This document shows, in pieces, positions 1 to 64,000 of a DNA stretch of 64,000 bases; position 1 is the first letter of the stretch, and every line of letters starts with the position of its first letter. Below the pieces are notes generated by a model. That model was not told where the DNA came from and ran no database searches. It was given only the letters and a program-made list of their open reading frames with translations. A program made the translations under genes and the position numbers. The stretch comes from Pseudonocardia xinjiangensis (GTDB lineage: Bacteria; Actinomycetota; Actinomycetes; Mycobacteriales; Pseudonocardiaceae), in NCBI RefSeq assembly GCF_012911925.1, contig NZ_JAAXKY010000004.1:1-64000 (forward strand). Direction: 5' to 3'.

Positions 1-906
1 GTCGAGGCGGTGGGGGAGGGGGTCACGCGCGTCGCGGTCGGCGACCACGTCGTGTGCGCCTTCATCCCGGCCTGCGGCACGTGCCGCTACTGCTCCACGG
101 GCCGCCAGAACCTCTGTGACGCCGGGAAGAACGCCTCCACCGGCGAGTTCCCCGACGGGACCTTCCGGTTCCACCTCGACGGCGAGGACCTCGGCGGGAT
201 GTGCGTGCTGGGCACGTTCTCCCAGCACCTGGTCGTCTCGGAGTTCTCCTGCATCCCGATCCCCGACGACATCCCCTTCGACATCGCGGCGCTGGTGGGC
301 TGCGGCGTGCCGACCGGCTGGGGGTCCGCGGTGCACGCGGCGGGCGTCCGGGCGGGCGAGACCGTGGTCATCTACGGCGCGGGTGGCGTGGGCAGCAACG
401 CCGTGCAGGGCGCCCGCTACGCCGGGGCGAAGAACGTGGTGGTCGTCGACCCGGTGGCGTTCAAGCGGGACATGGCGAAGGTCTTCGGCGCCACGCACAC
501 CTTCGCCGACGCCGCAGCGGCGCACGAGTTCGTCGTGGAGACCACCTGGGGCGAGCTCGCCGACCACGCGATCATCACCGTCGGCGTGCTGCACGACGAG
601 GTGATCGACCACGCCATCCAGGTGGTCGGCAAGTGCGGCCAGGTGACGATCACCGCGGTCGGCAACGGCTCGATCGACCACCACCCCGGCCCGCTCATCG
701 GCTACCAGCGGCGCGTGCAGGGCGCGATCTTCGGCGGCTGCAACCCGCTCTTCGACGTCCCGCGGCTGCTCGGCCTCTACCGCTCCGGTGACCTCAAGCT
801 CGACGAGCTGATCACCCGCCGGTACCGGCTCGAGGAGGTCAACCAGGGCTACCAGGACATGCTGGACGGCAAGAACGTCCGCGGCGTGCTCCTCATCGAG
901 CACTGA
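1..906 (+). CDS. NDMA-type zinc alcohol dehydrogenase, 5' end outside the window
   Basis: Medium-chain zinc alcohol dehydrogenase that oxidises an alcohol to an aldehyde with a tightly bound nicotinamide. The reading frame is open from base 1, so the N-terminal catalytic-zinc region lies upstream. The structural zinc loop CGTCRYCSTGRQNLC (about codons 25-39) and the Rossmann motif GAGGVGSNA are visible. It closely resembles the full-length gene at 1898-3034, including the shared stretch RDMAKVFGATHTFADA, so the two are tandem paralogues. The family (NDMA-dependent, Rxyl_3153 type) is known to need mycofactocin as electron acceptor; that dependence here is inferred from family only. Confidence 0.9.
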   Translation, partial: VEAVGEGVTRVAVGDHVVCAFIPACGTCRYCSTGRQNLCDAGKNASTGEFPDGTFRFHLDGEDLGGMCVLGTFSQHLVVSEFSCIPIPDDIPFDIAALVGCGVPTGWGSAVHAAGVRAGETVVIYGAGGVGSNAVQGARYAGAKNVVVVDPVAFKRDMAKVFGATHTFADAAAAHEFVVETTWGELADHAIITVGVLHDEVIDHAIQVVGKCGQVTITAVGNGSIDHHPGPLIGYQRRVQGAIFGGCNPLFDVPRLLGLYRSGDLKLDELITRRYRLEEVNQGYQDMLDGKNVRGVLLIEH

Positions 907-911
907 GCGCC

Positions 912-1901
912 GTGGCCGACCACGATGGCGTGCGGCTGCGCGTGCTGATGGAGCCGCGCCACGGCGCGCGCTACGAGGAGATCCTGGCGCTGGCCCTGGC
1001 CACCGAGCAGGCGGGTTTCGACGCGTTCTTCCGCTCCGACCACCTGCTCGGGGTCGACCCGGCCGATCCCACGTTCCGTCCCACCGACTGCTGGACGACC
1101 CTCGCCGGCCTGGCGCGGGAGACGTCGCGCGTGCGGCTCGGGGCGCTGGTGGGCGCGGCGACGTTCCGCGTGCCCGGCCTGCTCGCCACGATCGTCGCCT
1201 CGGTCGACGAGATGAGCGGCGGGCGGGTGGAGCTCGGGCTGGGCACCGGGTGGTTCGCCAGGGAGCACGCGGCGTTCGGCATCCCGTTCCCGCCGACGGG
1301 CGAGCGGTTCGACCGGCTGGAGGAGCAGCTGGCGGTGATCACGGGCCTGTGGCGCACCCCGACGGGCGACGACGCCGGCTTCTCGTTCGACGGCGCGCAC
1401 TACCGCCTCGAGGCCAACCGCACACCGCCACGGCCGCTGCAGGACCCGCACCCGCCGATCATCATCGGCGGCGCCGGGCCGCGGCGCACCCCGGCCATCG
1501 CGGCCCGCTACGCCGACGAGTTCAACGGCGCGCTGACGTTCGGGGACCGCACCGGGGTGCAGCTCGCGGAGCGGTTCGCGGGGTTCGCGCGGGCGTGCGA
1601 GGCGGTCGGCCGCGACCCGGGCGAGGCACGGCGCTCGGCCGTGCTGCCCGTCGCGTGCGGGTCGACGCCTGCCGAGGCGCAGCGCCGCGCGGAGGTGATG
1701 GGCTCGGAGCTGATGCGCTCGACGGCCGCGATCGGGTCGCCCACGGAGGTGACGGATCTGGTCGGGGCACTGGCCGAGGCCGGGGCGGACACGGTCTACC
1801 TGCACATCTACGACATCCACGACCTGGACCACATCGCCCTGATCGGCGCCGAGGTCCTCCCGCACGTCACGAGCACACCGGAGAGGACAGGCGCCCGATG
1901 A
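912..1901 (+). CDS. LLM-class F420-type oxidoreductase
   Basis: Luciferase-like TIM-barrel oxidoreductase, 329 aa, of the type that usually binds coenzyme F420. Family features are the N-terminal strand/helix LALATEQAGFDAFFRSDHLL, GRVELGLGTGW near residue 113 and PPIIIGGAGPRRTPAIAARYADEFN near residues 180-205. The GTG start lies 5 bases after the upstream dehydrogenase stop. The stop overlaps the ATG of the next dehydrogenase (ATGA), so it is co-translated between two paralogous dehydrogenases. Substrate unknown. FMN rather than F420 use is the main alternative. Confidence 0.85.
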   Translation: MADHDGVRLRVLMEPRHGARYEEILALALATEQAGFDAFFRSDHLLGVDPADPTFRPTDCWTTLAGLARETSRVRLGALVGAATFRVPGLLATIVASVDEMSGGRVELGLGTGWFAREHAAFGIPFPPTGERFDRLEEQLAVITGLWRTPTGDDAGFSFDGAHYRLEANRTPPRPLQDPHPPIIIGGAGPRRTPAIAARYADEFNGALTFGDRTGVQLAERFAGFARACEAVGRDPGEARRSAVLPVACGSTPAEAQRRAEVMGSELMRSTAAIGSPTEVTDLVGALAEAGADTVYLHIYDIHDLDHIALIGAEVLPHVTSTPERTGAR

Positions 1902-3034
1902 CACCGAGCAACCAGGGCAGCATCACCACCCGCGCCGCGATCGCGCGGCAGCCCCACACCGGCTGGGAGCTCACCGAGCTGACCCTCGACGCCCCGAGGT
2001 CCCACGAGGTGCGGGTCCGCTTCCACGCCGCCGGGCTCTGCCACTCCGACGACCACATCACCCACGGCGACGCCCCGGTCCGGTTCCCGATCGTCGGTGG
2101 GCACGAGGGCGCCGGCGTGGTCGAGTCGGTGGGTCCGGACGTGCGCCGGGTGCAGCCGGGCGACCGGATCATCTGCTCCTACATCCCGGCCTGCGGCGGG
2201 TGCCGGCCGTGCTCCACCGGGCACCAGAACATGTGCGTGAAGGGCCTGAACGCCAGTACCGGGATGTTCCTGGACGGCACCTTCCGGTTCCACCACGGCG
2301 AGGAGGACCTGGGCGGGTTCTGCACGGTCGGCTCGTTCTCGCAGTACGCGGTGGTGTCGGAGTGGGCCTGCATCCCGCTGCCCGACGACATCCCGTTCGA
2401 GATCGGCGCGCTGGTCGGCTGCGGGGTGCCCACCGGCTGGGGCTCCGCCGTGTACGCCGCCGGCGTGCGCGCGGGGGACACCGTGGTGATCTACGGCGCG
2501 GGCGGAGTCGGCAGCAACGCCGTGCAGGGTGCGCGCTACGCGGGTGCGAAGAACGTGGTGGTCGTGGACCCGGTGGAGTTCAAGCGGGACATGGCGAAGG
2601 TCTTCGGCGCCACCCACACCTTCGCCGACGCCCGCGAGGCGCACGACTTCGTGGTCGAGACGACCTGGGGGCAGCTCGCCGACCACGCGATCTGCACGCC
2701 CGGTGTGCTGACCAGCGAGGTGGTCGACGCCGCGGTGCAGGTGGTCGGCAAGGCCGGGAAGGTGACGATCACCGCGGTCGGCAAGCTCGGGGAACGCGCC
2801 GTCAAGGTGCACGCCGGCTTCATGATCCTCTACCAGCGTCAGGTGCGCGGGGCGCTGTTCGGAGACTGCAACCCCCTCTACGACGTGCCGAAGCTGCTGG
2901 GGCTCTACCGGAGCGGTGATCTCAAGCTCGACGAGCTGATCACCCGCCGGTACCCGCTCGACGAGCTGAACGCGGCCTACCGCGACCTGGCCGACGGCAA
3001 GAACATCCGCGGCGTCCTGATCCACGAGCGCTGA
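1898..3034 (+). CDS. NDMA-type zinc alcohol dehydrogenase (full length)
   Basis: 378 aa zinc alcohol dehydrogenase. Visible are the catalytic zinc ligands in GLCHSDD and GGHEGAGVV, the structural zinc loop CGGCRPCSTGHQNMC, and the dinucleotide motif YGAGGVGSNAVQG. The ATG overlaps the stop of the LLM gene by 4 bases, which fixes the start; an in-frame extension upstream is non-coding in character. Family knowledge: NDMA/mycofactocin-coupled alcohol dehydrogenases recycle a non-exchangeable NAD(H) through mycofactocin rather than free NAD. The neighbouring paralogue and LLM enzyme suggest an operon oxidising an alcohol-containing growth substrate. Confidence 0.9.
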   Translation: MTPSNQGSITTRAAIARQPHTGWELTELTLDAPRSHEVRVRFHAAGLCHSDDHITHGDAPVRFPIVGGHEGAGVVESVGPDVRRVQPGDRIICSYIPACGGCRPCSTGHQNMCVKGLNASTGMFLDGTFRFHHGEEDLGGFCTVGSFSQYAVVSEWACIPLPDDIPFEIGALVGCGVPTGWGSAVYAAGVRAGDTVVIYGAGGVGSNAVQGARYAGAKNVVVVDPVEFKRDMAKVFGATHTFADAREAHDFVVETTWGQLADHAICTPGVLTSEVVDAAVQVVGKAGKVTITAVGKLGERAVKVHAGFMILYQRQVRGALFGDCNPLYDVPKLLGLYRSGDLKLDELITRRYPLDELNAAYRDLADGKNIRGVLIHER

Positions 3035-3081
3035 CGGTCGAGCGCCGAGGTCCACGAGCCCCGAGACCCGAGAGGAGCACC

Positions 3082-4371
3082 GTGGTCACACCGAGCTTCA
3101 CCGCGCCCGAGGACCGCGAGACCGTCACCGAACTGCTGCGTGCCCAGCTCGAAGGGCTGCCCGCCCGGTCGCCGTTCTACGCCGACCTGTTCGGTACGCA
3201 CGGGGTGTCGGCCGCGGCCTTCACGTCCCTGCACGACCTGGGCAAGTTCCCGTTCACCACCAAGCAGATGCTGCGCGACTCGCAGGCCGCCGCCCCGCCG
3301 CTGGGTCACCACGCCGGGGTGGACATGACCGAGGTCATCCGCGTGCACGCCTCCACCGGCACCACCGGGCGCCCCAGCTGGGTCGGGGTCACCCGGCGGG
3401 ACGCGGCCGCGTGGACGGACATGGTGGCCCGCGCCTTCCGCACGATGGGCGCCACCCGCGAGGACGTGGTGCTGCACGCCGCGGGGCTCACCCTCTTCGT
3501 CGGCGGGCTGCCGATCCGCGACGCGCTGGAGCGGATCGGCGCCACCCTGGTGCCGATCGGCACCGGCGCCTCGGAGAAGGCGGTGCTCGCACTGGAGACC
3601 CTCGGGGTCACCGCGCTGCACTCCACGCCGTCCTACGCGCGCTACCTCGCCGAGCACCTGCGGGCCCACGGCCGCGACCCGAGGGAGTTCGGCCTGCGCA
3701 AGGTCTTCGTCGGCGGCGAGCCGGGCGGGGGAGAGCCTGCGTTCCGGGCGCACGTCGAGCAGGAGTGGGGCGCGCCGGTCACGGAGGGCCTCGGCAACGC
3801 CGACATGGCGCCGGTGCTGTTCGGCGAGGCGCCGGGCAGCGGCGGGATGCGGTTCACCGGCGGCCGGCACGTGCTGGTCGAGCTGGTCGACCCGGACAGC
3901 GGGGAACCCGTCGACGCCGAGCCGGGTGCCACCGGCGAGCTCGTCTACACGTCGGTCGACCGGGAGTGCTGCCCGCTGGTGCGCTTCCGCACCCGCGACC
4001 GCGTGGTCGTCACCGGGCTCTCCGGCAGCGGGGCGCCGCTGATCCGCTGCGTCGGGCGCACCGACGACATGCTGATCGTGCTCGGGGTGAACGTCTTCCC
4101 CTCCGCCGTGCGCGACCTCGTCCAGACGCTGCATCCCCGCACCACCGGCGCCGTGCAGATCGTGCTCCCGCGGCCGGGCCCCCGGGTCGAGCCGCCGCTT
4201 CTGGTGGAGGCCGAGTGGGGCGAGGACGCGAGCGACCACGAGCAGCTGGGCCGGGACATCGAGGCGCTGGTCCGGTCCCGGCTCTCGGTCCGCGCCGCGG
4301 TGACGCTGGTCCCGCCCGGGTCGATCGAGCGCTCCCAGATGAAGTCCCGCCTGACCCGCCCGGCGACCTGA
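3082..4371 (+). CDS. PaaK-like AMP-forming acyl/aryl-CoA ligase
   Basis: 429 aa adenylate-forming enzyme of the phenylacetate-CoA ligase group, expected to activate a carboxylic acid to its CoA ester with ATP. The P-loop-like A3 motif is HASTGTTGRPSWVGV (residues about 91-105). Later motifs are GGEPGGGEP, EGLGNADMAPVLFGE and RTDDMLIVLGVNVFPSAV near the C-terminal domain, where PaaK proteins bind the acyl adenylate. GTG start preceded by GAGAGGAGC. It lies 47 bases after the dehydrogenase stop and 16 before the UGSC gene. In context it may activate the acid formed by the dehydrogenases. Confidence 0.85.
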   Translation: MVTPSFTAPEDRETVTELLRAQLEGLPARSPFYADLFGTHGVSAAAFTSLHDLGKFPFTTKQMLRDSQAAAPPLGHHAGVDMTEVIRVHASTGTTGRPSWVGVTRRDAAAWTDMVARAFRTMGATREDVVLHAAGLTLFVGGLPIRDALERIGATLVPIGTGASEKAVLALETLGVTALHSTPSYARYLAEHLRAHGRDPREFGLRKVFVGGEPGGGEPAFRAHVEQEWGAPVTEGLGNADMAPVLFGEAPGSGGMRFTGGRHVLVELVDPDSGEPVDAEPGATGELVYTSVDRECCPLVRFRTRDRVVVTGLSGSGAPLIRCVGRTDDMLIVLGVNVFPSAVRDLVQTLHPRTTGAVQIVLPRPGPRVEPPLLVEAEWGEDASDHEQLGRDIEALVRSRLSVRAAVTLVPPGSIERSQMKSRLTRPAT

Positions 4372-4387
4372 CAGAAGGAGCTCACGA

Positions 4388-4939
4388 GTGCCGAACGCGA
4401 TCCTCGACCCCACCGGCCGGGCACCCGCACCCGAGGCCACCCCGGCGGCGGCCCCGCGGGCGGCCCGGCGTCCCGACCTCACCGGAGCGCGGGTGGGCCT
4501 GCTGGAGAACACCAAGCAGAACGCCGCGCTGCTGCTGCAGGAGGTCGCGACGCTGCTCGTGGCAGAGCACGGTGCCGCCGGCGTCGTGCTGATGCGCACC
4601 AAGCAGGCCTTCGCGCTGCCCGCGCCCGCCGAGCTGGTGGCCGAGTACGCGGACGCCTGCGACGTCGTGGTCACCGGCGTCGGTGACTGCGGCTCGTGCA
4701 GCGCGTCGGCCGTCGCCGACGGCGTGCTCCTCGAGGCCGCCGGCGTGCCGGCCGCCGTGATCTGCAGCGACGCGTTCGTCGCCACCGCCGACGCGATGGC
4801 GGCGTTGCGCGGGGCGCCCGGCTACCGCTACGTCACCACCGAGCACCCGGTGGCGGTGCTGACGCCGCAGCAGGTGCAGGAGCGGGCCGAGCACGTGGTG
4901 GCCGGGGTGGTCGCACTGCTGACGGAGGCGCGCCCGTGA
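4388..4939 (+). CDS. UGSC-family protein, cysteine form
   Basis: 183 aa protein carrying TGVGDCGSCSASAVADG (residues about 97-113). This matches the signature of the UGSC family, in which the first residue of the (U/C)-G-S-C motif is selenocysteine in some bacteria; here it is an ordinary TGC cysteine codon. The first 30 residues are a Pro/Ala-rich leader, then a small alpha/beta domain starting RVGLLENTKQNA. A redox role through the CGSC pair is inferred; no function is established to my knowledge. GTG start with AGAAGGAG upstream. The stop overlaps the next gene (GTGA), so the two are tightly coupled. Confidence 0.75.
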   Translation: MPNAILDPTGRAPAPEATPAAAPRAARRPDLTGARVGLLENTKQNAALLLQEVATLLVAEHGAAGVVLMRTKQAFALPAPAELVAEYADACDVVVTGVGDCGSCSASAVADGVLLEAAGVPAAVICSDAFVATADAMAALRGAPGYRYVTTEHPVAVLTPQQVQERAEHVVAGVVALLTEARP

Positions 4940-6006
4940 CGGAACCGGATCCCGACGCCGCGCAGGCCGCCATCGAGCACTGCTACGACCAGGGCTGGTC
5001 CGACGGCCTGCCGCTGGTCCCGGCGTCCCGCCCGCTGGTGGACCGCTTCCTCGCCACCGTCGACCGGCCGGCCGACGAGGTGATCGGCGTGCTCCCGCAG
5101 CTCGACCGCACGGTCACCGTGGAGCTGGCGGCGATCAACGCGGCCATGGCCGGCTGCCGCCCGGAGTACTTCCCGGTGGTGCTCGCCACCTGGGAGGCAC
5201 TGGTGCGCGAGCGCTCCACCGGCGGCGGGGGCTGGCAGTCCACGAGCGGGCCCGCTCCGCTGATCGTGGTGAACGGCCCGGTGCGCGACGAGCTCGGCTT
5301 CAACCGCGCGGGCGGGGCGTTCGGTCCCGGGTTCCGGGCGAACGCGACGGTCGCGCGGGCGATCGGGCTGATCGTCCGCAACGTCTACGGGATCCACCCG
5401 CACGTGCTGGAGCAGGCCACCCAGGGGCTGCCAGGGCGATGGTCGATCTGCATCGCCGAGAACGAGGAGGAGAGCCCCTGGGAGCCGCTGTCGGCCGAGG
5501 GCGGGATCCCCGCCGGCACGTCCGCGGTGTCGGCGACCCTCCTGCGCACCTGCGAGTTCGTGGACAACCGGCACACCGGCAGCGCGGAGCAGCTGCTCAC
5601 CGACTTCGCCGACACGATCTCCCGCACCGGCGCCTGGATCTTCCGGCACGCCTCGGTCGGCATCGTCTTCTGCCCGGAACACGCGCAGCTGCTCGCGGGC
5701 GCCGGTTTCGGCCGCGCGCAGGTGCGCACGTGGCTCGTCGAGCACTGCGGGCGCACCGTGAGCGACCTCGCCCGCGCGGGGAAGGACGGCCTCGGCGACA
5801 ACGGGGTGCGGCACGCGAGCGGGGAGCGTCCCGAGGGGTTCGACCGGCTGCTGCCCTCGGCGGACCGGGAGAACCTGCTGATCGCCGTGGCCGGGGCGCG
5901 CAATGCCGGGATCTCGATGGTCGTGCGGCTGTTCTCGGGCTGGTCCGGAGCCGCGGTCCCGGTACCGGCGCGCGCGGCGGCGGCGCTGGAGGAGGTGCGC
6001 CCGTGA
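4936..6006 (+). CDS. Conserved protein coupled to the UGSC gene, function unknown
   Basis: 356 aa soluble protein with no motif I can name confidently. Visible features are YDQGWSDGLPLVPAS near the N-terminus, WQSTSGPAPLIVVNGPVR near residue 100, RNVYGIHPHVLEQATQG, and a C-terminal stretch VAGARNAGISMVVRLFSGW. No signal peptide or membrane segment. It starts with GTG overlapping the UGSC stop by 4 bases and its own stop overlaps the following SDR start by 4 bases. The pairing with the UGSC protein suggests they act as a complex or in consecutive steps. This is inference from gene coupling only. Confidence 0.7.
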   Translation: MTEPDPDAAQAAIEHCYDQGWSDGLPLVPASRPLVDRFLATVDRPADEVIGVLPQLDRTVTVELAAINAAMAGCRPEYFPVVLATWEALVRERSTGGGGWQSTSGPAPLIVVNGPVRDELGFNRAGGAFGPGFRANATVARAIGLIVRNVYGIHPHVLEQATQGLPGRWSICIAENEEESPWEPLSAEGGIPAGTSAVSATLLRTCEFVDNRHTGSAEQLLTDFADTISRTGAWIFRHASVGIVFCPEHAQLLAGAGFGRAQVRTWLVEHCGRTVSDLARAGKDGLGDNGVRHASGERPEGFDRLLPSADRENLLIAVAGARNAGISMVVRLFSGWSGAAVPVPARAAAALEEVRP

Positions 6007-6872
6007 CGGAGGATCCGCTCGCCGACCCCTTCGCCGACGCCGGACCGCTCCTGATGGCGGGCCGGACGGCACTCGTCACCGGGGCCGGGCAGAACGGCAC
6101 GCTGCCCGGCGTCGGCTACGCGACCAGCCGGGTGCTCGCCGCGCAGGGGGCCAGGGTCGCGGTGCTCGACCGGGACGAGGCCGCGGCGGTCCGCACCGTC
6201 GAGCGGATCCGCGCCGCCGGCGGCACGGCACACGCGCTGGTCGCGGACGTCACCGACGACACCGCCTGCGCCAGGGCCGTCGCCGAGGTCGTGGAGCGCT
6301 TCGGGGTGCTCGACGCGCTGGTCAACAACGTCGCCGCCGGGGACAGGGCCGGTCTGTTCGAGGTGACCCCGCAGCGGTTCGACGAGCTGGTCGCGGTCAA
6401 CCTGAAGTCGGCGTGGCAGGTCACCCGGCACGCCGTGCCCGTGCTGCCGCCGGGCAGCGCGATCGTCAACATCTCCTCGGTCGGCGTGCGGATGCGCGGG
6501 CCCGGGATGGTCTACAGCGTCGCCAAGGCCGGGCTGGAGAACCTCACCGACGGCGCGGCCAGCACGCTGGGGCCGCAGGGCATCCGGGTCAACTGCGTGC
6601 AGGTCGGCGCCATCTGGGGAGCCTTCGCCGCCGCCAACATGCCCGAGGAGATGCGCGAGCCGCGCCGGCAGGGCACGGCGCTGAAGACCGAGGGCACGGC
6701 ATGGGACATCGCCCACGCCGCCGTCTTCCTGCTCAGCGACCGCGCCCGGTGGATCTCCGGGCACACGCTGACCGTCGACGGCGGGCCGCCGCACCGGTTC
6801 CCGCCCGGCCCGCCGATCACCGCCGTACCGGCCGCGGCGCCCGCCGGGGCGTCCGTGGGAAGGAGCAGTTGA
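6003..6872 (+). CDS. SDR-family oxidoreductase
   Basis: 289 aa short-chain dehydrogenase/reductase. The cofactor motif TGAGQNGTLPGVGYA is slightly longer than the classical TGxxxGxG. It is followed by the NNVAAG strand, the catalytic Ser in NISSVG and the YSVAK pair (Tyr/Lys), then the C-terminal WISGHTLTVDGG typical of classical SDRs. A Pro/Ala-rich tail follows. The GTG start overlaps the upstream gene and the TGA overlaps the next ATG by one base. Probably oxidises or reduces a hydroxyl/keto intermediate of the operon's pathway; substrate unknown. Confidence 0.88.
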   Translation: MTEDPLADPFADAGPLLMAGRTALVTGAGQNGTLPGVGYATSRVLAAQGARVAVLDRDEAAAVRTVERIRAAGGTAHALVADVTDDTACARAVAEVVERFGVLDALVNNVAAGDRAGLFEVTPQRFDELVAVNLKSAWQVTRHAVPVLPPGSAIVNISSVGVRMRGPGMVYSVAKAGLENLTDGAASTLGPQGIRVNCVQVGAIWGAFAAANMPEEMREPRRQGTALKTEGTAWDIAHAAVFLLSDRARWISGHTLTVDGGPPHRFPPGPPITAVPAAAPAGASVGRSS

Positions 6873-7978
6873 TGGCTGACACCGTCCGCGCGGCCGTGCA
6901 GGTCGCCCCGCGCACCATCGAGATCCGCGAGTTCCCCCGGCCGGTGATCGGCCCGGACGACGGGCTGCTGCGCGTGGAGGCCAACGGCATCTGCGGCAGC
7001 GACGTCGAGTCCTACCGTGGCCACCTGCGGATGGGCGGTGGCGGCCCGACCGTGCCGGGGCACGAGCCGCTCGGGATCATCGAGGAGATCGGCGAGCGGG
7101 CCGCGCAGCGCTGGGGCGTGCAGCCGGGTGACCGGGTCGCGCTCGAGGTGATCGTGCCGTGCCGCTCCTGCCACGACTGCCTCACCGGGCGCTACCAGGC
7201 CTGCCGCAACCGCCGCTACGGCCACGGGGTCACCGGCGTGGACGTGGCGCCGAGCCTGTGGGGCGGGCTCGCCGAGCACCTGTACCTCACGCCGGGCGCC
7301 GTGCTGCACAAGGTCGACAAGACGCTGCCGGCCGAGCTCGCGGTGATGTTCAACCCCCTCGGCGCGGGCGTCCGCTGGGCGCTGCACCTCGGCGGGGTCG
7401 GGATCGGCGACACCGTGCTCGTGCTCGGTGCGGGACAGCGGGGGATCGCCTCGGTGATCGCCGCGCGCGCGGCGGGCGCGGGCACCGTCATCGTCACCGG
7501 CCTGGAGGCCGACGCCCACAAGCTCGCCCTCGCCCGCGAGTTCGGCGCCGACCACACGATCGTCGTGGACGGGGACGCGGCGCAGGACGTCGTCGAGCGG
7601 GTCCGCGAGATCACCGACGGGGCGCTGGCCGACGTCGTGCTGGAGCTGACCCCGATGGCCACCGAGCCGGTGACGCACGCGCTGCAGGCGGTCAAGCACG
7701 GCGGGCAGGTCGTGCTCGCCGGGCTCAAGGGCGGGCGCGAGGTGCCGCTGCGCACCGACCTGATCATCAACAAGGCGATCAAGGTGGTCGGGGCCTATGG
7801 CGTCGACGCCCGCGGCTACGCGGAGGCGATCGCGATCATCGAGTCCCGCCGCTTCCCGCTGGAGAAGATGCACACCCACACGTTCGGGCTCGACGACACC
7901 GCGCTGGCCATGGAGACCCTCGCTGGTGAGGTGCCGGGCGAGGCGGCGGTGCACGTCTCGGTCCACCCCAACGGTTAG
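6872..7978 (+). CDS. Zinc-dependent MDR alcohol dehydrogenase
   Basis: 368 aa medium-chain dehydrogenase, threonine/sorbitol-dehydrogenase-like. Catalytic zinc ligands lie in GICGSD and VPGHEP. Structural zinc cysteines lie in CRSCHDCLTGRYQAC, and the NAD-binding motif is VLVLGAGQRG. It differs from the two NDMA-type enzymes in the loop spacing and C-terminus, so it is not part of that duplication. ATG overlaps the upstream SDR stop, preceded by AAGGAGC. It likely performs another alcohol or polyol oxidation in the same operon. Confidence 0.88.
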   Translation: MADTVRAAVQVAPRTIEIREFPRPVIGPDDGLLRVEANGICGSDVESYRGHLRMGGGGPTVPGHEPLGIIEEIGERAAQRWGVQPGDRVALEVIVPCRSCHDCLTGRYQACRNRRYGHGVTGVDVAPSLWGGLAEHLYLTPGAVLHKVDKTLPAELAVMFNPLGAGVRWALHLGGVGIGDTVLVLGAGQRGIASVIAARAAGAGTVIVTGLEADAHKLALAREFGADHTIVVDGDAAQDVVERVREITDGALADVVLELTPMATEPVTHALQAVKHGGQVVLAGLKGGREVPLRTDLIINKAIKVVGAYGVDARGYAEAIAIIESRRFPLEKMHTHTFGLDDTALAMETLAGEVPGEAAVHVSVHPNG

Positions 7979-7986
7979 GCGCGAAC

Positions 7987-8994
7987 ATGCTGGTCGACGC
8001 CCACGCCCACCTGCTGCCCCGCGACTACCCGGCCGACGCCCCGGAGTGCTTCCCGCGGATGGAGCCGATCGACGGCGACACGGCGCGCACACTGCTGTTC
8101 GGGACGATGCGCTACCGCGCCCGTGACGTGTTCTTCGACGCGGAACGGCGCGTCGCGGCGCAGGACGCGTCCGGCGTCGACATGGAGGTGGTCTCGCCGA
8201 TGCCGCCGCTGCTGCGCTACGACCTGCCCGCCGCCGACGGGCTCTCGCTCGCCCGGCACGTCAACGAGTTCACCGCCACGCTGAGCGGCGCGGCCCCGGA
8301 ACGGCTGGTCGGGCTCGGCATGGTGCCCCTGCAGGACCCGGACACCGCCACGGCCGAGCTGGCGGCGATCCGGGACCAGGGCCTGCGTGGCGTGGAGATC
8401 GCCTCGAACGTGCTCGGCGCCTCGATCGGCGACGAGCGGTTCGTGCCGTTCTTCGCCGAGGCGCAGCGCCTGGACCTCGCGGTGTTCGTGCACGCCATGC
8501 CCGCCCGGACCGACCGGCTCCCGGCGTCGGCGATGGGGACCTACGTCGTCGGCGTCGAGGGTGCGCTGGCCGCCGCGTCGATGATCGCGGGCGGCACCGC
8601 GGGCAAGTGCCCCGACCTGCGCATCTCCTTCAGCCACGCGGCCGGGGGGTTCCCGCTGATGCTGCCGCGCGCCCAGTACTTCTGGGGCGGGACGTGGAAC
8701 GAGGAGCCGGCCGTCCCCGAACGCGCCATCGCGCACGACGACGGCCCGTCCCCGATCGAGTACGCGCGCCGCTTCTACTACGACTCGCTGGTCTTCGACC
8801 GGCGCGCGATCCGCTACCTGATCGACCTGCTCGGGCCCGACCGGCTGCTGGTCGGCTCCGACTTCCCGGCCATGCCGCGCGAGGAACCGGCGGGCGCCAC
8901 GCTGCGCGGGATGGACCTGCCGGCCGACGTCCTGGCCGCGATCACCGGGGAGAACGCCCTGCGCTGGCTCGGCCTCCCCACCCCGAGGGCTTAG
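7987..8994 (+). CDS. Amidohydrolase family protein (ACMSD-like)
   Basis: 335 aa metal-dependent TIM-barrel amidohydrolase/decarboxylase. The N-terminal HxH metal motif is VDAHAHLLP. Further ligands are the His in VFVHAMPAR and SFSHAAGG and the Asp in LLVGSDFP, the arrangement of the aminocarboxymuconate-semialdehyde decarboxylase (amidohydrolase_2) group. Members hydrolyse or decarboxylate acidic ring or ring-cleavage compounds. It is the last gene of the plus-strand operon, 8 bases after the dehydrogenase, and ends just before the palindrome at 9003-9067, which may terminate transcription. Confidence 0.85.
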   Translation: MLVDAHAHLLPRDYPADAPECFPRMEPIDGDTARTLLFGTMRYRARDVFFDAERRVAAQDASGVDMEVVSPMPPLLRYDLPAADGLSLARHVNEFTATLSGAAPERLVGLGMVPLQDPDTATAELAAIRDQGLRGVEIASNVLGASIGDERFVPFFAEAQRLDLAVFVHAMPARTDRLPASAMGTYVVGVEGALAAASMIAGGTAGKCPDLRISFSHAAGGFPLMLPRAQYFWGGTWNEEPAVPERAIAHDDGPSPIEYARRFYYDSLVFDRRAIRYLIDLLGPDRLLVGSDFPAMPREEPAGATLRGMDLPADVLAAITGENALRWLGLPTPRA

Positions 8995-9002
8995 GCTCCC
9001 TC

Positions 9003-9067
9003 CCGGGTTGCAGCAAAGCCACTTTCATGCAACCTCGTTGCGTCAAAGTGGCTTTGCTGCAACCCGG
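9003..9067. repeat. Long perfect palindrome, AAAGCCACTTT family, copy 1
   Basis: Two perfect 23-base inverted arms (9003-9025 and 9045-9067) enclose an inner hairpin GCAAC-CTC-GTTGC at 9029-9041, so the whole unit can fold into one nearly continuous stem of about 30 base pairs with a 3-base loop. It sits between the convergent amidohydrolase and IclR genes, where it could act as a bidirectional terminator. The core AAAGCCACTTT/AAAGTGGCTTT reappears in a second palindrome at 15810-15864, so it looks like a dispersed repeat element. Confidence 0.85.
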
Positions 9068-9077
9068 CGGGGGCGGT

Positions 9078-9869
9078 TCAGCCGGCCAGCGACGCCGAGA
9101 TCGAGCGGGACGCCTCCGCCAGCACCGCGGCCAGCTCGCGCGGGCGCGCGTCGTCGGCCTCGACGACCACGGAGATGGCGGCGGCGACCTCACCGCGGCG
9201 GCCCAGGACCGGGACCGCCACCACGATGTCGGGCACGGTGATCTGGCCGCGGGCCACGGCCACCCCGGTCCGGCGGACCTGGGCGAGGCGCCTGCGCAGC
9301 TCCGCGGGATCGACGACGGTCAGGGGGCTGAACCGGGTGAGCGGCGAGCGCAGCACCTGTTCCTGCAGCTCGCGGTGGGCGTGGGCGAGCAGGACGAGGC
9401 CGGTGCCGGTGGCGTGCATCGGCCAGCGGTCCCCGACGTGGCTGTCCACCGGCTTGCGCACCCGCGCCCGAATCGCCTCGACGTAGACGACCTCGAGCCC
9501 GTCGCGCACGCCGAGGTGCACGTTGCCGTGGGTGGTCTGGTGCAGGTCCTCGAGATACGGGAAGGCGGCGTCGCGCAGCCCGAGTCCGCGGGGGGCGAGC
9601 GCGGAGAGCTCCAGCAGCCGCAGCCCCACGGCGTAGCGGCCGGAGTCGTCGCGCTCCAGCGCTCCCCAGGCCACCAGCTCGCGGACGAGCCGGTGGGTGG
9701 TCGGCAGGGTGAGTCCGGCGCGGCGGGAGATCGCGCTGAGCGTGAGCGTCCGGTGGGCGGGCCCGAACGCGTCGAGCACGGCGAGCACGCGTCCCGCGGC
9801 GGTCACCCGGCCGCCGCCGTCCCCGGCCCCGGGGGAGCGGGTGGGTCGAGGTCCCTCCGTCACGGTCAT
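9078..9869 (-). CDS. IclR-family transcriptional regulator
   Basis: 263 aa regulator with an N-terminal winged helix (LSAISRRAGLTLPTTHRLVREL, residues about 43-64) and a C-terminal effector domain containing HATGTGLVLLAH. The start at 9869 is chosen for the GGGGAAGG ribosome-binding site 7 bases upstream; an in-frame start 24 bases earlier lacks one. IclR proteins usually control catabolic operons, and this gene is convergent with the operon ending at 8994, which is its most likely target. Effector unknown. Confidence 0.88.
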   Translation of the reverse strand: MTVTEGPRPTRSPGAGDGGGRVTAAGRVLAVLDAFGPAHRTLTLSAISRRAGLTLPTTHRLVRELVAWGALERDDSGRYAVGLRLLELSALAPRGLGLRDAAFPYLEDLHQTTHGNVHLGVRDGLEVVYVEAIRARVRKPVDSHVGDRWPMHATGTGLVLLAHAHRELQEQVLRSPLTRFSPLTVVDPAELRRRLAQVRRTGVAVARGQITVPDIVVAVPVLGRRGEVAAAISVVVEADDARPRELAAVLAEASRSISASLAG

Positions 9870-9934
9870 GTCGCACCTTCCCCAGGTCGCCACTGCAGGT
9901 CGCCACTGTGGACAGACGGAGCCGCGGGGCCGCG

Positions 9935-10606
9935 CTACCCGCTCGGCGGCGGGATGAGTCCTTCCCGGATGGCCACCAGCGCCGCCTGCGTGCGCGAGGA
10001 GAGCTGCAGCTTGGTGAGCACGTGGCTCACGTGGGTGCGGGCGGTGCGGTCGCTGATGAACAGCTCCGCGGCGATCTGGCGGTTGGACATCCCGCGGGCC
10101 ACCAGGGTGAGCACCGTGCGCTCGCGCGCGGTGAGGGAGGCCAGCCCGGACGACGGGGAGACCAGCTGCCGCGTCAGCCGGCCGGCGACGGCGGGGTCGA
10201 GGTGCACCTCGCCGCGGGCGGCCGCGCGGATCGCGGCGGCCACCTCGTCGGGGTCGGCGTCCTTGAGCAGGTACCCCGCCGCGCCCGCCTGCAGCGCGGC
10301 GTAGACGCGCTCGACCTCACCGAAGCTCGTCAGCATCACGACGCGGACGTCCGGGTAGGAGTCGAGGATCGCCCCGATCGCGCTGATCCCGTCCATCTCG
10401 GGCATCAGCACGTCCATGAGCACCACCTGCGGGAGCCGGTTCTCCGCGGCGAGGCGCCGGAGCTGGACCAGCGCGTCCCGGCCGTTGACCGCCTCCGCGA
10501 CGGCCTCGATGCCGTCGGCGCTCTCCAGGTAGGCGGCGAGCCCGCGACGCACGACGGCGTGGTCGTCGACGACGAGCACCCCGATCACGCCCGCCACGGA
10601 CGTCAT
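9935..10606 (-). CDS. NarL/LuxR-type response regulator
   Basis: 223 aa response regulator. The receiver domain holds acidic residues VVDDH near the start, the phospho-acceptor Asp in VVLMDVLMPEMDG and the conserved Lys in YLLKDAD. The C-terminal LuxR helix-turn-helix reads LTARERTVLTLVARGMSNRQIA. ATG start shares one base with the histidine-kinase stop, which fixes the start. Partner of the upstream kinase. The pair is divergent from the peptide-type ABC operon starting at 12295, a plausible target. Confidence 0.93.
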   Translation of the reverse strand: MTSVAGVIGVLVVDDHAVVRRGLAAYLESADGIEAVAEAVNGRDALVQLRRLAAENRLPQVVLMDVLMPEMDGISAIGAILDSYPDVRVVMLTSFGEVERVYAALQAGAAGYLLKDADPDEVAAAIRAAARGEVHLDPAVAGRLTRQLVSPSSGLASLTARERTVLTLVARGMSNRQIAAELFISDRTARTHVSHVLTKLQLSSRTQAALVAIREGLIPPPSG

Positions 10607-11925
10607 CACCGGGCACCTCCCGGCAGCGCGACGGGGATCATGACCTCGACCCGGCAACCGGGCGCGGTGTCCCGGATCTCCATGCGCCCTCCCCACCCGC
10701 GGGCCCTGGCCTGCATCGAGACGAGGCCGAGCGCCCCCTCGCGCGGGGGACGGCCGTCGAGGCCGGTGCCGTTGTCGGTGATCTCCACGAGCAGCTGGTC
10801 GCGGACCGCGTCACCGGCGCCGCCGATCCGGATGGCCACCTGTGTCGCGTGCGCGTGCTTCACCACGTTGTGCAGCGCCTCCTGGACGATCCGGTACAGG
10901 TCCTCCTGCAGCTCGGCGGGCAGCAGGTCGAGCCGCTCGGCCACCTCGACGTCGATGCACAGTCCCGACATCGACCGCACCGAGTCGGCGTGCGCCCGCA
11001 CGGCGTCGGCGAGGCCGCGCTCCACCAGCTCGACGGGGTGCAGTTGGTGGACGAGGCTGCGCAGGTCGGCCAGCGCGTTCTGCGCGAGGCCGAGCAGCTC
11101 GTCGGCGACCGCCTGCACCCGCTCGGGGCTGCTCGTGCGGCCCGAGGCCACCTGGGAGCGCAGGGCCTTGGCCTGCATCCGCATCGAGAACACCTGCTGC
11201 ACCACCGAGTCGTGCAGCTCGCGGGCGAGCCGGGCGCGCTCGGCGAGCTGGGCGTCGTGCCGCGACCGGGCGAGCAGGTCGGCGGAGTCGACGGCCATCG
11301 CGGCCTGGTCCGCCATCGCGTCGAGGAACTCCAGCGCGGCACCGCCGGGGTTCTCCCCGGGCTCGTAGAAGGCGTTCAGCACCCCGACGGCCCGGCCGCG
11401 GACGACGAGCGGGACGGCCACGAAGCAGTCCCACCGCGGCGCGCCCATGATCGCGTGCAGCGGTGCCCAGCTCGGGTCGCTGAGCACCGCGGCCTTGCGG
11501 TGGGCCACCACGATGCGCCGCCTGCTGCGGAAGGCCTCCACGAACATCAGGCGGGCGCCGAGGCGGCGGCACTCCTCCAGCCGGTCGGTGAAGTCCTCGG
11601 CGTCGGTGAACCCGGCCTTGCCCACCACGCGCATGGTGCCGCCCTCGACCCGCAGGATCTGCACGGCGGCGATGTGCTCGGCCTGGACGACCTCGCGGGC
11701 GACGACGTCGAGGGTGACGCTCAGCGAGCCGGCGTCCGCCACGCTGGACGCGGCACGGGCGATGGCCGCCAGCCGGCGTTGCCCCCGCCGGTCGTCCTCC
11801 GACCGCCCGGGGTGCAGTGGCTCGCCGCACATCGGACAGCCCGCGGGTTCGAGCCCACGCTCCGCTCCGTCCGCGACTGCCTGCTGCATCACGCCGACCC
11901 CTTCGTCGAAGCGCTCGCCCGCCAC
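10606..11925 (-). CDS. GAF-domain sensor histidine kinase (NarL system type)
   Basis: 439 aa cytoplasmic kinase. A CPMCGEPLHPG cysteine pair near residues 30-33 is followed by a GAF domain (about 55-215) and a HisKA_3 dimerisation/phosphotransfer helix with ARELHDSVVQQVFSM (His near residue 239). A HATPase domain ends with VEITDNGTGLDG and GALGLVSMQARA. No membrane segment, so it senses an internal or diffusible signal. GTG start. Its stop overlaps the response-regulator ATG by one base. Confidence 0.92.
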   Translation of the reverse strand: MAGERFDEGVGVMQQAVADGAERGLEPAGCPMCGEPLHPGRSEDDRRGQRRLAAIARAASSVADAGSLSVTLDVVAREVVQAEHIAAVQILRVEGGTMRVVGKAGFTDAEDFTDRLEECRRLGARLMFVEAFRSRRRIVVAHRKAAVLSDPSWAPLHAIMGAPRWDCFVAVPLVVRGRAVGVLNAFYEPGENPGGAALEFLDAMADQAAMAVDSADLLARSRHDAQLAERARLARELHDSVVQQVFSMRMQAKALRSQVASGRTSSPERVQAVADELLGLAQNALADLRSLVHQLHPVELVERGLADAVRAHADSVRSMSGLCIDVEVAERLDLLPAELQEDLYRIVQEALHNVVKHAHATQVAIRIGGAGDAVRDQLLVEITDNGTGLDGRPPREGALGLVSMQARARGWGGRMEIRDTAPGCRVEVMIPVALPGGAR

Positions 11926-12294
11926 TCTGATCCAGTCTCACCAGCCGGGTCGGGCGTCACAAGACTCCCGGCCCGGTTCGCCCAGGTCGGCCGGGAACGG
12001 CAGGGCGACCCGCGACGGATGTCGTAGGCGGATCACGTCCCGCGTTGCGGTGTGCCGCCGGGAGGACGACGTCGTCGTCACCTGCTCGAACTTTGTCTTT
12101 CGCCGAGTGAAAGCCGTCTGCACGAGATCCGGTCCTCCCCGGACGCTGTGTCGGATGCAGTGAGCCCCATCACTCCGATCCGGCACCTCGACGCACCCAC
12201 CCCGGCGCACCCCGACCGGCGGTGGCGGCCGCCCTGCCCCGACGACGACCGGGCAGGCGCGGCCCCGAAGGACGCAACGAAGCGGGAGGTCCAC
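11926..12294. other. Divergent intergenic region, kinase / ABC importer
   Basis: About 370 bases with no convincing gene. It separates the two-component pair (minus) from the ABC importer (plus) and must hold both promoters. It contains a perfect 12-base palindrome GACGACGTCGTC at 12067-12078 (position approximate to a few bases) and a short inverted repeat CTTTC/GAAAG at 12097-12113. Either could be a response-regulator site; nothing in the sequence proves it. GGGAGG at about 12284 is the ribosome-binding site of the binding-protein gene. Confidence 0.5.
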
Positions 12295-13905
12295 GTGAGA
12301 CCCAATGCGCAGCGCCTGTCCCTCCTCCTGGCCGCACTGCTGGTGCTCGCCGCCTGCGGGGGCGGGGGCGGCACGGCAGGGGGCACCGCACAGCCGGCCG
12401 GCCCGCCCCAGCGCGGCGGGGAGCTGACCGTGCTCGAGAGCTCGTCCTTCGCCGGCGGCTGGCCGTCGGGCCTCGACCCGGCGACCAACACGACGGGCGG
12501 CGCCAACATCTCGCAGATGAGCGCGATCTACGGCGGCCTGTTCCTCCTCACGGCCAACGACGACGGCTCCGATCCGCGGGTCGTGCCGAACCAGGCGGAG
12601 GGCTACGAGCTGCTCGACGGAGGGCGCACCGTCAAGATCACGCTCCGCGACGGCATCCGCTTCAGCGACGGCACGCCGTTCGACGCCCAGGCCGTGGTCT
12701 TCAACCTGCAGCGGGCCCTGGCCTCGCCGTGCTCGTGCAAGCCGACCTGGCCGCTCGCCGACGGCGGCATCACCGCGCAGGACGCGCGGACCGTCGTGCT
12801 GACGTTCACCCGCCCCTACGCCGCCGTGATCAACTCGTTCCCGGTGGCGAACACCAACTGGATCGCCTCCCCCACCGCACTGCAGAAGATGGGCGAGGAG
12901 CAGTTCCGGATCAACCCGGTGGGCGCCGGCCCGTTCACGGTGGTGTCGAACCAGCTCAGCTCGCTGCTGGTGCTGCAGCGCAACCCCACCTACTTCAAGC
13001 CCGACCGCCCCTACCTGGACAAGCTCACCTTCCAGTCCATCGGCGGCGACCAGCCCGCGTACCAGGCGCTGCTGGCCGGGCAGGCGCAGGCCTACGAGGG
13101 GCTGAGCACCACACCGCTGCTGGAGCAGGCGCAGTCCAGCGGCCGGCTGACCGTGACGGTGCAGCCCCCGACCTCGCCGTACGTGATCCAGCTCAACACG
13201 AAGACCGCCCCGTTCGACGACAAGCGGGCGCGCGAGGCGATCTACCGGGCCACGGACTTCGACTCGATATCCAAGGGGCTGTTCCGCGGGCTCTACCCCG
13301 TGAGCCAGTCGTTCACGGGCCCCGGCGGTCTCTTCCACGAGCAGGCCGTGCCCGGCTACCCGACCTACGACCCCGAGCAGGCCAAGCAGCTCGTGAGCCG
13401 GCTCGGTGGCCTGACCGTGGAGCTCGGGACGCTGAACGGCTACGTGGCCCAGCAGGTGATGACGGCGCTGCAGACCCAGTGGCAGGCCGCGGGCATCACC
13501 GTCACCACCAAGAACTACGAGCTGTCGACGCTGGTCCAGCAGTTCAACTCGGGCCAGTGGCAGTCGATGCTGCAGACAGCGGGGGCGTGGGACCCCGCGT
13601 CGGGCGTCGGTGTCGGCTTCCGGTTCGGCTCGACCTCGCCGTTCAGCGGTGTGGCCGACCCGCAGCTCGACCAGCTGCTCGACGGGGCCGCCGCCACGGT
13701 CGACCCGGCAGGCCGCCAGCAGCTCTACAACGAGGCCGGGAAGTACATCAGCGACAACGCCTACGCCCCGTTCGGGCTGGCGTTCGCCGCCGCGAACATC
13801 GCGACACCGGGGGTGTACGGACCGGGCCTCACCACGAAGATCCCGCCGATCGTGGTGAACGCCGGCGTCATCTGGGACGAGGTCTGGCGGGTGCAGCAGC
13901 AGTGA
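12295..13905 (+). CDS. ABC peptide-type solute-binding lipoprotein
   Basis: 536 aa family-5 solute-binding protein (DppA/OppA type) that captures a ligand outside the membrane and delivers it to the permeases encoded next. Lipoprotein signal: RLSLLLAALLVLAACGGGG with lipobox LAAC at about residues 17-20, then a Gly-rich linker. Family motifs are LTVLESSSFAGGWPSGLDPA, IRFSDGTPFDAQAVVFNLQR and NPVGAGPFTV. The GTG start is set by GGGAGG 6 bases upstream and by the position of the signal peptide. The stop overlaps the permease start (GTGA). Ligand unknown. Confidence 0.92.
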   Translation: MRPNAQRLSLLLAALLVLAACGGGGGTAGGTAQPAGPPQRGGELTVLESSSFAGGWPSGLDPATNTTGGANISQMSAIYGGLFLLTANDDGSDPRVVPNQAEGYELLDGGRTVKITLRDGIRFSDGTPFDAQAVVFNLQRALASPCSCKPTWPLADGGITAQDARTVVLTFTRPYAAVINSFPVANTNWIASPTALQKMGEEQFRINPVGAGPFTVVSNQLSSLLVLQRNPTYFKPDRPYLDKLTFQSIGGDQPAYQALLAGQAQAYEGLSTTPLLEQAQSSGRLTVTVQPPTSPYVIQLNTKTAPFDDKRAREAIYRATDFDSISKGLFRGLYPVSQSFTGPGGLFHEQAVPGYPTYDPEQAKQLVSRLGGLTVELGTLNGYVAQQVMTALQTQWQAAGITVTTKNYELSTLVQQFNSGQWQSMLQTAGAWDPASGVGVGFRFGSTSPFSGVADPQLDQLLDGAAATVDPAGRQQLYNEAGKYISDNAYAPFGLAFAAANIATPGVYGPGLTTKIPPIVVNAGVIWDEVWRVQQQ

Positions 13906-14915
13906 CGGCGTCGGTGGACGCCGGGCGGCACCGGGCGGGGCCGGCGTTCCTCACCTCGCCCGGGATGCGGCTGGTGGGCAAGCGGCTGCTGCTGGCGGTG
14001 CCGATCGTGCTCGGGGTCAGCATCCTGACCTTCTGGGTGCTCAACCTCATCCCCGGCAGCGCGGCCCAGCAGCTGCTGGGGCCCGAAGCCACCCCGGCGC
14101 AGGTGCGGGCCCTGGAGCTGGAGCTGGGCCTCGATCGGCCCGCGGTGCTGCGGTACCTGGACTGGCTCGGCGGGGCGGTCACGGGTGACCTCGGGCAGTC
14201 CCTGGTGAGCCGCCAGCCGGTGACCGACCTGCTGGGAGAGCGGCTGGCCGTCAGCGGCGAGCTGGTGGTGCTGGCGTTCGTCATCTCGCTGGGGCTCGCC
14301 GTCCCCACCGCGCTGCTGGCCGCGCACCGGCCCAACCGGCTGTTCGACCGGATCAGCATGGTCGTGAGCATCACCGGGCTGTCGGTGGCCAACTACGTGC
14401 TCGCCCTGCTGCTGGTGCTGGTGTTCGCGGTGCAGATGGCGGTGCTGCCGGCGATCGGGTTCGTCCCGCTGTCACAGGGGCTGGGGGAGAACCTGCGGTC
14501 GATGGCGCTGCCGGCGGCGGCGATCGCGTTCCCGCTCTACTGCTTCTACACGCGATTCCTGCGCGGCGACCTCGTCGACCAGCTGCAGGGGGAGGACTAC
14601 GTCACCACGGCGCGGGCCAAGGGCATCGGGCCGTGGCAGGTGCTGGTGCGCCACGCGTTCCGCAACTCCGCGTTCGGGCTGATCACCGTGGTCGGCCTGA
14701 ACCTCGGAAGCCTCATCGGGGGCACCGTGATCGTCGAACAGATCTTCGCCCTCCCGGGGATCGGGCAGCTGATGCTGCAGGCGATCAACACGCGCGACTT
14801 CGTGGTGGTGCAGGCCTGCGTGGTGGTGTTCGCGGTGGTCGCGGTGCTGGCCAACCTGCTCGCCGACCTGCTCTACGCCGTACTCGACCCGAGGATCCGC
14901 TATGGCAGTCGTTGA
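13902..14915 (+). CDS. ABC importer permease, DppB type
   Basis: 337 aa integral membrane subunit. The first membrane segment (LLLAVPIVLGVSILTFWVLNL, about residues 29-49) is followed by a periplasmic loop and five more segments. The EAA-type coupling loop is DYVTTARAKGIGPWQVLVRHAFRNS. The C-terminal GTVIVEQIFALPGIG is typical of DppB/OppB. GTG start overlaps the upstream stop by 4 bases, and its 3' end overlaps the next permease by 14 bases. Same transport complex as its neighbours. Confidence 0.92.
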   Translation: MTASVDAGRHRAGPAFLTSPGMRLVGKRLLLAVPIVLGVSILTFWVLNLIPGSAAQQLLGPEATPAQVRALELELGLDRPAVLRYLDWLGGAVTGDLGQSLVSRQPVTDLLGERLAVSGELVVLAFVISLGLAVPTALLAAHRPNRLFDRISMVVSITGLSVANYVLALLLVLVFAVQMAVLPAIGFVPLSQGLGENLRSMALPAAAIAFPLYCFYTRFLRGDLVDQLQGEDYVTTARAKGIGPWQVLVRHAFRNSAFGLITVVGLNLGSLIGGTVIVEQIFALPGIGQLMLQAINTRDFVVVQACVVVFAVVAVLANLLADLLYAVLDPRIRYGSR

Positions 14916-15774
14916 CGCCGGGCCGGCGCTCGTCGAGCCCGCCACCGCACCGGCGAGGTCGCGGGGCTGGGTGGGCTCCCTCGCCGTCGCGGTGCCTGCC
15001 GGGGCGGTCGCACTGATCGCGCTGGCCTGCTTCGTGGGCCCGCTCGTCCTGCCCGTGCCGCCGCCGATCGGGGGCAGCGTGCTGGAGTCCTACCTCCCGG
15101 CGTTCTCCCCGGGGCATCTGCTCGGCACCGATCCGAACGGCAACGACATCCTCGCGCGGATCCTGTACGGCGGCCGGTCCTCGCTGATCGTGGCGGTGAC
15201 GGTGAACCTGATCGGCCTGCTGGTCGGGGGCACGCTCGGGGCGCTGTCGGGCTTCGCCGGCGGCGTGGTGGACACCGTGATCATGCGGGTGCTGGACGTG
15301 CTGATCGCGTTCCCGTCGCTCGTGCTCACCCTCGCGGTGGCACAGAGCCTCGGCCCGAGCCAGACCAACACGATCCTGGCGCTGGCGTTCTTCAGCATCC
15401 CGGCGTTCGCGCGGATCTCCCGCGCCGCCACGCTGCGGCTGCGGGAGCTGCCGTTCATGGCGGCCGCCGGGCTCTGCGGCACGCCGGGATGGCGGATCCT
15501 GCTGCGCCACGTGGCGCCGAACATCGCGCCGCAGCTGATCACGTTCGGGATGCTCGGGATGGGCATCGTGATCGTGATCGAGGGGGCGCTGAGCTTCCTC
15601 GGCCTGGGCATCCCACCACCCGCCCCGAGCTGGGGGAACATGATCGCCCAAGGCCAGCAGAGCATCTCCGCCACGCCGATGCTGGTCGTCTGGCCCTCGG
15701 CGGTCCTGTTCGTCACGGTGCTCGCCTTCAACCTGCTCGGCGAGAGCCTCCGCGCGCGATGGAGCGGCCGATGA
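14902..15774 (+). CDS. ABC importer permease, DppC type
   Basis: 290 aa second membrane subunit of the same importer. Typical DppC features are LLGTDPNGNDILARILYGGR before the main transmembrane domain, the EAA loop MAAAGLCGTPGWRILLRHVAPN, and the C-terminal LGLGIPPPAPSWGNMI. Six membrane segments are expected. The ATG lies 14 bases inside the DppB gene and the stop overlaps the ATPase start (ATGA), so translation is coupled throughout. Confidence 0.92.
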   Translation: MAVVDAGPALVEPATAPARSRGWVGSLAVAVPAGAVALIALACFVGPLVLPVPPPIGGSVLESYLPAFSPGHLLGTDPNGNDILARILYGGRSSLIVAVTVNLIGLLVGGTLGALSGFAGGVVDTVIMRVLDVLIAFPSLVLTLAVAQSLGPSQTNTILALAFFSIPAFARISRAATLRLRELPFMAAAGLCGTPGWRILLRHVAPNIAPQLITFGMLGMGIVIVIEGALSFLGLGIPPPAPSWGNMIAQGQQSISATPMLVVWPSAVLFVTVLAFNLLGESLRARWSGR

Positions 15775-16877
15775 GAGCGCACGACGACGTACTGGCGGGT
15801 GCCGGCGGGGTTCAGGAAAGCCACTTTCCTGCCCTGAGCGGACCTGAAAGTGGCTTTCCTGAACTTCCCGCCGACGGCGAGACGCTCCTCGAGGTGCGGG
15901 ACCTGCGGGTGCGGTTCTCCCGCCGCGGGCGCCACGTGCACGCCGTGAACGGGCTGTCCTACCGGCTCGAGGCGGGGCGGATGCTCGCGATCATCGGCGA
16001 GTCCGGGTCCGGGAAGAGCGTCAGCTCGCGGGCGTTGATGGGCCTGCTGCCGTCCACCGCGACGGTCACGGGGTCGGCCCGCTTCGCCGGCACGGAGTTG
16101 GTGGGGATGACGGAGGCGCAGATGCGCCGCCGCCGGGGCGCCGACATCGCGATGGTGTTCCAGGACCCGACCCGCTCGCTCAACCCGACGATGCGGATCG
16201 GCACGCAGGTGGTCGAGGCGGTGCGGGCGCACGCCGACCTGGACCGGCGCGCCGCGCGGCGCCGCGCCGTCGAGCTGCTGTCACTGGTGCGGATGCCGGT
16301 GCCGGAGCAGCGGTTCGGGGAGTACCCGCACCAGCTCTCCGGGGGCATGCGGCAGCGCGTGATGATCGCGATCGCGCTCGCGGGGGAACCGCGCCTGCTG
16401 ATCGCCGACGAGGCCACCACCGCGCTGGACGTGACCACGCAGGCGCAGATCATGGAGCTGCTCGTCGAGCTGCAGCACCGCCTCGGCATGGCCGTGATCC
16501 TGATCAGCCACGATCTCGGGCTGGCCGCCAGCTACGCCCAGGACGTCCTCGTCATGTACGCCGGGCGGGGGGTGGAGCACGCGGCGGCGGAGACGTTGTT
16601 CGCGCACGTCCGGATGCCCTACACCCGCGCGCTGCTGGGGGCCATCCCGCTGCTGGAGCGCGAGCCCCACACGCTGCTGCCGGTGGTGCCCGGCCAGCCG
16701 CCCGACCTGTCCGCGCTGCCCGCGGGCTGCCCCTTCGCCCCGCGTTGCGCCTCCGCCGACGAGCAGTGCGCGGTGGACCCCCCGCTCACCGAGCACGAGC
16801 CGGGCCACCGGTGGGCGTGCTGGCACCCCGTTCCCGATGCGCCCGCGCCCGATGCAGCGAGCGGAGACCGGTCATGA
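15771..16877 (+). CDS. ABC importer ATPase, DppD type, with palindrome insertion near the N-terminus
   Basis: 368 aa ATPase. Walker A GESGSGKS, Q-loop VFQDPTRSLNP, signature LSGGMRQR, Walker B LLIADEATTALD and the ISHD switch are all present. The C-terminal oligopeptide-transporter domain has CPFAPRCASADEQC, a possible Fe-S or zinc cluster seen in this family. The ATG overlaps the upstream stop. Residues about 13-34 (VQESHFPALSGPESGFPELP) are encoded by a perfect palindrome and are not part of the usual ATPase domain, which begins at LLEVRDLRVRF. The reading frame stays open, so the enzyme is probably functional. Confidence 0.9.
   Translation: MRAHDDVLAGAGGVQESHFPALSGPESGFPELPADGETLLEVRDLRVRFSRRGRHVHAVNGLSYRLEAGRMLAIIGESGSGKSVSSRALMGLLPSTATVTGSARFAGTELVGMTEAQMRRRRGADIAMVFQDPTRSLNPTMRIGTQVVEAVRAHADLDRRAARRRAVELLSLVRMPVPEQRFGEYPHQLSGGMRQRVMIAIALAGEPRLLIADEATTALDVTTQAQIMELLVELQHRLGMAVILISHDLGLAASYAQDVLVMYAGRGVEHAAAETLFAHVRMPYTRALLGAIPLLEREPHTLLPVVPGQPPDLSALPAGCPFAPRCASADEQCAVDPPLTEHEPGHRWACWHPVPDAPAPDAASGDRS
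15810..15864. repeat. Palindrome inside the ATPase gene, AAAGCCACTTT family, copy 2
   Basis: Two perfect 19-base inverted arms (15810-15828 and 15846-15864) around a 17-base loop. The core AAAGCCACTTT is shared with the palindrome at 9003-9067 but the flanks (GTTCAGG instead of GGTTGCAGC) differ. It lies in frame between the start codon and the ATPase domain and contains no stop in that frame. It looks like a mobile or dispersed repeat tolerated in a non-essential N-terminal extension. Confidence 0.85.
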
Positions 16878-17893
16878 CGGCACTCGACGAGCGCCCGGTG
16901 CCGGGCGAGACCCTGCTGCAGGCCCGCGGCATCGTGCAGGAGTTCCCGGTCCGCGGCGCGGGAGGCATCAAGGGCGGGGTCGTGCACGCCGTCTCGGACG
17001 TCTCGTTCGACGTGCGGGCGGGGGAGACGCTCGGCGTGGTGGGGGAGACCGGCTCGGGCAAGTCGACCCTCGCCCGCTCGGTGATCCAGGCGCCCCGGCC
17101 GCAGGCGGGCGAGGTGCTCTTCCGCGGGACCGACCTGATGCGGCTGGGCCGCCGGGAGCTGGTGGCGGCCCGCAGGCACATGCAGATGGTGTTCCAGGAC
17201 CCCTACGGCTCGCTGAACCCGCGGTGGCGGGTGGCGGAGCTGGTCGAGGAACCCCTCGTGGGCTACGGCGTGCGCGGGTCCGCGCAGCGGGAGGCGCGCG
17301 TGCGCGACCTGCTCGACCTGGTGGGGCTCGACCCGTCGGTGTACGGCAGGCGCAGGCCGCACGAGCTGTCGGGCGGCCAGTGCCAGCGGGTGGCGATCGC
17401 CCGCGCCATCGCGCTGCACCCTGCACTGGTGATCTGCGACGAGGCGGTGTCCTCGCTCGACGTGCTGATCCAGGCGCAGGTGCTCAACCTGTTCGAGCGG
17501 CTGCGCACCGAGCTGGGCCTGTCCTACCTGTTCATCTCCCACGACCTCGCGCTGGTCAAGCAGGTGAGCGACCGCGTGGCGGTGATGCATCTCGGGCAGC
17601 TCGCCGAGCTGGGGCCCGCGGAGGCGCTGTACCGGCGGCCGTTGCACCCCTACACGGCGGCGCTGCTCGACTCGATCCCCGGGCTCGACCCCCGGACGGG
17701 ACGCGCGCGCCGCCCCCGTCCGCTCGCGGGCGAGCCGCCGTCGCCGCTCGCCCCGCCCAGCGGGTGCCGGTTCCGCACGCGCTGCCCGCTCGCCGTGCAG
17801 CGGTGCGCCGAGGAGGAGCCGGTGCTGCGGGAGCACGTGCCCGACCACCGCGTGGCCTGCCATTTCCCGCTGGACATCCCTCGGGAGCCGTGA
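16874..17893 (+). CDS. ABC importer ATPase, DppF type
   Basis: 339 aa second ATPase of the importer. Walker A GETGSGKS, Q-loop VFQDPYGSLNP, signature LSGGQCQR, Walker B LVICDEAVSSLD and switch ISHD are intact. The C-terminal motif CRFRTRCPLAVQRC matches the oligopeptide ATPase C-terminal domain. ATG overlaps the upstream stop by 4 bases. It completes a five-gene importer (binding protein, two permeases, two ATPases), so the system at 12295-17893 is self-sufficient. Confidence 0.92.
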   Translation: MTALDERPVPGETLLQARGIVQEFPVRGAGGIKGGVVHAVSDVSFDVRAGETLGVVGETGSGKSTLARSVIQAPRPQAGEVLFRGTDLMRLGRRELVAARRHMQMVFQDPYGSLNPRWRVAELVEEPLVGYGVRGSAQREARVRDLLDLVGLDPSVYGRRRPHELSGGQCQRVAIARAIALHPALVICDEAVSSLDVLIQAQVLNLFERLRTELGLSYLFISHDLALVKQVSDRVAVMHLGQLAELGPAEALYRRPLHPYTAALLDSIPGLDPRTGRARRPRPLAGEPPSPLAPPSGCRFRTRCPLAVQRCAEEEPVLREHVPDHRVACHFPLDIPREP

Positions 17894-18098
17894 GCGCGTC
17901 GCTCCCGGACCGGGACATTCGACGTACCCGGCGTGGGCGGGCCGGTCGGCCGGATGAGGTCATCGGCCCGGTTCGGCGCAGCGCCGCCCGCCCTAGCGTG
18001 AAGACCCGCGATCCCGCTGGTCGACGTCGACGTACGCGAGGAGGACCACCCGTGCCGCACGAGAACGCGCGCATGACGGCGCCGGTCGGGGGAGCGTG

Positions 18099-18374
18099 AT
18101 GGAGTTCCTGGTGAGCGCCCGCAGCCTGCTGCCGCGGGACTTCCCCCCGGAGCGGCGGGCCGAGATGCGGACCCTCGAACGCGCCGTCGCGGGCCGCTGG
18201 CGCGCCGAGGGCATGCTGCAGCGCCTGTGGCGGGTGCCCGGGCGCACCGACTGGATCGGCCTCTTCACCGCCGCCGACTCCACGGTGCTGCACGACGCGC
18301 TCACGACGCTTCCGATGTGGCCGTGGCTGGACGTCACCGTGCAACCGCTGGCGACCCACCCGCAGGAACGGTGA
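18099..18374 (+). CDS. Muconolactone-isomerase-like small protein
   Basis: 91 aa ferredoxin-like-fold protein starting MEFLVSARSLLPRDFPPERR. It resembles muconolactone delta-isomerase (CatC), including the LWRVPGRTDWIGLFTAADSTVLHDAL core and the LPMWPWLDVTVQPLATHP end. CatC isomerises muconolactone to the enol-lactone in catechol degradation, but standalone relatives away from catAB may act on other lactones. ATG 18099 is preferred over the in-frame GTG 18096 because of GGGGGAG 5 bases upstream. No other ring-cleavage genes are adjacent. Confidence 0.75.
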   Translation: MEFLVSARSLLPRDFPPERRAEMRTLERAVAGRWRAEGMLQRLWRVPGRTDWIGLFTAADSTVLHDALTTLPMWPWLDVTVQPLATHPQER

Positions 18375-18415
18375 CCGCGGTGCGCCGCCTCGCAGAACCG
18401 AAGAGGGGAGCACGA

Positions 18416-20098
18416 GTGGACATCTCGATGCGGGGCACGGGCGCCCCCGGCACCAGGGACGGCGGGATCACCGCGGCCGGCAGGCCACGGACCAGGCTGT
18501 TCGCCGTCCTCGCGGCAGGGGTCTGCGCCGTGCTGCTCGCGGCCTGCGGCGCCGGGCCGGGGATCAACGCGGCAGGCGGTGACGGGGGCGGCATCCGCAC
18601 CGTGAACCCCTACGGCGGTGACTTCACGGCGGAGGGGACCCCGAAACGGGGCGGCGTGCTCGTGATGGGGACCGACCGCGAGGTCACGGGTTTCGACCCG
18701 ACCGTCCAGAACACCAACCAGGCGGCGCTGGCCGTCTACGACTCGCTCCTCAAGCTCACCCCGCAGGGCACGGCGCAGCCCTACATGGCCGAGTCGATGG
18801 AGAGCCCGGACGGCGGCCGGACGTGGCGGCTGGGCCTGCGCGACGGCGTGCGGTTCTCCGACGGGACCCCGCTGGACGCCCAGGCCGTGATCGTCAACGT
18901 GCAGCGCCACATCGACAAGGCCTCCTCGCCCGGCCACCGGTTCACCGAGCCGATCACGGCGATGACCGCGGTGGACCCGCTCACCGTCGAGTTCACGCTG
19001 CGCTCACCGTTCGGCCTGTTCCCGGTGGCGTTCGCCGGGAGCTTCACCACCGGCAGCCTCGGGCAGATCATGTCGCCCGCCGCCATCGCGCGGTACGGCG
19101 ACCAGATCGCGAGCCACCCGGTCGGGGCCGGCCCCTTCGTGCTGAGCGACTGGGTGCGCGACTCGCGCATGGTCCTGACGCGCAACCCGGACTACTGGCA
19201 GTCCGGCATGCCCTACCTGGACGGCCTGGAGTTCCGTCCCCTGCCCGACACCGAGAGCCGGTTCGCGTCGCTGGAGAACTCCGACGTCGACCTGATCTTC
19301 GGCGGGTACCACACCGAGCTGCTGCGTGGCCTGACGAACCCGAACCTGAGCGTCTACTACGGCTCGGGCCACGGGGCGGAGTGGCTCTACTTCAACCACG
19401 ACATCGCCCCGTTCGACGACCACCGGATGCGCGAGGCGGTCGTGCGCGGGATCGACCTCGACGCGCTCGCGGCCACCCAGTTCCGCGGGCAGATGGAGCG
19501 GGCCACCGGGTACTTCGGCGACGACAGCGCCTACCAGACTCCGGAGGCCGCGGCGGCCTGGCCGACGTTCGACGTCGAGCGGGCCAAGCAGCTGGTGGCC
19601 GAGTACGTGGCCGGGGGCGGCAGCGCGACCGTGGTCTACAAGACGACCAACGCGCCCAACCGCGTGGCGTTCGCCGAGTTCCTGCAGGCGCAGATGGCCG
19701 CGATCGGGATCACGCTGCAACCGCAGTTCTTCGACCTGGCCCAGTTCTCCTCGAGCGTGGTGCAGAGCCAGGACTTCCAGCTGGCCGGCATGGTCGGTGG
19801 CCCGGCGGACGCGCCCTACCCGTCCGCGCAGAACGTGCTGCGCACCGGCGGCAACCAGAACTACGGCGGCTACTCCAACCCGGAGGTCGACGCCCTGCTC
19901 GACACGGCGGCGGCGAGCACCGACGACGCCGAGCGGACGCGGCTGTACCAGCAGGTCCAGCTGGTCACCAACCGGGACATCTCGATGGCCTACTACAGCC
20001 GCGGCTACCTGTCGACGGTCGCGAGCCGGGAGGTGAAGGGCGTCGTGCGCTACCTGACCAGGGACATGTTCTTCGCCACCACCTGGCTCGACCGCTGA
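18416..20098 (+). CDS. Orphan ABC peptide-type solute-binding lipoprotein
   Basis: 560 aa family-5 binding protein with an N-terminal signal FAVLAAGVCAVLLAACGAG (lipobox LAAC about residues 39-42) and the family motif VRFSDGTPLDAQAVIVNVQRH. The GTG start is supported by GAGGGGAG 5 bases upstream; ATG 18428 is an alternative. No permease or ATPase follows. It probably feeds the complete importer at 12295-17893 as a second receptor, or a permease elsewhere. It is only about 40 percent alike by eye to the first binding protein, so not a recent duplicate. Confidence 0.9.
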   Translation: MDISMRGTGAPGTRDGGITAAGRPRTRLFAVLAAGVCAVLLAACGAGPGINAAGGDGGGIRTVNPYGGDFTAEGTPKRGGVLVMGTDREVTGFDPTVQNTNQAALAVYDSLLKLTPQGTAQPYMAESMESPDGGRTWRLGLRDGVRFSDGTPLDAQAVIVNVQRHIDKASSPGHRFTEPITAMTAVDPLTVEFTLRSPFGLFPVAFAGSFTTGSLGQIMSPAAIARYGDQIASHPVGAGPFVLSDWVRDSRMVLTRNPDYWQSGMPYLDGLEFRPLPDTESRFASLENSDVDLIFGGYHTELLRGLTNPNLSVYYGSGHGAEWLYFNHDIAPFDDHRMREAVVRGIDLDALAATQFRGQMERATGYFGDDSAYQTPEAAAAWPTFDVERAKQLVAEYVAGGGSATVVYKTTNAPNRVAFAEFLQAQMAAIGITLQPQFFDLAQFSSSVVQSQDFQLAGMVGGPADAPYPSAQNVLRTGGNQNYGGYSNPEVDALLDTAAASTDDAERTRLYQQVQLVTNRDISMAYYSRGYLSTVASREVKGVVRYLTRDMFFATTWLDR

Positions 20099-20114
20099 CG
20101 GGAGGCGCGGGCCG

Positions 20115-23100
20115 CTACCGCAGCGCGGTGCCGTCCGGGCCGCTCACGGGGAGTTCGGTGGCCAGCCCGGTGAGCAGCAGCACCCGGGCAGCTGCCGAAC
20201 CGGGGGTCAGGAGGATCGACAACCCGGGGCCGGCAGCGGCATGTGCCTCGGCGAGCAGCGCGACCCCGGCGCTGCTGAGGTAGCCGACACCGGTGAGGTC
20301 GACGACGAGCGGGCCGCCGATCCCGGCGGAGGTGAGCAGGGCGGGACCGACGATGTCGCGGCCGGCCAGGTCCAGGTCGCCGTGGACGGCGAGCACCCGC
20401 TCCCCGGCGGGCCCCTGCCGATGCTCGACGCTCGCCCCGACGGGAGCCCGGGTCCGGGAGCGGCTCCGCGCCGCGGTGCCGCCGGGCCGGCCGTCGGGCG
20501 CAGGCGCGGCAGCAGGGAGCCGGAAGCGCGCCTCGGTGCCGTCGGGACCGCGGTCGATCACGAACCCGTCGACGAGCTCGCCGATGACCCGTAGCCCGTG
20601 CCCACGGTGCCCGTTGTCGGTCGGGACGGGGCGCCAGCGGCCGTGGTCGCGCACCCGCACGTCGACGGCACCGTCGTCGGTGCGGGTGAGTGAGTAGTCG
20701 AACTCGCCGCCGCCGTCCGGGTAGGCGTGCTCGGCGGCGTTGGCGGCGGCCTCACCGACGGCCAGTTCGAGGTCCTCGGTGCTCTCCTCGGGCAGTCCGG
20801 CGGCGGCCGCCCAGTCGCTCACCTCTCTCCGGAGCGGGCTCATGCTGGTGGCGGCCGCGGGCAGCCGTCCGCGCAGTGGGGCGGGGACGGCGCGCACGAC
20901 GAGCAGTGCCACGTCGTCGGCGGGCCCCGCCTCGTCGAGCACGGTCTCGACCAGCCCCGCGGCCAGGCCGTCGGGGCCGAGGTGACCGAGCTGCGCGGCG
21001 ACGTGCAGGAGGCGGTCGAGCCCCTTGTCCACCACCTCGTGGCGGCGCTCGACGAGTCCGTCGGTGTAGAGGATCACCGACGATCCGGGCGCGACGGTGG
21101 TGGCGGCCTCCTGGTAGGGCGGGCGTCCGCGCAGACCCAGCACCGCACCGGCGCCGCCGTCGAGGAACCTCGCGTCGTCGCCGTCGACGAGCAGTACCGG
21201 CGGGTGCCCGGCCATGGCCCAGCGCAGCTCGCGGGTGGACCAGTCGAACGTGAGGCAGGCGCACGTGCTGCCGGTCGCCCCGCGGAGCCTGGCGGCGAAC
21301 CGGTCGAGCCGTTCGAGGGCGGCGGCGGGGGAGCACCCGTCGAGCAGGTGGGTGGCCAGTGCGCTGCGCAGCTGTCCCATGACGGCGGCCGCACCCGGGC
21401 CGTGCCCCACGACGTCGCCGACGACCAGCGCGACGCGCGTGCCACCGAGGGGGAGCAGGTCGTACCAGTCCCCGCCGGACAGTGCGTGCTCGGCCGCGGG
21501 TGTGTAGTGCGCCGCGGCGGCGAGCCGGGCCAGCGCGGGCAGCTCGCGGGGGAGCAGACTGCGCTGCAGGACGTCGGCCACCTCGTGCTCGGCCTGGTGC
21601 AGGCGGGCGCGGTCGAGCGCCTGCGCGCACTGCCCGGCCACGGTGAGCACGGGGCCACGCTGGTCCGCGCCCAGCTCCGGGGTGGCGCCCTCCTCCGCGG
21701 CGAGCCACATGCCGACCACACCGACCACCCGGTTCGACAGCAGCAGCGGCACCGCGACCGGGGAGCCGCTCCACACCGCCCGGGCGCTGCGAACGGCCGC
21801 GGCCAGTGGATCGGTGGCGTCCAGGGTGACCGGCCGCAACGCGACCGCGGCAGGCCCCCGCGCGGCGATCGGCTCCAGGCGCGGCCCTTCCCGCAGCATC
21901 AGGACCGCGGACTCCGCTCCGAGCCCGGCGGCGTGGTCGAGCACCACATCGGCGACCTCGGCGGGGGTGGTGGCCCCCGACAGGGCGGCGACGATGTCGC
22001 TGAGCTCCTCGGCGGCTCTGCGGGCCACCCGCTCGGCCTGCAGCAGGCCGGCACGGTGCAGGGCCTGGGCGCACTGCTCGACGAGGGACTCGGCGCTGGC
22101 CCGCTCCGTGGCACCGAGCGGGTGCTGCGCGGGCAGCGCCATGGCCACCACACCCAGCGACCGTCCGGCGGCGAGCAGCGGTAGGCACACCAGCCCGTCG
22201 ATGCCGTGGCGCGCCAGTTCCTTCCGCAGGTGCGGGTCGTGGCCTGCCCAGGAGTCGTCCGTGTCCAGCCAGACCGAGCGGCCGGCGGCGGCTCCGGTGA
22301 CCGGATCCGCGGCGTCGGGAGGCAGCTCGCTCCAGGTCCGGACGATCTCGGTGGGCCAGCCCTCCACGGCAAGGGCCTGCAGGTCGCCCGCCTCGCCCCG
22401 CCTCCACACCGCCACCGAGCGGGCGCCCAGCAACCGTCGGAGCTGGTCGACGGTGGCCACGCCGACCTGCGCGGGGGTCGCGGCGGCGGACAGGGCGGCG
22501 GTGGCCTGCTGGAGCAGCTGCAGCTGCCGGTTGGCCTCCTGCTCGCGCCGCAACAGCCGCTCCCGTTCGGCCTCGGCGCGCCGTCGCTGCGTGATGTCGC
22601 GGCCGATGGCCTGCACACGGCCGTGCCCGGCGGAGCGCATGCTCAGCTCGACCGGCACGGTGCTGCCGTCACGACGGCGCAGCTCCCACACCTCGGTGAC
22701 GGACGCGCCGTCGGCCAGCGCCGTGAGCAGCCGGTTCAGCCGGGGGATGTCCTCGGGCCGCACGATGTCCTCGGCCCCCAGCATCAGGTGCTCCTCGCGG
22801 GAGTAGCCCAGCAGCGCGCAGGCCGCCGGGTTGACGTCGAGGTAGCGGCGGTCGCCGTCGGCGAGCCAGATCGCGTCGGTGGCCCGCTCGACGAGGAGCC
22901 GGAACTGTTCCTCGCTCTCCCGCACCGCCGCGATGGCGTGTGCGCGCTGCAACGACTCCCAGCACCGCCCGGCGACCGTGGTGACCAGGTCGATCTCGGC
23001 TGCCGTCCACACCCGGGGGGTCCGCTGGTGCACCGCCATCGCGGCGACGAACCGGCCCGCCTTGTGCAGCGGGACGCAGATCACCGCCACGATGCCCGTG

Positions 23101-23450
23101 CGGTGGTAGATGCCGCGCTGCTCGGGCAGCACGCGCGGATCGGTCTCCGCGTCGGCCAGGACGTACGGGACACCCTCACGCATGCAGCGGAGCGTGTCGG
23201 CGCTGAAGTCCGACATCGCCATCCGGCCGGTCAGCTCGGGCAGCCCGCGGGCGTAGCTGCCGGTCATCGTGAAGTGGTCCTCGTCGGCCTCGGCCTCGGC
23301 GTAGGCGCTGCGGTCGACCTGCATGTGCTCGCCGAGGAGCTGCGCGACCGTCGCCATGACCTCGTCGGGGTCCTGCAGCGGCTGCAGAGCCCGCTCCAGC
23401 TCGGCGAGGAAGCGGTCGCGCGACGCGAGCGGCCGCCCCACCTGGTCCAC
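20115..23450 (-). CDS. Multidomain GAF-PAS-GAF-GAF-SpoIIE phosphatase-HATPase-STAS protein
   Basis: About 1111 aa. Domains in order: GAF (1-180), PAS with FRLLVERATDAIWLADGDRR (195-320), two further GAF domains (about 340-500 and 520-665), SpoIIE/PP2C phosphatase (LSGGDWYDLLPLGG, VGDVVGHGPGAAAVMGQLRS, YTDGLVE; 690-880), RsbW-like HATPase (LELAVGEAAANAAEHAYPDGG; 900-1010) and a C-terminal STAS domain with VVDLTGVGYLSSAGVALL. It therefore joins sensor, phosphatase, anti-sigma-like kinase and antagonist-like modules in one chain. Start chosen at GTG 23450 because the 25 codons upstream look non-coding; no clear ribosome site. Confidence 0.88.
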   Translation of the reverse strand: MDQVGRPLASRDRFLAELERALQPLQDPDEVMATVAQLLGEHMQVDRSAYAEAEADEDHFTMTGSYARGLPELTGRMAMSDFSADTLRCMREGVPYVLADAETDPRVLPEQRGIYHRTGIVAVICVPLHKAGRFVAAMAVHQRTPRVWTAAEIDLVTTVAGRCWESLQRAHAIAAVRESEEQFRLLVERATDAIWLADGDRRYLDVNPAACALLGYSREEHLMLGAEDIVRPEDIPRLNRLLTALADGASVTEVWELRRRDGSTVPVELSMRSAGHGRVQAIGRDITQRRRAEAERERLLRREQEANRQLQLLQQATAALSAAATPAQVGVATVDQLRRLLGARSVAVWRRGEAGDLQALAVEGWPTEIVRTWSELPPDAADPVTGAAAGRSVWLDTDDSWAGHDPHLRKELARHGIDGLVCLPLLAAGRSLGVVAMALPAQHPLGATERASAESLVEQCAQALHRAGLLQAERVARRAAEELSDIVAALSGATTPAEVADVVLDHAAGLGAESAVLMLREGPRLEPIAARGPAAVALRPVTLDATDPLAAAVRSARAVWSGSPVAVPLLLSNRVVGVVGMWLAAEEGATPELGADQRGPVLTVAGQCAQALDRARLHQAEHEVADVLQRSLLPRELPALARLAAAAHYTPAAEHALSGGDWYDLLPLGGTRVALVVGDVVGHGPGAAAVMGQLRSALATHLLDGCSPAAALERLDRFAARLRGATGSTCACLTFDWSTRELRWAMAGHPPVLLVDGDDARFLDGGAGAVLGLRGRPPYQEAATTVAPGSSVILYTDGLVERRHEVVDKGLDRLLHVAAQLGHLGPDGLAAGLVETVLDEAGPADDVALLVVRAVPAPLRGRLPAAATSMSPLRREVSDWAAAAGLPEESTEDLELAVGEAAANAAEHAYPDGGGEFDYSLTRTDDGAVDVRVRDHGRWRPVPTDNGHRGHGLRVIGELVDGFVIDRGPDGTEARFRLPAAAPAPDGRPGGTAARSRSRTRAPVGASVEHRQGPAGERVLAVHGDLDLAGRDIVGPALLTSAGIGGPLVVDLTGVGYLSSAGVALLAEAHAAAGPGLSILLTPGSAAARVLLLTGLATELPVSGPDGTALR

Positions 23451-23562
23451 CGGCGGGATCGTACCGGCCGGGCGGCATCGCGCTCTGTGAAGCGAGGTCC
23501 CCCACCCCCGTGTCCGGCACGTCACCGCCGCGGCTCATGCCGTGCGGGGGATGCGGGGGCCC

Positions 23563-23598
23563 TACCGGAATCGCCACGGTTACCGGAATCGCCACCGG
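23563..23598 (+). repeat. Tandem 18-base direct repeat
   Basis: TACCGGAATCGCCACGGT (23563-23580) is followed immediately by a copy differing only in its last bases (23581-23598). The pair lies 28 bases before the GTG of the membrane-protein gene at 23626, between it and the divergent SpoIIE-type gene. It could be a double regulator site. No known motif recognised. Confidence 0.65.
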
Positions 23599-23625
23599 GA
23601 GTGCCGGAGCGAGGGAGGTGGCGCG

Positions 23626-24186
23626 GTGTCGGACGATCACGACGACCTGCGGGCGCACGCGCCCTCCGCCGCGTGGATCGTGCGGGCCGCCGAGCTGCAC
23701 CGTGACCGGTGGGAGGACGAGCAGGAGCTCGCGAACGCCATCCACGGCACGGTGGTCGGCGCCGCCGTGATGGTGGCGGCGAGCCTGCACGGGTCGCTGG
23801 GCGAGATCCTCGTGACGGTCCTGGTCACCCTGCTCGTGTACTGGGTGGCCGAGCGGTACGCCCACCTGCTCGCCGCCGGCGTCCGGGGCCGGCGGACGGG
23901 GTGGAAGGAGACCCGGGCCGCGATCGCCCGCGTGGTGCGTGAGGGCTGGCCCATGGTCGAGGCGGCCTACCTGCCCCTCGTGGTCCTCGTCGTGACCTAT
24001 CTGATCACCGCGCGGCTGACGGTGGCGGTGGTCGCGTCACTCGGCATGTCGACCCTGCTGCTCGTCGCACTCGGGTACCTCGCGGCCCGGCGGGCGGGTG
24101 CCACCGGCGGCGGGGCACTGGGGTGGGCAGCCCTGAGCGGGGTGCTCGGCCTCGCCACCGTGAGCCTGAAGCTGTTCCTGCACTGA
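23626..24186 (+). CDS. Integral membrane protein, function unknown
   Basis: 186 aa. A charged N-terminal segment (HAPSAAWIVRAAELHRDRWEDEQE) is followed by about five hydrophobic segments (residues roughly 45-58, 62-80, 112-126, 130-150, 160-185). GTG start fixed by GAGGGAGGT 6 bases upstream. I do not recognise a characterised family. Divergent from the SpoIIE-type regulator and followed by a convergent small membrane-protein gene. Confidence 0.75.
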   Translation: MSDDHDDLRAHAPSAAWIVRAAELHRDRWEDEQELANAIHGTVVGAAVMVAASLHGSLGEILVTVLVTLLVYWVAERYAHLLAAGVRGRRTGWKETRAAIARVVREGWPMVEAAYLPLVVLVVTYLITARLTVAVVASLGMSTLLLVALGYLAARRAGATGGGALGWAALSGVLGLATVSLKLFLH

Positions 24187-24239
24187 CGTCCGCTGTGGGC
24201 CCTGACCGAGCGGCCGGCGGCCGGATGGCGGGGGTCAGC

Positions 24240-24398
24240 TCAGTGCACCGACCCGCTGCGCCGACGCAGAGCACCGAAACCGGCGGTGGCCACGAAAAGG
24301 ACGATTCCCACGATGGCGAGCCAGAACAGCGACTTCACGATGAATCCGACAATGACGACGATCACCCAGAGGATGAGAAGTCCGATGACGAGGCCCAT
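24240..24398 (-). CDS. 52-aa hydrophobic membrane peptide
   Basis: Short gene reading MGLVIGLLILWVIVVIVGFI onward, with two hydrophobic segments (residues 2-20 and 25-42) and a basic tail ALRRRSGSVH. The ATG at 24398 is preceded by AAGGAG with 6-base spacing, a strong ribosome site. This type of short hydrophobic protein is common in actinobacteria and often stress-induced; function is not established. It is convergent with the membrane-protein gene ending at 24186 and divergent from the ClC gene. Confidence 0.75.
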   Translation of the reverse strand: MGLVIGLLILWVIVVIVGFIVKSLFWLAIVGIVLFVATAGFGALRRRSGSVH

Positions 24399-24559
24399 GA
24401 GGAACTCCTTTGTGCGCCCGAGGTGCCGTTACTGGGCGCCTGCATGACAAGAGCCGTACCCGGCCGCCCGGTGCGCGAATCCCGAGAAAAGCGGGGCTGT
24501 GCAGTGATTGTGCTAACGCAATGATTGCGCAACCGCCGAGGTGATGGCTCCATGGGTCC

Positions 24560-26419
24560 ATGGAGCACGGCGTCGGAGCGGGGCAGGACGGCACTGCGGG
24601 CACGCGGGGGAGACCGGCGCATCTCGGTGACTTCACCCTGACCCGGCGGGTGCTGGTGACGGTCGCCTGGGCGGTGCCCGTCGGCGCGCTCGGCGCGGTC
24701 GCGGCGTGGCTGCTCCTGCGGCTCATCGGGCTGATCACGAACCTCGTCTTCTACGGACGCGTCGAGACGGACCTCGTGGCGCCGGGAGCCGTGCCGCACC
24801 CGGCGTGGCTGATCCTCACCGCTCCGGTGGTCGGCGGCCTGGTGATCGGCCTGATGGCCCGGTTCGGGTCGGAGAAGATCCGCGGGCACGGCATGCCGGA
24901 GGCGATCGAGGCCATCGTGCTGCGCCGCAGCCGGGTGGCGCCGCGCGTCGCGGTGCTGAAGCCCGTGTCCGCCGCTGTGAGCATCGGCAGCGGCGGCCCG
25001 TTCGGCGCCGAGGGCCCGATCATCATGACCGGCGGGGCCATCGGCTCGATCGTCGCCCAGCACCTGCACCTGTCCGCTGACGAGCGCAAGGCCCTGATGG
25101 TCTCGGGTGCGGCCGCAGGAATGGCCGCGACGTTCAACGCGCCGCTGGCGTCGGTGCTCCTGGCCGTGGAGCTGCTGCTGTTCGAGTGGCGGCCCCGCAG
25201 CTTCGTGCCCGTCGTGACCGCCGTCGCGGTGGCGACGATCGTCAGGGCCCCGCTGCTGGGGGCCGGTCCGATCTTCCCGGTCACCGCCTCCGGCATGGTG
25301 GCGACGCCCGTCGTCGACCTGCTGTCCGTCGTGGCCGGGGTGATCGGCGGCCTGCTGGCGGTGGTGCTGACGGCGCTGGTCTACCTGTCCGAGGACGCGT
25401 TCGGACGGCTGCCGATCCACTGGATGTGGTGGCCGGCGATCGGTGGCCTCGTGATCGGGATCGGCGGCCTGATCCAGCCCCGGGCGCTCGGTGTCGGCTA
25501 CGACGTGATCGACGAGCTGCTCACGGGCCGGGCGACGCTGACGCTCATCATCGGCGTGCTCACGGTCAAGGCCCTGATCTGGGGGCTGTCACTGGGCTCG
25601 GGCACGTCGGGCGGCGTGCTGGCCCCGATCTTCATGATCGGGGCGGCGATCGGCGCGCTGGAGGGCCACGTCTTCCCCACCTCGGCACCCGGGCTGTGGG
25701 CGGTGATCGGACTGGCCGCCGTCGTGGGTGGCGTGATGCGGAGCCCGTTGACCGGTGTGGTGTTCGCCCTCGAGCTCACCCGGGCCTGGCCCGCGCTGCT
25801 GCCGCTGCTGATCGCGTCCGCGTCCGCGTACCTCGTGTCGGCGCTGGTCCTGCGCCGCTCGGTGCTGACCGAGCGGATCGCCCGCCGTGGCTACCACGTG
25901 TCCCGCGAGTACGACGTCGATCCGCTGGAGGTCCTGTTCACCGACGAGGTGATGCACCTGCGTCCGGTCACGCTGCACCGGTCCGACCCGCTGCCGATCA
26001 CCGCCGCGGTGCTGGACGCCGTGGTCCCGCGCCGCACCCCGCCCGACCAGCCGGCGGCCCGGCGCTTCCCGCTGCAGCGGCTGTTCCCCGTGCTCGACGA
26101 CGAGGGCCGGCTCGTGGGCGTCGCGCCCCGGCAGGCGCTGGTCGCACCGGAGCCGGGCGCGTGCACGGTGGGCGAGGTGACCATCGGTGACCCGGTGATC
26201 GTGCGCGCCGACGACACCCTCCGCACGGTCGCCTCCCGGTTCGCCGCCGCGGCCGTGAGCGCCGCACCCGTCGTCGCCCGTGACGACCCGGACCGGCTAC
26301 TCGGCCTGGTCACCGTCGAGCAACTCCTCGACGGCAGGTTGCGCGACTTCGCCGAGGAGCACCACCGGGAGCGCCCGTTGCGACTGCGGGGCCGCCGGGC
26401 CCGGGACGTCGTGGTCTGA
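24560..26419 (+). CDS. ClC-family chloride channel/antiporter with CBS domains
   Basis: 619 aa. The N-terminal two thirds is a ClC membrane domain. The selectivity-filter sequence GSGGPFGAEGP carries the gating glutamate (the GxEGP motif). A later conserved stretch is GSGTSGGVLAPIF. Residues from about 450 form a CBS pair (FTDEVMHLRPVTL, and VGEVTIGDPVIVRADDTLRTV). The retained glutamate suggests Cl-/H+ exchange rather than passive conductance, by family analogy. ATG at 24560; no strong ribosome site visible. Monocistronic. Confidence 0.9.
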   Translation: MEHGVGAGQDGTAGTRGRPAHLGDFTLTRRVLVTVAWAVPVGALGAVAAWLLLRLIGLITNLVFYGRVETDLVAPGAVPHPAWLILTAPVVGGLVIGLMARFGSEKIRGHGMPEAIEAIVLRRSRVAPRVAVLKPVSAAVSIGSGGPFGAEGPIIMTGGAIGSIVAQHLHLSADERKALMVSGAAAGMAATFNAPLASVLLAVELLLFEWRPRSFVPVVTAVAVATIVRAPLLGAGPIFPVTASGMVATPVVDLLSVVAGVIGGLLAVVLTALVYLSEDAFGRLPIHWMWWPAIGGLVIGIGGLIQPRALGVGYDVIDELLTGRATLTLIIGVLTVKALIWGLSLGSGTSGGVLAPIFMIGAAIGALEGHVFPTSAPGLWAVIGLAAVVGGVMRSPLTGVVFALELTRAWPALLPLLIASASAYLVSALVLRRSVLTERIARRGYHVSREYDVDPLEVLFTDEVMHLRPVTLHRSDPLPITAAVLDAVVPRRTPPDQPAARRFPLQRLFPVLDDEGRLVGVAPRQALVAPEPGACTVGEVTIGDPVIVRADDTLRTVASRFAAAAVSAAPVVARDDPDRLLGLVTVEQLLDGRLRDFAEEHHRERPLRLRGRRARDVVV

Positions 26420-26461
26420 CCCGACCCTGACGCCACCCTGGCGCCTCTGCCGCGTCATGGA

Positions 26462-26503
26462 CACATGTCGCGGCATCAGGCCGCCCTGGAACAGCGACAT
26501 GTG
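26462..26503. repeat. Inverted repeat, 10-base perfect arms
   Basis: CACATGTCGC (26462-26471) and its exact reverse complement (26494-26503) flank 22 bases, downstream of the ClC gene and next to the tandem repeat at 26537-26596. It may be a terminator between the convergent ClC and MarR genes, although it lacks a T-run, or part of a dispersed repeat unit. Confidence 0.65.
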
Positions 26504-26536
26504 ACCACGACGCTGTCATCCTGGCCGCCCGCAGCA

Positions 26537-26596
26537 GGAAACGGGCGACTCGCGCGTGCGGAACGGGCGACTCGTGGGCGTGGAACGGGCGACTCG
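26537..26596 (+). repeat. Three-copy 22-base tandem repeat
   Basis: The core AACGGGCGACTCG occurs at 26540, 26562 and 26584, exactly 22 bases apart, each preceded by GG(A). It lies in the gap between the convergent ClC (ends 26419) and MarR (ends 26625) genes. No coding function is apparent. Confidence 0.8.
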
Positions 26597-26624
26597 CGGG
26601 GCCGCGCGGCTGCGAGCGGCGCGG

Positions 26625-27137
26625 TCACTCCTCCGGCGCGTCGGCCGAGGTCGTCCAGCCCAGCGCCCACACGTCGGCCGCGGGCACCTCGCCGCCCGCG
26701 GCGGCGAACGACGCCAGCACGGGGGCCAGCGCCCGCCGCTGCTCTCCCGGCATCCGCCCGAGGATCTCGGCGATCGCGGCCCGCCGGTCGTCCATCACCC
26801 GGTCGACGAGCTCGCGGCCGGCGTCGGTGAGCTCGAGCGCGAGGTTGCGCCGGTCGTCCGGGTCGTCGCGGCGGTCGAGCAGCCCGGCGGTGACCAGGCG
26901 GTCACAGGCGCGCGTGGCGTTCGAGGGGTGCACGCCGAGCGCCCGCGCCACCGCACCGAGGTTCACCGGCCCGGTGCTGGCCACCATCACCAGCACCCGG
27001 AACTGCGGGAGCGTGATCCGGCCGTCGAGGCCGGCGATCGACCGCGCGCTCAACGCGACGAGGACGCGGGTCGCGGCCATCGCGGCCTCGACCTCGTCGG
27101 CCTGCACACCCGGTCCCTTCGTCGTCCCTCGCGCCAT
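26625..27137 (-). CDS. MarR-family transcriptional regulator
   Basis: 170 aa winged-helix regulator. The DNA-binding region runs ITLPQFRVLVMVASTGPVNLGAVARALGVHPSNATRACDRL, followed by the wing RRDDPDDRRNLALELT. MarR proteins repress efflux or catabolic genes and release DNA on binding phenolic or oxidised ligands. ATG start. Gene is convergent with ClC, and the FGGY kinase gene upstream runs in the same direction, 46 bases away. Target unknown. Confidence 0.87.
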   Translation of the reverse strand: MARGTTKGPGVQADEVEAAMAATRVLVALSARSIAGLDGRITLPQFRVLVMVASTGPVNLGAVARALGVHPSNATRACDRLVTAGLLDRRDDPDDRRNLALELTDAGRELVDRVMDDRRAAIAEILGRMPGEQRRALAPVLASFAAAGGEVPAADVWALGWTTSADAPEE

Positions 27138-27183
27138 GCACGTCAGTGTGCCCCGGCGGCCCAGGGCCGCCGGATCCTCGTGG

Positions 27184-28656
27184 TCACCCTGCCGCGCGCC
27201 AGGCGCCGAGCGCTGCGTGGATCTCGGCGAGCGCCCGGTGGGAGGCCGTGTAGACCTCGTACAGCGGGCCCAACCGCTGCGAGCTCGCCGGGACCGGCTC
27301 GACGACCCGGTCGGTCCCGGCCACGGCGTCGGCCGCGGTCTCGATGTCGGGGTGGATCCCGGCGCCCACCGCGCCGAGCAGGGCGGCGCCCAGAACCGCG
27401 GTGTCGTGCACGCGCAGCCGCCGGACGGGCCGGCCGAGCACGTCGGCGTGGATCTGGACCCACAGGTCGCTGCGCGCTCCGCCCCCGGCGAGCACGACCT
27501 GCTCCAGGGGCATGTCGCACGCCTCCTCCACCCCGGTCAGCACCTGGCGTGCCGACATCGCGACGCCTTCGAGGACGGCGCGTGACATCTCCTCGCGGGT
27601 CGTGGCCGAGCCCAGCCCGAGGAAGCTGCCCCGGACCTCGGCATCCCACAGCGGGGCCCGCTCGCCCATCAGGTGCGGGGTGAAGACCACCCCGGACGAC
27701 CCGGCCGACGCCGCCGCGGCCTGTGCCGCCACCGCGTCGACGGGGAGGCCGCAGGCCTCGCTCCACCAGCGCAACGCATCGCCTGCCGCCTGGGTCGGCC
27801 CGGCGTGGACGAAGATCCCGCCCCGGGGTGGGAACGTGGCGATCCCCCGGGTGGGGACGGCCCGCGTCGACGCACCTGCGGCCACCAGCGACGTGCCCAC
27901 CGTGATCATGGCCCGGCCGGGCCGGGTGGTCCCAGTGCCGTAGACGTCGCCGAAGGTGTCGCTCGTCCCGACGACCACGACCGCGGGCCCGACCCCCGGT
28001 CCGGGATCGGTCACCTCACCCAGCGGGGCGGTGGGATCGGCGATGGGCGGGAGGCGCTGCTCCAGCCCGTCGACGAGGTCGACCGCCTCGGGCAGGTAGC
28101 GGGTTCCGGTGCGGTCGGCGAGCCGCACCGCGGCCCGGCCGTCGGTGCGGACCTGTCCGGTGAGCCTCGCCGCGACGAAGTCCTTCGGGCTGAGGATCCA
28201 CCGGGTCCGGGCCCACTCCCGGGGAGCCTCCCGGGCGAACCAGAGGGCCCGGGCCGCGGTGAACGACGCGTCGAGCGTGATGGGCGCGCCCCAGAGCCGG
28301 ACCTTCTCCTCGGGGGTGAACCGCGCGTCGAGCCCGGCGGCGATCGCGCTGCAGCGCTGGTCCTGCCAGATGATGGCGGGCGTGAGTGGTTGCAGGTTCT
28401 CGTCGACGACGACGTGGGTGTTGACCTGGCTCACGATCCCGATCGAGCGGACCGCGTGCTCCGCCGGCAGCCCGGCCACCACGGCGTCGATCCCGCGGAT
28501 GCAGTGGTTCCACCAGTCCACGGGGTCCTGCTCGGCCCATCCCGGCCGGGGCCGGGAGATCGTGCTGCCGACCCGGTGCTGCCCGAGCACCGCGCCGGTG
28601 GGGGTGAACGCGGCGACCTTGACCGAGGTGGTGCCGATGTCGATACCGAGGATCAC
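27184..28656 (-). CDS. FGGY-family carbohydrate kinase (xylulokinase-like)
   Basis: 490 aa sugar kinase. Phosphate-binding motif ILGIDIGTTSVKVAAF at the N-terminus, PGWAEQDPVDWW, the second ATP motif VGTSDTFGDVYGTGT, and the FGGY signature region VVLAGGGARSDLWVQIHADVLGRPV. It phosphorylates a polyol or ketose; the exact sugar is not visible. The GTG start at 28656 is preceded by GGGGA and coincides with the domain start. It follows trpC by 31 bases on the same strand, an unusual pairing. Confidence 0.88.
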   Translation of the reverse strand: MILGIDIGTTSVKVAAFTPTGAVLGQHRVGSTISRPRPGWAEQDPVDWWNHCIRGIDAVVAGLPAEHAVRSIGIVSQVNTHVVVDENLQPLTPAIIWQDQRCSAIAAGLDARFTPEEKVRLWGAPITLDASFTAARALWFAREAPREWARTRWILSPKDFVAARLTGQVRTDGRAAVRLADRTGTRYLPEAVDLVDGLEQRLPPIADPTAPLGEVTDPGPGVGPAVVVVGTSDTFGDVYGTGTTRPGRAMITVGTSLVAAGASTRAVPTRGIATFPPRGGIFVHAGPTQAAGDALRWWSEACGLPVDAVAAQAAAASAGSSGVVFTPHLMGERAPLWDAEVRGSFLGLGSATTREEMSRAVLEGVAMSARQVLTGVEEACDMPLEQVVLAGGGARSDLWVQIHADVLGRPVRRLRVHDTAVLGAALLGAVGAGIHPDIETAADAVAGTDRVVEPVPASSQRLGPLYEVYTASHRALAEIHAALGAWRAAG

Positions 28657-28687
28657 GTCCCCGGCACCGGTGCCCGGTGAGAGCAGG

Positions 28688-29473
28688 TCAGCCGGCCGCA
28701 CTGATGAACTCGCCGACGGCGGAGCGCGGGTCGCCGGAGCGCACCAGCGCCTCGCCGACCAGCACGACGTCGGCTCCCCAGCTGCGGTACTCGGCGACGT
28801 GGGCCGCCTCGGCGACGCCCGACTCGGCCACGCGCACCGCTCCATCGGGCACGAGTGGCGCCAGCTTGGCGAACACCCCGCGGTCCACCGCCAGCGTGGT
28901 GAGGTCGCGGGCGTTGATCCCGATGACCTCGGCGCCGACCTGCGCGGCCCGTGCGAGCTCCTCCTCGGTGTGCACCTCGACCAGCGGGGTGAGCCCCAGC
29001 TCGAGAGCCACCCCCAGCAGGTCCTCGAGCAGGCCGCCCGGGAGCGAGACCACCATGAGCAGGGCGAGGTCGGCGCCCCAGGCCCGCGCCTCCCACAGCT
29101 GGTAGGGGGTGACGATGAAGTCCTTCCGCAGCACCGGGATGTCGACCGCCGCCCGTACGCCTGCCAGGTCGTCGAGCGAGCCGCCGAACCGCCGTCGTTC
29201 GGTGAGCACGCTGATCGCCGACGCGCCACCGGCGGCGTACTCGGCGGCGAGGGACGCCGGGTCCGGAATGTCGGCGAGCGCGCCCTTGCTCGGGCTGCTG
29301 CGCTTCACCTCGGCGATGATGGAAACGGCCGGCGAACGGAACGAGGGCACGGGATCCAGGGCAGGTGCCACATCCGAGACACGTGCTTTCAGGTCGGCCA
29401 GCGACACCTGCTGCTGGCGCTGTCCGAGATCTTCCAGGACACCGTCGACAATCCCGTCAAGAACGCTCACCAT
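28688..29473 (-). CDS. trpC: Indole-3-glycerol-phosphate synthase
   Basis: 261 aa TIM-barrel enzyme converting CdRP to indole-3-glycerol phosphate in tryptophan synthesis. Diagnostic strands are [36 protein letters not shown] and VAESGV, carrying the catalytic Lys and Glu residues. Length matches the family (about 260-270 aa). ATG preceded by GGAGG with 5-base spacing. No other trp gene is near, so it is either a second copy serving secondary metabolism or a relocated gene; followed by an FGGY kinase. Confidence 0.92.
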
Positions 29474-29581
29474 TCACCCCTCCCGCGCGGATTCTCCACG
29501 ACGTGTCAATCCAGAGTAGTGATCCCATGAGCGGGCAGTGAGCGGGTTTCGTCACAGCGTGGAATTGCCGGAACGCGCGGT

Positions 29582-30421
29582 TTACCGGCTTGGCTCGAAG
29601 GCGGTGGAGAGTGCGACCTCGCGCCAGGTGTCGAGCTCGGTACGGATCGCGTCGAGCCGCGCCTCCACCCGCTCCACGCAGTCGGCGCCGAGCTGGAGCC
29701 GGACGGGTTGCTCGGGCGCCTCTGCGACGTCCACGATCACCGTGGCGGCCTTGGCCGGGTCGCCCACCTGCTGGTGGTTGCGGGAGTCCGTCGACTCGCG
29801 GACCTGCCCCGCGGTGTCGGCGTAGTCGTCGATCACGGTCCGGGCGATGTGCAGGCTGCTGCCGTCGAGGAAGTCGGTGCGGAACGTCCCCGGCTCGACG
29901 ATCGTGACCTGCACCCCGAGCGGAGCCAGCTCCCGGCGCATCGCCTCGGAGATGCCCTCGACCGCGTACTTGGTGCCCCCGTAGATGCCCCAGCCCTGGC
30001 CGACGGCGATGCCGCCGACGGAGCTGAGGTTGAACACCCGCCCGGAGCGCTGCCGCCGCATGATCGGCAGTACCGCACGCGTGACGGCGAGCAGCCCGAA
30101 CACGTTGGTGTCGAAGACGGCCCGGACCTCCTCGTCGCCGGCCTCCTCGACGGCGCCGAGCAGCCCCCGGCCGGCGTTGTTGACCAGCACGTCGATGCGA
30201 CCGAACCGCTCCACCGCGGCCTCGGCCGCCGACCGGGCCTGCTCCTGGTCGGTGACGTCCAGGGGCGCGACCAGCAGCGCGTCACCGGCGTCGGGGAAGG
30301 CGTCGTGCACCGTCTGCGGGTTGCGGGCGGTCGCGACGGCCTGGTGCCCGCGGGCCAGCGCCTCCCGGACGATGTGGGCGCCGAAGCCCTTGGAGGCTCC
30401 GGTCACGAACCACACACTCAT
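29582..30421 (-). CDS. SDR-family oxidoreductase
   Basis: 279 aa classical SDR with TGASKGFG cofactor motif, NNAGRG, the Ser in FNLSSVGG and the catalytic YGGTK. The C-terminal part (DDYADTAGQVRESTDSRNHQQVGDP) is typical of the actinobacterial oxidoreductase group often regulated by TetR repressors. Ribosome site GAGGAGG just upstream of ATG. A TetR-like palindrome lies 28-48 bases upstream (30449-30469). Substrate unknown. Confidence 0.88.
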   Translation of the reverse strand: MSVWFVTGASKGFGAHIVREALARGHQAVATARNPQTVHDAFPDAGDALLVAPLDVTDQEQARSAAEAAVERFGRIDVLVNNAGRGLLGAVEEAGDEEVRAVFDTNVFGLLAVTRAVLPIMRRQRSGRVFNLSSVGGIAVGQGWGIYGGTKYAVEGISEAMRRELAPLGVQVTIVEPGTFRTDFLDGSSLHIARTVIDDYADTAGQVRESTDSRNHQQVGDPAKAATVIVDVAEAPEQPVRLQLGADCVERVEARLDAIRTELDTWREVALSTAFEPSR

Positions 30422-30448
30422 CGGTCCTCCTCAGGGCCACCGATAATG

Positions 30449-30469
30449 AACTGAACGATCAGTTCAGTT
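30449..30469. promoter_or_regulatory. TetR-like operator palindrome
   Basis: Perfect 8-base arms AACTGAAC / GTTCAGTT around GATCA. The size and spacing are those of a TetR-family operator, and it sits just upstream of the SDR ribosome site. No tetR gene is adjacent, so the repressor would have to be encoded elsewhere or has been lost with the degraded region beyond 30500. Confidence 0.65.
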
Positions 30470-30499
30470 TAGCGAGACGGTCGTGACCCGGCAAGGGGC

Positions 30500-31010
30500 G
30501 TGGGCGCGGTGCGCCGGTCAGGAGACGGGGCGTTCCCGGCCCGGACGGTGGCAAGGAGTCGACGAACTCGGCGCTGCGGGGAACCTTGTAGCCGGCGAGG
30601 CGCTCCCAGTGGCCGAGCATCTGGCTGCCCCCGCGGGCGACGATCTGGCCGGAGACGCCGCGCGGGACCTACAGCACGCGGCGCAGGCTCGACATGTCCG
30701 CTCGTGCGGCCTCGGGGGAGTCGACGAGCATCTGGAGCATCGTGGGCACGAGCACCACATCGGTGACGCGGCGCCGCTCGACCGCCCGGGCCATCGCCGC
30801 GGCGTCGAAGCGGGACGGGAACACATGGGTGCCGCCGGAAACGGCCCATCGGGTGTTGACGGGAACGACGGCGGCGCCCGCCCAGCGGGCGGCGAGCATG
30901 AGCTCGTGGTAGGTGTCCGAATCGGCGGAGAGGGTGGCGACGCGGTCCTCGGGCTGAACGCCGAGCCCGCGCAGGACGGCGGCCAGTCGGGCCACTCGAC
31001 CCGCCCCTCT
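30500..31010 (-). pseudogene. Degraded acyl-CoA synthetase (AMP-binding) remnant
   Basis: Conserved pieces of a FadD-like ligase survive with large internal deletions. The N-terminal piece is RVARLAAVLRGLGVQPEDRVATL through AGAAVVPVNTRWAV; it is joined directly to THVFPSRFDAAAMARAVERR through LVPTMLQMLVDSPEAARAD, then a stop at about 30669. In another frame the C-terminal piece reads GVSGQIVARGGSQMLGHWER and AGYKVPRSAEFVDSLPPSG. The ATP-binding and catalytic centre between these pieces is missing, so no active enzyme can be made. Real ligases of this family are about 500-540 aa. Confidence 0.75.
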
Positions 31011-31296
31011 GCTTCGAACCCGCCTGCTGTCCGACGACGCTACCAGGGGGTTGGCGAGGAAAGGTTCAAACAGGCCTTGTCTCGATAATGCGCACTGCTG
31101 CGGACGGGGTGCGTGCCCCGCCGTTATCTATTCAGCCCGGTCGGCTGGGGCGGCAGAAGGCATGAAAATAGCGGAAACAGCTATATGACCTTCGTCATGT
31201 CCGGCCTGTGAACCGGCCCCGAGAAAGGCTCGTGTTGTCAGTACATCGCCCGACCGGAACGCGGTGGATCCACCGGAGTAAATGAGAGGGAATGAT
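30996..31296. other. Intergenic region upstream of the secreted-protein gene
   Basis: About 300 bases, noticeably richer in A/T than its surroundings from 31060 onward. It contains a small CGGGG/CCCCG inverted repeat (31105-31120) and presumably the promoter of the secreted peptide gene at 31297. I see no gene in it. Confidence 0.5.
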
Positions 31297-31692
31297 ATGC
31301 ATCGTTTCTCGGTTCGACGGATTCTGGGTGCCGGAGTCGCCGGTTCCGCAGTTGCGCTGGCGCTGACTCTCGGCGGGGCCGTCCCCGGGACGGCGTCGGC
31401 CGCGCCCGCTGCCGCCGCTCACCCGGATGCCGCTTCCGCGGCGCTGGCCGGCCCGTTCAGTCTTGCTCCCGGGGAAACGCAGACGCAGATTCCCACGTTC
31501 ATTCTCGGCAAGAAGACCCACGTGGTTGTCAACTGCACGGTCGCGGGGAACATCGAGCTGCATGCCGGCGGCTCGCTGGCCGAGACCGACCAGTGCAACG
31601 TGGGGAACAACGAGTTCGACCGCAACTTCGCGGGTGTCTTCCTGGCCGTGAAGAACGACACCTCCGGGAACCTCACCGTGACGACGCACTAG
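31297..31692 (+). CDS. Small secreted protein, function unknown
   Basis: 131 aa. Signal peptide: MHRFSVRRILGAGVAGSAVA then ALTLGGAVPGTASAAPA, with a likely cleavage site after TASA. The mature part of about 95 aa is beta-rich (ETQTQIPTFILGKKTHVVVNC...) with only two cysteines (VNCTVAG and DQCNVGN), which could form one disulphide. ATG at 31297 chosen for GAGAGGG 6 bases upstream; an in-frame ATG at 31282 has none. I recognise no family. It ends at a strong hairpin. Confidence 0.75.
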   Translation: MHRFSVRRILGAGVAGSAVALALTLGGAVPGTASAAPAAAAHPDAASAALAGPFSLAPGETQTQIPTFILGKKTHVVVNCTVAGNIELHAGGSLAETDQCNVGNNEFDRNFAGVFLAVKNDTSGNLTVTTH

Positions 31693-31699
31693 GCGCGCC

Positions 31700-31733
31700 C
31701 GTCCCCTCTCGTGGTCTATGGCGAGAGGGGACG
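31700..31733 (+). terminator. Strong hairpin terminator
   Basis: Perfect 12-base arms CGTCCCCTCTCG and CGAGAGGGGACG around a 10-base loop, 8 bases after the secreted-protein stop. There is no T-run, as is common for actinobacterial terminators. Confidence 0.8.
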
Positions 31734-31793
31734 AAGCGTTCGTGGCGGGGCACCGCCCTCGAACCCGACCGCGGCGCGGACATCGAGAATCTC

Positions 31794-32744
31794 GTGGCGG
31801 AGTCCGATACTTCGACGGTGGACGAGTCGCGCATCAGCGAGATCACCTTCGCGGATCTGGAGATGTTCCTGAGCTTCGCCGAACGGGAGCACTTCGGGCG
31901 TACGGCCGCGGACCTGGGTGTCAGTGTCGCCACCGTCCAACGCGGCGTCCGCGGCCTCGAGCAGAAGCTCGGCGTCGCGCTGATCGAGCAGGCGGGCCGT
32001 CAGGTCCGGATGCTGAACGCGGGACACGTGCTCGTCCGGGAGGCGCACGCGGTGCTGCGGGCCCGTCTGGAGGCCGTGGACACCACGCGGGCCGAGTCCG
32101 GGCAACCGCAGCGGCTCCTGCGGATCGCGCACACCTACTCCCTCGGGCTCGGCTTCGTCCCCCGGGTGCTGGCCGAGCTCCTGCAGCAACAGGCCGGCCT
32201 GCGGTTCCTCTGCCGGCAGAGCTCGGCGACGGACGTGGTGTCGGCGCTGCTGCGGGGCGACGCCGACGTCGGGTTCACCTCGATCTCACCGACGGAGACC
32301 GACATCGTGGTGGAGCCGCTCTTCACCGAGTCGCTGCTCCTGGCGGTCCCGGTCGGCGATCCGCTCGCCGAGCGGACCGAGGTGTCGTTGCACGAGGTGC
32401 GCGACCGGATGTTCATCGCGATGGAGATCGGGGCCAGCAGCCGCACCCACATGATCAACGCGTGTGCCCGGGCGGGGTTCGTGCCCCGGATCACGATCCA
32501 GGGCAGCGACCTGTTCGTCGTCGAGTCGATGGTGGGGGCCGGGATCGGCGTCTCGGTGGTGCCCGCGGGGATGAACGACCACCACCACCCCCAGGTCGCC
32601 CGGCTCCGGATCCACGATCCCGCTTCGGTCGAACGCACCGTCTTCCTCGCCTACCAGCGGGCGACGGCGCTGCACGCGAGCGTCGGCGCGCTCGCCCGCA
32701 TCGCGCGGGAGCACGGTCGCCGGCCTCCCGGGCCACTGCGCTGA
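31794..32744 (+). CDS. LysR-family transcriptional regulator
   Basis: 316 aa. The N-terminal helix-turn-helix is FADLEMFLSFAEREHFGRTAADLGVSVATVQRGVRGLEQKLG. The effector domain begins RLLRIAHTYSLGLGFVPRVL and ends QVARLRIHDPASVERTVFLAYQR. GTG 31794 is chosen with some doubt; GTG 31818 is an alternative. It lies directly upstream of, and in the same direction as, the MmgE/PrpD gene. The T-N11-A type palindrome at 32784-32798 in between may be its binding site. Confidence 0.87.
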   Translation: MAESDTSTVDESRISEITFADLEMFLSFAEREHFGRTAADLGVSVATVQRGVRGLEQKLGVALIEQAGRQVRMLNAGHVLVREAHAVLRARLEAVDTTRAESGQPQRLLRIAHTYSLGLGFVPRVLAELLQQQAGLRFLCRQSSATDVVSALLRGDADVGFTSISPTETDIVVEPLFTESLLLAVPVGDPLAERTEVSLHEVRDRMFIAMEIGASSRTHMINACARAGFVPRITIQGSDLFVVESMVGAGIGVSVVPAGMNDHHHPQVARLRIHDPASVERTVFLAYQRATALHASVGALARIAREHGRRPPGPLR

Positions 32745-32783
32745 CTGTGAGGAGGTAGTACCCGGGCTGTCCCTGACCGTCCA

Positions 32784-32798
32784 TTGCGCTGAGTGCAA
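32784..32798. promoter_or_regulatory. Putative LysR binding site
   Basis: TTGC-N7-GCAA inverted repeat with the T-N11-A spacing expected of LysR-type regulators, extended outwards by ACCGT/ACGGT (32776-32802). It lies about 58 bases before the MmgE/PrpD start and 40 bases after the LysR stop. Confidence 0.55.
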
Positions 32799-32855
32799 CG
32801 GTTCCGGCCGGGGATGGCGTTGTTCCCCGGTCCCACCGTTCCTAGCGTCGGCCGC

Positions 32856-34235
32856 ATGTCTCCCGCAGTGACCGTCGGTACGCCGACATCGGAGTTCTGT
32901 GCACAACTCCTGACCGCGGGTGCGACGCCGTTGCCGCCTCGGGTCGCCCGGGCGGCCCGGCGCAGCTTGCTGAACGTTCTCGGCACCGCCGTCGGCGCGG
33001 CCCGGACCCCGGCGATCGACGTGCTGCTGGCCACGGCCCGGGAGCAGGACGGCGCGGGGGCGGTGGCCGTCGTCGGCCGGGCCGAGACCGTGGACTGGTA
33101 CTGGGGTGCGCTGCTCGCGGGCACCGCGGCCCATCTCGACGACTTCGACGACACCCACCTCGCCACGGTGATCCACCCCGGCGCCGCGGTCCTCGCGACG
33201 CTGCTGTCGCTGGCACCGGAGCTCGAGGTGGACGGGGAGCGCTACCTCACCGCGTTCGCGCTGGGCTGCGAGTCGCAGCTGCGCATCGGGAACGCCGTGT
33301 CCCCCAGCCACTACGACCGGGGCTGGCACATCACCGGCACCTGTGGCGTCTTCGGCACTGCCGTGGCCGCGTCGCTGCTGCTGGGGCTGACCGCCGAGCA
33401 GATGGAGCACGCGCTCGCGATCGTGTCGACGATGGTTCTCGGGCACCGGGAGGGGTTCGGCTCCATGACCAAGCCCTTCCACCCGGGCAAGGCGGCCGTC
33501 AACGGCGTGCTGGCCGCCCGGCTGGCCGCCGCCGGCGTGCGCGGGATCGACGACCCCCTCGGCGACGGGGGAGTGCTCCCGGTGTTCGCCGACGTCGTCG
33601 ACCGCCGCGAGCTCGGCGGCAGCTTCGAACGGGACTGGGAGCTGGAGCGCAACGCCTTCAAGCCCTACCCGTGCGGGATCGTGGCGCACCCGACGATCGA
33701 CGCGGCCGTGGCGGCGTCCGGCCAGATGGACGACCCCGCCGCGATCGAGTCGGTGGAGATCACCTGCCACCCGCTGGTGCCGGAGCTGATGGGGCACCGG
33801 CAGCCACGCGACGGGTTGCAGGCCCGCTTCAGCGCCTACCACGCCGCCGCCGTCGGCCTGCTCGACGGCCAGGTCGGACTGGTGCAGTTCGGCGACGACC
33901 GTGCCGTGGCTCCCGACGTGGAGCGGCTACGCGGCCTCATCACCCTGCTCCCCACCGCCGACTGCGCGCGCGACGAAGCGACGATCCGGATCGAGCGTGC
34001 CGGTCGCGATGCGGTCACCGTCCACATCCCCCATGCCCGGGGAAGCCTCGACCGGCCACTGACCGACGACGAGCTCTTCGACAAGGTCGACCGGCTCGCC
34101 GGACCGGTTCTCGGGCCGGGAGCAGCACGCCGGATCAGCGCTGCCGTCGAGGCGCTGGCCGACGCCCCGGGGTTCGACGAGCTGGTGGCCGCGATCCGGC
34201 CGACCAGCACCACTGAAGGAGAGGCGAACCGTTGA
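32856..34235 (+). CDS. MmgE/PrpD-family protein (full length)
   Basis: 459 aa member of the 2-methylcitrate dehydratase / cis-aconitate decarboxylase superfamily. Family motifs are LLNVLGTAVGAARTPA, the signature HLDDFDDTHLATVIHPGAAV (about residues 93-112), HITGTCGVFGTAVAAS, the KPFHPGKAAVNGV lysine/histidine loop and KPYPCGIVAHPTIDA. Such proteins dehydrate, decarboxylate or isomerise tricarboxylate-like acids. ATG 32856 is chosen over an upstream start because the earlier 21 codons look non-coding. Stop overlaps the next gene's TTG start. Confidence 0.88.
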   Translation: MSPAVTVGTPTSEFCAQLLTAGATPLPPRVARAARRSLLNVLGTAVGAARTPAIDVLLATAREQDGAGAVAVVGRAETVDWYWGALLAGTAAHLDDFDDTHLATVIHPGAAVLATLLSLAPELEVDGERYLTAFALGCESQLRIGNAVSPSHYDRGWHITGTCGVFGTAVAASLLLGLTAEQMEHALAIVSTMVLGHREGFGSMTKPFHPGKAAVNGVLAARLAAAGVRGIDDPLGDGGVLPVFADVVDRRELGGSFERDWELERNAFKPYPCGIVAHPTIDAAVAASGQMDDPAAIESVEITCHPLVPELMGHRQPRDGLQARFSAYHAAAVGLLDGQVGLVQFGDDRAVAPDVERLRGLITLLPTADCARDEATIRIERAGRDAVTVHIPHARGSLDRPLTDDELFDKVDRLAGPVLGPGAARRISAAVEALADAPGFDELVAAIRPTSTTEGEANR

Positions 34236-34939
34236 TCACCACCTCCGAGGTCGTGGACTTCGTCCGGGACACCACCCCGCCGCCCACGGCGCTCGACCGG
34301 GCCCTCGTGGAGCTCGGCCGGTTCCGCCGCGCTGCCCGCCGCGGCGCCGACACCCCGCTGGTCGCAACACTGAAGCAGGTCGCGGTGCGTCCGGGCAGCC
34401 TGCTCTGGAGCGCGTGGATCGACGGCACCGCCGCGGCGGCCGTCGACGGGCGACCGGCGTGGGTCGCGGTGTGTGCCGCGGCCAACGCGCTGGCCGTCGA
34501 CGACGGCGGGGCCATCGAGGCCGTCGCCATCGGCTACGAGGTCGCCGACCGGGTCCGCGCGGATCTCGGCGTCGCGCACACCGAGGCCGGCTGGTCCGTG
34601 CAGTGCACGGCAGGGGCCATCGGCGCCGCGGCCGCGGCGGGCCGGGCACTCGGGCTGGACGTGGGACACGTCCACCACCTGATCGGTCTCTGTGCGACGC
34701 AGGCAGCGGGCCTCGCCGCCGCAGCCGACACCGACACCGGTCCGCTGCAGATCGGGAAGGCCGCGAGCAACGCGGTGGAGGCCGCGTTGCTGAGCCGCAA
34801 CGGGTTCACCTCCGCCGCCCAGCCGCTCGAGGGCCGCCGCGGCCTCTTCGCGCTGATGTCCGTCCCGCCCGCTGCGGCGGAACGCAACGGAACGGCGGCG
34901 GACGCCCGGTTGGGTGCGGCGTGGAGCAGCCCGGGCTGA
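34232..34939 (+). CDS. Short MmgE/PrpD-like protein, helical domain only
   Basis: 235 aa, about half the family length. It aligns by eye to the helical N-terminal domain: WIDGTAAAAVDGRPA, IGYEVADRVRADLGVAHTEAGW, AGAIGAAAAAGRALGLD and IGKAASNAVEAALLSRNGFT. It lacks the DFDDTH and HPG metal/substrate motifs and the whole C-terminal domain. TTG start overlaps the upstream stop (TTGA), with AAGGAGAGG before it. It may be a non-catalytic partner of the full-length protein, or a truncated remnant that still translates. Confidence 0.65.
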   Translation: MITTSEVVDFVRDTTPPPTALDRALVELGRFRRAARRGADTPLVATLKQVAVRPGSLLWSAWIDGTAAAAVDGRPAWVAVCAAANALAVDDGGAIEAVAIGYEVADRVRADLGVAHTEAGWSVQCTAGAIGAAAAAGRALGLDVGHVHHLIGLCATQAAGLAAAADTDTGPLQIGKAASNAVEAALLSRNGFTSAAQPLEGRRGLFALMSVPPAAAERNGTAADARLGAAWSSPG

Positions 34940-34973
34940 GCCCCGCCTGCCGGGGACGACGAGGTTCCACACG

Positions 34974-36148
34974 ATGACGGAGGGACGGCGGGTGAGCGTC
35001 GACGGGGTCGCACAGCGACGGCGAAACGCCCTCGGCCTCTGCACCAAGGAGCTGTGCTCGGCGCTGTTCGTGTCGGGACGCGCCGCTCCTGACGTCCTCG
35101 ACCACGACCTGACCGTGCTGTGCACCACGTTCGCCGGGGGTGTCCTCGACCCGGCCGAGATCTCGTTCGACGTCGACCACCGGCGGGGGGCGGTGGTCGG
35201 CACGCTCCCGGACGGCAGCAGCAGGCGTGCGGTCGCCTCCGGGGACAAGGGAGCGGCGCTCGTCGAGGACCGCAGGCACGACCTTCCCGGCCGCCCGCTG
35301 TGGGCCGGTGACCTGAGCCCGCGGGAGTGGCCGCACGGCGACGGCTTCCGCCCGGACCCGCGCCACGCGCCGCTCCACGACGGGGTGCGGGCCCATCTCA
35401 CGACCACCGGCGCCCCTCCCGGGCGGACATCCGCCTGCTCGACCTGCTGGGGCTGCAGAGCGGTCTGTCGACGGGGCGCCGGGAGGACGGGTCGGACGAG
35501 ATGCTCACCGACGCCGACGACTACTTCGCGCCGTACTTCCGGCCGGTCTCCGTGGCCGCGATGGTGTCCGGCGTAGGCAGCGCGTGGTCGGCGGGGAAGA
35601 CGTTCTCCTACAAGAGCATCGACCACCTCGCGGTGTCGCTCGCCCTGCGCGAGACCGTCGGTGCCGACGTGCACGCCGTCCTCAGCGCCACCGTGCTGCC
35701 CGCGCTCGGGCTGCGGCACTCCGTGCTGGAGACCGACGCCGAGGGGGTCCCGCTGCTGTGCGGGGCCTGGTACACGACGCCGGGTGACCTGGCGCGGATC
35801 GGCGCGCTGCTGCTCGGCCGCGGAGAGCTCGGCGGGAGACGGGTGCTGCCCGAGGCGTGGATCGACACGATGCTCACCGAGTCGGACGCCTCCTGCGCAG
35901 GACCCACCGAAGGGCCGTCGGCCCTGCGTCACCCCTACGGCGCCTCGGTGTGGCTCAACCGTGACGGGCACGTCCCCGCCGCGCCCCGCGAGATGTCCTA
36001 CGCGCTCGGCAGCCTGGGACAGGCGGTGTTCGTCCTGCCGGAGCACGACCTCGTGATCGCCCGGACCGGTCTCGAACCCACCCCGGACCACGGCGCCCTG
36101 ATCACCGCGGTGCTCACCGCGCTGCCCCTCTGCGAGGTGTCCCGATGA
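34974..36148 (+). pseudogene. Broken serine hydrolase (class C beta-lactamase-like)
   Basis: The N-terminal half in one frame (ALGLCTKELCSALFVSGRAA, LTVLCTTFAGGVLDPAEISF) and the C-terminal half in another (RLLDLLGLQSGLS, FSYKSIDHLAVSLALRETV, WYTTPGDLARIGALLLGRGEL) belong to one protein family. Between them, around 35385-35430, the frame changes and the segment that should carry the catalytic S-x-x-K motif is absent. This indicates a deletion plus frameshift rather than a simple sequencing error. No intact hydrolase can be made. Confidence 0.75.
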
Positions 36149-37512
36149 CCGTGACAGCGAGGCTCGACCGGCTTCCGTGGTCGGGCTACCAGCGTCGGGT
36201 GGCCGGCGTGCTGGCCCTCTGCTTCGCCTTCGAGCTCGCCGACATCAACACCTTCGCCTACGCCGCGCCCGCTCTGCGTAGCTCCCTCGGCATCAGCGTC
36301 CGCGAGGTCTCGGTCATCACCTCCGCCGGGTTCTTCGGGATGTTCCTCGGCGCCGCGGTCGGGGGACGGCTGGCCGAACGGTTCGGCCGTCGCCGGTCGC
36401 TGCAGGTCTCCGTGGCGTGGTTCTCGGTCTTCTCGCTGCTGAACGCGGCCGCGTTCGACGCTGCCACGCTGTTCCTGACGCGGATCGCCACCGGCATCGG
36501 GCTGGGGGCGATGACGGTCATCGCGATCACCTACCTGGCCGAGCTGGCACCGGCCGCGCAGCGCGGCAGGCTCCAGTCGATCACGCTCGCCGTCGGCCTG
36601 CTGGGCATCCCGGCGATGTCGTTCTTCGCCCGCGGGGTCATCGGTCTCGGCCCGGACGCCTGGCGGCTGGTGTTCGTCTTCGGCGGGCTCGGGCTGCTGC
36701 CGTTCCTGCTGATCACGCGGCTGCCGGAGTCGCCTCCGTGGTTGCTCGCGCACGGGCGCGCCGCCGAGGCGGAGCGGGTGGTCGAGGCGATCGAGACCGA
36801 GGTGGGGCGGCGGCACACCCTGGCTCCGGTGGTCGAACCGGAGCCGGCCGGACCCACCGGCCGGGCGAGCGTGCGCGCCCTGTTCCGGGGAGCGCTCGCC
36901 AGGCGGACGATCATGCTGATGCTGGTGTGGACGTTCCTCACCCTCAGCTACTACGGGTTCGCCTCCTTCGCGCCGACCCTCCTGCAGGACCACGGGTTCA
37001 CCGTCACCGCCAGCGTCGGGTACTCGGCCTTCACCACACTCGGCGCGGTGCCCGGCGCGCTGCTGGCCTGGCCGGTCGCCGACCGCTTCGGCCTGCGCGG
37101 ACCGGTGGCCCTGTTCGGCCTCGTGTTCGCGGCCTGCGGCCTCGCCTACGGCCTGACCTTCCAGCCCGCGGCGATCATCGTGTTCGGCATCCTCGTCGCG
37201 GCGCTGAACCAGACGCTGGTGGCGCTGATGTACTCCTACACGCCCCGGCTGTTCCCGATCGACGTCCGCGCCACGGGCACCGGGTTCTGCTACGGCGTCG
37301 GCCGGGTGCTGAACGCGCTGGGGCCCCTGGTCGTGGGGCAGATCTATCTCTCGTTCGGTTACGTGCCGGTCTTCGTCTTCATCGGGGCCTGCGGCGCGAT
37401 GATCACGGTCTCGGTCCTGCTGCTGGCGCCCACCAAGCGCCGCATCGAGGCCTACGGCGACACCGACGCCCGGCTGCCTGCCGGGCCCGCCCACCCGGCC
37501 ACGGCGACCTGA
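36145..37512 (+). CDS. MFS transporter (metabolite:H+ symporter type)
   Basis: 455 aa with 12 predicted membrane segments. The loop 2-3 motif is GGRLAERFGRRRSLQ and the mid motif is RLPESPPWLL, as in the AAHS and sugar/aromatic acid porter groups. An Asp in the first helix (FELADINTFAY) is where this group has a conserved acid. ATG overlaps the serine-hydrolase stop by 4 bases, so it was probably co-transcribed with that broken gene and with the MmgE/PrpD pair, perhaps importing their acid substrate. Confidence 0.88.
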   Translation: MTVTARLDRLPWSGYQRRVAGVLALCFAFELADINTFAYAAPALRSSLGISVREVSVITSAGFFGMFLGAAVGGRLAERFGRRRSLQVSVAWFSVFSLLNAAAFDAATLFLTRIATGIGLGAMTVIAITYLAELAPAAQRGRLQSITLAVGLLGIPAMSFFARGVIGLGPDAWRLVFVFGGLGLLPFLLITRLPESPPWLLAHGRAAEAERVVEAIETEVGRRHTLAPVVEPEPAGPTGRASVRALFRGALARRTIMLMLVWTFLTLSYYGFASFAPTLLQDHGFTVTASVGYSAFTTLGAVPGALLAWPVADRFGLRGPVALFGLVFAACGLAYGLTFQPAAIIVFGILVAALNQTLVALMYSYTPRLFPIDVRATGTGFCYGVGRVLNALGPLVVGQIYLSFGYVPVFVFIGACGAMITVSVLLLAPTKRRIEAYGDTDARLPAGPAHPATAT

Positions 37513-37520
37513 GCCCGGCG

Positions 37521-37877
37521 CTACTCGGACAGGCCCGGCAGGTCGAGCACGTGCCCCCGGGTCCATGTCGACCCGCAGCGCGGGCACCGGTAGTCGCCGT
37601 GGAGCCGCCCCTCGGCCACCACGGCAGCGTGCGGCGCGGGCGTCGGAAGCTGCCCGCAGCACTCCACACAGGCGTCGGCATAGGGCAGAGCAGCAGCCAT
37701 CGCACCCACCAGGTCGAGCCACCGCTCCTGCCCCAGTGCGCCGTCCTCACGGCGGATCGCCCGCTCCAGCGCGTCGAGTGCCCTGCTCGCCTCGACGTAC
37801 TCGGGGAGCTGGGCGATCGACGCGTGGTCGAAACAGGTGACGCCCGTGGGGTTGTCGGCGGTGATGCGCGGGGTCAT
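37521..37877 (-). CDS. Zinc-ribbon-like small protein, function unknown
   Basis: 118 aa. Two cysteine pairs near the C-terminus, CVECCG (residues about 73-78) and CPRCGSTWTRGH (about 98-109), suggest a bound zinc. The N-terminal part is helical (PEYVEASRALDALERAIRRED). The start at 37877 has GGAGG 8 bases upstream; the in-frame extension to 37967 is unsupported. No family recognised. Confidence 0.65.
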   Translation of the reverse strand: MTPRITADNPTGVTCFDHASIAQLPEYVEASRALDALERAIRREDGALGQERWLDLVGAMAAALPYADACVECCGQLPTPAPHAAVVAEGRLHGDYRCPRCGSTWTRGHVLDLPGLSE

Positions 37878-37941
37878 GAAGCTAGGCCTCCAGGCAGGAA
37901 CGACGGGTGCATCTGGTCTTTCCGTTGCTGTGCCCGTGGCG

Positions 37942-38631
37942 TTACTGTCTGTCGCCGACTGGTTCATCCAGAGCAGCAGTCTGCGCCGGATGCCCGCACC
38001 CCCGGGAGCGCTCCCGGCCGTCCCTGGCCAGCCATTCCCGGCCGAGCAGGACGAAGAGAGCGATCTCGATCGGAGCCCCCGCGTAGTACATGACCTGGGC
38101 CGCGGTCATCGCCTGATCAGCAGCGACACCCGCGGGAGGGTCGGCGTACACGAGCTTGGCGAGAACGTTGTGCGCCGCGACGGCGAGCACGAGCACCGCG
38201 GCCCGGACGGCGAGCCCGGCCCGGTGGGGGGCAGGGTCCGGGCCGACGAGCGAGAAGGTGACCAGGAGGCCGGCGAGCAGCACGTGCGCGTGCACGACCA
38301 GGTGCAGGAGCGGCTGCTGCATGCTCGCCTCGTACAGACCGGTCCGGTAGAGCACGTACAGGCCCCCGACCGAGAGCGTCGCCGCGACGACGGGGTGGGT
38401 CAGCACCACGAACGGGCGGGACCGGAGCAGCCGCGTGAGCGTGCGCGCCCACTCTGCCGGGAGGGCCCGCAACGCCAGTGTCACCGGCGCGGCCGACACG
38501 ATCAGCAGCGGGGCCGCCATACCCGACAGCACGTGCCCGACCATGTGGAAACGGAAGTCGGTGGCCGCCCGGTCCGCGAGCGGGCCGGCCAGCGGGGCCG
38601 TCGCGACGGCCACCCCGATCAGGAACAGCAC
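37942..38631 (-). CDS. CtaG-like cytochrome c oxidase assembly membrane protein, possibly truncated
   Basis: 229 aa with about six membrane segments. It resembles caa3-type CtaG: DFRFHMVGHVLSGMAAPLLIVSAAPVTLALRALP and LLHLVVHAHVLLAGLLVTFSL carry the His residues linked to copper delivery. GTG 38631 is the first start in frame, but coding-like sequence continues upstream in that frame (RQWPVGRTVLFLIGV). An ATG at 38700 in another frame begins MTGHHGHTTVGLGG, the sort of N-terminus expected here. A frameshift or deletion in the first 25 codons is therefore likely. Confidence 0.65.
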   Translation of the reverse strand: MLFLIGVAVATAPLAGPLADRAATDFRFHMVGHVLSGMAAPLLIVSAAPVTLALRALPAEWARTLTRLLRSRPFVVLTHPVVAATLSVGGLYVLYRTGLYEASMQQPLLHLVVHAHVLLAGLLVTFSLVGPDPAPHRAGLAVRAAVLVLAVAAHNVLAKLVYADPPAGVAADQAMTAAQVMYYAGAPIEIALFVLLGREWLARDGRERSRGCGHPAQTAALDEPVGDRQ

Positions 38632-38698
38632 GGTCCGGCCGACCGGCCACTGCCTGCCGCGCCGCCCAGCCCGACGGTCGTGTGGCCGTGATGGCCCG

Positions 38699-39154
38699 TC
38701 ATGCGCCGGCCGCCGCGCCGCGCGCCGTCCGCTGTGTCGTGACGATCAGGACGAGGCCGATGACGAGCAGGATCGCGGCGACGACGTTCCAGGTCAGGTC
38801 GTAGGGGACGAGGTCGACCGCGTAGCGGATCTGGTGCAGTCCGAGGACCTTGTGCTGGACGAGACCGTCGTAGAGCTGGAAGAACCCGGCGCCCGTCAGC
38901 AGCCCGGCCCAGAAGCGCCGTGACCAGAACGCCCGGTCACGGCGCAACGAGCTGACGAGCACGAGGCCGGCGACGGTGGCGAACCAGCTGAACGCGTGGA
39001 ACAGGCCGTCCGACACGAGCCCGACCTCGGGGGTCGCCCGGTCGTAGAAGTGGTGCCAGTGCAGGATCTGGTGGAACACCACCTCGTCGACGAACGCGAC
39101 CAGCCCGAGGCCGAGCAGGAGCCCGGCGGCGAGGTTACGGCCCGGCCGGGCCAC
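38699..39154 (-). CDS. DUF2243 membrane protein
   Basis: 151 aa with four membrane segments. The hallmark is FVDEVVFHQILHWHHFYDR, an HxxxHWHH cluster, and a later histidine-rich AGFFQLYDGLVQHKVLGLHQIR. The family often neighbours CtaG genes, as here, and a metal or heme-related role is inferred. GTG 39154 is chosen because AAGGAG lies 8 bases upstream; GTG 39163, overlapping the Mn-catalase stop, is an alternative. Confidence 0.78.
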   Translation of the reverse strand: MARPGRNLAAGLLLGLGLVAFVDEVVFHQILHWHHFYDRATPEVGLVSDGLFHAFSWFATVAGLVLVSSLRRDRAFWSRRFWAGLLTGAGFFQLYDGLVQHKVLGLHQIRYAVDLVPYDLTWNVVAAILLVIGLVLIVTTQRTARGAAAGA

Positions 39155-39159
39155 CCTGG

Positions 39160-40041
39160 TCACTCCTTGTTGAGCTTGTCCTGCACCATGCCCGCGGTCT
39201 TCTCGATGCTGTTCGGCAGTTCGGTCGTGCCGTAGAACCGCGAGTCGGCGTGGGTGGGTGGCGGCATCGGGGCCGTGGTGGTCGGCCCGTCGTGGTAGGT
39301 GAACTCGCCCTTGCCGTCGGGGCTCGGTCCGCTGGCCCAGCTGCCCTCGGCGGCGGTCTTGCCGTCGCTGAAGTTCAGGTACTGGTAGGAGACCTGCTGG
39401 TACTCCTTGCTCTGCGGGAAGTTGCTCGGTGTGGGCATGAGCTCGTAGCCCTCCTCCTGCAGTTCCCGCGCGGCCGCAGCCCACTGGTTCTGGTGCATCG
39501 TGTCGCGCGCGATGAGGAAGGACAGCAGGTCGCGCACGCCGTGGTCGTCGGTCATGTGGTACATCCGGGCGGCCTGGGTGCGGCCCTGCATCTCGGCATT
39601 GGCGTTGGCGGTGAAGTCGGCCAGGAGGTTGCCGCTGGCCGTGATGTAGGAGCCCTGCCACGGGTTGCCGTTGCTGTCGACCGGCCGCGCGCCCGCGCCC
39701 GCCACGATCGCGTGCTGGACGTCCATGCCGCCCACGATGGCCGCCACGGTCGGGTCGTCCTGCAGTGCCTTGCCGGTGACTCCGACCGGGGCCTTCTCGA
39801 GCAGCTGCGCGATCATCGTCGCGAGCATCTCCACGTGCCCGATCTCCTCGGCCGCAATACCGAACACGAGGTCGCGGTACTTTCCGGGGATGTGCATGTT
39901 CCAGCCCTGGAACATGTACTGCAACGCGACGGTGATCTCCCCGTACTGGCCGCCGAGGAGCTCCTGCAGCTTGCGGGCGAACACGGCGTCGGGCTGGTCA
40001 GGGGTGGCTTTGAACTGCAGTTCCTGGCGATGGAAGAACAT
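39160..40041 (-). CDS. Manganese (non-heme) catalase
   Basis: 293 aa di-manganese catalase disproportionating hydrogen peroxide. Metal ligands are visible in YGEITVALQYMFQ (Glu), AAEEIGHVEM (Glu, His), ANANAEMQGRTQ (Glu) and ARDTMHQNQW (His). ATG 40041 has GAGGGAG 6 bases upstream. The stop overlaps the possible start of the DUF2243 gene, so the two are co-transcribed. A katG-like fragment lies just upstream, and a full katG 2.5 kb away. Confidence 0.92.
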   Translation of the reverse strand: MFFHRQELQFKATPDQPDAVFARKLQELLGGQYGEITVALQYMFQGWNMHIPGKYRDLVFGIAAEEIGHVEMLATMIAQLLEKAPVGVTGKALQDDPTVAAIVGGMDVQHAIVAGAGARPVDSNGNPWQGSYITASGNLLADFTANANAEMQGRTQAARMYHMTDDHGVRDLLSFLIARDTMHQNQWAAAARELQEEGYELMPTPSNFPQSKEYQQVSYQYLNFSDGKTAAEGSWASGPSPDGKGEFTYHDGPTTTAPMPPPTHADSRFYGTTELPNSIEKTAGMVQDKLNKE

Positions 40042-40148
40042 CGTGCTCCCTCTGGGGATGGCTCGGACCACACTCGTACGGGCCGTGGGTGCCCGGCCGT
40101 GGCGCGGCAAAACAGGCATTGGGGAAGAGATCTGGGATCCCTCGATCG

Positions 40149-40178
40149 GTCGTACCGATCGAGGTTCATGACCTCGTC
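40149..40178 (-). pseudogene. Remnant of a katG C-terminus
   Basis: The minus strand reads [10 protein letters not shown]. 28 of 30 bases match the end of the intact katG gene (42543-42572), which encodes [10 protein letters not shown]. It lies in the 290-base gap between the Mn-catalase and MFS genes and is followed at once by an inverted repeat. It looks like what is left of a second katG copy or of a local duplication. Confidence 0.6.
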
Positions 40179-40332
40179 CGTTCCCAGGCGGCCCCGAGGT
40201 GGTCCTTCAGCTGGATTTCCTCCGGGGTGCATCGTCAGCGCGGAGCCACGCTCGCGGGCGTGAAGCGGGCCGGACCGCGACGACCGAGGGGTGTCAGTGC
40301 GCCCTGATCCCGCTGTGGTCCCTCGCCCGTGA

Positions 40333-41850
40333 TCAGGATGCGGCCGAGGTGGCCGGTGTGGGGGGCGGTTCCATGGCCGACGAGGGCCGCCCCACCAGGA
40401 ACGACAGGCCGACCACGACGATCGAGATGACCGCTGCGACAAGGAACGCCGCGTGGGTGCCGACGGCGTCGATCGCTCCGGTCGGATCCGCGGACCCGAG
40501 CGTCATCACGGTGATGAACAAAGCCGTGCCGGCTGCGCCGGCCACCTGCTGCAGGGTGGTGACGATCGCGCTGCCGTGGGAGTAGAGCTCGCCGGGCAGC
40601 GATCCCAACGCGTCGGTCATGAGGGGGGTGAACATCAGCGACAGTCCGACCGTGAGCACCACGTGGATGGCGATGATCATCCACAGCTGCGATTCCGCGC
40701 CGAGCGTGGTGAACAGCCACAGGGCGACGCACAGCACCATCGCGCCCGGTACGACGAGCGGGCGTGCGCCGAACCGGTCGAAGAGCCGCCCGACCACCGG
40801 TCCCAGCAGCCCCATGACCAGGCCGCCCGGAAGCAGCGCCAGACCGGTGGCGAGAGTGGTGGCCCCGAGCACGCCCTGCAGGTAGAGCGGCAGCAGGATG
40901 AGCGCGCCGAACAGCGCCATCATGCTGATCATGACGAGGATGATCGCCACGACGAACGGGCGGTGGGAGAAGGGGCGCAGGTCGAGCAGGGCCCGGTTGT
41001 CAGCTTGCAGCCGGAGCTGGCGCGCCACGAAGACGACCAGCGCGATCGCCCCGATCACGATCGGGATCGCCGGCGTGAGCCTCGCTTCGCCGCGCATGGC
41101 GTCGCCGATGCTGCTGAACCCGTAGAGCAGGCCGCTGAACGCCACGGCCGAGATCAGGGCCGAAGCCACGTCGAGGGGCACCCGGCGGGTGTCGGCCGGA
41201 ATCCGCAAGAGGGCGGCGCCGATGGCAAGGGCGATCGCCGCGATGGGGAGCACGATCCAGAACATCCAGCGCCACCCGAGCGCGCCCAGGATCAACCCGG
41301 ACACAGTAGGACCGATCGCCGGGGCGACCGCGATGACGATCGTGATGGTGCCCATCGTGCGGCCTCGTCGATCGGCCGGCACCAGTCTCATCACCGTGGT
41401 GATCAGCAACGGCACCATGACGGCGGTGCCCGTGGCCTGCACGACCCGGCCGATCAGGAGCACCGGGAAACCTGGGGCGAGCGCTGCGATCAGGATGCCC
41501 GTGGTGAACAGCGACATCGCCGCGAGGTAGATCGACCGCGGCGGGAATCGCTGCAGCAGGTATCCGGTGGTCGGGATGACCACGGCCATCGTGAGGAGGA
41601 AGCCGCTGGTGAGCCACTGCGCGGTGCTCGCGCCGATCTCGAGGTCGGCCATGAGCGCCGGCAGCGCCACGCTCATGATCGTCTCGTTGAGGATCATGGC
41701 GAACGCCGATCCCACCAGCAGTGCGATCACGACCATGGCGCCCGGCGGCGGATCGGCGGACTCCGCTGTCGACAGCGCCGTCGCGTCCGTGGACGCGGCC
41801 GCTCCGCCCGTCGAGCCATGTTCTTCGGCAGTCACACTTTCTCCGTTCAC
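40333..41850 (-). CDS. DHA2-type MFS multidrug exporter
   Basis: 505 aa with about 14 membrane segments. Motifs are NETIMSVALPALMADLEI in the first helix, QWLTSGFLLTMAVVIPTTGYLLQRF (motif A region) and the proline/glycine-rich motif C APAIGPTVSGLI. These are features of EmrB/QacA drug:H+ antiporters. GTG 41850 follows GGGGGGAA; GTG 41835 with GGAGAAA is also possible. Divergent from the GNAT gene. Confidence 0.9.
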   Translation of the reverse strand: MNGESVTAEEHGSTGGAAASTDATALSTAESADPPPGAMVVIALLVGSAFAMILNETIMSVALPALMADLEIGASTAQWLTSGFLLTMAVVIPTTGYLLQRFPPRSIYLAAMSLFTTGILIAALAPGFPVLLIGRVVQATGTAVMVPLLITTVMRLVPADRRGRTMGTITIVIAVAPAIGPTVSGLILGALGWRWMFWIVLPIAAIALAIGAALLRIPADTRRVPLDVASALISAVAFSGLLYGFSSIGDAMRGEARLTPAIPIVIGAIALVVFVARQLRLQADNRALLDLRPFSHRPFVVAIILVMISMMALFGALILLPLYLQGVLGATTLATGLALLPGGLVMGLLGPVVGRLFDRFGARPLVVPGAMVLCVALWLFTTLGAESQLWMIIAIHVVLTVGLSLMFTPLMTDALGSLPGELYSHGSAIVTTLQQVAGAAGTALFITVMTLGSADPTGAIDAVGTHAAFLVAAVISIVVVGLSFLVGRPSSAMEPPPTPATSAAS

Positions 41851-42046
41851 GTCGGTTCCCCCCGGCCGCCCGCATCCCCTGGTGGCGGTACCGCTGAGAA
41901 TAGAACTGTCAGCGATCGGACCGTCGCGGTGTGTACCTGGTTCGGGGAGTCGGCGCGCCAAGCCCTGCAGCAGCACAACGTAGAGTTCGCGGCACCCGCA
42001 GTCATCTCGATAACGCACTCCGCTGCCGGATACGGGAGGTCGCGGC

Positions 42047-42520
42047 ATGACGTCCTCAGGCGTGCACCTGCGGGAGATCACCGACGACAACCGCGACATC
42101 GTCTGCGCGCTGCGGGTCCGAGGTGACCAGGAGCAGTTCGTCGCCTCGGTGGCCACCTCGCTCGACGACGCGGCCGACGAGCCCGAGGAGAATCCCTGGT
42201 ACCGGGCCGCATATTGCGATGGCGAGCCGGTCGGCTTCGTGATGCTCTCGTGGAACGTTCCGGACGATCGTTCCGGAGTCGGGAAGTACTACCTGTGGCG
42301 GCTGCTCATCGACGAGCGCCACCAGGGGCGCGGGATCGGCCAGGAGGTGCTGACGCAGATCGTCGACCTGGTTCGAGCCGACGGCGCCACCGAGCTGTAC
42401 ACCAGTTACGAGCCGGGCGAGGGCGAACCGTGGCCCTTCTACCAGCGGTTCGGTTTCGAGCCCACGGGCGAGGTCGACGACGGCGAGATCGTCCTGCGGC
42501 TCACGCTGTCCGCTCGGTGA
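42047..42520 (+). CDS. GNAT-family N-acetyltransferase
   Basis: 157 aa acetyl-CoA-dependent acetyltransferase. Acetyl-CoA loop [21 protein letters not shown] (Q/RxxGxG/A) and the C-terminal [11 protein letters not shown], typical of spermine/diamine acetyltransferases and resistance acetylases. ATG at 42047. Divergent from the drug exporter, which may indicate shared control, and convergent with katG 13 bases away. Substrate unknown. Confidence 0.87.
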
Positions 42521-42533
42521 GCGCGGGGGTGGA

Positions 42534-44831
<2,298 letters not shown>

Positions 44832-44873
44832 TCAGTCGTTCCCCGGGTGGGTCACTGACCGGCATTCACCACC

Positions 44874-46001
44874 CTAAATACCCTGCGGCGCCGCGTCATG
44901 TCGTTCACGGTCTCCTCCACGAACCCCGTGCGGGCGCGGGACCAGCGGAAGGTCCCCGGCCCGCGAGTCCGCGTTGGCGGCCTCGACGGCCCGGGCGACC
45001 AGGTCGTGGTCGGGCGAGAGGTGGCAGACCGGGTCGGTACGGGCGGCGTCGCCGGTGAGCTGGAAGGCCTGGCAGCGGCACCCGCCGAAGTCCAGCTCCC
45101 GCCGGTCGCAGCTGCGGCAGGGATCCGGCATCCAGTCCGTTCCCCGGAACGCGGTCATCACCGGCGACTCGGCCCAGATCCGCTCCAGCGGGTCCTCGCG
45201 CACGTTGGCCCGCGGCAACGGCAGGGACTGGGCAGCAGGACAGGGCAGCACGTCGCCGTTCGGCGTCACGGTCAGCTGCCGGGAGGCCCAGCCGCCCATG
45301 CAGGGCTTCGGGTAGCGGCTGTAGTAGTCGGGGATGACGTAGATGACGTCCATGAGGTCGCGCAACCGGTCGCGGGCGGCCCGCACGACGAGCTCGGCCG
45401 CTTCGAGCTGCTCCCGGCTCGGCAGCAGCGCGTCGCGGTTGCGCCAGGCCCAGCCGTAGTACTGGGTGTTGGCCAGCTCCACCCGGTCGGCGCCCATCTC
45501 CTCGGCCAGCCGCAGCACGTCGGCGACGCGGTCGATGTTCTGCCGGTGCAGCACCACGTTCATGGTGAGCGGCCAGCCCAGCTCCTTGACCACGCCCATG
45601 GCCTCGATCTTGCGCCGGAAGGACGGGGTGCCGGCGATCCGGTCGGACACCGCCGGCTCGTCGGCCTGGATGCTGACCTGCACGTGGTCCAGGCCGGCGG
45701 CCAGCAGCTGCTCGGCCTTCTGCCTCGAGAGGCCGAGTGCGCTGGTCACGAGGTTGGAGTAGAGGCCCAGATCATGGGCGGTTGCCACGATCTCCACCAG
45801 GTCGCGCCGCAGCAGCGGTTCGCCGCCGGACAGGTGGCACTGCAGGACCCCCAGGTCACGGGCCTCCACCAGCACCCGTCGCCACTCGTCCGTGGTCAGC
45901 TCGTCGGAGTAGTCGGCCATGTTCAGCGGGTTGGAGCAGTACGCGCAGGCCAGCGGGCAGCGGTAGGTGAGCTCGGCCAGCAACCCGAAGGGGCTATCCA
46001 T
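44874..46001 (-). CDS. pqqE: PQQ synthesis radical SAM enzyme
   Basis: 375 aa radical SAM enzyme that forms the carbon-carbon bond between Glu and Tyr of PqqA. SAM [4Fe-4S] motif CPLACAYC with LTYR before it, the GGEPLL motif, and C-terminal SPASM cysteines (CMGGWASRQLTV, LPCPAAQ, CRSCDRRELDFGGCRC) for auxiliary clusters. Start ATG 46001 overlaps pqqD by 8 bases and has GGGGAGA upstream. Last gene of the pqq operon, followed 117 bases later by katG. Confidence 0.95.
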   Translation of the reverse strand: MDSPFGLLAELTYRCPLACAYCSNPLNMADYSDELTTDEWRRVLVEARDLGVLQCHLSGGEPLLRRDLVEIVATAHDLGLYSNLVTSALGLSRQKAEQLLAAGLDHVQVSIQADEPAVSDRIAGTPSFRRKIEAMGVVKELGWPLTMNVVLHRQNIDRVADVLRLAEEMGADRVELANTQYYGWAWRNRDALLPSREQLEAAELVVRAARDRLRDLMDVIYVIPDYYSRYPKPCMGGWASRQLTVTPNGDVLPCPAAQSLPLPRANVREDPLERIWAESPVMTAFRGTDWMPDPCRSCDRRELDFGGCRCQAFQLTGDAARTDPVCHLSPDHDLVARAVEAANADSRAGDLPLVPRPHGVRGGDRERHDAAPQGI

Positions 46002-46326
46002 CGGTGTTCTCCCCACTCCGGGGAAGCTCCACGCAGCGCCGGGCGACGAGCTGGGTCAGGTACCGCCGCACCTCCTCGTCGGGGACGGTCCGGTACCGCG
46101 CGCCCAGCTCGGCCACGATCTCGGCCACGGTGCGCCGCCCGTCGCACAGCTCGAGGATGCCGGCGCCGGTGGCGTTGAGCACCACCACCGTCTCGGGGAG
46201 CAGCAGGATGGGCTTCTGCCGGGTCGGGCAGAAACCGAGCCGGACGTGGCGCGCCAACCGCGGCCGGTCCGAGCCGGACACCCCGACGCGGGGTCGGGCC
46301 GCGGTTCCGGCTCGGGTCGGCTCCAT
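45994..46326 (-). CDS. pqqD: PQQ synthesis peptide chaperone
   Basis: 110 aa. Winged-helix peptide-binding (RRE) protein that presents PqqA to PqqE. Features are HVRLGFCPTRQKPILLLPETVVVLNATGAGILELCDG and TVAEIVAELGARY. The 25-residue N-terminal extension (Gly/Ala/Arg rich) is longer than in most PqqD proteins. ATG 46326, 5 bases after the pqqC stop. pqqD and pqqE are separate genes here rather than fused. Confidence 0.93.
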   Translation of the reverse strand: MEPTRAGTAARPRVGVSGSDRPRLARHVRLGFCPTRQKPILLLPETVVVLNATGAGILELCDGRRTVAEIVAELGARYRTVPDEEVRRYLTQLVARRCVELPRSGENTDG

Positions 46327-46331
46327 GGCGA

Positions 46332-47036
46332 TCACTCCGGGTAGGCCTGGTCGATGGCGTCCATCAGGCTCCACAGGACGTCGCACTTGAACGACAGCGC
46401 GTCGACGGCACGCGCCTGGGACTCGGCGGACAGGCAGTGCTCGGTGACCACCTCCATGGCGTGCTCGCAGTCGCGCGGGGCCTGCTCGAGGCGGGCGCGG
46501 AAGTAGGCGAGACCCTCGGGGTCGATCCACGGGTACCACCGCTCGAACGCGGCCAGCCGTTCCGCCATCAGGTCCGGGGCGAACAGCTCGGTGAGCGAGG
46601 ACGCCACCGCCTCTACCCACGGGCGGGTCCGGGTGAAGTTCACGTAGGCGTCGACCGCGAACCGCACCCCGGGGACCAGGTGCCGGTGGTCGCGGATCTC
46701 CTCGCGGGTCAGCCCGGCGGCCTCGCCAAGGCGTAGCCACGCCTCGATGCCACCTTCGCCTGCCGCGGTGCCGTCGTGGTCGACGATCCGGCGGATCCAG
46801 CGGCGGCGGACGTCGACGTCGGGGCAGTTGGAGAGGATCGCCGCGTCCTTGCGGGGGATGTTCTCCTGGTAGTAGAAGCGGTTGGCCACCCAGCCCTGGA
46901 GCTGCCGGGGGCTCAGCAGGCCGGCGTTCATCCGGACGTGGAACGGGTGCTGGTCGTGGTAGCGCCGCGAGTGCGCCCGCAGCGTCTCGACGAAGTCGTC
47001 GGCGCCGGCTCTCGTCGTTCCGGTCGTTGTCGTCAC
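46332..47036 (-). CDS. pqqC: PQQ synthase
   Basis: 234 aa cofactor-less oxidase performing the final ring closure and eight-electron oxidation to PQQ. Recognised by HPFHVRMNAGLLSPRQLQGWVANRFYYQ, NIPRKDAAILSNCPD, and HRHLVPGVRFAVDAYVNF, with conserved His, Tyr and Arg residues. GTG 47036 overlaps the pqqB stop by 4 bases. Length matches the family (about 230-250 aa). Confidence 0.95.
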   Translation of the reverse strand: MTTTTGTTRAGADDFVETLRAHSRRYHDQHPFHVRMNAGLLSPRQLQGWVANRFYYQENIPRKDAAILSNCPDVDVRRRWIRRIVDHDGTAAGEGGIEAWLRLGEAAGLTREEIRDHRHLVPGVRFAVDAYVNFTRTRPWVEAVASSLTELFAPDLMAERLAAFERWYPWIDPEGLAYFRARLEQAPRDCEHAMEVVTEHCLSAESQARAVDALSFKCDVLWSLMDAIDQAYPE

Positions 47037-47929
47037 GGGCCCTGTACCTCGATCTCGAGGCCGTCCATGGCCACCTGCATACCGCTGTCCTCCACAATGC
47101 GCCGCTCGGGCGCGTCCTCCAGCAGGATCGGGTTGGTGTTGTTCATGTGCACGAAGATCGTCCGCCGCACGCCGAGCGACGGGAGCTGCGCCAGGCTGCC
47201 GTCCGGGCCGTCGATGGGCAGGTGGCCCATCTCCCGGGACGTCTTGCCGGCCAGGCCGAGCCGCATCAGCTCGTCGTCGCGCCAGCAGGTGCCGTCGATC
47301 AGCAGGCAGTCGCAGCCCGCGATCTCCGATCGGAGCGCGGGCGTCAGGGACTGCACCCCCGGCAGGTACACCAGCGTGCCCCCGCTGCGGTCGTCGGTGA
47401 GCCGGTAGCCCACGACGCGGCCGTCGTCCACCCCGGTCCCGAAGCGGGCCCGCTTGGTGGTGGGCACGTCGAACGCCCGGCAGGACAGCCCGTCGGCCAG
47501 AACGAAGCCGGCGCCGGGGACCACCGTCCGCCACTCGACCGGGCAGTAGCGCTCGAGCGTGCGCAGGATCCCCGAGCCGTCGGACAGTGTCTTGTGCACC
47601 GCGGGGGTGGCGTACAGCCGCACGGCGCCGGCCTCGCGCAGCAGGAGCAGGCCCAGCGTGTGGTCCAGCTCGGCGTCGGTGAGCAGCACCCCCTCCAGCG
47701 GCGTCTCCCGCCGGCCGTGCGGGTGCAGGCCGGGGAAGGCCTCGATCTGGGCGCGGATGTCCGGCGAGGCGTTGACGACGAACCACCGGTTGCCGTCGGC
47801 GCTCACCGCGACCGACGACTGCGTGCGCGGTGGGGCGGCCCCGGAGCGGACGGCGGCACACACCGGGCAGCCACAGTTCCACTGCGGAGAACCACCCCCC
47901 GCCGCCGAGCCCAGCACCCGCAGCAACAC
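47033..47929 (-). CDS. pqqB: PQQ synthesis protein PqqB
   Basis: 298 aa metallo-beta-lactamase-fold protein, an iron-dependent hydroxylase acting on the Glu-Tyr intermediate. Start at GTG 47929 gives MLLRVLGSAAGGGSPQWNCG, exactly the family N-terminus, with GGAG 8 bases upstream; the ORF extension to 48043 is spurious. TDAELDHTLGLLLLRE is the family's altered metal motif, and the C-terminal VHMNNTNPIL is typical. Preceded by a hairpin separating it from pqqA. Confidence 0.94.
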   Translation of the reverse strand: MLLRVLGSAAGGGSPQWNCGCPVCAAVRSGAAPPRTQSSVAVSADGNRWFVVNASPDIRAQIEAFPGLHPHGRRETPLEGVLLTDAELDHTLGLLLLREAGAVRLYATPAVHKTLSDGSGILRTLERYCPVEWRTVVPGAGFVLADGLSCRAFDVPTTKRARFGTGVDDGRVVGYRLTDDRSGGTLVYLPGVQSLTPALRSEIAGCDCLLIDGTCWRDDELMRLGLAGKTSREMGHLPIDGPDGSLAQLPSLGVRRTIFVHMNNTNPILLEDAPERRIVEDSGMQVAMDGLEIEVQGP

Positions 47930-48017
47930 CCTCGGCACTCCATCTGTGGTCGGTCCGAGCCGGTGGAGGGGCGCCGCACCGAGGTCCGGCGCCGCCCCAC
48001 GTCCCGCCCAGGAGCGC

Positions 48018-48041
48018 GCTGAACGACCGGAGTCGTTCAGC
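48018..48041 (-). terminator. Hairpin between pqqA and pqqB
   Basis: Perfect 10-base arms GCTGAACGAC / GTCGTTCAGC with a 4-base loop, 7 bases downstream of the pqqA stop and 89 before pqqB. It probably attenuates transcription or stabilises the pqqA message, giving more precursor peptide than enzyme. That effect is known for pqqA in other bacteria and inferred here. Confidence 0.75.
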
Positions 48042-48047
48042 ACCCTC

Positions 48048-48143
48048 CTAGTCCTCCATCTGAGCGATGTACATGGTCACCTCGGGTGCGACGCCGATCT
48101 CCTCGAACTCCGGCGTCTCCCACACAGCGAGCTGAGACTCCAC
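48048..48143 (-). CDS. pqqA: PQQ precursor peptide PqqA
   Basis: 31-codon peptide, MESQLAVWETPEFEEIGVAP followed by EVTMYIAQMED. It contains the conserved E-x3-Y core (EVTMY) whose Glu and Tyr become PQQ. GTG start with AGGAGG 7 bases upstream. It lies between the PQQ dehydrogenase and pqqB on the same strand. It is too short for standard gene finding and easily missed. The C-terminal ED end is more acidic than the usual Arg-rich tail. Confidence 0.93.
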   Translation of the reverse strand: MESQLAVWETPEFEEIGVAPEVTMYIAQMED

Positions 48144-48189
48144 GGATTCACCTCCTCTCGGCTGATTCCGGCAGGTTCCCGTCATAACG

Positions 48190-49893
48190 CTATGACGATT
48201 CCTCCGGCAGCGCGAAGGCGATCAAGGCGCTTCCGTGACCCGCACCGAGCATTCCGGGGAGGAATCCCTCGGCCCAGCCGCCCCAACCGACCGGCACGGC
48301 GACGTACTGCTTGCCGTCGACGCTGAAGGTGGTCGGACTGCTGTGGTGGCCGCTGCCGCACTGGAACTGCCACAACTGCTCCCCGGTGCTGGCGTCGAGC
48401 GCGACGAACTCACCGGAGGGCTTCCCGGCGAACACCAGGTCGCCGCCCGTGGCCAGCACGGACGCGCACATCGGAAGATCGTTGCGGTAGCGCCACTTCT
48501 CCTCGCCGTCGGCATCGAACGCGCTGATGGACCCCGCCATGTCATCGATGTCCACCTGAACGCCCGCGCCCCAGTACGGGATGCTTTCCTTGAACTCCCG
48601 GCGGCGGCGGGTGGCCGTTGCGCCGGTGTCCTGGACCGGGACGTAGAAGAGCTCGGTCCTCGGGCTGTAGGCCGCGTGCGTCCATTCCTTGGCGCCGGCC
48701 GGGCCCGGGTAGAAGTGGACCGGGTCCCCCTCCTTCTCGGGGTACACCTTCGCCGTCACCTGGCCGTCCCGCGTGATCGCTCCCCAGGTGATGCGGTCCA
48801 CGAAGGGGGTGATCTGGACCAGTTCGCCGTTCGTGCGATCGACGACGAAGAAGTAGCCGTTCTTGTCGAAGTGGCCGAGCAGCTTGCGCCCCTTCGACTC
48901 GAACAGGATGCACTCCGCGATGCTGTCGTAGTCCCACAGGTCGTGCGGGGTGCACTGGTAGTGCCACTGGATCTGGCCACTGTCCGCGTCGACGGCGACG
49001 ATGCTGTCGGTGTAGAGGTTGTCGCCCTCGCGGACCTCGCCGTCGAAGTCGGGCGCCGGGTTGCCGGTGCCCCAGTACAGCAGGTTGGTCTCCGGGTCGA
49101 AGGTGCCGGTGAGCCAGCAGTTCGCACCACCACGCGCCCAGGCCTCACCGTCGGCGGGCCAGGTCTCCGAGCCGGGCTCCCCGGGCTTGGGCACCATGTA
49201 GCAGCGCCAGCGGTGCTCCCCGCTCTCGACGTCGAACGCGTCGAGGTGACCGCGTACGCCGAACTCCCCGCCCGAACTCCCGACGATGACCATGTCCTTC
49301 ACGACCAGCGGCGCGCACGTGGCGCTCTCCCCGGCTCGCACGTCCCCGTAGGTCTTGTCCCAGACCCGCTTGCCGTTGGTGGCGTCGAGCGCGATCACGT
49401 GCGCGTTCGCCGTGACGAAGAAGACCTTGCCCTGCGCCACCGCGACGCCACGGTTCACGTTCCCGCAGCACAGTGAGACGTCGTAGGGGATCGCGTGCTT
49501 GTACCGCCAGATCTCCACGCCCGTCTTGGCGTCGAGGGCCCATACCCAGCCGTCCCAGCCGGCGACGAACATGACTCCGTCGACGACGATCGGGGCGGCC
49601 TCGAACGAGTAGGTCGACGCACCCGCGATCATGCCGGTCGTGCCGGCCTGGAAGATCCACGCGGGGCGGAGATGCTTGACGTTCTCCGTGTTGATCTGGT
49701 CCAGCGGGCTGAACCGCTGCCCGTTGTAGGTGCCGTAGTAGGTGAGCCAGTTGTGGGGCTCCGAGGCGGCGTTGCGGATGCGCTCGTAGGTGACGTCGGC
49801 GACCACCGGCGGCGCGACCTCCGCCCCTGGGGTCTTGTAGTTCAGCGTTGCCTGGTTGACTGCCTCACCCGCGTCGACGTATTCGACGGTCAT
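48190..49893 (-). CDS. PQQ-dependent alcohol dehydrogenase, lanthanide-type signature
   Basis: 567 aa beta-propeller quinoprotein of the methanol/ethanol dehydrogenase family. Visible are the vicinal Cys142-Cys143 pair (SLCCGN), Glu210 (GGEFGVRGH), Asn278 (GTGNPAPD) and Asp321. Asp321 is followed two residues later by Asp323 (HDLWDYDS), the extra acid that marks lanthanide-dependent enzymes (XoxF, PedH). Tryptophan-docking repeats are present. Unlike most family members there is no signal peptide: residues 1-30 (MTVEYVDAGEAVNQATLNYK...) are hydrophilic. No cytochrome domain. It heads the pqq operon with the cupredoxin-like gene. Confidence 0.92.
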   Translation of the reverse strand: MTVEYVDAGEAVNQATLNYKTPGAEVAPPVVADVTYERIRNAASEPHNWLTYYGTYNGQRFSPLDQINTENVKHLRPAWIFQAGTTGMIAGASTYSFEAAPIVVDGVMFVAGWDGWVWALDAKTGVEIWRYKHAIPYDVSLCCGNVNRGVAVAQGKVFFVTANAHVIALDATNGKRVWDKTYGDVRAGESATCAPLVVKDMVIVGSSGGEFGVRGHLDAFDVESGEHRWRCYMVPKPGEPGSETWPADGEAWARGGANCWLTGTFDPETNLLYWGTGNPAPDFDGEVREGDNLYTDSIVAVDADSGQIQWHYQCTPHDLWDYDSIAECILFESKGRKLLGHFDKNGYFFVVDRTNGELVQITPFVDRITWGAITRDGQVTAKVYPEKEGDPVHFYPGPAGAKEWTHAAYSPRTELFYVPVQDTGATATRRRREFKESIPYWGAGVQVDIDDMAGSISAFDADGEEKWRYRNDLPMCASVLATGGDLVFAGKPSGEFVALDASTGEQLWQFQCGSGHHSSPTTFSVDGKQYVAVPVGWGGWAEGFLPGMLGAGHGSALIAFALPEESS

Positions 49894-49906
49894 GTCCTGC
49901 TCCTTT

Positions 49907-50371
49907 TTACGGTCGCGGCTGTTCGGGGCGGTCGAGGCGGGCCTCCGGCGGAACTTCCCCCAGCACGACGATCGCGCCGGTCAGTCCCCGTCCCTCGTCG
50001 TTGCCCGTGGGTGAGCTGAACCAGTAGTAGCCCGGGCCGTCAAGGTTGAGGGTCGCCCGTCCGCGTGAATGGTTCACCAACCAGATGAATTTCCTGTCGC
50101 CATTGTTCGGCAACAGCGCGCAGTGCGTGTTCAGGTCGTCGTTGATGAGCTCGAGCTCGAGATCACCTCCGTGTGGCAGGACCAGAACCGACGGATCCCA
50201 GCACAGTTCGTCAGGGTTGATCCGAATTGTGGCCTGCATGGTGCCATTGGCTCGCTCGGTTGCCTGGCCGACGTTTCCGGTGGCCAACAATCGACCGATG
50301 GTCGCCCTGTTCTGTTCTTTCAATCCGAGCTTGTCGAGCAGATCGGATCGATCCCCAGCAGTGGTTGTCAT
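49907..50371 (-). CDS. Cupredoxin-like PQQ-associated protein
   Basis: 154 aa. The central beta-sandwich ELCWDPSVLVLPHGGDLELELINDDLNTHCALLPNN and ATLNLDGPGYYWFSSPTGND look like a cupredoxin fold. However, the usual Cys-x-His-x-Met copper ligands at the end are missing, leaving only the His-Cys of NTHC. No signal peptide. The gene lies immediately upstream of the PQQ dehydrogenase (13 bases). It resembles the small PQQ-associated protein family (MSMEG_3727-like) of actinobacteria by recollection. Start ATG 50371 with GGAAGG upstream. Possibly an electron acceptor or maturation partner. Confidence 0.75.
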   Translation of the reverse strand: MTTTAGDRSDLLDKLGLKEQNRATIGRLLATGNVGQATERANGTMQATIRINPDELCWDPSVLVLPHGGDLELELINDDLNTHCALLPNNGDRKFIWLVNHSRGRATLNLDGPGYYWFSSPTGNDEGRGLTGAIVVLGEVPPEARLDRPEQPRP

Positions 50372-51046
50372 ACCCCTCACCTTCCGGAGCGCCCTAATTC
50401 AAATTGTGAACGCTATCACAGCGGTATATAGCGGTCAAGCCCCCGAAGGTCCTTCAATTTGATTAACCGTGCGGCGTTTCCGCGACCTGTGGGCGGGGTA
50501 CGCGCGGCGCAATGATCAAATAGCGATCTGGCGGTTTGATCAATTACCTGCGGAGCGATTCGATCAATTTCCAGGGCCGTGATCTGATCCATTTCGCCCA
50601 CTGCGCCGGGCGAGGGTGTGGCAGGTGGAGGACGGTCGCTGTCGGCCGTACGCCGAGCCGCTCGACGAGGCGGAGGATGCCGCGCACGTGCTGCTCGGCC
50701 GGGTTCGCTCCGGGTGGGTGGGTGGCGGTCCGAGCCGGCGACCGGGCACGCCCGCCCGGCGCCGGGTCCCGTGTCCGCAGGTTCGTCGGAGCGACTTCCG
50801 GTGCCCGGGTCGCGAAAGATCGCAGGAATTCCCCCGGTGCGCCCAGCCGTCGGGCGAGCCGCTCGACCGAGCCTCCTCCAATAGTGCGCAGAATAGTCCG
50901 GCGACCCAGCCGTGCGTGACTCTCGACACTGGCCGCCAACGGTCTCCGGACGGCCCGGCGGCGCCTCCCGCGAAGGACTACTCTCGATAGCGCGGCTCTT
51001 TCCGGCCCACTCGAACGGATCCTTTTCTCGCCCCGCAGGAGTTCCA
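50372..51046. other. Non-coding divergent promoter region
   Basis: 675 bases between the PQQ operon (minus) and an LLM oxidoreductase gene (plus). The first 220 bases are the most A/T-rich part of the neighbourhood and hold the repeated TGATCAA-type motifs annotated separately. Long open frames on both strands from about 50560 to 51110 show no recognisable family and overlap each other, so I do not call a gene. A decayed regulator is possible. Confidence 0.55.
50511..50572. promoter_or_regulatory. Cluster of TTTGATCAA-like sites
   Basis: AATGATCAAA (50511-50520), TTTGATCAATTA (50535-50546) and GATTCGATCAATTTCC (50557-50572) repeat the palindromic core TGATCA/CGATCA at about 24-26-base intervals; a fourth, weaker match CAATTTGATTAA lies at 50455-50466. 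The spacing near two helical turns suggests cooperative binding of one regulator upstream of the PQQ operon. Confidence 0.5.
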
Positions 51047-52231
51047 TTGTCCGTACGCGATCGCGGCCGTCTCGTCGTGCCGCCCCAGCCCCAGGACTTC
51101 CCTGGAAGTCCACTCAGTCGGGCGTGGCGGCAGCCGCTGATGCTGGGCCTGTTCCTCCCGCTGCAGACCGGCGGATGGTCGCAGTCGACGCTGCCGCGCG
51201 GCACCGACTGGACCTTCGCCTACAACCTGGAGCTCACGCGCCGGGCGGAGGAGTGGGGGTTCGACATCGCGTTCGGCCTCTCGCAGTGGCTGCCCATGGG
51301 CGGTTTCGGGGGAGAGACCGGGTACCGGGAGAACTTCCTCGACCCCTTCGTCTCCGCGGTCGCGCTGGCCTCGGCCACCCGGTCGATCCTGCTCCTGGGC
51401 ACCGTGCACGTCCTCTACGGCCCGTGGCACCCGCTGCATCTGGCCAAGTTCCTCGCCACCGCCGACCACATCTCCGGCGGCCGCTTCGGGGCCAACATCG
51501 TCACCGGGTACGCGGGCAACGAACCGGCCATGTTCGGCATGACCCGTCCCGAGCACGACAAGCGTTACGCCATGGCCGACGAGTTCGCCGCCATCTGCGA
51601 GGACCTGTGGGCCGGTGCCGACAACCTGACCTTCCACGGTGAGCACTGGTCACTGGAGGAGGCCTACGTGTCTCCGCGGCCCGCGTTCGGCCGGCCGATC
51701 CTGGTGTCGGCGAGTGGCTCGCCCGCCGGGTTCTCCTACGCGGCAAAGCACTCCGACATCGTCTTCGTCTCGAGCCCGGCCGGTGAGGACTTCGACACGG
51801 CGATCGCCGCGATGCCCGCCCATGTCCGGAGCGTGAAGGACGCGGCACGGGCCGAGGGCCGTGAGGTCCGGGTCGTGATCAACCCGACCATCGTCACCGC
51901 ACCCACCCGGGACGCCGCCGAGGCCCGGTACCGGGCCATCTCCGACCACGCGGATCTCGAGTCGATCCGGAACTTCACCGGGCGCCATGCCGGGGGCGAC
52001 AGCCGGTCCTGGCTGGAGCACAGCGCGCGGGGCCGCGCGGTCGGGGGCCACCTGCACGTGGTGGGCTCGCCAGCGGATGTGGCCGACAAGCTGGCCCGGC
52101 TGCACGAGTCGGGGATCGACGGGGTCCAGATCACCTTCTACGACTACGTGCCCGAGCTGGAGTTCTTCGGCCAGGAGGTGCTCCCCCTGCTGGAGAAGGC
52201 CGGGCTGCGGGTGCCCCGAGAGGCACCCTGA
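51047..52231 (+). CDS. LLM-class flavin-dependent monooxygenase
   Basis: 394 aa luciferase-like monooxygenase resembling FMNH2-dependent sulfone/alkane-sulfonate and pyrimidine-type enzymes. Features are LGLFLPLQTGGWSQSTLPRG, WGFDIAFGLSQWLPMGGFGG, HISGGRFGANIVTGYAGNE and ILVSASGSPAGFSYAAKHSD. TTG start at 51047 chosen for GCAGGAG 7 bases upstream; the first 35 residues before LMLGLFLP may be an extension, with ATG 51139 as an alternative start. Divergent from the PQQ operon, convergent with the next LLM gene. Confidence 0.83.
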   Translation: MSVRDRGRLVVPPQPQDFPGSPLSRAWRQPLMLGLFLPLQTGGWSQSTLPRGTDWTFAYNLELTRRAEEWGFDIAFGLSQWLPMGGFGGETGYRENFLDPFVSAVALASATRSILLLGTVHVLYGPWHPLHLAKFLATADHISGGRFGANIVTGYAGNEPAMFGMTRPEHDKRYAMADEFAAICEDLWAGADNLTFHGEHWSLEEAYVSPRPAFGRPILVSASGSPAGFSYAAKHSDIVFVSSPAGEDFDTAIAAMPAHVRSVKDAARAEGREVRVVINPTIVTAPTRDAAEARYRAISDHADLESIRNFTGRHAGGDSRSWLEHSARGRAVGGHLHVVGSPADVADKLARLHESGIDGVQITFYDYVPELEFFGQEVLPLLEKAGLRVPREAP

Positions 52232-52236
52232 CCCGG

Positions 52237-53235
52237 TCAGCCGGTGGCCTCCGCCAGCCGCGGCCCGATGATCTTGGCGAACGCCTCGACGTCGGTCTGC
52301 GGCAGGTCGTAACCGCTCTCGGCGGTGTGCGACGGGAAGAAGAACACCCTGCGCACGCCGGACTCCTCGTGTGCGCGCAGCAGCCGGTCCGCGCAGTACT
52401 CCGGCGGCCCGAACAGCCCGAACGCCTCGGACACCCGCTCGGCGAGCTGCGGGGAGAGCGAGCCGGGCTCGTGGTCCTCGGGGATGTCGATCCCCGCCGC
52501 GCGCAACCAGCGCAGGTTCGCCACGCTCGGGTAGTTCAGGAACGGCTGCCCGGGCCGGAAGTACCGGCGCGGCCACTCCCGGGCGGTCTCGAAGTCCTCG
52601 ATCGCCGTGGGCACGATGAAGATCTCCTCCACCGACTCGACCGGACGTCCGGCCCGGGCCGCGCCCGCGCGCACGTGCTGCCGGGCCGCCTCGATCCCGT
52701 CGGGGTGCAGGCCGACCATCATCACCACCCCGTCGGCCACCTCCCCGGCGAGCTCCAGCATCTTCGGGCCAGCGGCCAGGATGAAGATCTTCGGCGCGGG
52801 CGCCGCCACGTTGTTCATGCGCAGCTCCTGGCCGTCCACCACGGCGGGGCGCCCGGCCAGCAGCTGCCGCAGAGCGGTCACCACCTCGCCGAGCTGCTGG
52901 CGCCGGGCCTGCGGCTTGCCCGCCTTCTCGACGGACAGGAACCCGGGCGCGAGGGTCAGCAGGATCCGGCCCGGCGCGATCTCCGCGAGCGAGTTGGCGG
53001 TCGCGCCCAGCACGAGCGGGTGCCGGGTGACCGGGTTGGTGGTGGCCGGGTACAGCGTCAGCCGGTGGGTGGCGGCGGCAGCCAGCGTGAGCGCCACGTA
53101 GACGTCGCGGCCCGAGTGGTGGTGGTCGTGCACACCGACGCCGTGGAAGCCGGCGTCCTCGCAGGACCGGATGAAGTCCATCAGCTCCGGCAGCGGGCGG
53201 CCGACCGGAACGCGGATGTCGACCTCGATTGCCAT
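52237..53235 (-). CDS. LLM-class oxidoreductase (F420-type)
   Basis: 332 aa TIM-barrel oxidoreductase: FIRSCEDAGFHGVGVHDHHH, HRLTLYPATTNPVTRHPLVLGATANSLAEIAPGRILLTLAPG, and KIFILAAGPKMLELAGEVADGVVMMVG are characteristic of the F420-dependent group. C-terminal EYCADRLLRAHEESGVRRVFFFP. ATG at 53235. It is the last gene of the minus-strand GntR operon (57 bases after the transporter) and probably oxidises or reduces that pathway's substrate. Confidence 0.87.
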   Translation of the reverse strand: MAIEVDIRVPVGRPLPELMDFIRSCEDAGFHGVGVHDHHHSGRDVYVALTLAAAATHRLTLYPATTNPVTRHPLVLGATANSLAEIAPGRILLTLAPGFLSVEKAGKPQARRQQLGEVVTALRQLLAGRPAVVDGQELRMNNVAAPAPKIFILAAGPKMLELAGEVADGVVMMVGLHPDGIEAARQHVRAGAARAGRPVESVEEIFIVPTAIEDFETAREWPRRYFRPGQPFLNYPSVANLRWLRAAGIDIPEDHEPGSLSPQLAERVSEAFGLFGPPEYCADRLLRAHEESGVRRVFFFPSHTAESGYDLPQTDVEAFAKIIGPRLAEATG

Positions 53236-53292
53236 CGTTCTCCTACTCGTACTGCTGGCTCGAACTGGTGGGTGGGGCGGGACGGGCTGCGG

Positions 53293-54546
53293 TCAGCCGG
53301 GCAGTGGATCGCCCTTGGTCTCGGGGAGGAAGAACACCGCGATCATGCCGATCAGGTAGATCGGCGCGAAGATCGCCGCGGCACGGCCGAAGCCGCCGAG
53401 TGCCGTGGCGAGGGTGCCGGTCAGCACCGCACCCACCATTGCGATGTAGCGCGAGCCGCTGAACACCATGCTGATCGCCGTCGCGCGGTGCGCGGTGGAG
53501 AACAGCTCGGGGGTGTGCACGGTGTACCAGCTGTAGACGCCGCCGGTGAGGAAGCCCGCCACCAGCTGCAGCCACGTCGCGGCCACGGCGCCGTGCACGG
53601 CGAGGAACACGATCGGCACGATCACCAGGCAGCCCACGAAGTAGGCCTGGATCGTGGCCTTGCGGCCCCAGGACTCCGCGAGGAAGCCGAAGGCGATGCA
53701 GCCGGCGATCTCGCCCGCGTTGTAGAGCGCCGCCGCCCAGCCGGTGAAGAACGCCACCCGGCCCGGGTCGTGCACGAGGCCTCCCACGAAGCTCGGGAGG
53801 TACGAGCTCACGGCCCACCAGCCGCCGGTGATCGCGATCGACACCACGAGCGCGCCCAGGAAGTTGCGCCGCACGCCGGGCCGGAGCAGGTCGGCGATCG
53901 AGGTGGCCGAACGCCGGGTGGCCGACCAGAGCGCCGACTCCGGGATGTGCTTGCGGACCAGCAGCACGAGCAGCAGCGGCAGGATGCCGAAGAGGTACAT
54001 CCAGCGCCACGACAGCTGCAGCGTCGAGCCGAGCAGCACCCACAGCGCCGACACCAGCAACCCGCCGAGCGAGAAGCCGCTCTGCAGCAGGCCCGCACCC
54101 TTGGCGCGCCACCGCTGCGGCCACACCTCCTGCAGCAGCGAGGTGCCCACGCCCCACTCGGCCCCGATGCCGACGCCGGTGAGGAACCGGGCGATGCCGA
54201 AGATCCACCAGTTGCCGGCCAGCGCGGACAGCGCGGTGAACACGCTGTAGACCACCACCGCGACGATCATGGTGCGGCGGCGGCCGAGGCGGTCGCCGAC
54301 CATCCCGCCGAGGATCCCGCCGGTGGCCCACCCCGCGAGCGTGATCGCCACCAGGTAGCCCTGGTAGGCGGGGAGGTTGTGCAGCTGGTCGACCGGCAGC
54401 AGCTCGGTGAGCGTGGGCCGGGCGGTGATCAGCAGGACGAACGTGTCGTAGCCGTCGGCCACCCAGAACACCAGGGTGAGCGCGAGGATGCCCCACGCGC
54501 GGCGGTCGAGCCTGGTCGCCGGCTCCGCGAGCAACGGTGCGGTCAT
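53293..54546 (-). CDS. MFS transporter
   Basis: 417 aa with 12 membrane segments. The loop 2-3 motif is GGMVGDRLGRRRTMIVAVV and there is an acid residue in helix 1 (VADGYDTFVL), both typical of aromatic-acid/metabolite:H+ symporters (AAHS). It likely imports the substrate of this operon. ATG 54546 is one base from the stop of the upstream decarboxylase-like gene, so expression is coupled. Confidence 0.9.
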   Translation of the reverse strand: MTAPLLAEPATRLDRRAWGILALTLVFWVADGYDTFVLLITARPTLTELLPVDQLHNLPAYQGYLVAITLAGWATGGILGGMVGDRLGRRRTMIVAVVVYSVFTALSALAGNWWIFGIARFLTGVGIGAEWGVGTSLLQEVWPQRWRAKGAGLLQSGFSLGGLLVSALWVLLGSTLQLSWRWMYLFGILPLLLVLLVRKHIPESALWSATRRSATSIADLLRPGVRRNFLGALVVSIAITGGWWAVSSYLPSFVGGLVHDPGRVAFFTGWAAALYNAGEIAGCIAFGFLAESWGRKATIQAYFVGCLVIVPIVFLAVHGAVAATWLQLVAGFLTGGVYSWYTVHTPELFSTAHRATAISMVFSGSRYIAMVGAVLTGTLATALGGFGRAAAIFAPIYLIGMIAVFFLPETKGDPLPG

Positions 54547-54547
54547 G

Positions 54548-55531
54548 TCAGATCCGTGAGTCGGCGCGGGTGGCGGGGGCGAACAGCTCGGTCATGTCCG
54601 GTGGCGCGGCGACGAGGCCCTGCTCCGCGAGGTACCCGGCGAAGGTGTCGAGTGCCGTCCGGTTCGCGTCGAGCCCGTAGGGCCACGGGTCGGCGCCGAA
54701 CACCTCCTGCTGACGCTCCAGGGCGTCGAGCAGGAACGGCATGGTGTAGCGCAGCGCGGGCTTGTCCGCCGCGCCGGAGAGGGCGAAGCGTTTGGCCTCG
54801 GTGAACGCCTTGTACAGGCTGCGGGCCACCCAGGGGTGCGCCCGGTCCACGTCCGCCCTGACCACGAGCATGTGCATGATCGGGAAGATTCCGGTTCGGG
54901 TGTAGTACTCCACCTCGCGCGCCGCGTAGTCGGGCCACAGCCGCCGCACCTGGTCCCCGCTGCGGAACACCGAGGGCACGCGAGGGGCCATCAGCGCGTC
55001 GATCGAGCCGTCGAGCAGGGCCTGCGACAGCGTGTTCCCGACGTGCTCGATGCGCACCCAGTCGGGCAGCTCCAGCGCCTGGCGCTCGACGCGTCCCGGC
55101 TCCTCCAGCCCGCCGGTGCACCAGACGATGCCGGTGGTGTCCACGTCGAAGTCGTGGTGCAGCAGTGCCCTGGCCCACACCGCGGCCGTCATCTGGTACT
55201 CGGGCACGCCGATCCGCTTCCCGGCCAGGTCGCGGGCGTCGGTGATGTCGGAGTCCTTGCGGACGTACAGCGTGGAGTGCCGGAAGCTGCGGGACAGGAA
55301 CACCGGCACACCGACGAAACGGTCGTCACCGCGCGCGTGGGCGATGGCGTAGCTGGACAGCGACATCTCGGCGGCGTCGAACTCGGCGTTGCCGAGCATC
55401 CGCCAGAAACACTCCTCGGGCTCCAGCGTGATGAGGTTCAGGTCGATGCCCTCGGGCCGGACCCGGCCGTCGGCCAGCGGCCAGGTCCGGTCGTAGTCGC
55501 CACAGGCGAGCGTCAGGGGAACGCGCGTCAT
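54548..55531 (-). CDS. Dihydroxyphthalate-decarboxylase-like / periplasmic-binding-fold protein
   Basis: 327 aa. The opening TLACGDYDRTWPLADGRVRPEGIDLNLI and GNAEFDAAEMSLSSYAIA match the 4,5-dihydroxyphthalate decarboxylase (Pht5) group. This is a periplasmic-binding-protein fold used as a cytoplasmic enzyme; no signal peptide is present. RDLAGKRIGVPEYQMTA and DALMAPRVP are conserved in that fold. ATG 55531 is preferred for GAGGAAG upstream; ATG 55543, overlapping the GntR stop, is possible. The real reaction could be another decarboxylation or ligand sensing. Confidence 0.75.
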   Translation of the reverse strand: MTRVPLTLACGDYDRTWPLADGRVRPEGIDLNLITLEPEECFWRMLGNAEFDAAEMSLSSYAIAHARGDDRFVGVPVFLSRSFRHSTLYVRKDSDITDARDLAGKRIGVPEYQMTAAVWARALLHHDFDVDTTGIVWCTGGLEEPGRVERQALELPDWVRIEHVGNTLSQALLDGSIDALMAPRVPSVFRSGDQVRRLWPDYAAREVEYYTRTGIFPIMHMLVVRADVDRAHPWVARSLYKAFTEAKRFALSGAADKPALRYTMPFLLDALERQQEVFGADPWPYGLDANRTALDTFAGYLAEQGLVAAPPDMTELFAPATRADSRI

Positions 55532-55539
55532 GGTCTTCC

Positions 55540-56322
55540 TCATTCGTCCAGGTAGGTGCGGATCACCGAGAACCGGAGGTACTCGTCGTTGATGTGCGCC
55601 ACGGTCACGGCGACGGGCTGCTCGTCGTCGCGGATGTGGGTGTGCCGCAGCCGCAGCAGCGGCTGGGTGGCGGGGATGTGCAGGGTCTGCACCAGCGCGG
55701 GGGAGGGCAGCACCGGCCGCACCTCGGCCACGGAGTAGCAGACCGGTGGCCCGAGGTGGGTCTCCACGAACTCGAAGGTGGACCGCCCGGCGTCGCGCTG
55801 TTCCGGGTTCTCGCCGAGCAGCGCGGCCGGGACGAGATCCACGCTGTGCACGGCCGGCTCGCCGCCCGCGTCGAAGACCCGTTCGATCTGCAGAGCCGGC
55901 GTTCCGGCGGTGAGCTCCAGAGCGGTGGCGTCGTCCGCGCCCAGCTCGACGACGCGCTGGTCCACGATCCGCACCGACGGTTCGTGGCCTGCCCGGCCGA
56001 GCAGGTCGACGAAGGCGCCCGCCTCGGCGAGGTTGGCCCCGACGCCGAGCGCGTAGCGGTTGATGAAGGTGCCCCGCCCGTGCAGGCGGCGGATGCGGCC
56101 CTCCTGCTGCAGCGCCTGCAGCGCCGACCGCAGGGTCGCCCTGCTCACGCCGAGCGCGGTGGAGAGCTCGGCCTCGGACGGCAGCCGCAGCGTCCCCTTC
56201 GCGCCGAGGCGGATCACCACCTCGCGCAGCTGGTCCCGCACCTGGCGGTAGCAGTCGGTGGTGACGGTCTCGAGCTGCAGCACGTCGGCCAGAGCGCTGT
56301 CCGTGGTCTTCCTGATGGCCAT
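55540..56322 (-). CDS. GntR-family regulator with UTRA domain
   Basis: 260 aa. N-terminal winged helix QVRDQLREVVIRLGAKGTLRLPSEAELSTALGVSRATLRSALQALQQEGRIRRLHGRGTF; C-terminal UTRA effector domain (ALQIERVFDAGGEPAVHSVDLVP ... LRLRHTHI). Effector probably the pathway substrate. It lies within the operon, 4 bases after the creatininase gene, and the 17-base palindrome at 57174-57190 in the divergent promoter is the probable operator. Confidence 0.9.
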   Translation of the reverse strand: MAIRKTTDSALADVLQLETVTTDCYRQVRDQLREVVIRLGAKGTLRLPSEAELSTALGVSRATLRSALQALQQEGRIRRLHGRGTFINRYALGVGANLAEAGAFVDLLGRAGHEPSVRIVDQRVVELGADDATALELTAGTPALQIERVFDAGGEPAVHSVDLVPAALLGENPEQRDAGRSTFEFVETHLGPPVCYSVAEVRPVLPSPALVQTLHIPATQPLLRLRHTHIRDDEQPVAVTVAHINDEYLRFSVIRTYLDE

Positions 56323-56326
56323 CAGG

Positions 56327-57151
56327 TCACCCGTCCGACCGCTCGCCGATCGGTCCGTGGTAGCCGCGGAGCCACTCCACCAGCTCGGCGAGCCTGCCGA
56401 CGATGTGGTCGTGGTAACGCTTGCCCTTCTCGTCGGACAGGCCGAGCGAGGAGCTGAAGCTGCCGGACGGGGTGAAGACGCGCTGCTCGTCGCCCGACCA
56501 GATGATCTCGACGCCGTCCGGGGCGGGGCCGAACAGGTCGTTGCCGACGAACCCGCCGAAGACCTCCTCGAAGTCCACGGAGGCGTCGGTCAGCCGGTCG
56601 GTGCGGATCTTGCCGGGATAGCGGTAGTGCACGTGCGAGAGCTCCAGCTCACCGGCGTGGTGCTCGTTGGTCTCCTTGATCGTCGGAGCGCTGGAGCGGG
56701 CCAGGTGCAGCGGGTCGGCGACGGCGAAGAGCACCTGCGGGAGCTCCTCGTCGTGCAGCACGCGCACCGCGCTGTTCAGGGCCGGAAGGTTCGAGCCCTT
56801 GTGCCCGTTGAGCAGGATGATCCGGTCGAACCCGTGGCGCGCCAGGCTGCGGGCCACGTCGCGGATCAGCAGGGTCAGCGTGTCGGGGCGGATGGTGATG
56901 GTCCCGGGGAACGCGCCGTGGTGCGACGAGTCGCCGTACCAGATCGGGGGTGCCACCAGCACGCCCGTGCGCTCGGCCACGTCCTCGGCAAGCGTCATCG
57001 CCACGTAGGAGTCGACGCCGAGCACGCCGGCGGGGCCGTGCTGCTCGGTGCTCCCAACGGGCACGATGACGATGCGCTCGTGCTGGAGGTAGGAGTCAAC
57101 TTCTTCCCAGGTCAGGTCCTGGATCCAGACCGAGGGTCGGTCGGCGGTCAT
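56327..57151 (-). CDS. Creatininase-family amidohydrolase
   Basis: 274 aa metal-dependent hydrolase of the creatininase superfamily, which opens cyclic amides or forms amides (creatinine, formamides, MftE, ArfB). Motifs are IVPVGSTEQHGPAGVLGVDSYVA, WYGDSSHHGAFPGTITI and ILLNGHKGSNLP, with His and Asp metal ligands. ATG 57151 chosen (GAGAG upstream); GTG 57163 is an alternative. First gene of the minus-strand operon. With DUF1445 and NRAMP-like neighbours it suggests degradation of a cyclic amide such as a hydantoin, lactam or oxoproline. Confidence 0.85.
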   Translation of the reverse strand: MTADRPSVWIQDLTWEEVDSYLQHERIVIVPVGSTEQHGPAGVLGVDSYVAMTLAEDVAERTGVLVAPPIWYGDSSHHGAFPGTITIRPDTLTLLIRDVARSLARHGFDRIILLNGHKGSNLPALNSAVRVLHDEELPQVLFAVADPLHLARSSAPTIKETNEHHAGELELSHVHYRYPGKIRTDRLTDASVDFEEVFGGFVGNDLFGPAPDGVEIIWSGDEQRVFTPSGSFSSSLGLSDEKGKRYHDHIVGRLAELVEWLRGYHGPIGERSDG

Positions 57152-57173
57152 GGCGACTCTCACTTTCGAAGGG

Positions 57174-57190
57174 TAGACGTCTGACGTCTA
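57174..57190. promoter_or_regulatory. Perfect 17-base operator palindrome (GntR candidate)
   Basis: TAGACGTC-T-GACGTCTA, perfect dyad, extendable to GG(G/T)TAGACGTC...ACC on both sides. It sits in the 75-base gap between the divergent creatininase and NRAMP-like starts, an ideal position for controlling both arms. Confidence 0.75.
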
Positions 57191-57226
57191 ACCTAGACTC
57201 GCTCGAGGCCGAGAGCGAGGAGTGTG

Positions 57227-58468
57227 ATGGACGGCGCGACCAGCACGGATGAGTCCACCGACGGGGAACGCCGGGCGGTGCGGCTCCGGGTGCCTCCGCT
57301 CCTGGGGGCCGCCGTCCTGATGGCGATGAGCGCGGCCGGTCCCGGCTTCATCACCCAGACCGCCTCGTTCACCGTTCTCTACGGTGCCTCGTTCGCCTGT
57401 GCGGTGGTGGTGTCGATGCTCATCGACATCGCGGTGCAGATGAACGTGTGGCGGATCCTCGGGATCTCCGGCCAACGGGCTCAGGACCTGGCCAGCAAGG
57501 TCTTCCCCGGCGCGGGCCAGGTGCTCACCGTGTTCGTGGTGCTGGGCGCAATCGTGTTCAACATCGGCAACATCGCGGGCGCGGGCCTCGGCCTGCACGA
57601 CCTGCTGGGCATCGACAGCCGGATCGGGGCCGCGATCAGCGGCTGCCTCGCCATCGCGATCTTCCTCGGCAAGGCGGTCTTCACCGCCGTCGACCGGGTG
57701 ATGGTGGTGCTCGGCCTCGTCAAGATCTGCCTGATCATCGTCCTGGTGGTGGTCACGGCTCCGCCGGTGGGGCAGGCCGTGGTTGGCGTCGTGGCCCCGC
57801 ACGGGCTGCCGTTCCTGCCGATCCTCACCCTCATCGGCGGCACGGTCGGCGGCTTCATCACCTACTCCGGGGCCCACCGGCTGATCGACTCGGGCATCAC
57901 CGGGGCCGACAACGTCTCGCGGATCAACCGCGGGGCACTCACCGGCATCCTCGTGGCGTGCGTGCTGCGGATCGTGCTGTTCCTCGGGTTCTTCGGGGTG
58001 GTGGCCACCGGGGTGCACCTCGCCAACGCCAACGACGCGGCGGGCTCGAGCTTCCTGGCCGCGTTCGGCCCGGTGGGTCTGCACCTGTTCGGCCTGGTGT
58101 TCTGGGCAGCGGGGATGACCAGCACCATCGGCAACTCCTACACCACCGCGACGTTCCTGCGGTCCTACGCGGCTCCGATCCGGCGGCACATGAACCGCAC
58201 GGTGATCGTGCTCGTCGCGCTGGCCACCGTCGTGTTCGTCGCCGCCGGGCAGACGCCGCAGTCCATGCTGGTGTTCGCGGGAGCCATCAACGGCCTGGTC
58301 CTGCCGATCGGCCTGGCCATCATCCTGTGGGTCGCGCTGCGCCGGCGAGACCTCATCGCCCACCACACGTATCCGAAGGTCCTGCTCGGCGCAGGCGTCG
58401 CGGCCTGGCTGTTCACCGCCTACGCCGCGGTGGTGTCGCTGACGTCGATCGGATCGATCTTCCACTGA
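57227..58468 (+). CDS. NRAMP-family transporter homologue (YcsG-like), lacking DPGN
   Basis: 413 aa with about 11 membrane segments. In true NRAMP metal transporters helix 1 has DPGN; here the corresponding sequence is [10 protein letters not shown], so the metal-binding Asp and Asn are missing. It groups with YcsG-type proteins that accompany YcsI (DUF1445) and 5-oxoproline/urea-type genes. It probably imports an organic substrate or a different ion. ATG 57227 after GAGGAG; in-frame GTG 57224 is too close to it. Confidence 0.85.
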
Positions 58469-58476
58469 GGAGCACC

Positions 58477-59289
58477 ATGACGATCCAGGCCCCGACCGGC
58501 GCCGCTGACGCCGCCCCCGCCACGATCAGCCCCGCGCAGGCGCGCAGCCGGTTCCGCGCCGGGGCACGGGTGCCCACCGCGGGCTGGGCTCCCGGCTACG
58601 CCCAGGCCAACATGATCATCGTCCCGCGGGAGTACGCCTACGAGACGCTGCTGTTCGGGCAGCGCAACCCCAAGCCGTGCCCGATCATCGACGTGACCGA
58701 GCCCGGCAGCCCGTACACGGCGCTCGCCGAGGGTGCCGACCTGCGCACCGACCTGCCCGCCTACCGCGTCTGGCGCGACGGGGAGCTGGTCGACGAACCC
58801 GACGAGATCACCCGCTACTGGTCCGACGACCTGGTGGCGTTCCTCATCGGGTGCAGCTTCACCTTCGAGACGCCGATGCTCGCCGCCGGCATCGAGGTGC
58901 GCCACATCAGCGCCGGGAGCAACGTGTCGATGTACAGCACCAACCGCCCCTGCCGCCCCGCCGGGCGGCTGCGCGGGCCGCTGGTCGTGTCGATGCGGCC
59001 CATCGCCGCCGACCGCGTGGCCGAGGCCGTGCGGATCAGCGGCCGGTTCCCGGCCGTGCACGGCGCGCCGGTGCACATCGGCGAGCCGGAGGCACTGGGC
59101 ATCACCGACCTGTCGAAGCCCGACTTCGGCGACCCCGTGGAGATCCGCGAGGGCGAGGTGCCGGTCTTCTGGGCCTGCGGGGTCACGCCGCAGGCGGCGA
59201 TCATGACGTCCCGGCCGCCGTTCGCGATCACCCACGCGCCGGGGCACATGTTCATCACCGACGTGCCCGACCACACCTACGCGGTCTGA
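58477..59289 (+). CDS. DUF1445 putative hydro-lyase (YcsI / D-glutamate cyclase family)
   Basis: 270 aa. The family signature [12 protein letters not shown]...[22 protein letters not shown] and later [36 protein letters not shown] are clear. Related proteins convert D-glutamate to 5-oxo-D-proline or act on similar cyclic amides. ATG after TGAGGAGC, 8 bases after the NRAMP-like gene. The pair is the divergent arm of the GntR cluster. Confidence 0.87.
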
Positions 59290-59299
59290 CCGCGGAGGC

Positions 59300-59938
59300 T
59301 CATTCCGGCCAGTCGGAGCCCAGGATCACCTCGACGAAGTCACCACGGCGGAAGCCCGGCACGAAGTGGGCGAGCACGTCGGCGTTCACGGTGCCGAACG
59401 TGGTGGCCGGTCGGTCCTTCATGCCGTCGGTGAACGCCGCGAGGATCTCGTTCTTGAAGTTCGGGCGCGGGTGCGCCGCGACGACCGCGGCGCGCTGCGC
59501 GTCGGTGATCGCGTCGTAGCCGATCCCGAGCACGTCCAGCTCGACCCCGCGGGTGACCAGCGCGATCTCCGGCGCCATGTGCAGCGGGGTCTCCGGGGTG
59601 GTGTGCAGCGCGATGGCGGTCCACACGAGCTCGGCGTGCGAGGCGTCGAGTCCGTGCTCGAGCAGGAACCGGCGCGCCTCGTCGGCCCCGTCGATCTCGA
59701 AGCGCTGGTCGGTGCGCCGGTACGTCGTGGTCAGCCCGAGGTCGTGGAACATGGCGCCCACGTAGAGCAGCTCGGGGTCGAACTGCAGTTTCTGCTCCCG
59801 GCCCCGCAGACTGGCGAACAGGTAGACCCGCCGGGAATGGTGGTAGATCAACGGAGGTGCCGCCTCGCGCACCAGCTCGGTGGCCTCGGCGACCAGTCGG
59901 GTGTCCGGGATCTCGATGTCGGAAATCGTCTCTGTCAT
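59300..59938 (-). CDS. HD-domain hydrolase (cyanamide hydratase-like)
   Basis: 212 aa. HD-superfamily metal phosphohydrolase/hydratase fold: PPLIYHHSRRVYLFASL (first His), AMFHDLGLT (HD pair), and the C-terminal RPNFKNEILAAFTDGM. Resembles fungal-type cyanamide/ureidoacrylate-like HD hydrolases. The start MTETISD at 59938 is the true start of a much longer spurious frame. Divergent from the GlxA regulator and tail-to-tail with the hydro-lyase gene. Substrate unknown. Confidence 0.82.
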   Translation of the reverse strand: MTETISDIEIPDTRLVAEATELVREAAPPLIYHHSRRVYLFASLRGREQKLQFDPELLYVGAMFHDLGLTTTYRRTDQRFEIDGADEARRFLLEHGLDASHAELVWTAIALHTTPETPLHMAPEIALVTRGVELDVLGIGYDAITDAQRAAVVAAHPRPNFKNEILAAFTDGMKDRPATTFGTVNADVLAHFVPGFRRGDFVEVILGSDWPE

Positions 59939-60025
59939 GCGTCCAGCATCGTCGGTGGCGGCATCAGGCACCATGTCGTCAGGGACGGGACAACCACAGA
60001 TCCGGACACGGGCGGAGGACGGGGC

Positions 60026-60997
60026 GTGGCACCACATCGGGTCGGGATCCTCGTGTTCGACGGGGTGACCATGCTCGACGTCAGCGGTCCGGCCGAGGTG
60101 CTGGGAAAGGCATGCCAGTTCGGCTCGTCCTACGAGGTCGTCCTGCTCTCCCCGCGCGGGGGCGACGTGCAGACCTCGGCCGGGCTGCGGCTCGGCCCCA
60201 CGACGGCCGCCCACGAGGTAGGCGCGTTGGACACCGCGATCATCGCCGGCGGCGACCGGCTGCCGGTGCAGCTCATCGAGGAGGAGCTGCTCGCCGCCGC
60301 CCGGCTGGTCGTCTCGGCGGCGGGCCGGGTGGCGTCGGTCTGTACGGGGGCGTTCGTGCTGGCCGCGCTCGGGGAGCTGGACGGGCGCCGCGCCACCACG
60401 CACTGGCGCCACGCGGAGCGCCTGGAGCGGCGGTACCCGAAGGTGCTCGTCGAACCCGACGCGATCTTCGTGGCGGACGGCGAGGTGGTGACCTCGGCCG
60501 GGGTGAGCGCCGGCATCGACCTCGCGCTGGCACTGGTGGAGCACGACGAGGGCGCGGAGGTGGCGCGGCAGATCGCCCAGGAGCTCGTGGTCTTTCTGCA
60601 GCGACCGGGGGGCCAGTCCCAGTTCTCCGTGGCCACCACCACGCCCGTGCCCCGGAGCGCGCCGATCCGGGCACTGCTCGCCACCGTGGTCGCCGCCCCG
60701 GACGGCGACCACTCGCTCACGGCGATGGCCGCCGCCATCCCGACGAGCACCCGCCACCTGGCGCGCCTGTTCCAGGACGAGGTGGGCACCACCCCGGCGC
60801 GCTGGGTGGAGCGCACCCGGTTGGAAGCGGCTCAGCGGCTCCTGCTCGAAGGTCACAGCATCACCGCTGCCGCCCGGCGCAGCGGTCTGGGCAGCGACGA
60901 GTCCCTGCGCCGTGCCTTCGGCAGGCACCTCGGCATCACCCCGACCGAGTACCGGCAGCGGTTCGCCAGCACACGGCGGCAGCCGAGCCGGCCGTGA
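60026..60997 (+). CDS. GlxA-type transcriptional regulator (DJ-1/PfpI plus AraC domains)
   Basis: 323 aa. N-terminal DJ-1/PfpI domain (VGILVFDGVTMLDVSGPAEV, nucleophile-elbow-like VCTGAFVLAALGEL), C-terminal AraC helix-turn-helix pair ending SGLGSDESLRRAFGRHLGITPTEYRQRF. GTG start with GGAGG 7 bases upstream. Divergent from the HD-domain gene, which it probably activates, perhaps in response to a small nitrogen compound (inference). Confidence 0.9.
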   Translation: MAPHRVGILVFDGVTMLDVSGPAEVLGKACQFGSSYEVVLLSPRGGDVQTSAGLRLGPTTAAHEVGALDTAIIAGGDRLPVQLIEEELLAAARLVVSAAGRVASVCTGAFVLAALGELDGRRATTHWRHAERLERRYPKVLVEPDAIFVADGEVVTSAGVSAGIDLALALVEHDEGAEVARQIAQELVVFLQRPGGQSQFSVATTTPVPRSAPIRALLATVVAAPDGDHSLTAMAAAIPTSTRHLARLFQDEVGTTPARWVERTRLEAAQRLLLEGHSITAAARRSGLGSDESLRRAFGRHLGITPTEYRQRFASTRRQPSRP

Positions 60998-61057
60998 GCG
61001 ATCACGACGGCTGATAGCCGCCAGCGGGGCACCGGTCCGGCCGGACAACATCAGCGA

Positions 61058-61537
61058 GTGACCACGACGACGACCGCGTTCCGGATCCACACCGTTCCCG
61101 ACGAGGTCCTGCACAGCGCGCGGAACAGCGGGGCCGATGCCTTCGGCACTCCCGTCGAGCATGTCACCGCGGAAGGCGACGAACCTCTGCGATGCTGCCT
61201 GCGCGACGCCCGGCCCGGCGAGGAAATGATCCTCTTCGGCTACGAGCCGCCGATCCCGTCCAGCCCCTACCGCGAGATCGGGGCGGTCCTCGCCCACGCC
61301 GAGCCCTGCGCCGGCCCCGACAGCCTCGAGCGCTACCCGCCGGACTGGTACGGCCGCCCCCAGGTCCTGCGCGCCTACGACCACCGCGGCTGGATCCACG
61401 CCGCCACGACGGACCACGACGGCCGGCACCCCGAGGCGCTGATCGCCGCACTGCTCGCCGAGCCCGGTGTGGCGCAGATCCACAGTCGCAACAGGAACTG
61501 GGGCTGCTGGATGTTCACCATCACCCGAGCGGAGTGA
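61058..61537 (+). CDS. DUF1203 protein
   Basis: 159 aa, soluble. Family features are FRIHTVPDEV near the start, PLRCCLRDARPGEEMILFGYEPP in the middle, DWYGRPQVLRAYDHRGWI and the end IHSRNRNWGCWMFTITR. Function unknown in the family. GTG start. Follows the GlxA gene by 60 bases and is convergent with the AhpD-like gene. Confidence 0.82.
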   Translation: MTTTTTAFRIHTVPDEVLHSARNSGADAFGTPVEHVTAEGDEPLRCCLRDARPGEEMILFGYEPPIPSSPYREIGAVLAHAEPCAGPDSLERYPPDWYGRPQVLRAYDHRGWIHAATTDHDGRHPEALIAALLAEPGVAQIHSRNRNWGCWMFTITRAE

Positions 61538-61556
61538 CCCCCCGGGCGGCGCGCGG

Positions 61557-62021
61557 TCAGGCCCAGCTGGGGTTGTCGGCCGGTTCCTTCACGGTGACGT
61601 TGAGGCGGTTGAAGAAGTTGATCGTGGCGATCATCAGGACGATGCCGGCGAGCTGTTGCTCGTCGTAGTGCTCGCCTGCCGCGTCCCAGACCTCGTCGGG
61701 CACGCTCTCGCCGGGGTGGTCGGCGAGGCGGGTGGCGCACTCGGCGAGCGCCAGCGCGGCGCGTTCGGCGTCGGTGAAGAACGGCGCGTCCCGCCAGACC
61801 GCCACGGTGGCCAGCCGTTCGGCGGTCTCGCCCGCCTTCTCGAGCACCTGCACATGACCGACCACACAGGCGCTGCAGCCGTTGATCTGACTGGCTCGCA
61901 GGGCGACCAGTTCGAGGGTCGAGCCGGGCACGTTGCTCCGGCTCGTGGCCGTGAGCAGGTGCTGGATGCCCGTCATGGCGTCAGGGAGGACGAGAGCCGG
62001 GTTCTTCATGCGTGCGGTCAT
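61557..62021 (-). CDS. Carboxymuconolactone-decarboxylase / AhpD-like protein
   Basis: 154 aa all-helical AhpD-fold protein with the redox CxxC motif in INGCSACVVGHVQ, expected to reduce peroxides or carry disulphide electrons. Ribosome site GAGGAG 7 bases before ATG 62021. Divergent from the sigma factor gene at 62113; ECF41 sigma factors are known to control exactly such neighbours. Confidence 0.88.
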   Translation of the reverse strand: MTARMKNPALVLPDAMTGIQHLLTATSRSNVPGSTLELVALRASQINGCSACVVGHVQVLEKAGETAERLATVAVWRDAPFFTDAERAALALAECATRLADHPGESVPDEVWDAAGEHYDEQQLAGIVLMIATINFFNRLNVTVKEPADNPSWA

Positions 62022-62049
62022 GCTGGTTCTCCTCGGGGTGTTGGTCGTG

Positions 62050-62088
62050 TGTCACATCGACGGCGTCCTGCGGGTCACTGCTCTGACA
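62050..62088. promoter_or_regulatory. Possible ECF41-type promoter pair
   Basis: Plus strand: TGTCACA (62050-62056), a good match to the -35 described for ECF41 factors, with GGTC 16 bases further on (62073-62076). Minus strand: TGTCAGA (62088-62082) followed by CGTC 19 bases downstream (62062-62059), a weaker fit. Both lie between the divergent AhpD-like and sigma genes and could autoregulate the locus. Confidence 0.5.
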
Positions 62089-62112
62089 CCGGGCGACGGA
62101 GGAATGTGACGG

Positions 62113-62994
62113 ATGGACCAGCACGACTTTCTGGCGGCGCGCTTCGAGGAACACCGACCCCACCTGCGGTCGGTGGCCTACCGGCTCCTCGGCTCGCTGA
62201 GCGAGGCCGACGATGCGGTCCAGGAGACCTGGCTGAGGCTCAGCCGCTCCGACACCGATGAGGTGGCGAACCTGGGCGGGTTTCTCACCACGGTCGTCGG
62301 CCGGGTGGCCCTCAACATGCTGCGGTCCCGCAACCAGCGACGCGAGGAGCCCCTCGACGTCCGGGTTCCCGACCCCATCGTGACCCGGCTGGACGGTGGT
62401 GACCCCGAGCACGAGGCGCTGCTGGCCGACTCGGTCGGCCTCGCCCTGCTCGTGGTGCTGGAGACCCTGACACCGGCGGAGCGGCTCGCGTTCGTCCTGC
62501 ACGACCTGTTCGCCATGCCCTTCGACGAGATCGCCGCCGTGGTCGGGCGCACCGAGCCCGCGACCCGCCAACTCGCCAGCCGTGCCCGCCGCCGGGTGCA
62601 GGGAGCGGCCCCCACCCCGGACCGTGACCGGGCCCGTCAGCGCGAGGTCATCGACGCCTTCCTCGCCGCCTCGCGGGGCGGCGACATCGACGGGCTCCTC
62701 GCGATCCTCGATCCCGACGTCGTGGTGCGTTCCGACGGAGGCGCCCTGCGCCCGAGCAGCGTCCTGCGGGGATCGGAGGCCGTGGCCCGGGGTGCTGTCG
62801 TTTTCGCGCAGATCGCCGAGCTCACCCGCCCCGCACTCGTCAACGGAGCGGTCGGGGCCGTGGCTATGTCGGAGGGCCGTCCGCTGTCGGTCGCCGCGTT
62901 CACGGTGGTGGGCGGGAAGGTGGCGCGGCTCGACATCCTCAGCGACCCCGAGCGACTGGCCCGGATCGACCTCTCGGTGCTCGACGAGCCATGA
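62113..62994 (+). CDS. ECF41/SigJ-type sigma factor with SnoaL-like C-terminus
   Basis: 293 aa. Region 2 FEEHRPHLRSVAYRLLGSLSEADDAVQETWLR, region 4 LTPAERLAFVLHDLFAMPFDEIAAVVGRT, then a C-terminal SnoaL_2-like domain (REVIDAFLAASRGGDIDGLLAILDPDVVVRSDGG). In ECF41 factors this domain tunes activity in place of an anti-sigma factor, so none is expected next door and none is seen. Divergent from its likely target, the AhpD-like gene. Confidence 0.9.
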   Translation: MDQHDFLAARFEEHRPHLRSVAYRLLGSLSEADDAVQETWLRLSRSDTDEVANLGGFLTTVVGRVALNMLRSRNQRREEPLDVRVPDPIVTRLDGGDPEHEALLADSVGLALLVVLETLTPAERLAFVLHDLFAMPFDEIAAVVGRTEPATRQLASRARRRVQGAAPTPDRDRARQREVIDAFLAASRGGDIDGLLAILDPDVVVRSDGGALRPSSVLRGSEAVARGAVVFAQIAELTRPALVNGAVGAVAMSEGRPLSVAAFTVVGGKVARLDILSDPERLARIDLSVLDEP

Positions 62995-63085
62995 TCGTTC
63001 CGAGATCCGGCTGTGCGCCCTGGTGGGGGCGGATGTGCGGATCTCGCAGCGTTGGCTCCGATTCTGTCGGGGCAGGCAGCTATTA

Positions 63086-63101
63086 TCGAACGTATGTTCG
63101 A
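63086..63101. promoter_or_regulatory. LexA (SOS) box overlapping a start codon
   Basis: TCGAAC-GTAT-GTTCGA fits the actinobacterial LexA consensus CGAAC-N4-GTTCG exactly, extended by T/A. The ATG of the DUF222 gene (63094-63096) lies inside it, so bound LexA would block transcription and the start region. Confidence 0.8.
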
Positions 63102-64000
63102 GATCGACTCTCACTGGCTGGTGCCGCGGTCCGCGCCACTGGTGTGGACCGAGGTCGCTCCCGACGGTATGGCGGCGATGGTGCTGGACCAGGCCGCTCC
63201 GCCCGTTGATTCGTTCGAGGCGTTGGAGCGGATCGGGGCGTGGGAGAAGGTCATCGCCTGGGCGCAGGCCCGCCAGTTCGCAGAGATCGCCCAGTTCGTC
63301 GCGGCCGCCGAGGCTGCTCCGGCTGCGGGACTCACGGCGGCGCAGGCGGTGGAGTCCGCGCAGGCCGAGGTCGGGATGATGCTGCGGCTCTCGCCCGGCG
63401 GCACCGCGTGGCGGGTCGGGGAAGCCCGGCAGTTGGTGGAGGAGTTCCCGGACACGTTCGCCTCCCTGGCGACCGGGGCGATCACATTGCCGAAGGCGCG
63501 GATCATCGCCGAGGCCTGTACCGACCTCGACCCTGTGGCCGCTGCGGCGGTGGAACAGAAGGTGTTGCCGCGGGCGCCGCAGCAGATCACCGGGCAGCTG
63601 CGGGCCGCGCTGCGGCGGGCGGTGCTGCGCGCCGACAGTGAAGCCGTCGCCCGGCGTCGTGAGCGCAAGCGGCGCGAGCGTGCTGTGGTGTTGTATCCCG
63701 AGCGCGATGGGATGGCCACCCTGTCGGCGACGTTGGCGGCGGCGGAGGCGGTGGGGGTGTTCGCGGTGCTGGATCAGCACGCCCGCGGCTGCGGCAGTGC
63801 TGATGAGCGGCCGATGGCGGCCCGGCGGGCCGATGCGCTGGTCGACCTGGTGCTGCGAGAGACGGGGTTCTGCAGCACCGCGGCGGCAACGGCCTGCTCG
63901 GCCGACGGTCTGACCGGCGATGAGAGCTCAGCACCGTCCGCGCCCGGCTCGGACCGGCTGCCCGGGCTGGCGCCCGAGGGTGGTGTCCCCACCGTCACCA
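63094..64000 (+). CDS. DUF222/HNH endonuclease-type ('13E12') protein, 3' end outside the window
   Basis: The frame is open from ATG 63094 to the end of the window (302 codons) and continues. DUF222 features are WEKVIAWAQARQFAEIAQFV, RVGEARQLVEEFPDTFASLATGAITLPKARIIAEA, LRRAVLRADSEAVARRRERKRRERAVVLYPERDGMATL and RRADALVDLVLRETG. In mycobacteria members of this repeat family carry a C-terminal HNH nuclease domain, which would lie beyond 64000, and several are SOS-induced. The start codon lies within the SOS box. Confidence 0.85.
   Translation, partial: MFEIDSHWLVPRSAPLVWTEVAPDGMAAMVLDQAAPPVDSFEALERIGAWEKVIAWAQARQFAEIAQFVAAAEAAPAAGLTAAQAVESAQAEVGMMLRLSPGGTAWRVGEARQLVEEFPDTFASLATGAITLPKARIIAEACTDLDPVAAAAVEQKVLPRAPQQITGQLRAALRRAVLRADSEAVARRRERKRRERAVVLYPERDGMATLSATLAAAEAVGVFAVLDQHARGCGSADERPMAARRADALVDLVLRETGFCSTAAATACSADGLTGDESSAPSAPGSDRLPGLAPEGGVPTVT

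Follow-up and report, generated by a model that had tools for sequence, protein, structure and literature searches.

Gene content of the cassette and absence of signal peptides

The analysed stretch of DNA of the soil actinobacterium Pseudonocardia xinjiangensis, 64,000 nucleotides in length and referred to here as the window, carries a cassette whose genes lie on one strand in the order small gene, alcohol dehydrogenase (ADH) gene, pqqA, pqqB, pqqC, pqqD, pqqE, katG. The PQQ-dependent ADH (48190..49893, minus strand, as are all genes of the cassette) is a protein of 567 residues with an ATG start, and belongs to the TIGR03075 family of PQQ-dependent methanol/ethanol dehydrogenases, scoring 635.1 bits in a profile search against a cut-off of 480.05. 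The small gene (49907..50371) encodes a PF23509/TIGR04339 "MSMEG_3727 PQQ-associated" protein, which exceeds both family cut-offs in profile searches (283 bits against 75, and 274 bits against 27). The PQQ precursor peptide gene pqqA (48048..48143) was recognized by eye, with its GTG start picked by the ribosome-binding site, and a similar peptide is found beside the relatives. It is followed by pqqB (47033..48043; TIGR02108, 389 bits), by pqqC (46332..47057; TIGR02111, 320 bits) and pqqD (45994..46326; TIGR03859, 71 bits), both with approximate starts, and by the radical SAM gene pqqE (44874..46016; TIGR02109, 517 bits). The catalase-peroxidase gene katG (42534..44798), whose product has no signal peptide, lies 75 bases downstream of pqqE. 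Adjoining the cassette are three genes, at 51146-52231 (+), 52237-53235 (-) and 53293-54546 (-), which code for two oxidoreductases of the luciferase-like (LLM) kind and one MFS transporter; these fall outside the neighbour clusters common to many relatives.

Signal peptides were scored with a liberal rule of our own, which seeks an uncharged 12-residue stretch with a mean Kyte-Doolittle value of at least 1.8 near the N-terminus, and which considers every ATG as well as any start with a ribosome-site match. The sequence-only reading had seen no signal peptide on the ADH, and this holds when every possible start is scored. The motif AAGGAG lies immediately 5' of the ATG, the single later candidate start is residue 30, which is internal to the protein, and no hydrophobic signal segment was found at either candidate start under this rule. 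The ADH thus lacks the type of signal peptide by which enzymes such as XoxF and PedH reach the periplasm. That reading had also named a true upstream start carrying a signal as the finding that would overturn it. As far as the sequence allows, such a start is ruled out, and we consider an annotation artefact of this kind exceedingly improbable: the 29 open codons 5' of the ATG contain no ATG, GTG or TTG, no hydrophobic segment is present, and the close relatives, the closest of which are Pseudonocardia proteins at 92% identity by search and tree, look the same.

The small protein is likewise without a signal from all three of its candidate starts, as had been supposed. Its description as cupredoxin-like stands with respect to the fold, which is supported by a predicted model (pLDDT 82) and by fold-search matches, while a sequence search against solved structures returned three chance-level matches only. 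The description does not extend to the metal site. Of the type-1 copper ligands, H83 is kept, and S120, D125 and L130 replace the other three. With three of four ligands absent, the window protein is unlikely to be a blue-copper protein, and a role as blue-copper electron acceptor was rejected for it.

The whole genome contains two TIGR03075 ADHs by profile search, and a second complete cassette is present on contig C133 (genome G000; loci L161 and L208), comprising a PF23509 gene, an ADH gene and pqqA-E. Its PF23509 and ADH genes are 68% and 72% identical, respectively, to those in the window. PF23509 scored over its cut-off in 13 of 396 genomes of the phylum (two of these at 28-30 bits) and in 40 of 150 genomes of the window's family, its own genome being included in both counts. 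The Gram-negative surveys gave 1/148, 3/200, 1/199 and 1/194, each including the starting genome; the three matches in the second survey were the starting genome, a new member (G732) and a weak 27-bit match. Survey matches below about 35 bits were set aside as other proteins on score rather than by individual checks. Few genomes in the Gram-negative groups surveyed carry PF23509. A plasmid search for the small protein returned one record, from a Streptomyces.

Two sister clades of dehydrogenase and small-protein pairs

A tree of the ADH family including XoxF, MxaF and PedH, as the sequence-only reading had proposed, was built by maximum likelihood from 75 proteins with a midpoint root. It uses 18 of the 38 outgroup rows and omits L045 and L170, which are partial, and L167, a near-copy of L166. 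An actinobacterial clade of 44 rows, HR26 among them, is recovered with support of 100/98 and is joined at 100/100 to a Gram-negative sister clade of seven rows (100/97), the bootstrap value being 100% for each of the two. XoxF, MxaF, PedH, ExaA and a quinohemoprotein fall outside the two sister clades, and a branch supported at 100/99 parts six references from the window clade, although several of the reference branches are long. The residues likened by that reading to lanthanide enzymes are indeed present. The window ADH lies inside neither the XoxF nor the PedH clade.

The Gram-negative members, seven in all, are L038 (Nitrospira moscoviensis), L039, L040, L041, L042, L043 and L162. They span Nitrospira, Longimicrobiaceae and Proteobacteria, and combine a mostly lipoprotein-type ADH with a cupredoxin bearing type-1 copper ligands; we know of no characterised example of such a pair. 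At one of these loci (L039:4763-6487, Proteobacteria bacterium 005FR1), a further PQQ-ADH-like gene with its own signal peptide was seen by eye shortly upstream of the pair.

All seven Gram-negative ADHs and all seven accompanying small proteins are signal-positive, and a lipobox, by a pattern of our own, is present in six of the ADHs and in every small protein. Signals are almost absent from the actinobacterial clade: among 49 ADHs L034 is the single positive, among 48 small proteins L028 is, and both lack a lipobox. The 49 include L031, which is cut by a contig edge, is uninformative here and stays out of the ligand, neighbour and tree counts; L175, a repeat of the L029 record, is within both signal counts and was excluded afterwards. 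The outgroup ADHs, which served as a sensitivity control, are signal-positive in 36 of 38 cases; in six of these, the signal belongs to a longer protein whose start lies about 240-270 residues further upstream. A second draw, consisting of 29 loci for the best matches of a search in the window's family (five identical to named loci), contained no signal in 29 small proteins or 28 ADHs; 24 of the former and 23 of the latter are new. Since the sister clade and nearly all outgroups carry signals, the loss of the signal is the derived state. Furthermore, because almost every relative in the clade has the same residues and is likewise without signals, the observation made in the window exceeds chance.

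The basal actinobacterial copy, L034, has intermediate features. Its small protein, which reads VVLWNYLRLLRPSVLKQ, aligns with the Nitrospira sequence CDYVRLLRPSVLKQ from the lipid-bearing cysteine on, with a Trp instead of that cysteine and three residues before it. This protein has no signal and its copper ligands are already gone, and the L034 ADH retains a hydrophobic N-terminus. Given that the deepest member of the clade still has such an N-terminus on its ADH, the signals were possibly lost stepwise.

The copper ligands follow the same division. The set HCHM occurs in 7/7 Gram-negative copies and, among 54 copies overall, is complete in these seven only; the 47 actinobacterial copies read HSDL, HSDM or HSNL. 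The Cys and the second His are replaced in 47/47 of the latter and the Met in 45/47, and the second draw has Ser and Asp at the corresponding positions in 29/29 small proteins, 24 being new. The altered site is itself conserved, with frequencies among the 47 copies of 1.00 for S120, 0.98 for D125 and E126, and 1.00 for N124 and G127. The small gene lies directly upstream of the ADH gene in 41 of 42 loci at an identity of at least 57%, the exception, L031, beginning at a contig edge, and it is absent from 38/38 outgroup loci, 37 of which have at least 700 bases of upstream sequence.

The two clades differ further in a pair of ADH cysteines. At positions 395 and 424 of the window protein, both cysteines are present in 7/7 Gram-negative ADHs, as in XoxF and MxaF, versus 0/45 readable actinobacterial ADHs, L045 and L170 being unreadable there. 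The overall cysteine content runs in the opposite direction, with means of 8.16 (n=44) in the actinobacterial clade, 4.0 (n=7) in the Gram-negative clade and 2.61 (n=38) in the outgroup; the maximum of 15 comes from L048, whose ADH was read as 698 residues. A high cysteine count was considered as proof of a reducing compartment and downgraded. Periplasmic XoxF (4MAE) has seven cysteines, and in a control on flanking genes, exported-like and cytosol-like products had similar cysteine contents (12 versus 139 proteins, p = 0.40). As this control showed no separation, the rise in ADH cysteines is given little weight. Conversely, the vicinal cysteines that form a disulfide in periplasmic relatives are kept as C142-C143 in 47/47 ADHs of the actinobacterial clade, and it is chiefly this retention that fits a reducing compartment poorly.

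Metal site, gene neighbours and a proposed history of the pair

Besides C142-C143, the window ADH has E210, N278, D321 and D323. By their roles in the TIGR03075 family, D321 is the catalytic aspartate, E210 and N278 are metal-binding residues, and the two cysteines form the vicinal pair; in the actinobacterial clade, C142, C143, E210 and N278 never vary among the 47 copies. The codons for D321-Y322-D323 (48925..48933, minus strand) encode a lanthanide-type signature by comparison with PedH, XoxF, ExaA and MxaF, the corresponding motifs being WDFD and WDYD in PedH and XoxF (6DAM), and WDFS and WDYA in ExaA and MxaF. Passages of one study tie the aspartate at this site to lanthanide use in PedH and report a serine in PedE (PMC5487730). 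The DYD signature to which the sequence-only reading had drawn attention is confirmed, and D323 proves invariant in the clade: both aspartates are present in 46/46 readable copies (L170 being unreadable at these positions), and all 28 ADHs from the second draw, including 23 new ones, have WDYD. The residue equivalent to D323 varies among the seven Gram-negative sisters (D in three, S in three and E in one), so that the position tolerates change. The signature suggests a lanthanide as the metal of the actinobacterial ADH. The motif is an imperfect predictor, as WDMD also occurs in membrane glucose dehydrogenases, whose metal is Mg or Ca.

Neighbouring genes were counted at 46 actinobacterial-clade loci; among these are the near-copies L166 and L167, a genome represented by both of its cassettes (the window and L161), and some contigs with little flanking sequence. 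A katG gene adjoins the cassette at 22 of the 46 loci, on the upstream side in 18 and on the downstream side in the other four (the window, L047, L008 and L018). Because all 22 fall inside a single 23-row clade of the tree, with L017 as the exception, a single recruitment of katG is probable, followed by a change of place without detachment from the cassette. By our rule, no signal is present on any of the 22 KatG proteins of the cluster, the query copy included.

Several other neighbours were noted. A regulator lies near the cassette at 21/46 loci (for example, L046:3718-5160), often beside katG; one member tested has a C-terminal LytTR domain. An MntP-family gene occurs at 16/46 loci and an Na/Ca-exchanger gene at 5/46, never at the same locus (one member of each tested; examples are L036:13041-13580 (-) and L044:12719-13906 (+)), and the one MntP match in the window's own genome is on contig C133, some 2.7 kb past pqqE of the second cassette. 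In a passage of one study, NRAMP transporters next to XoxF3 were interpreted as possible lanthanide transporters (PMC10875860). A match to the ribonucleotide-reductase small-chain family was seen near the cassette at three loci (L048:12827-13588, L026 and L161). As for a c-type cytochrome partner, the motif CXXCH was found in two of the 593 ORFs kept after filtering at the 46 loci, neither of them cytochrome-like, and in none of the listed ORFs of five of the seven Gram-negative loci. Mycofactocin was also considered as an electron carrier and dropped; the maturase is encoded in the genome, and nothing ties mycofactocin to the cassette.

The interpretation that we prefer, with a probability of about 0.55, is that an exported, mostly lipoprotein-anchored ADH/blue-copper pair was relocated into the cytoplasm, losing its copper and keeping a lanthanide-type site. 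The ancestral ADH would have handed electrons to a blue-copper lipoprotein encoded next to it. Both genes would have lost their signals on the stem of the actinobacterial clade, where the copper ligands of the small protein and the cysteine pair of the ADH would also have gone. A cytoplasmic location is suggested by the coincidence of signal losses in two genes at once with the losses of the copper ligands and of the cysteine pair. Both proteins would now stay in the cytoplasm, their genes usually lying next to those for PQQ biosynthesis, and PQQ would be both made and inserted in that compartment. The ADH would bind a lanthanide through E210, N278, D321 and D323, and oxidise an alcohol, most likely a primary one. 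As electron transfer by copper is no longer possible, the small protein has most likely been kept as a structural subunit or as a handler of metal or PQQ. PQQH2 would have to be re-oxidised by another route, and where katG is present, as in the subclade of the window, the simplest guess is that O2 is the acceptor and KatG removes the peroxide. The sequence-only reading had judged a cytoplasmic or non-classically exported lanthanide quinoprotein to be unusual; the absence of signals extends across nearly the whole clade, and the metal, by its signature, and the location are probable rather than observed.

A relocated pair need not use a lanthanide. The metal of a cytoplasmic ADH could instead be divalent (Mg, Ca or Mn), with D323 merely a feature of the lineage. 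We know of no lanthanide uptake protein in Actinobacteria, and the variation among D, S and E in the Gram-negative sisters and the frequency of MntP-family (putative Mn efflux) and Na/Ca-exchanger genes near the cassette are in keeping with this explanation. Against it stand the very low concentration of free calcium in the cytoplasm and the retention of D323 in every readable copy of the clade and throughout the second draw, at the site that passages of PMC5487730 connect with lanthanide use in PedH. On balance, a divalent metal has a limited but real chance of being correct. The location could also be misjudged, if both proteins leave the cell by a route that requires no N-terminal signal and act outside the membrane. 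All characterised bacterial relatives known to us are periplasmic, and the vicinal cysteines are kept in every copy; yet signals were lost from both genes, the possible carrier KatG is signal-less too, and an external pair would not be expected to lose its copper ligands and the 395/424 cysteines, all of which makes such export rather improbable.

A further question is whether the small protein still has a function. That it is a decayed cupredoxin, leaving the ADH to act alone, might be suspected from the loss of three of four copper ligands in most copies; however, the gene is retained beside the ADH at nearly all loci and the altered site is itself conserved, so that we regard decay as very unlikely. 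At the other extreme, the relocated pair could form a cytoplasmic lanthanide-PQQ alcohol oxidase working with KatG, for which the alcohol oxidase/catalase pair is the proposed analogue acting inside the cell, with the small partner, once a blue-copper protein, as a handler of a hard metal (lanthanide or calcium) and the MntP and Na/Ca-exchanger genes managing the ion. The residues concerned would be N124-D125-E126, conserved in the old copper pocket, and D78, D79 and H83, conserved in the same domain. This elaboration is speculative, and we hold it to be doubtful as a whole.

Comparison with known systems

Were the relocation reading true, the cytoplasm of Actinobacteria would have to take up lanthanides or deal with them internally, and a PQQ enzyme would be able to hand its electrons to an acceptor that is neither a periplasmic cytochrome nor a copper protein. 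The Gram-negative and actinobacterial pairs would then constitute a natural before/after experiment, with copper ligands versus none, anchored versus free proteins, and D, S or E versus D only at the metal site. Alcohol dehydrogenases with PQQ, like enzymes that use lanthanides, are known from the periplasm. A search of an open-access literature library found no account of a PQQ alcohol dehydrogenase located in the cytoplasm, nor of a PF23509 protein without copper. According to a passage of one open-access article, the absence of XoxF from its Gram-positive MAGs was unsurprising, XoxF being periplasmic (PMC10875860).

The cassette itself is already published. Passages on Mycobacterium smegmatis describe MSMEG_3721-3727 as comprising one ADH (MSMEG_3726) together with PQQ genes (PMC3023750, PMC6529628). 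Going by these descriptions, this is a gene set of the same kind, a lone TIGR03075 ADH with PQQ genes, and the window small protein matches the family models named after MSMEG_3727. Signal peptides, copper ligands, metal and location do not come up in those passages. What is new here is the comparative context, in which two sister clades appear, from their sequences, to differ in signals, copper ligands and a cysteine pair.

Among characterised proteins, auracyanin and other single-domain cupredoxins differ from the small proteins of the actinobacterial clade in having the Cys/His/Met copper ligands. The best match of the window ADH among solved structures, at 388 bits, is PedH (6ZCV/6ZCW), the lanthanide-dependent ethanol dehydrogenase of Pseudomonas putida. 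The two enzymes have the same metal residues with a DxD motif; PedH differs in being periplasmic and in branching apart from the window clade, and we know of no PF23509 partner for it. XoxF (6DAM, 6OC5, 4MAE) similarly has the DYD/DFD motif and the vicinal cysteines in common with the window ADH, and the second cysteine pair of XoxF and MxaF is common to the Gram-negative sisters. Unlike the window ADH as we interpret it, XoxF is found in the periplasm, clusters with MxaF away from the window clade, and is partnered by the cytochrome XoxG rather than by a cupredoxin.
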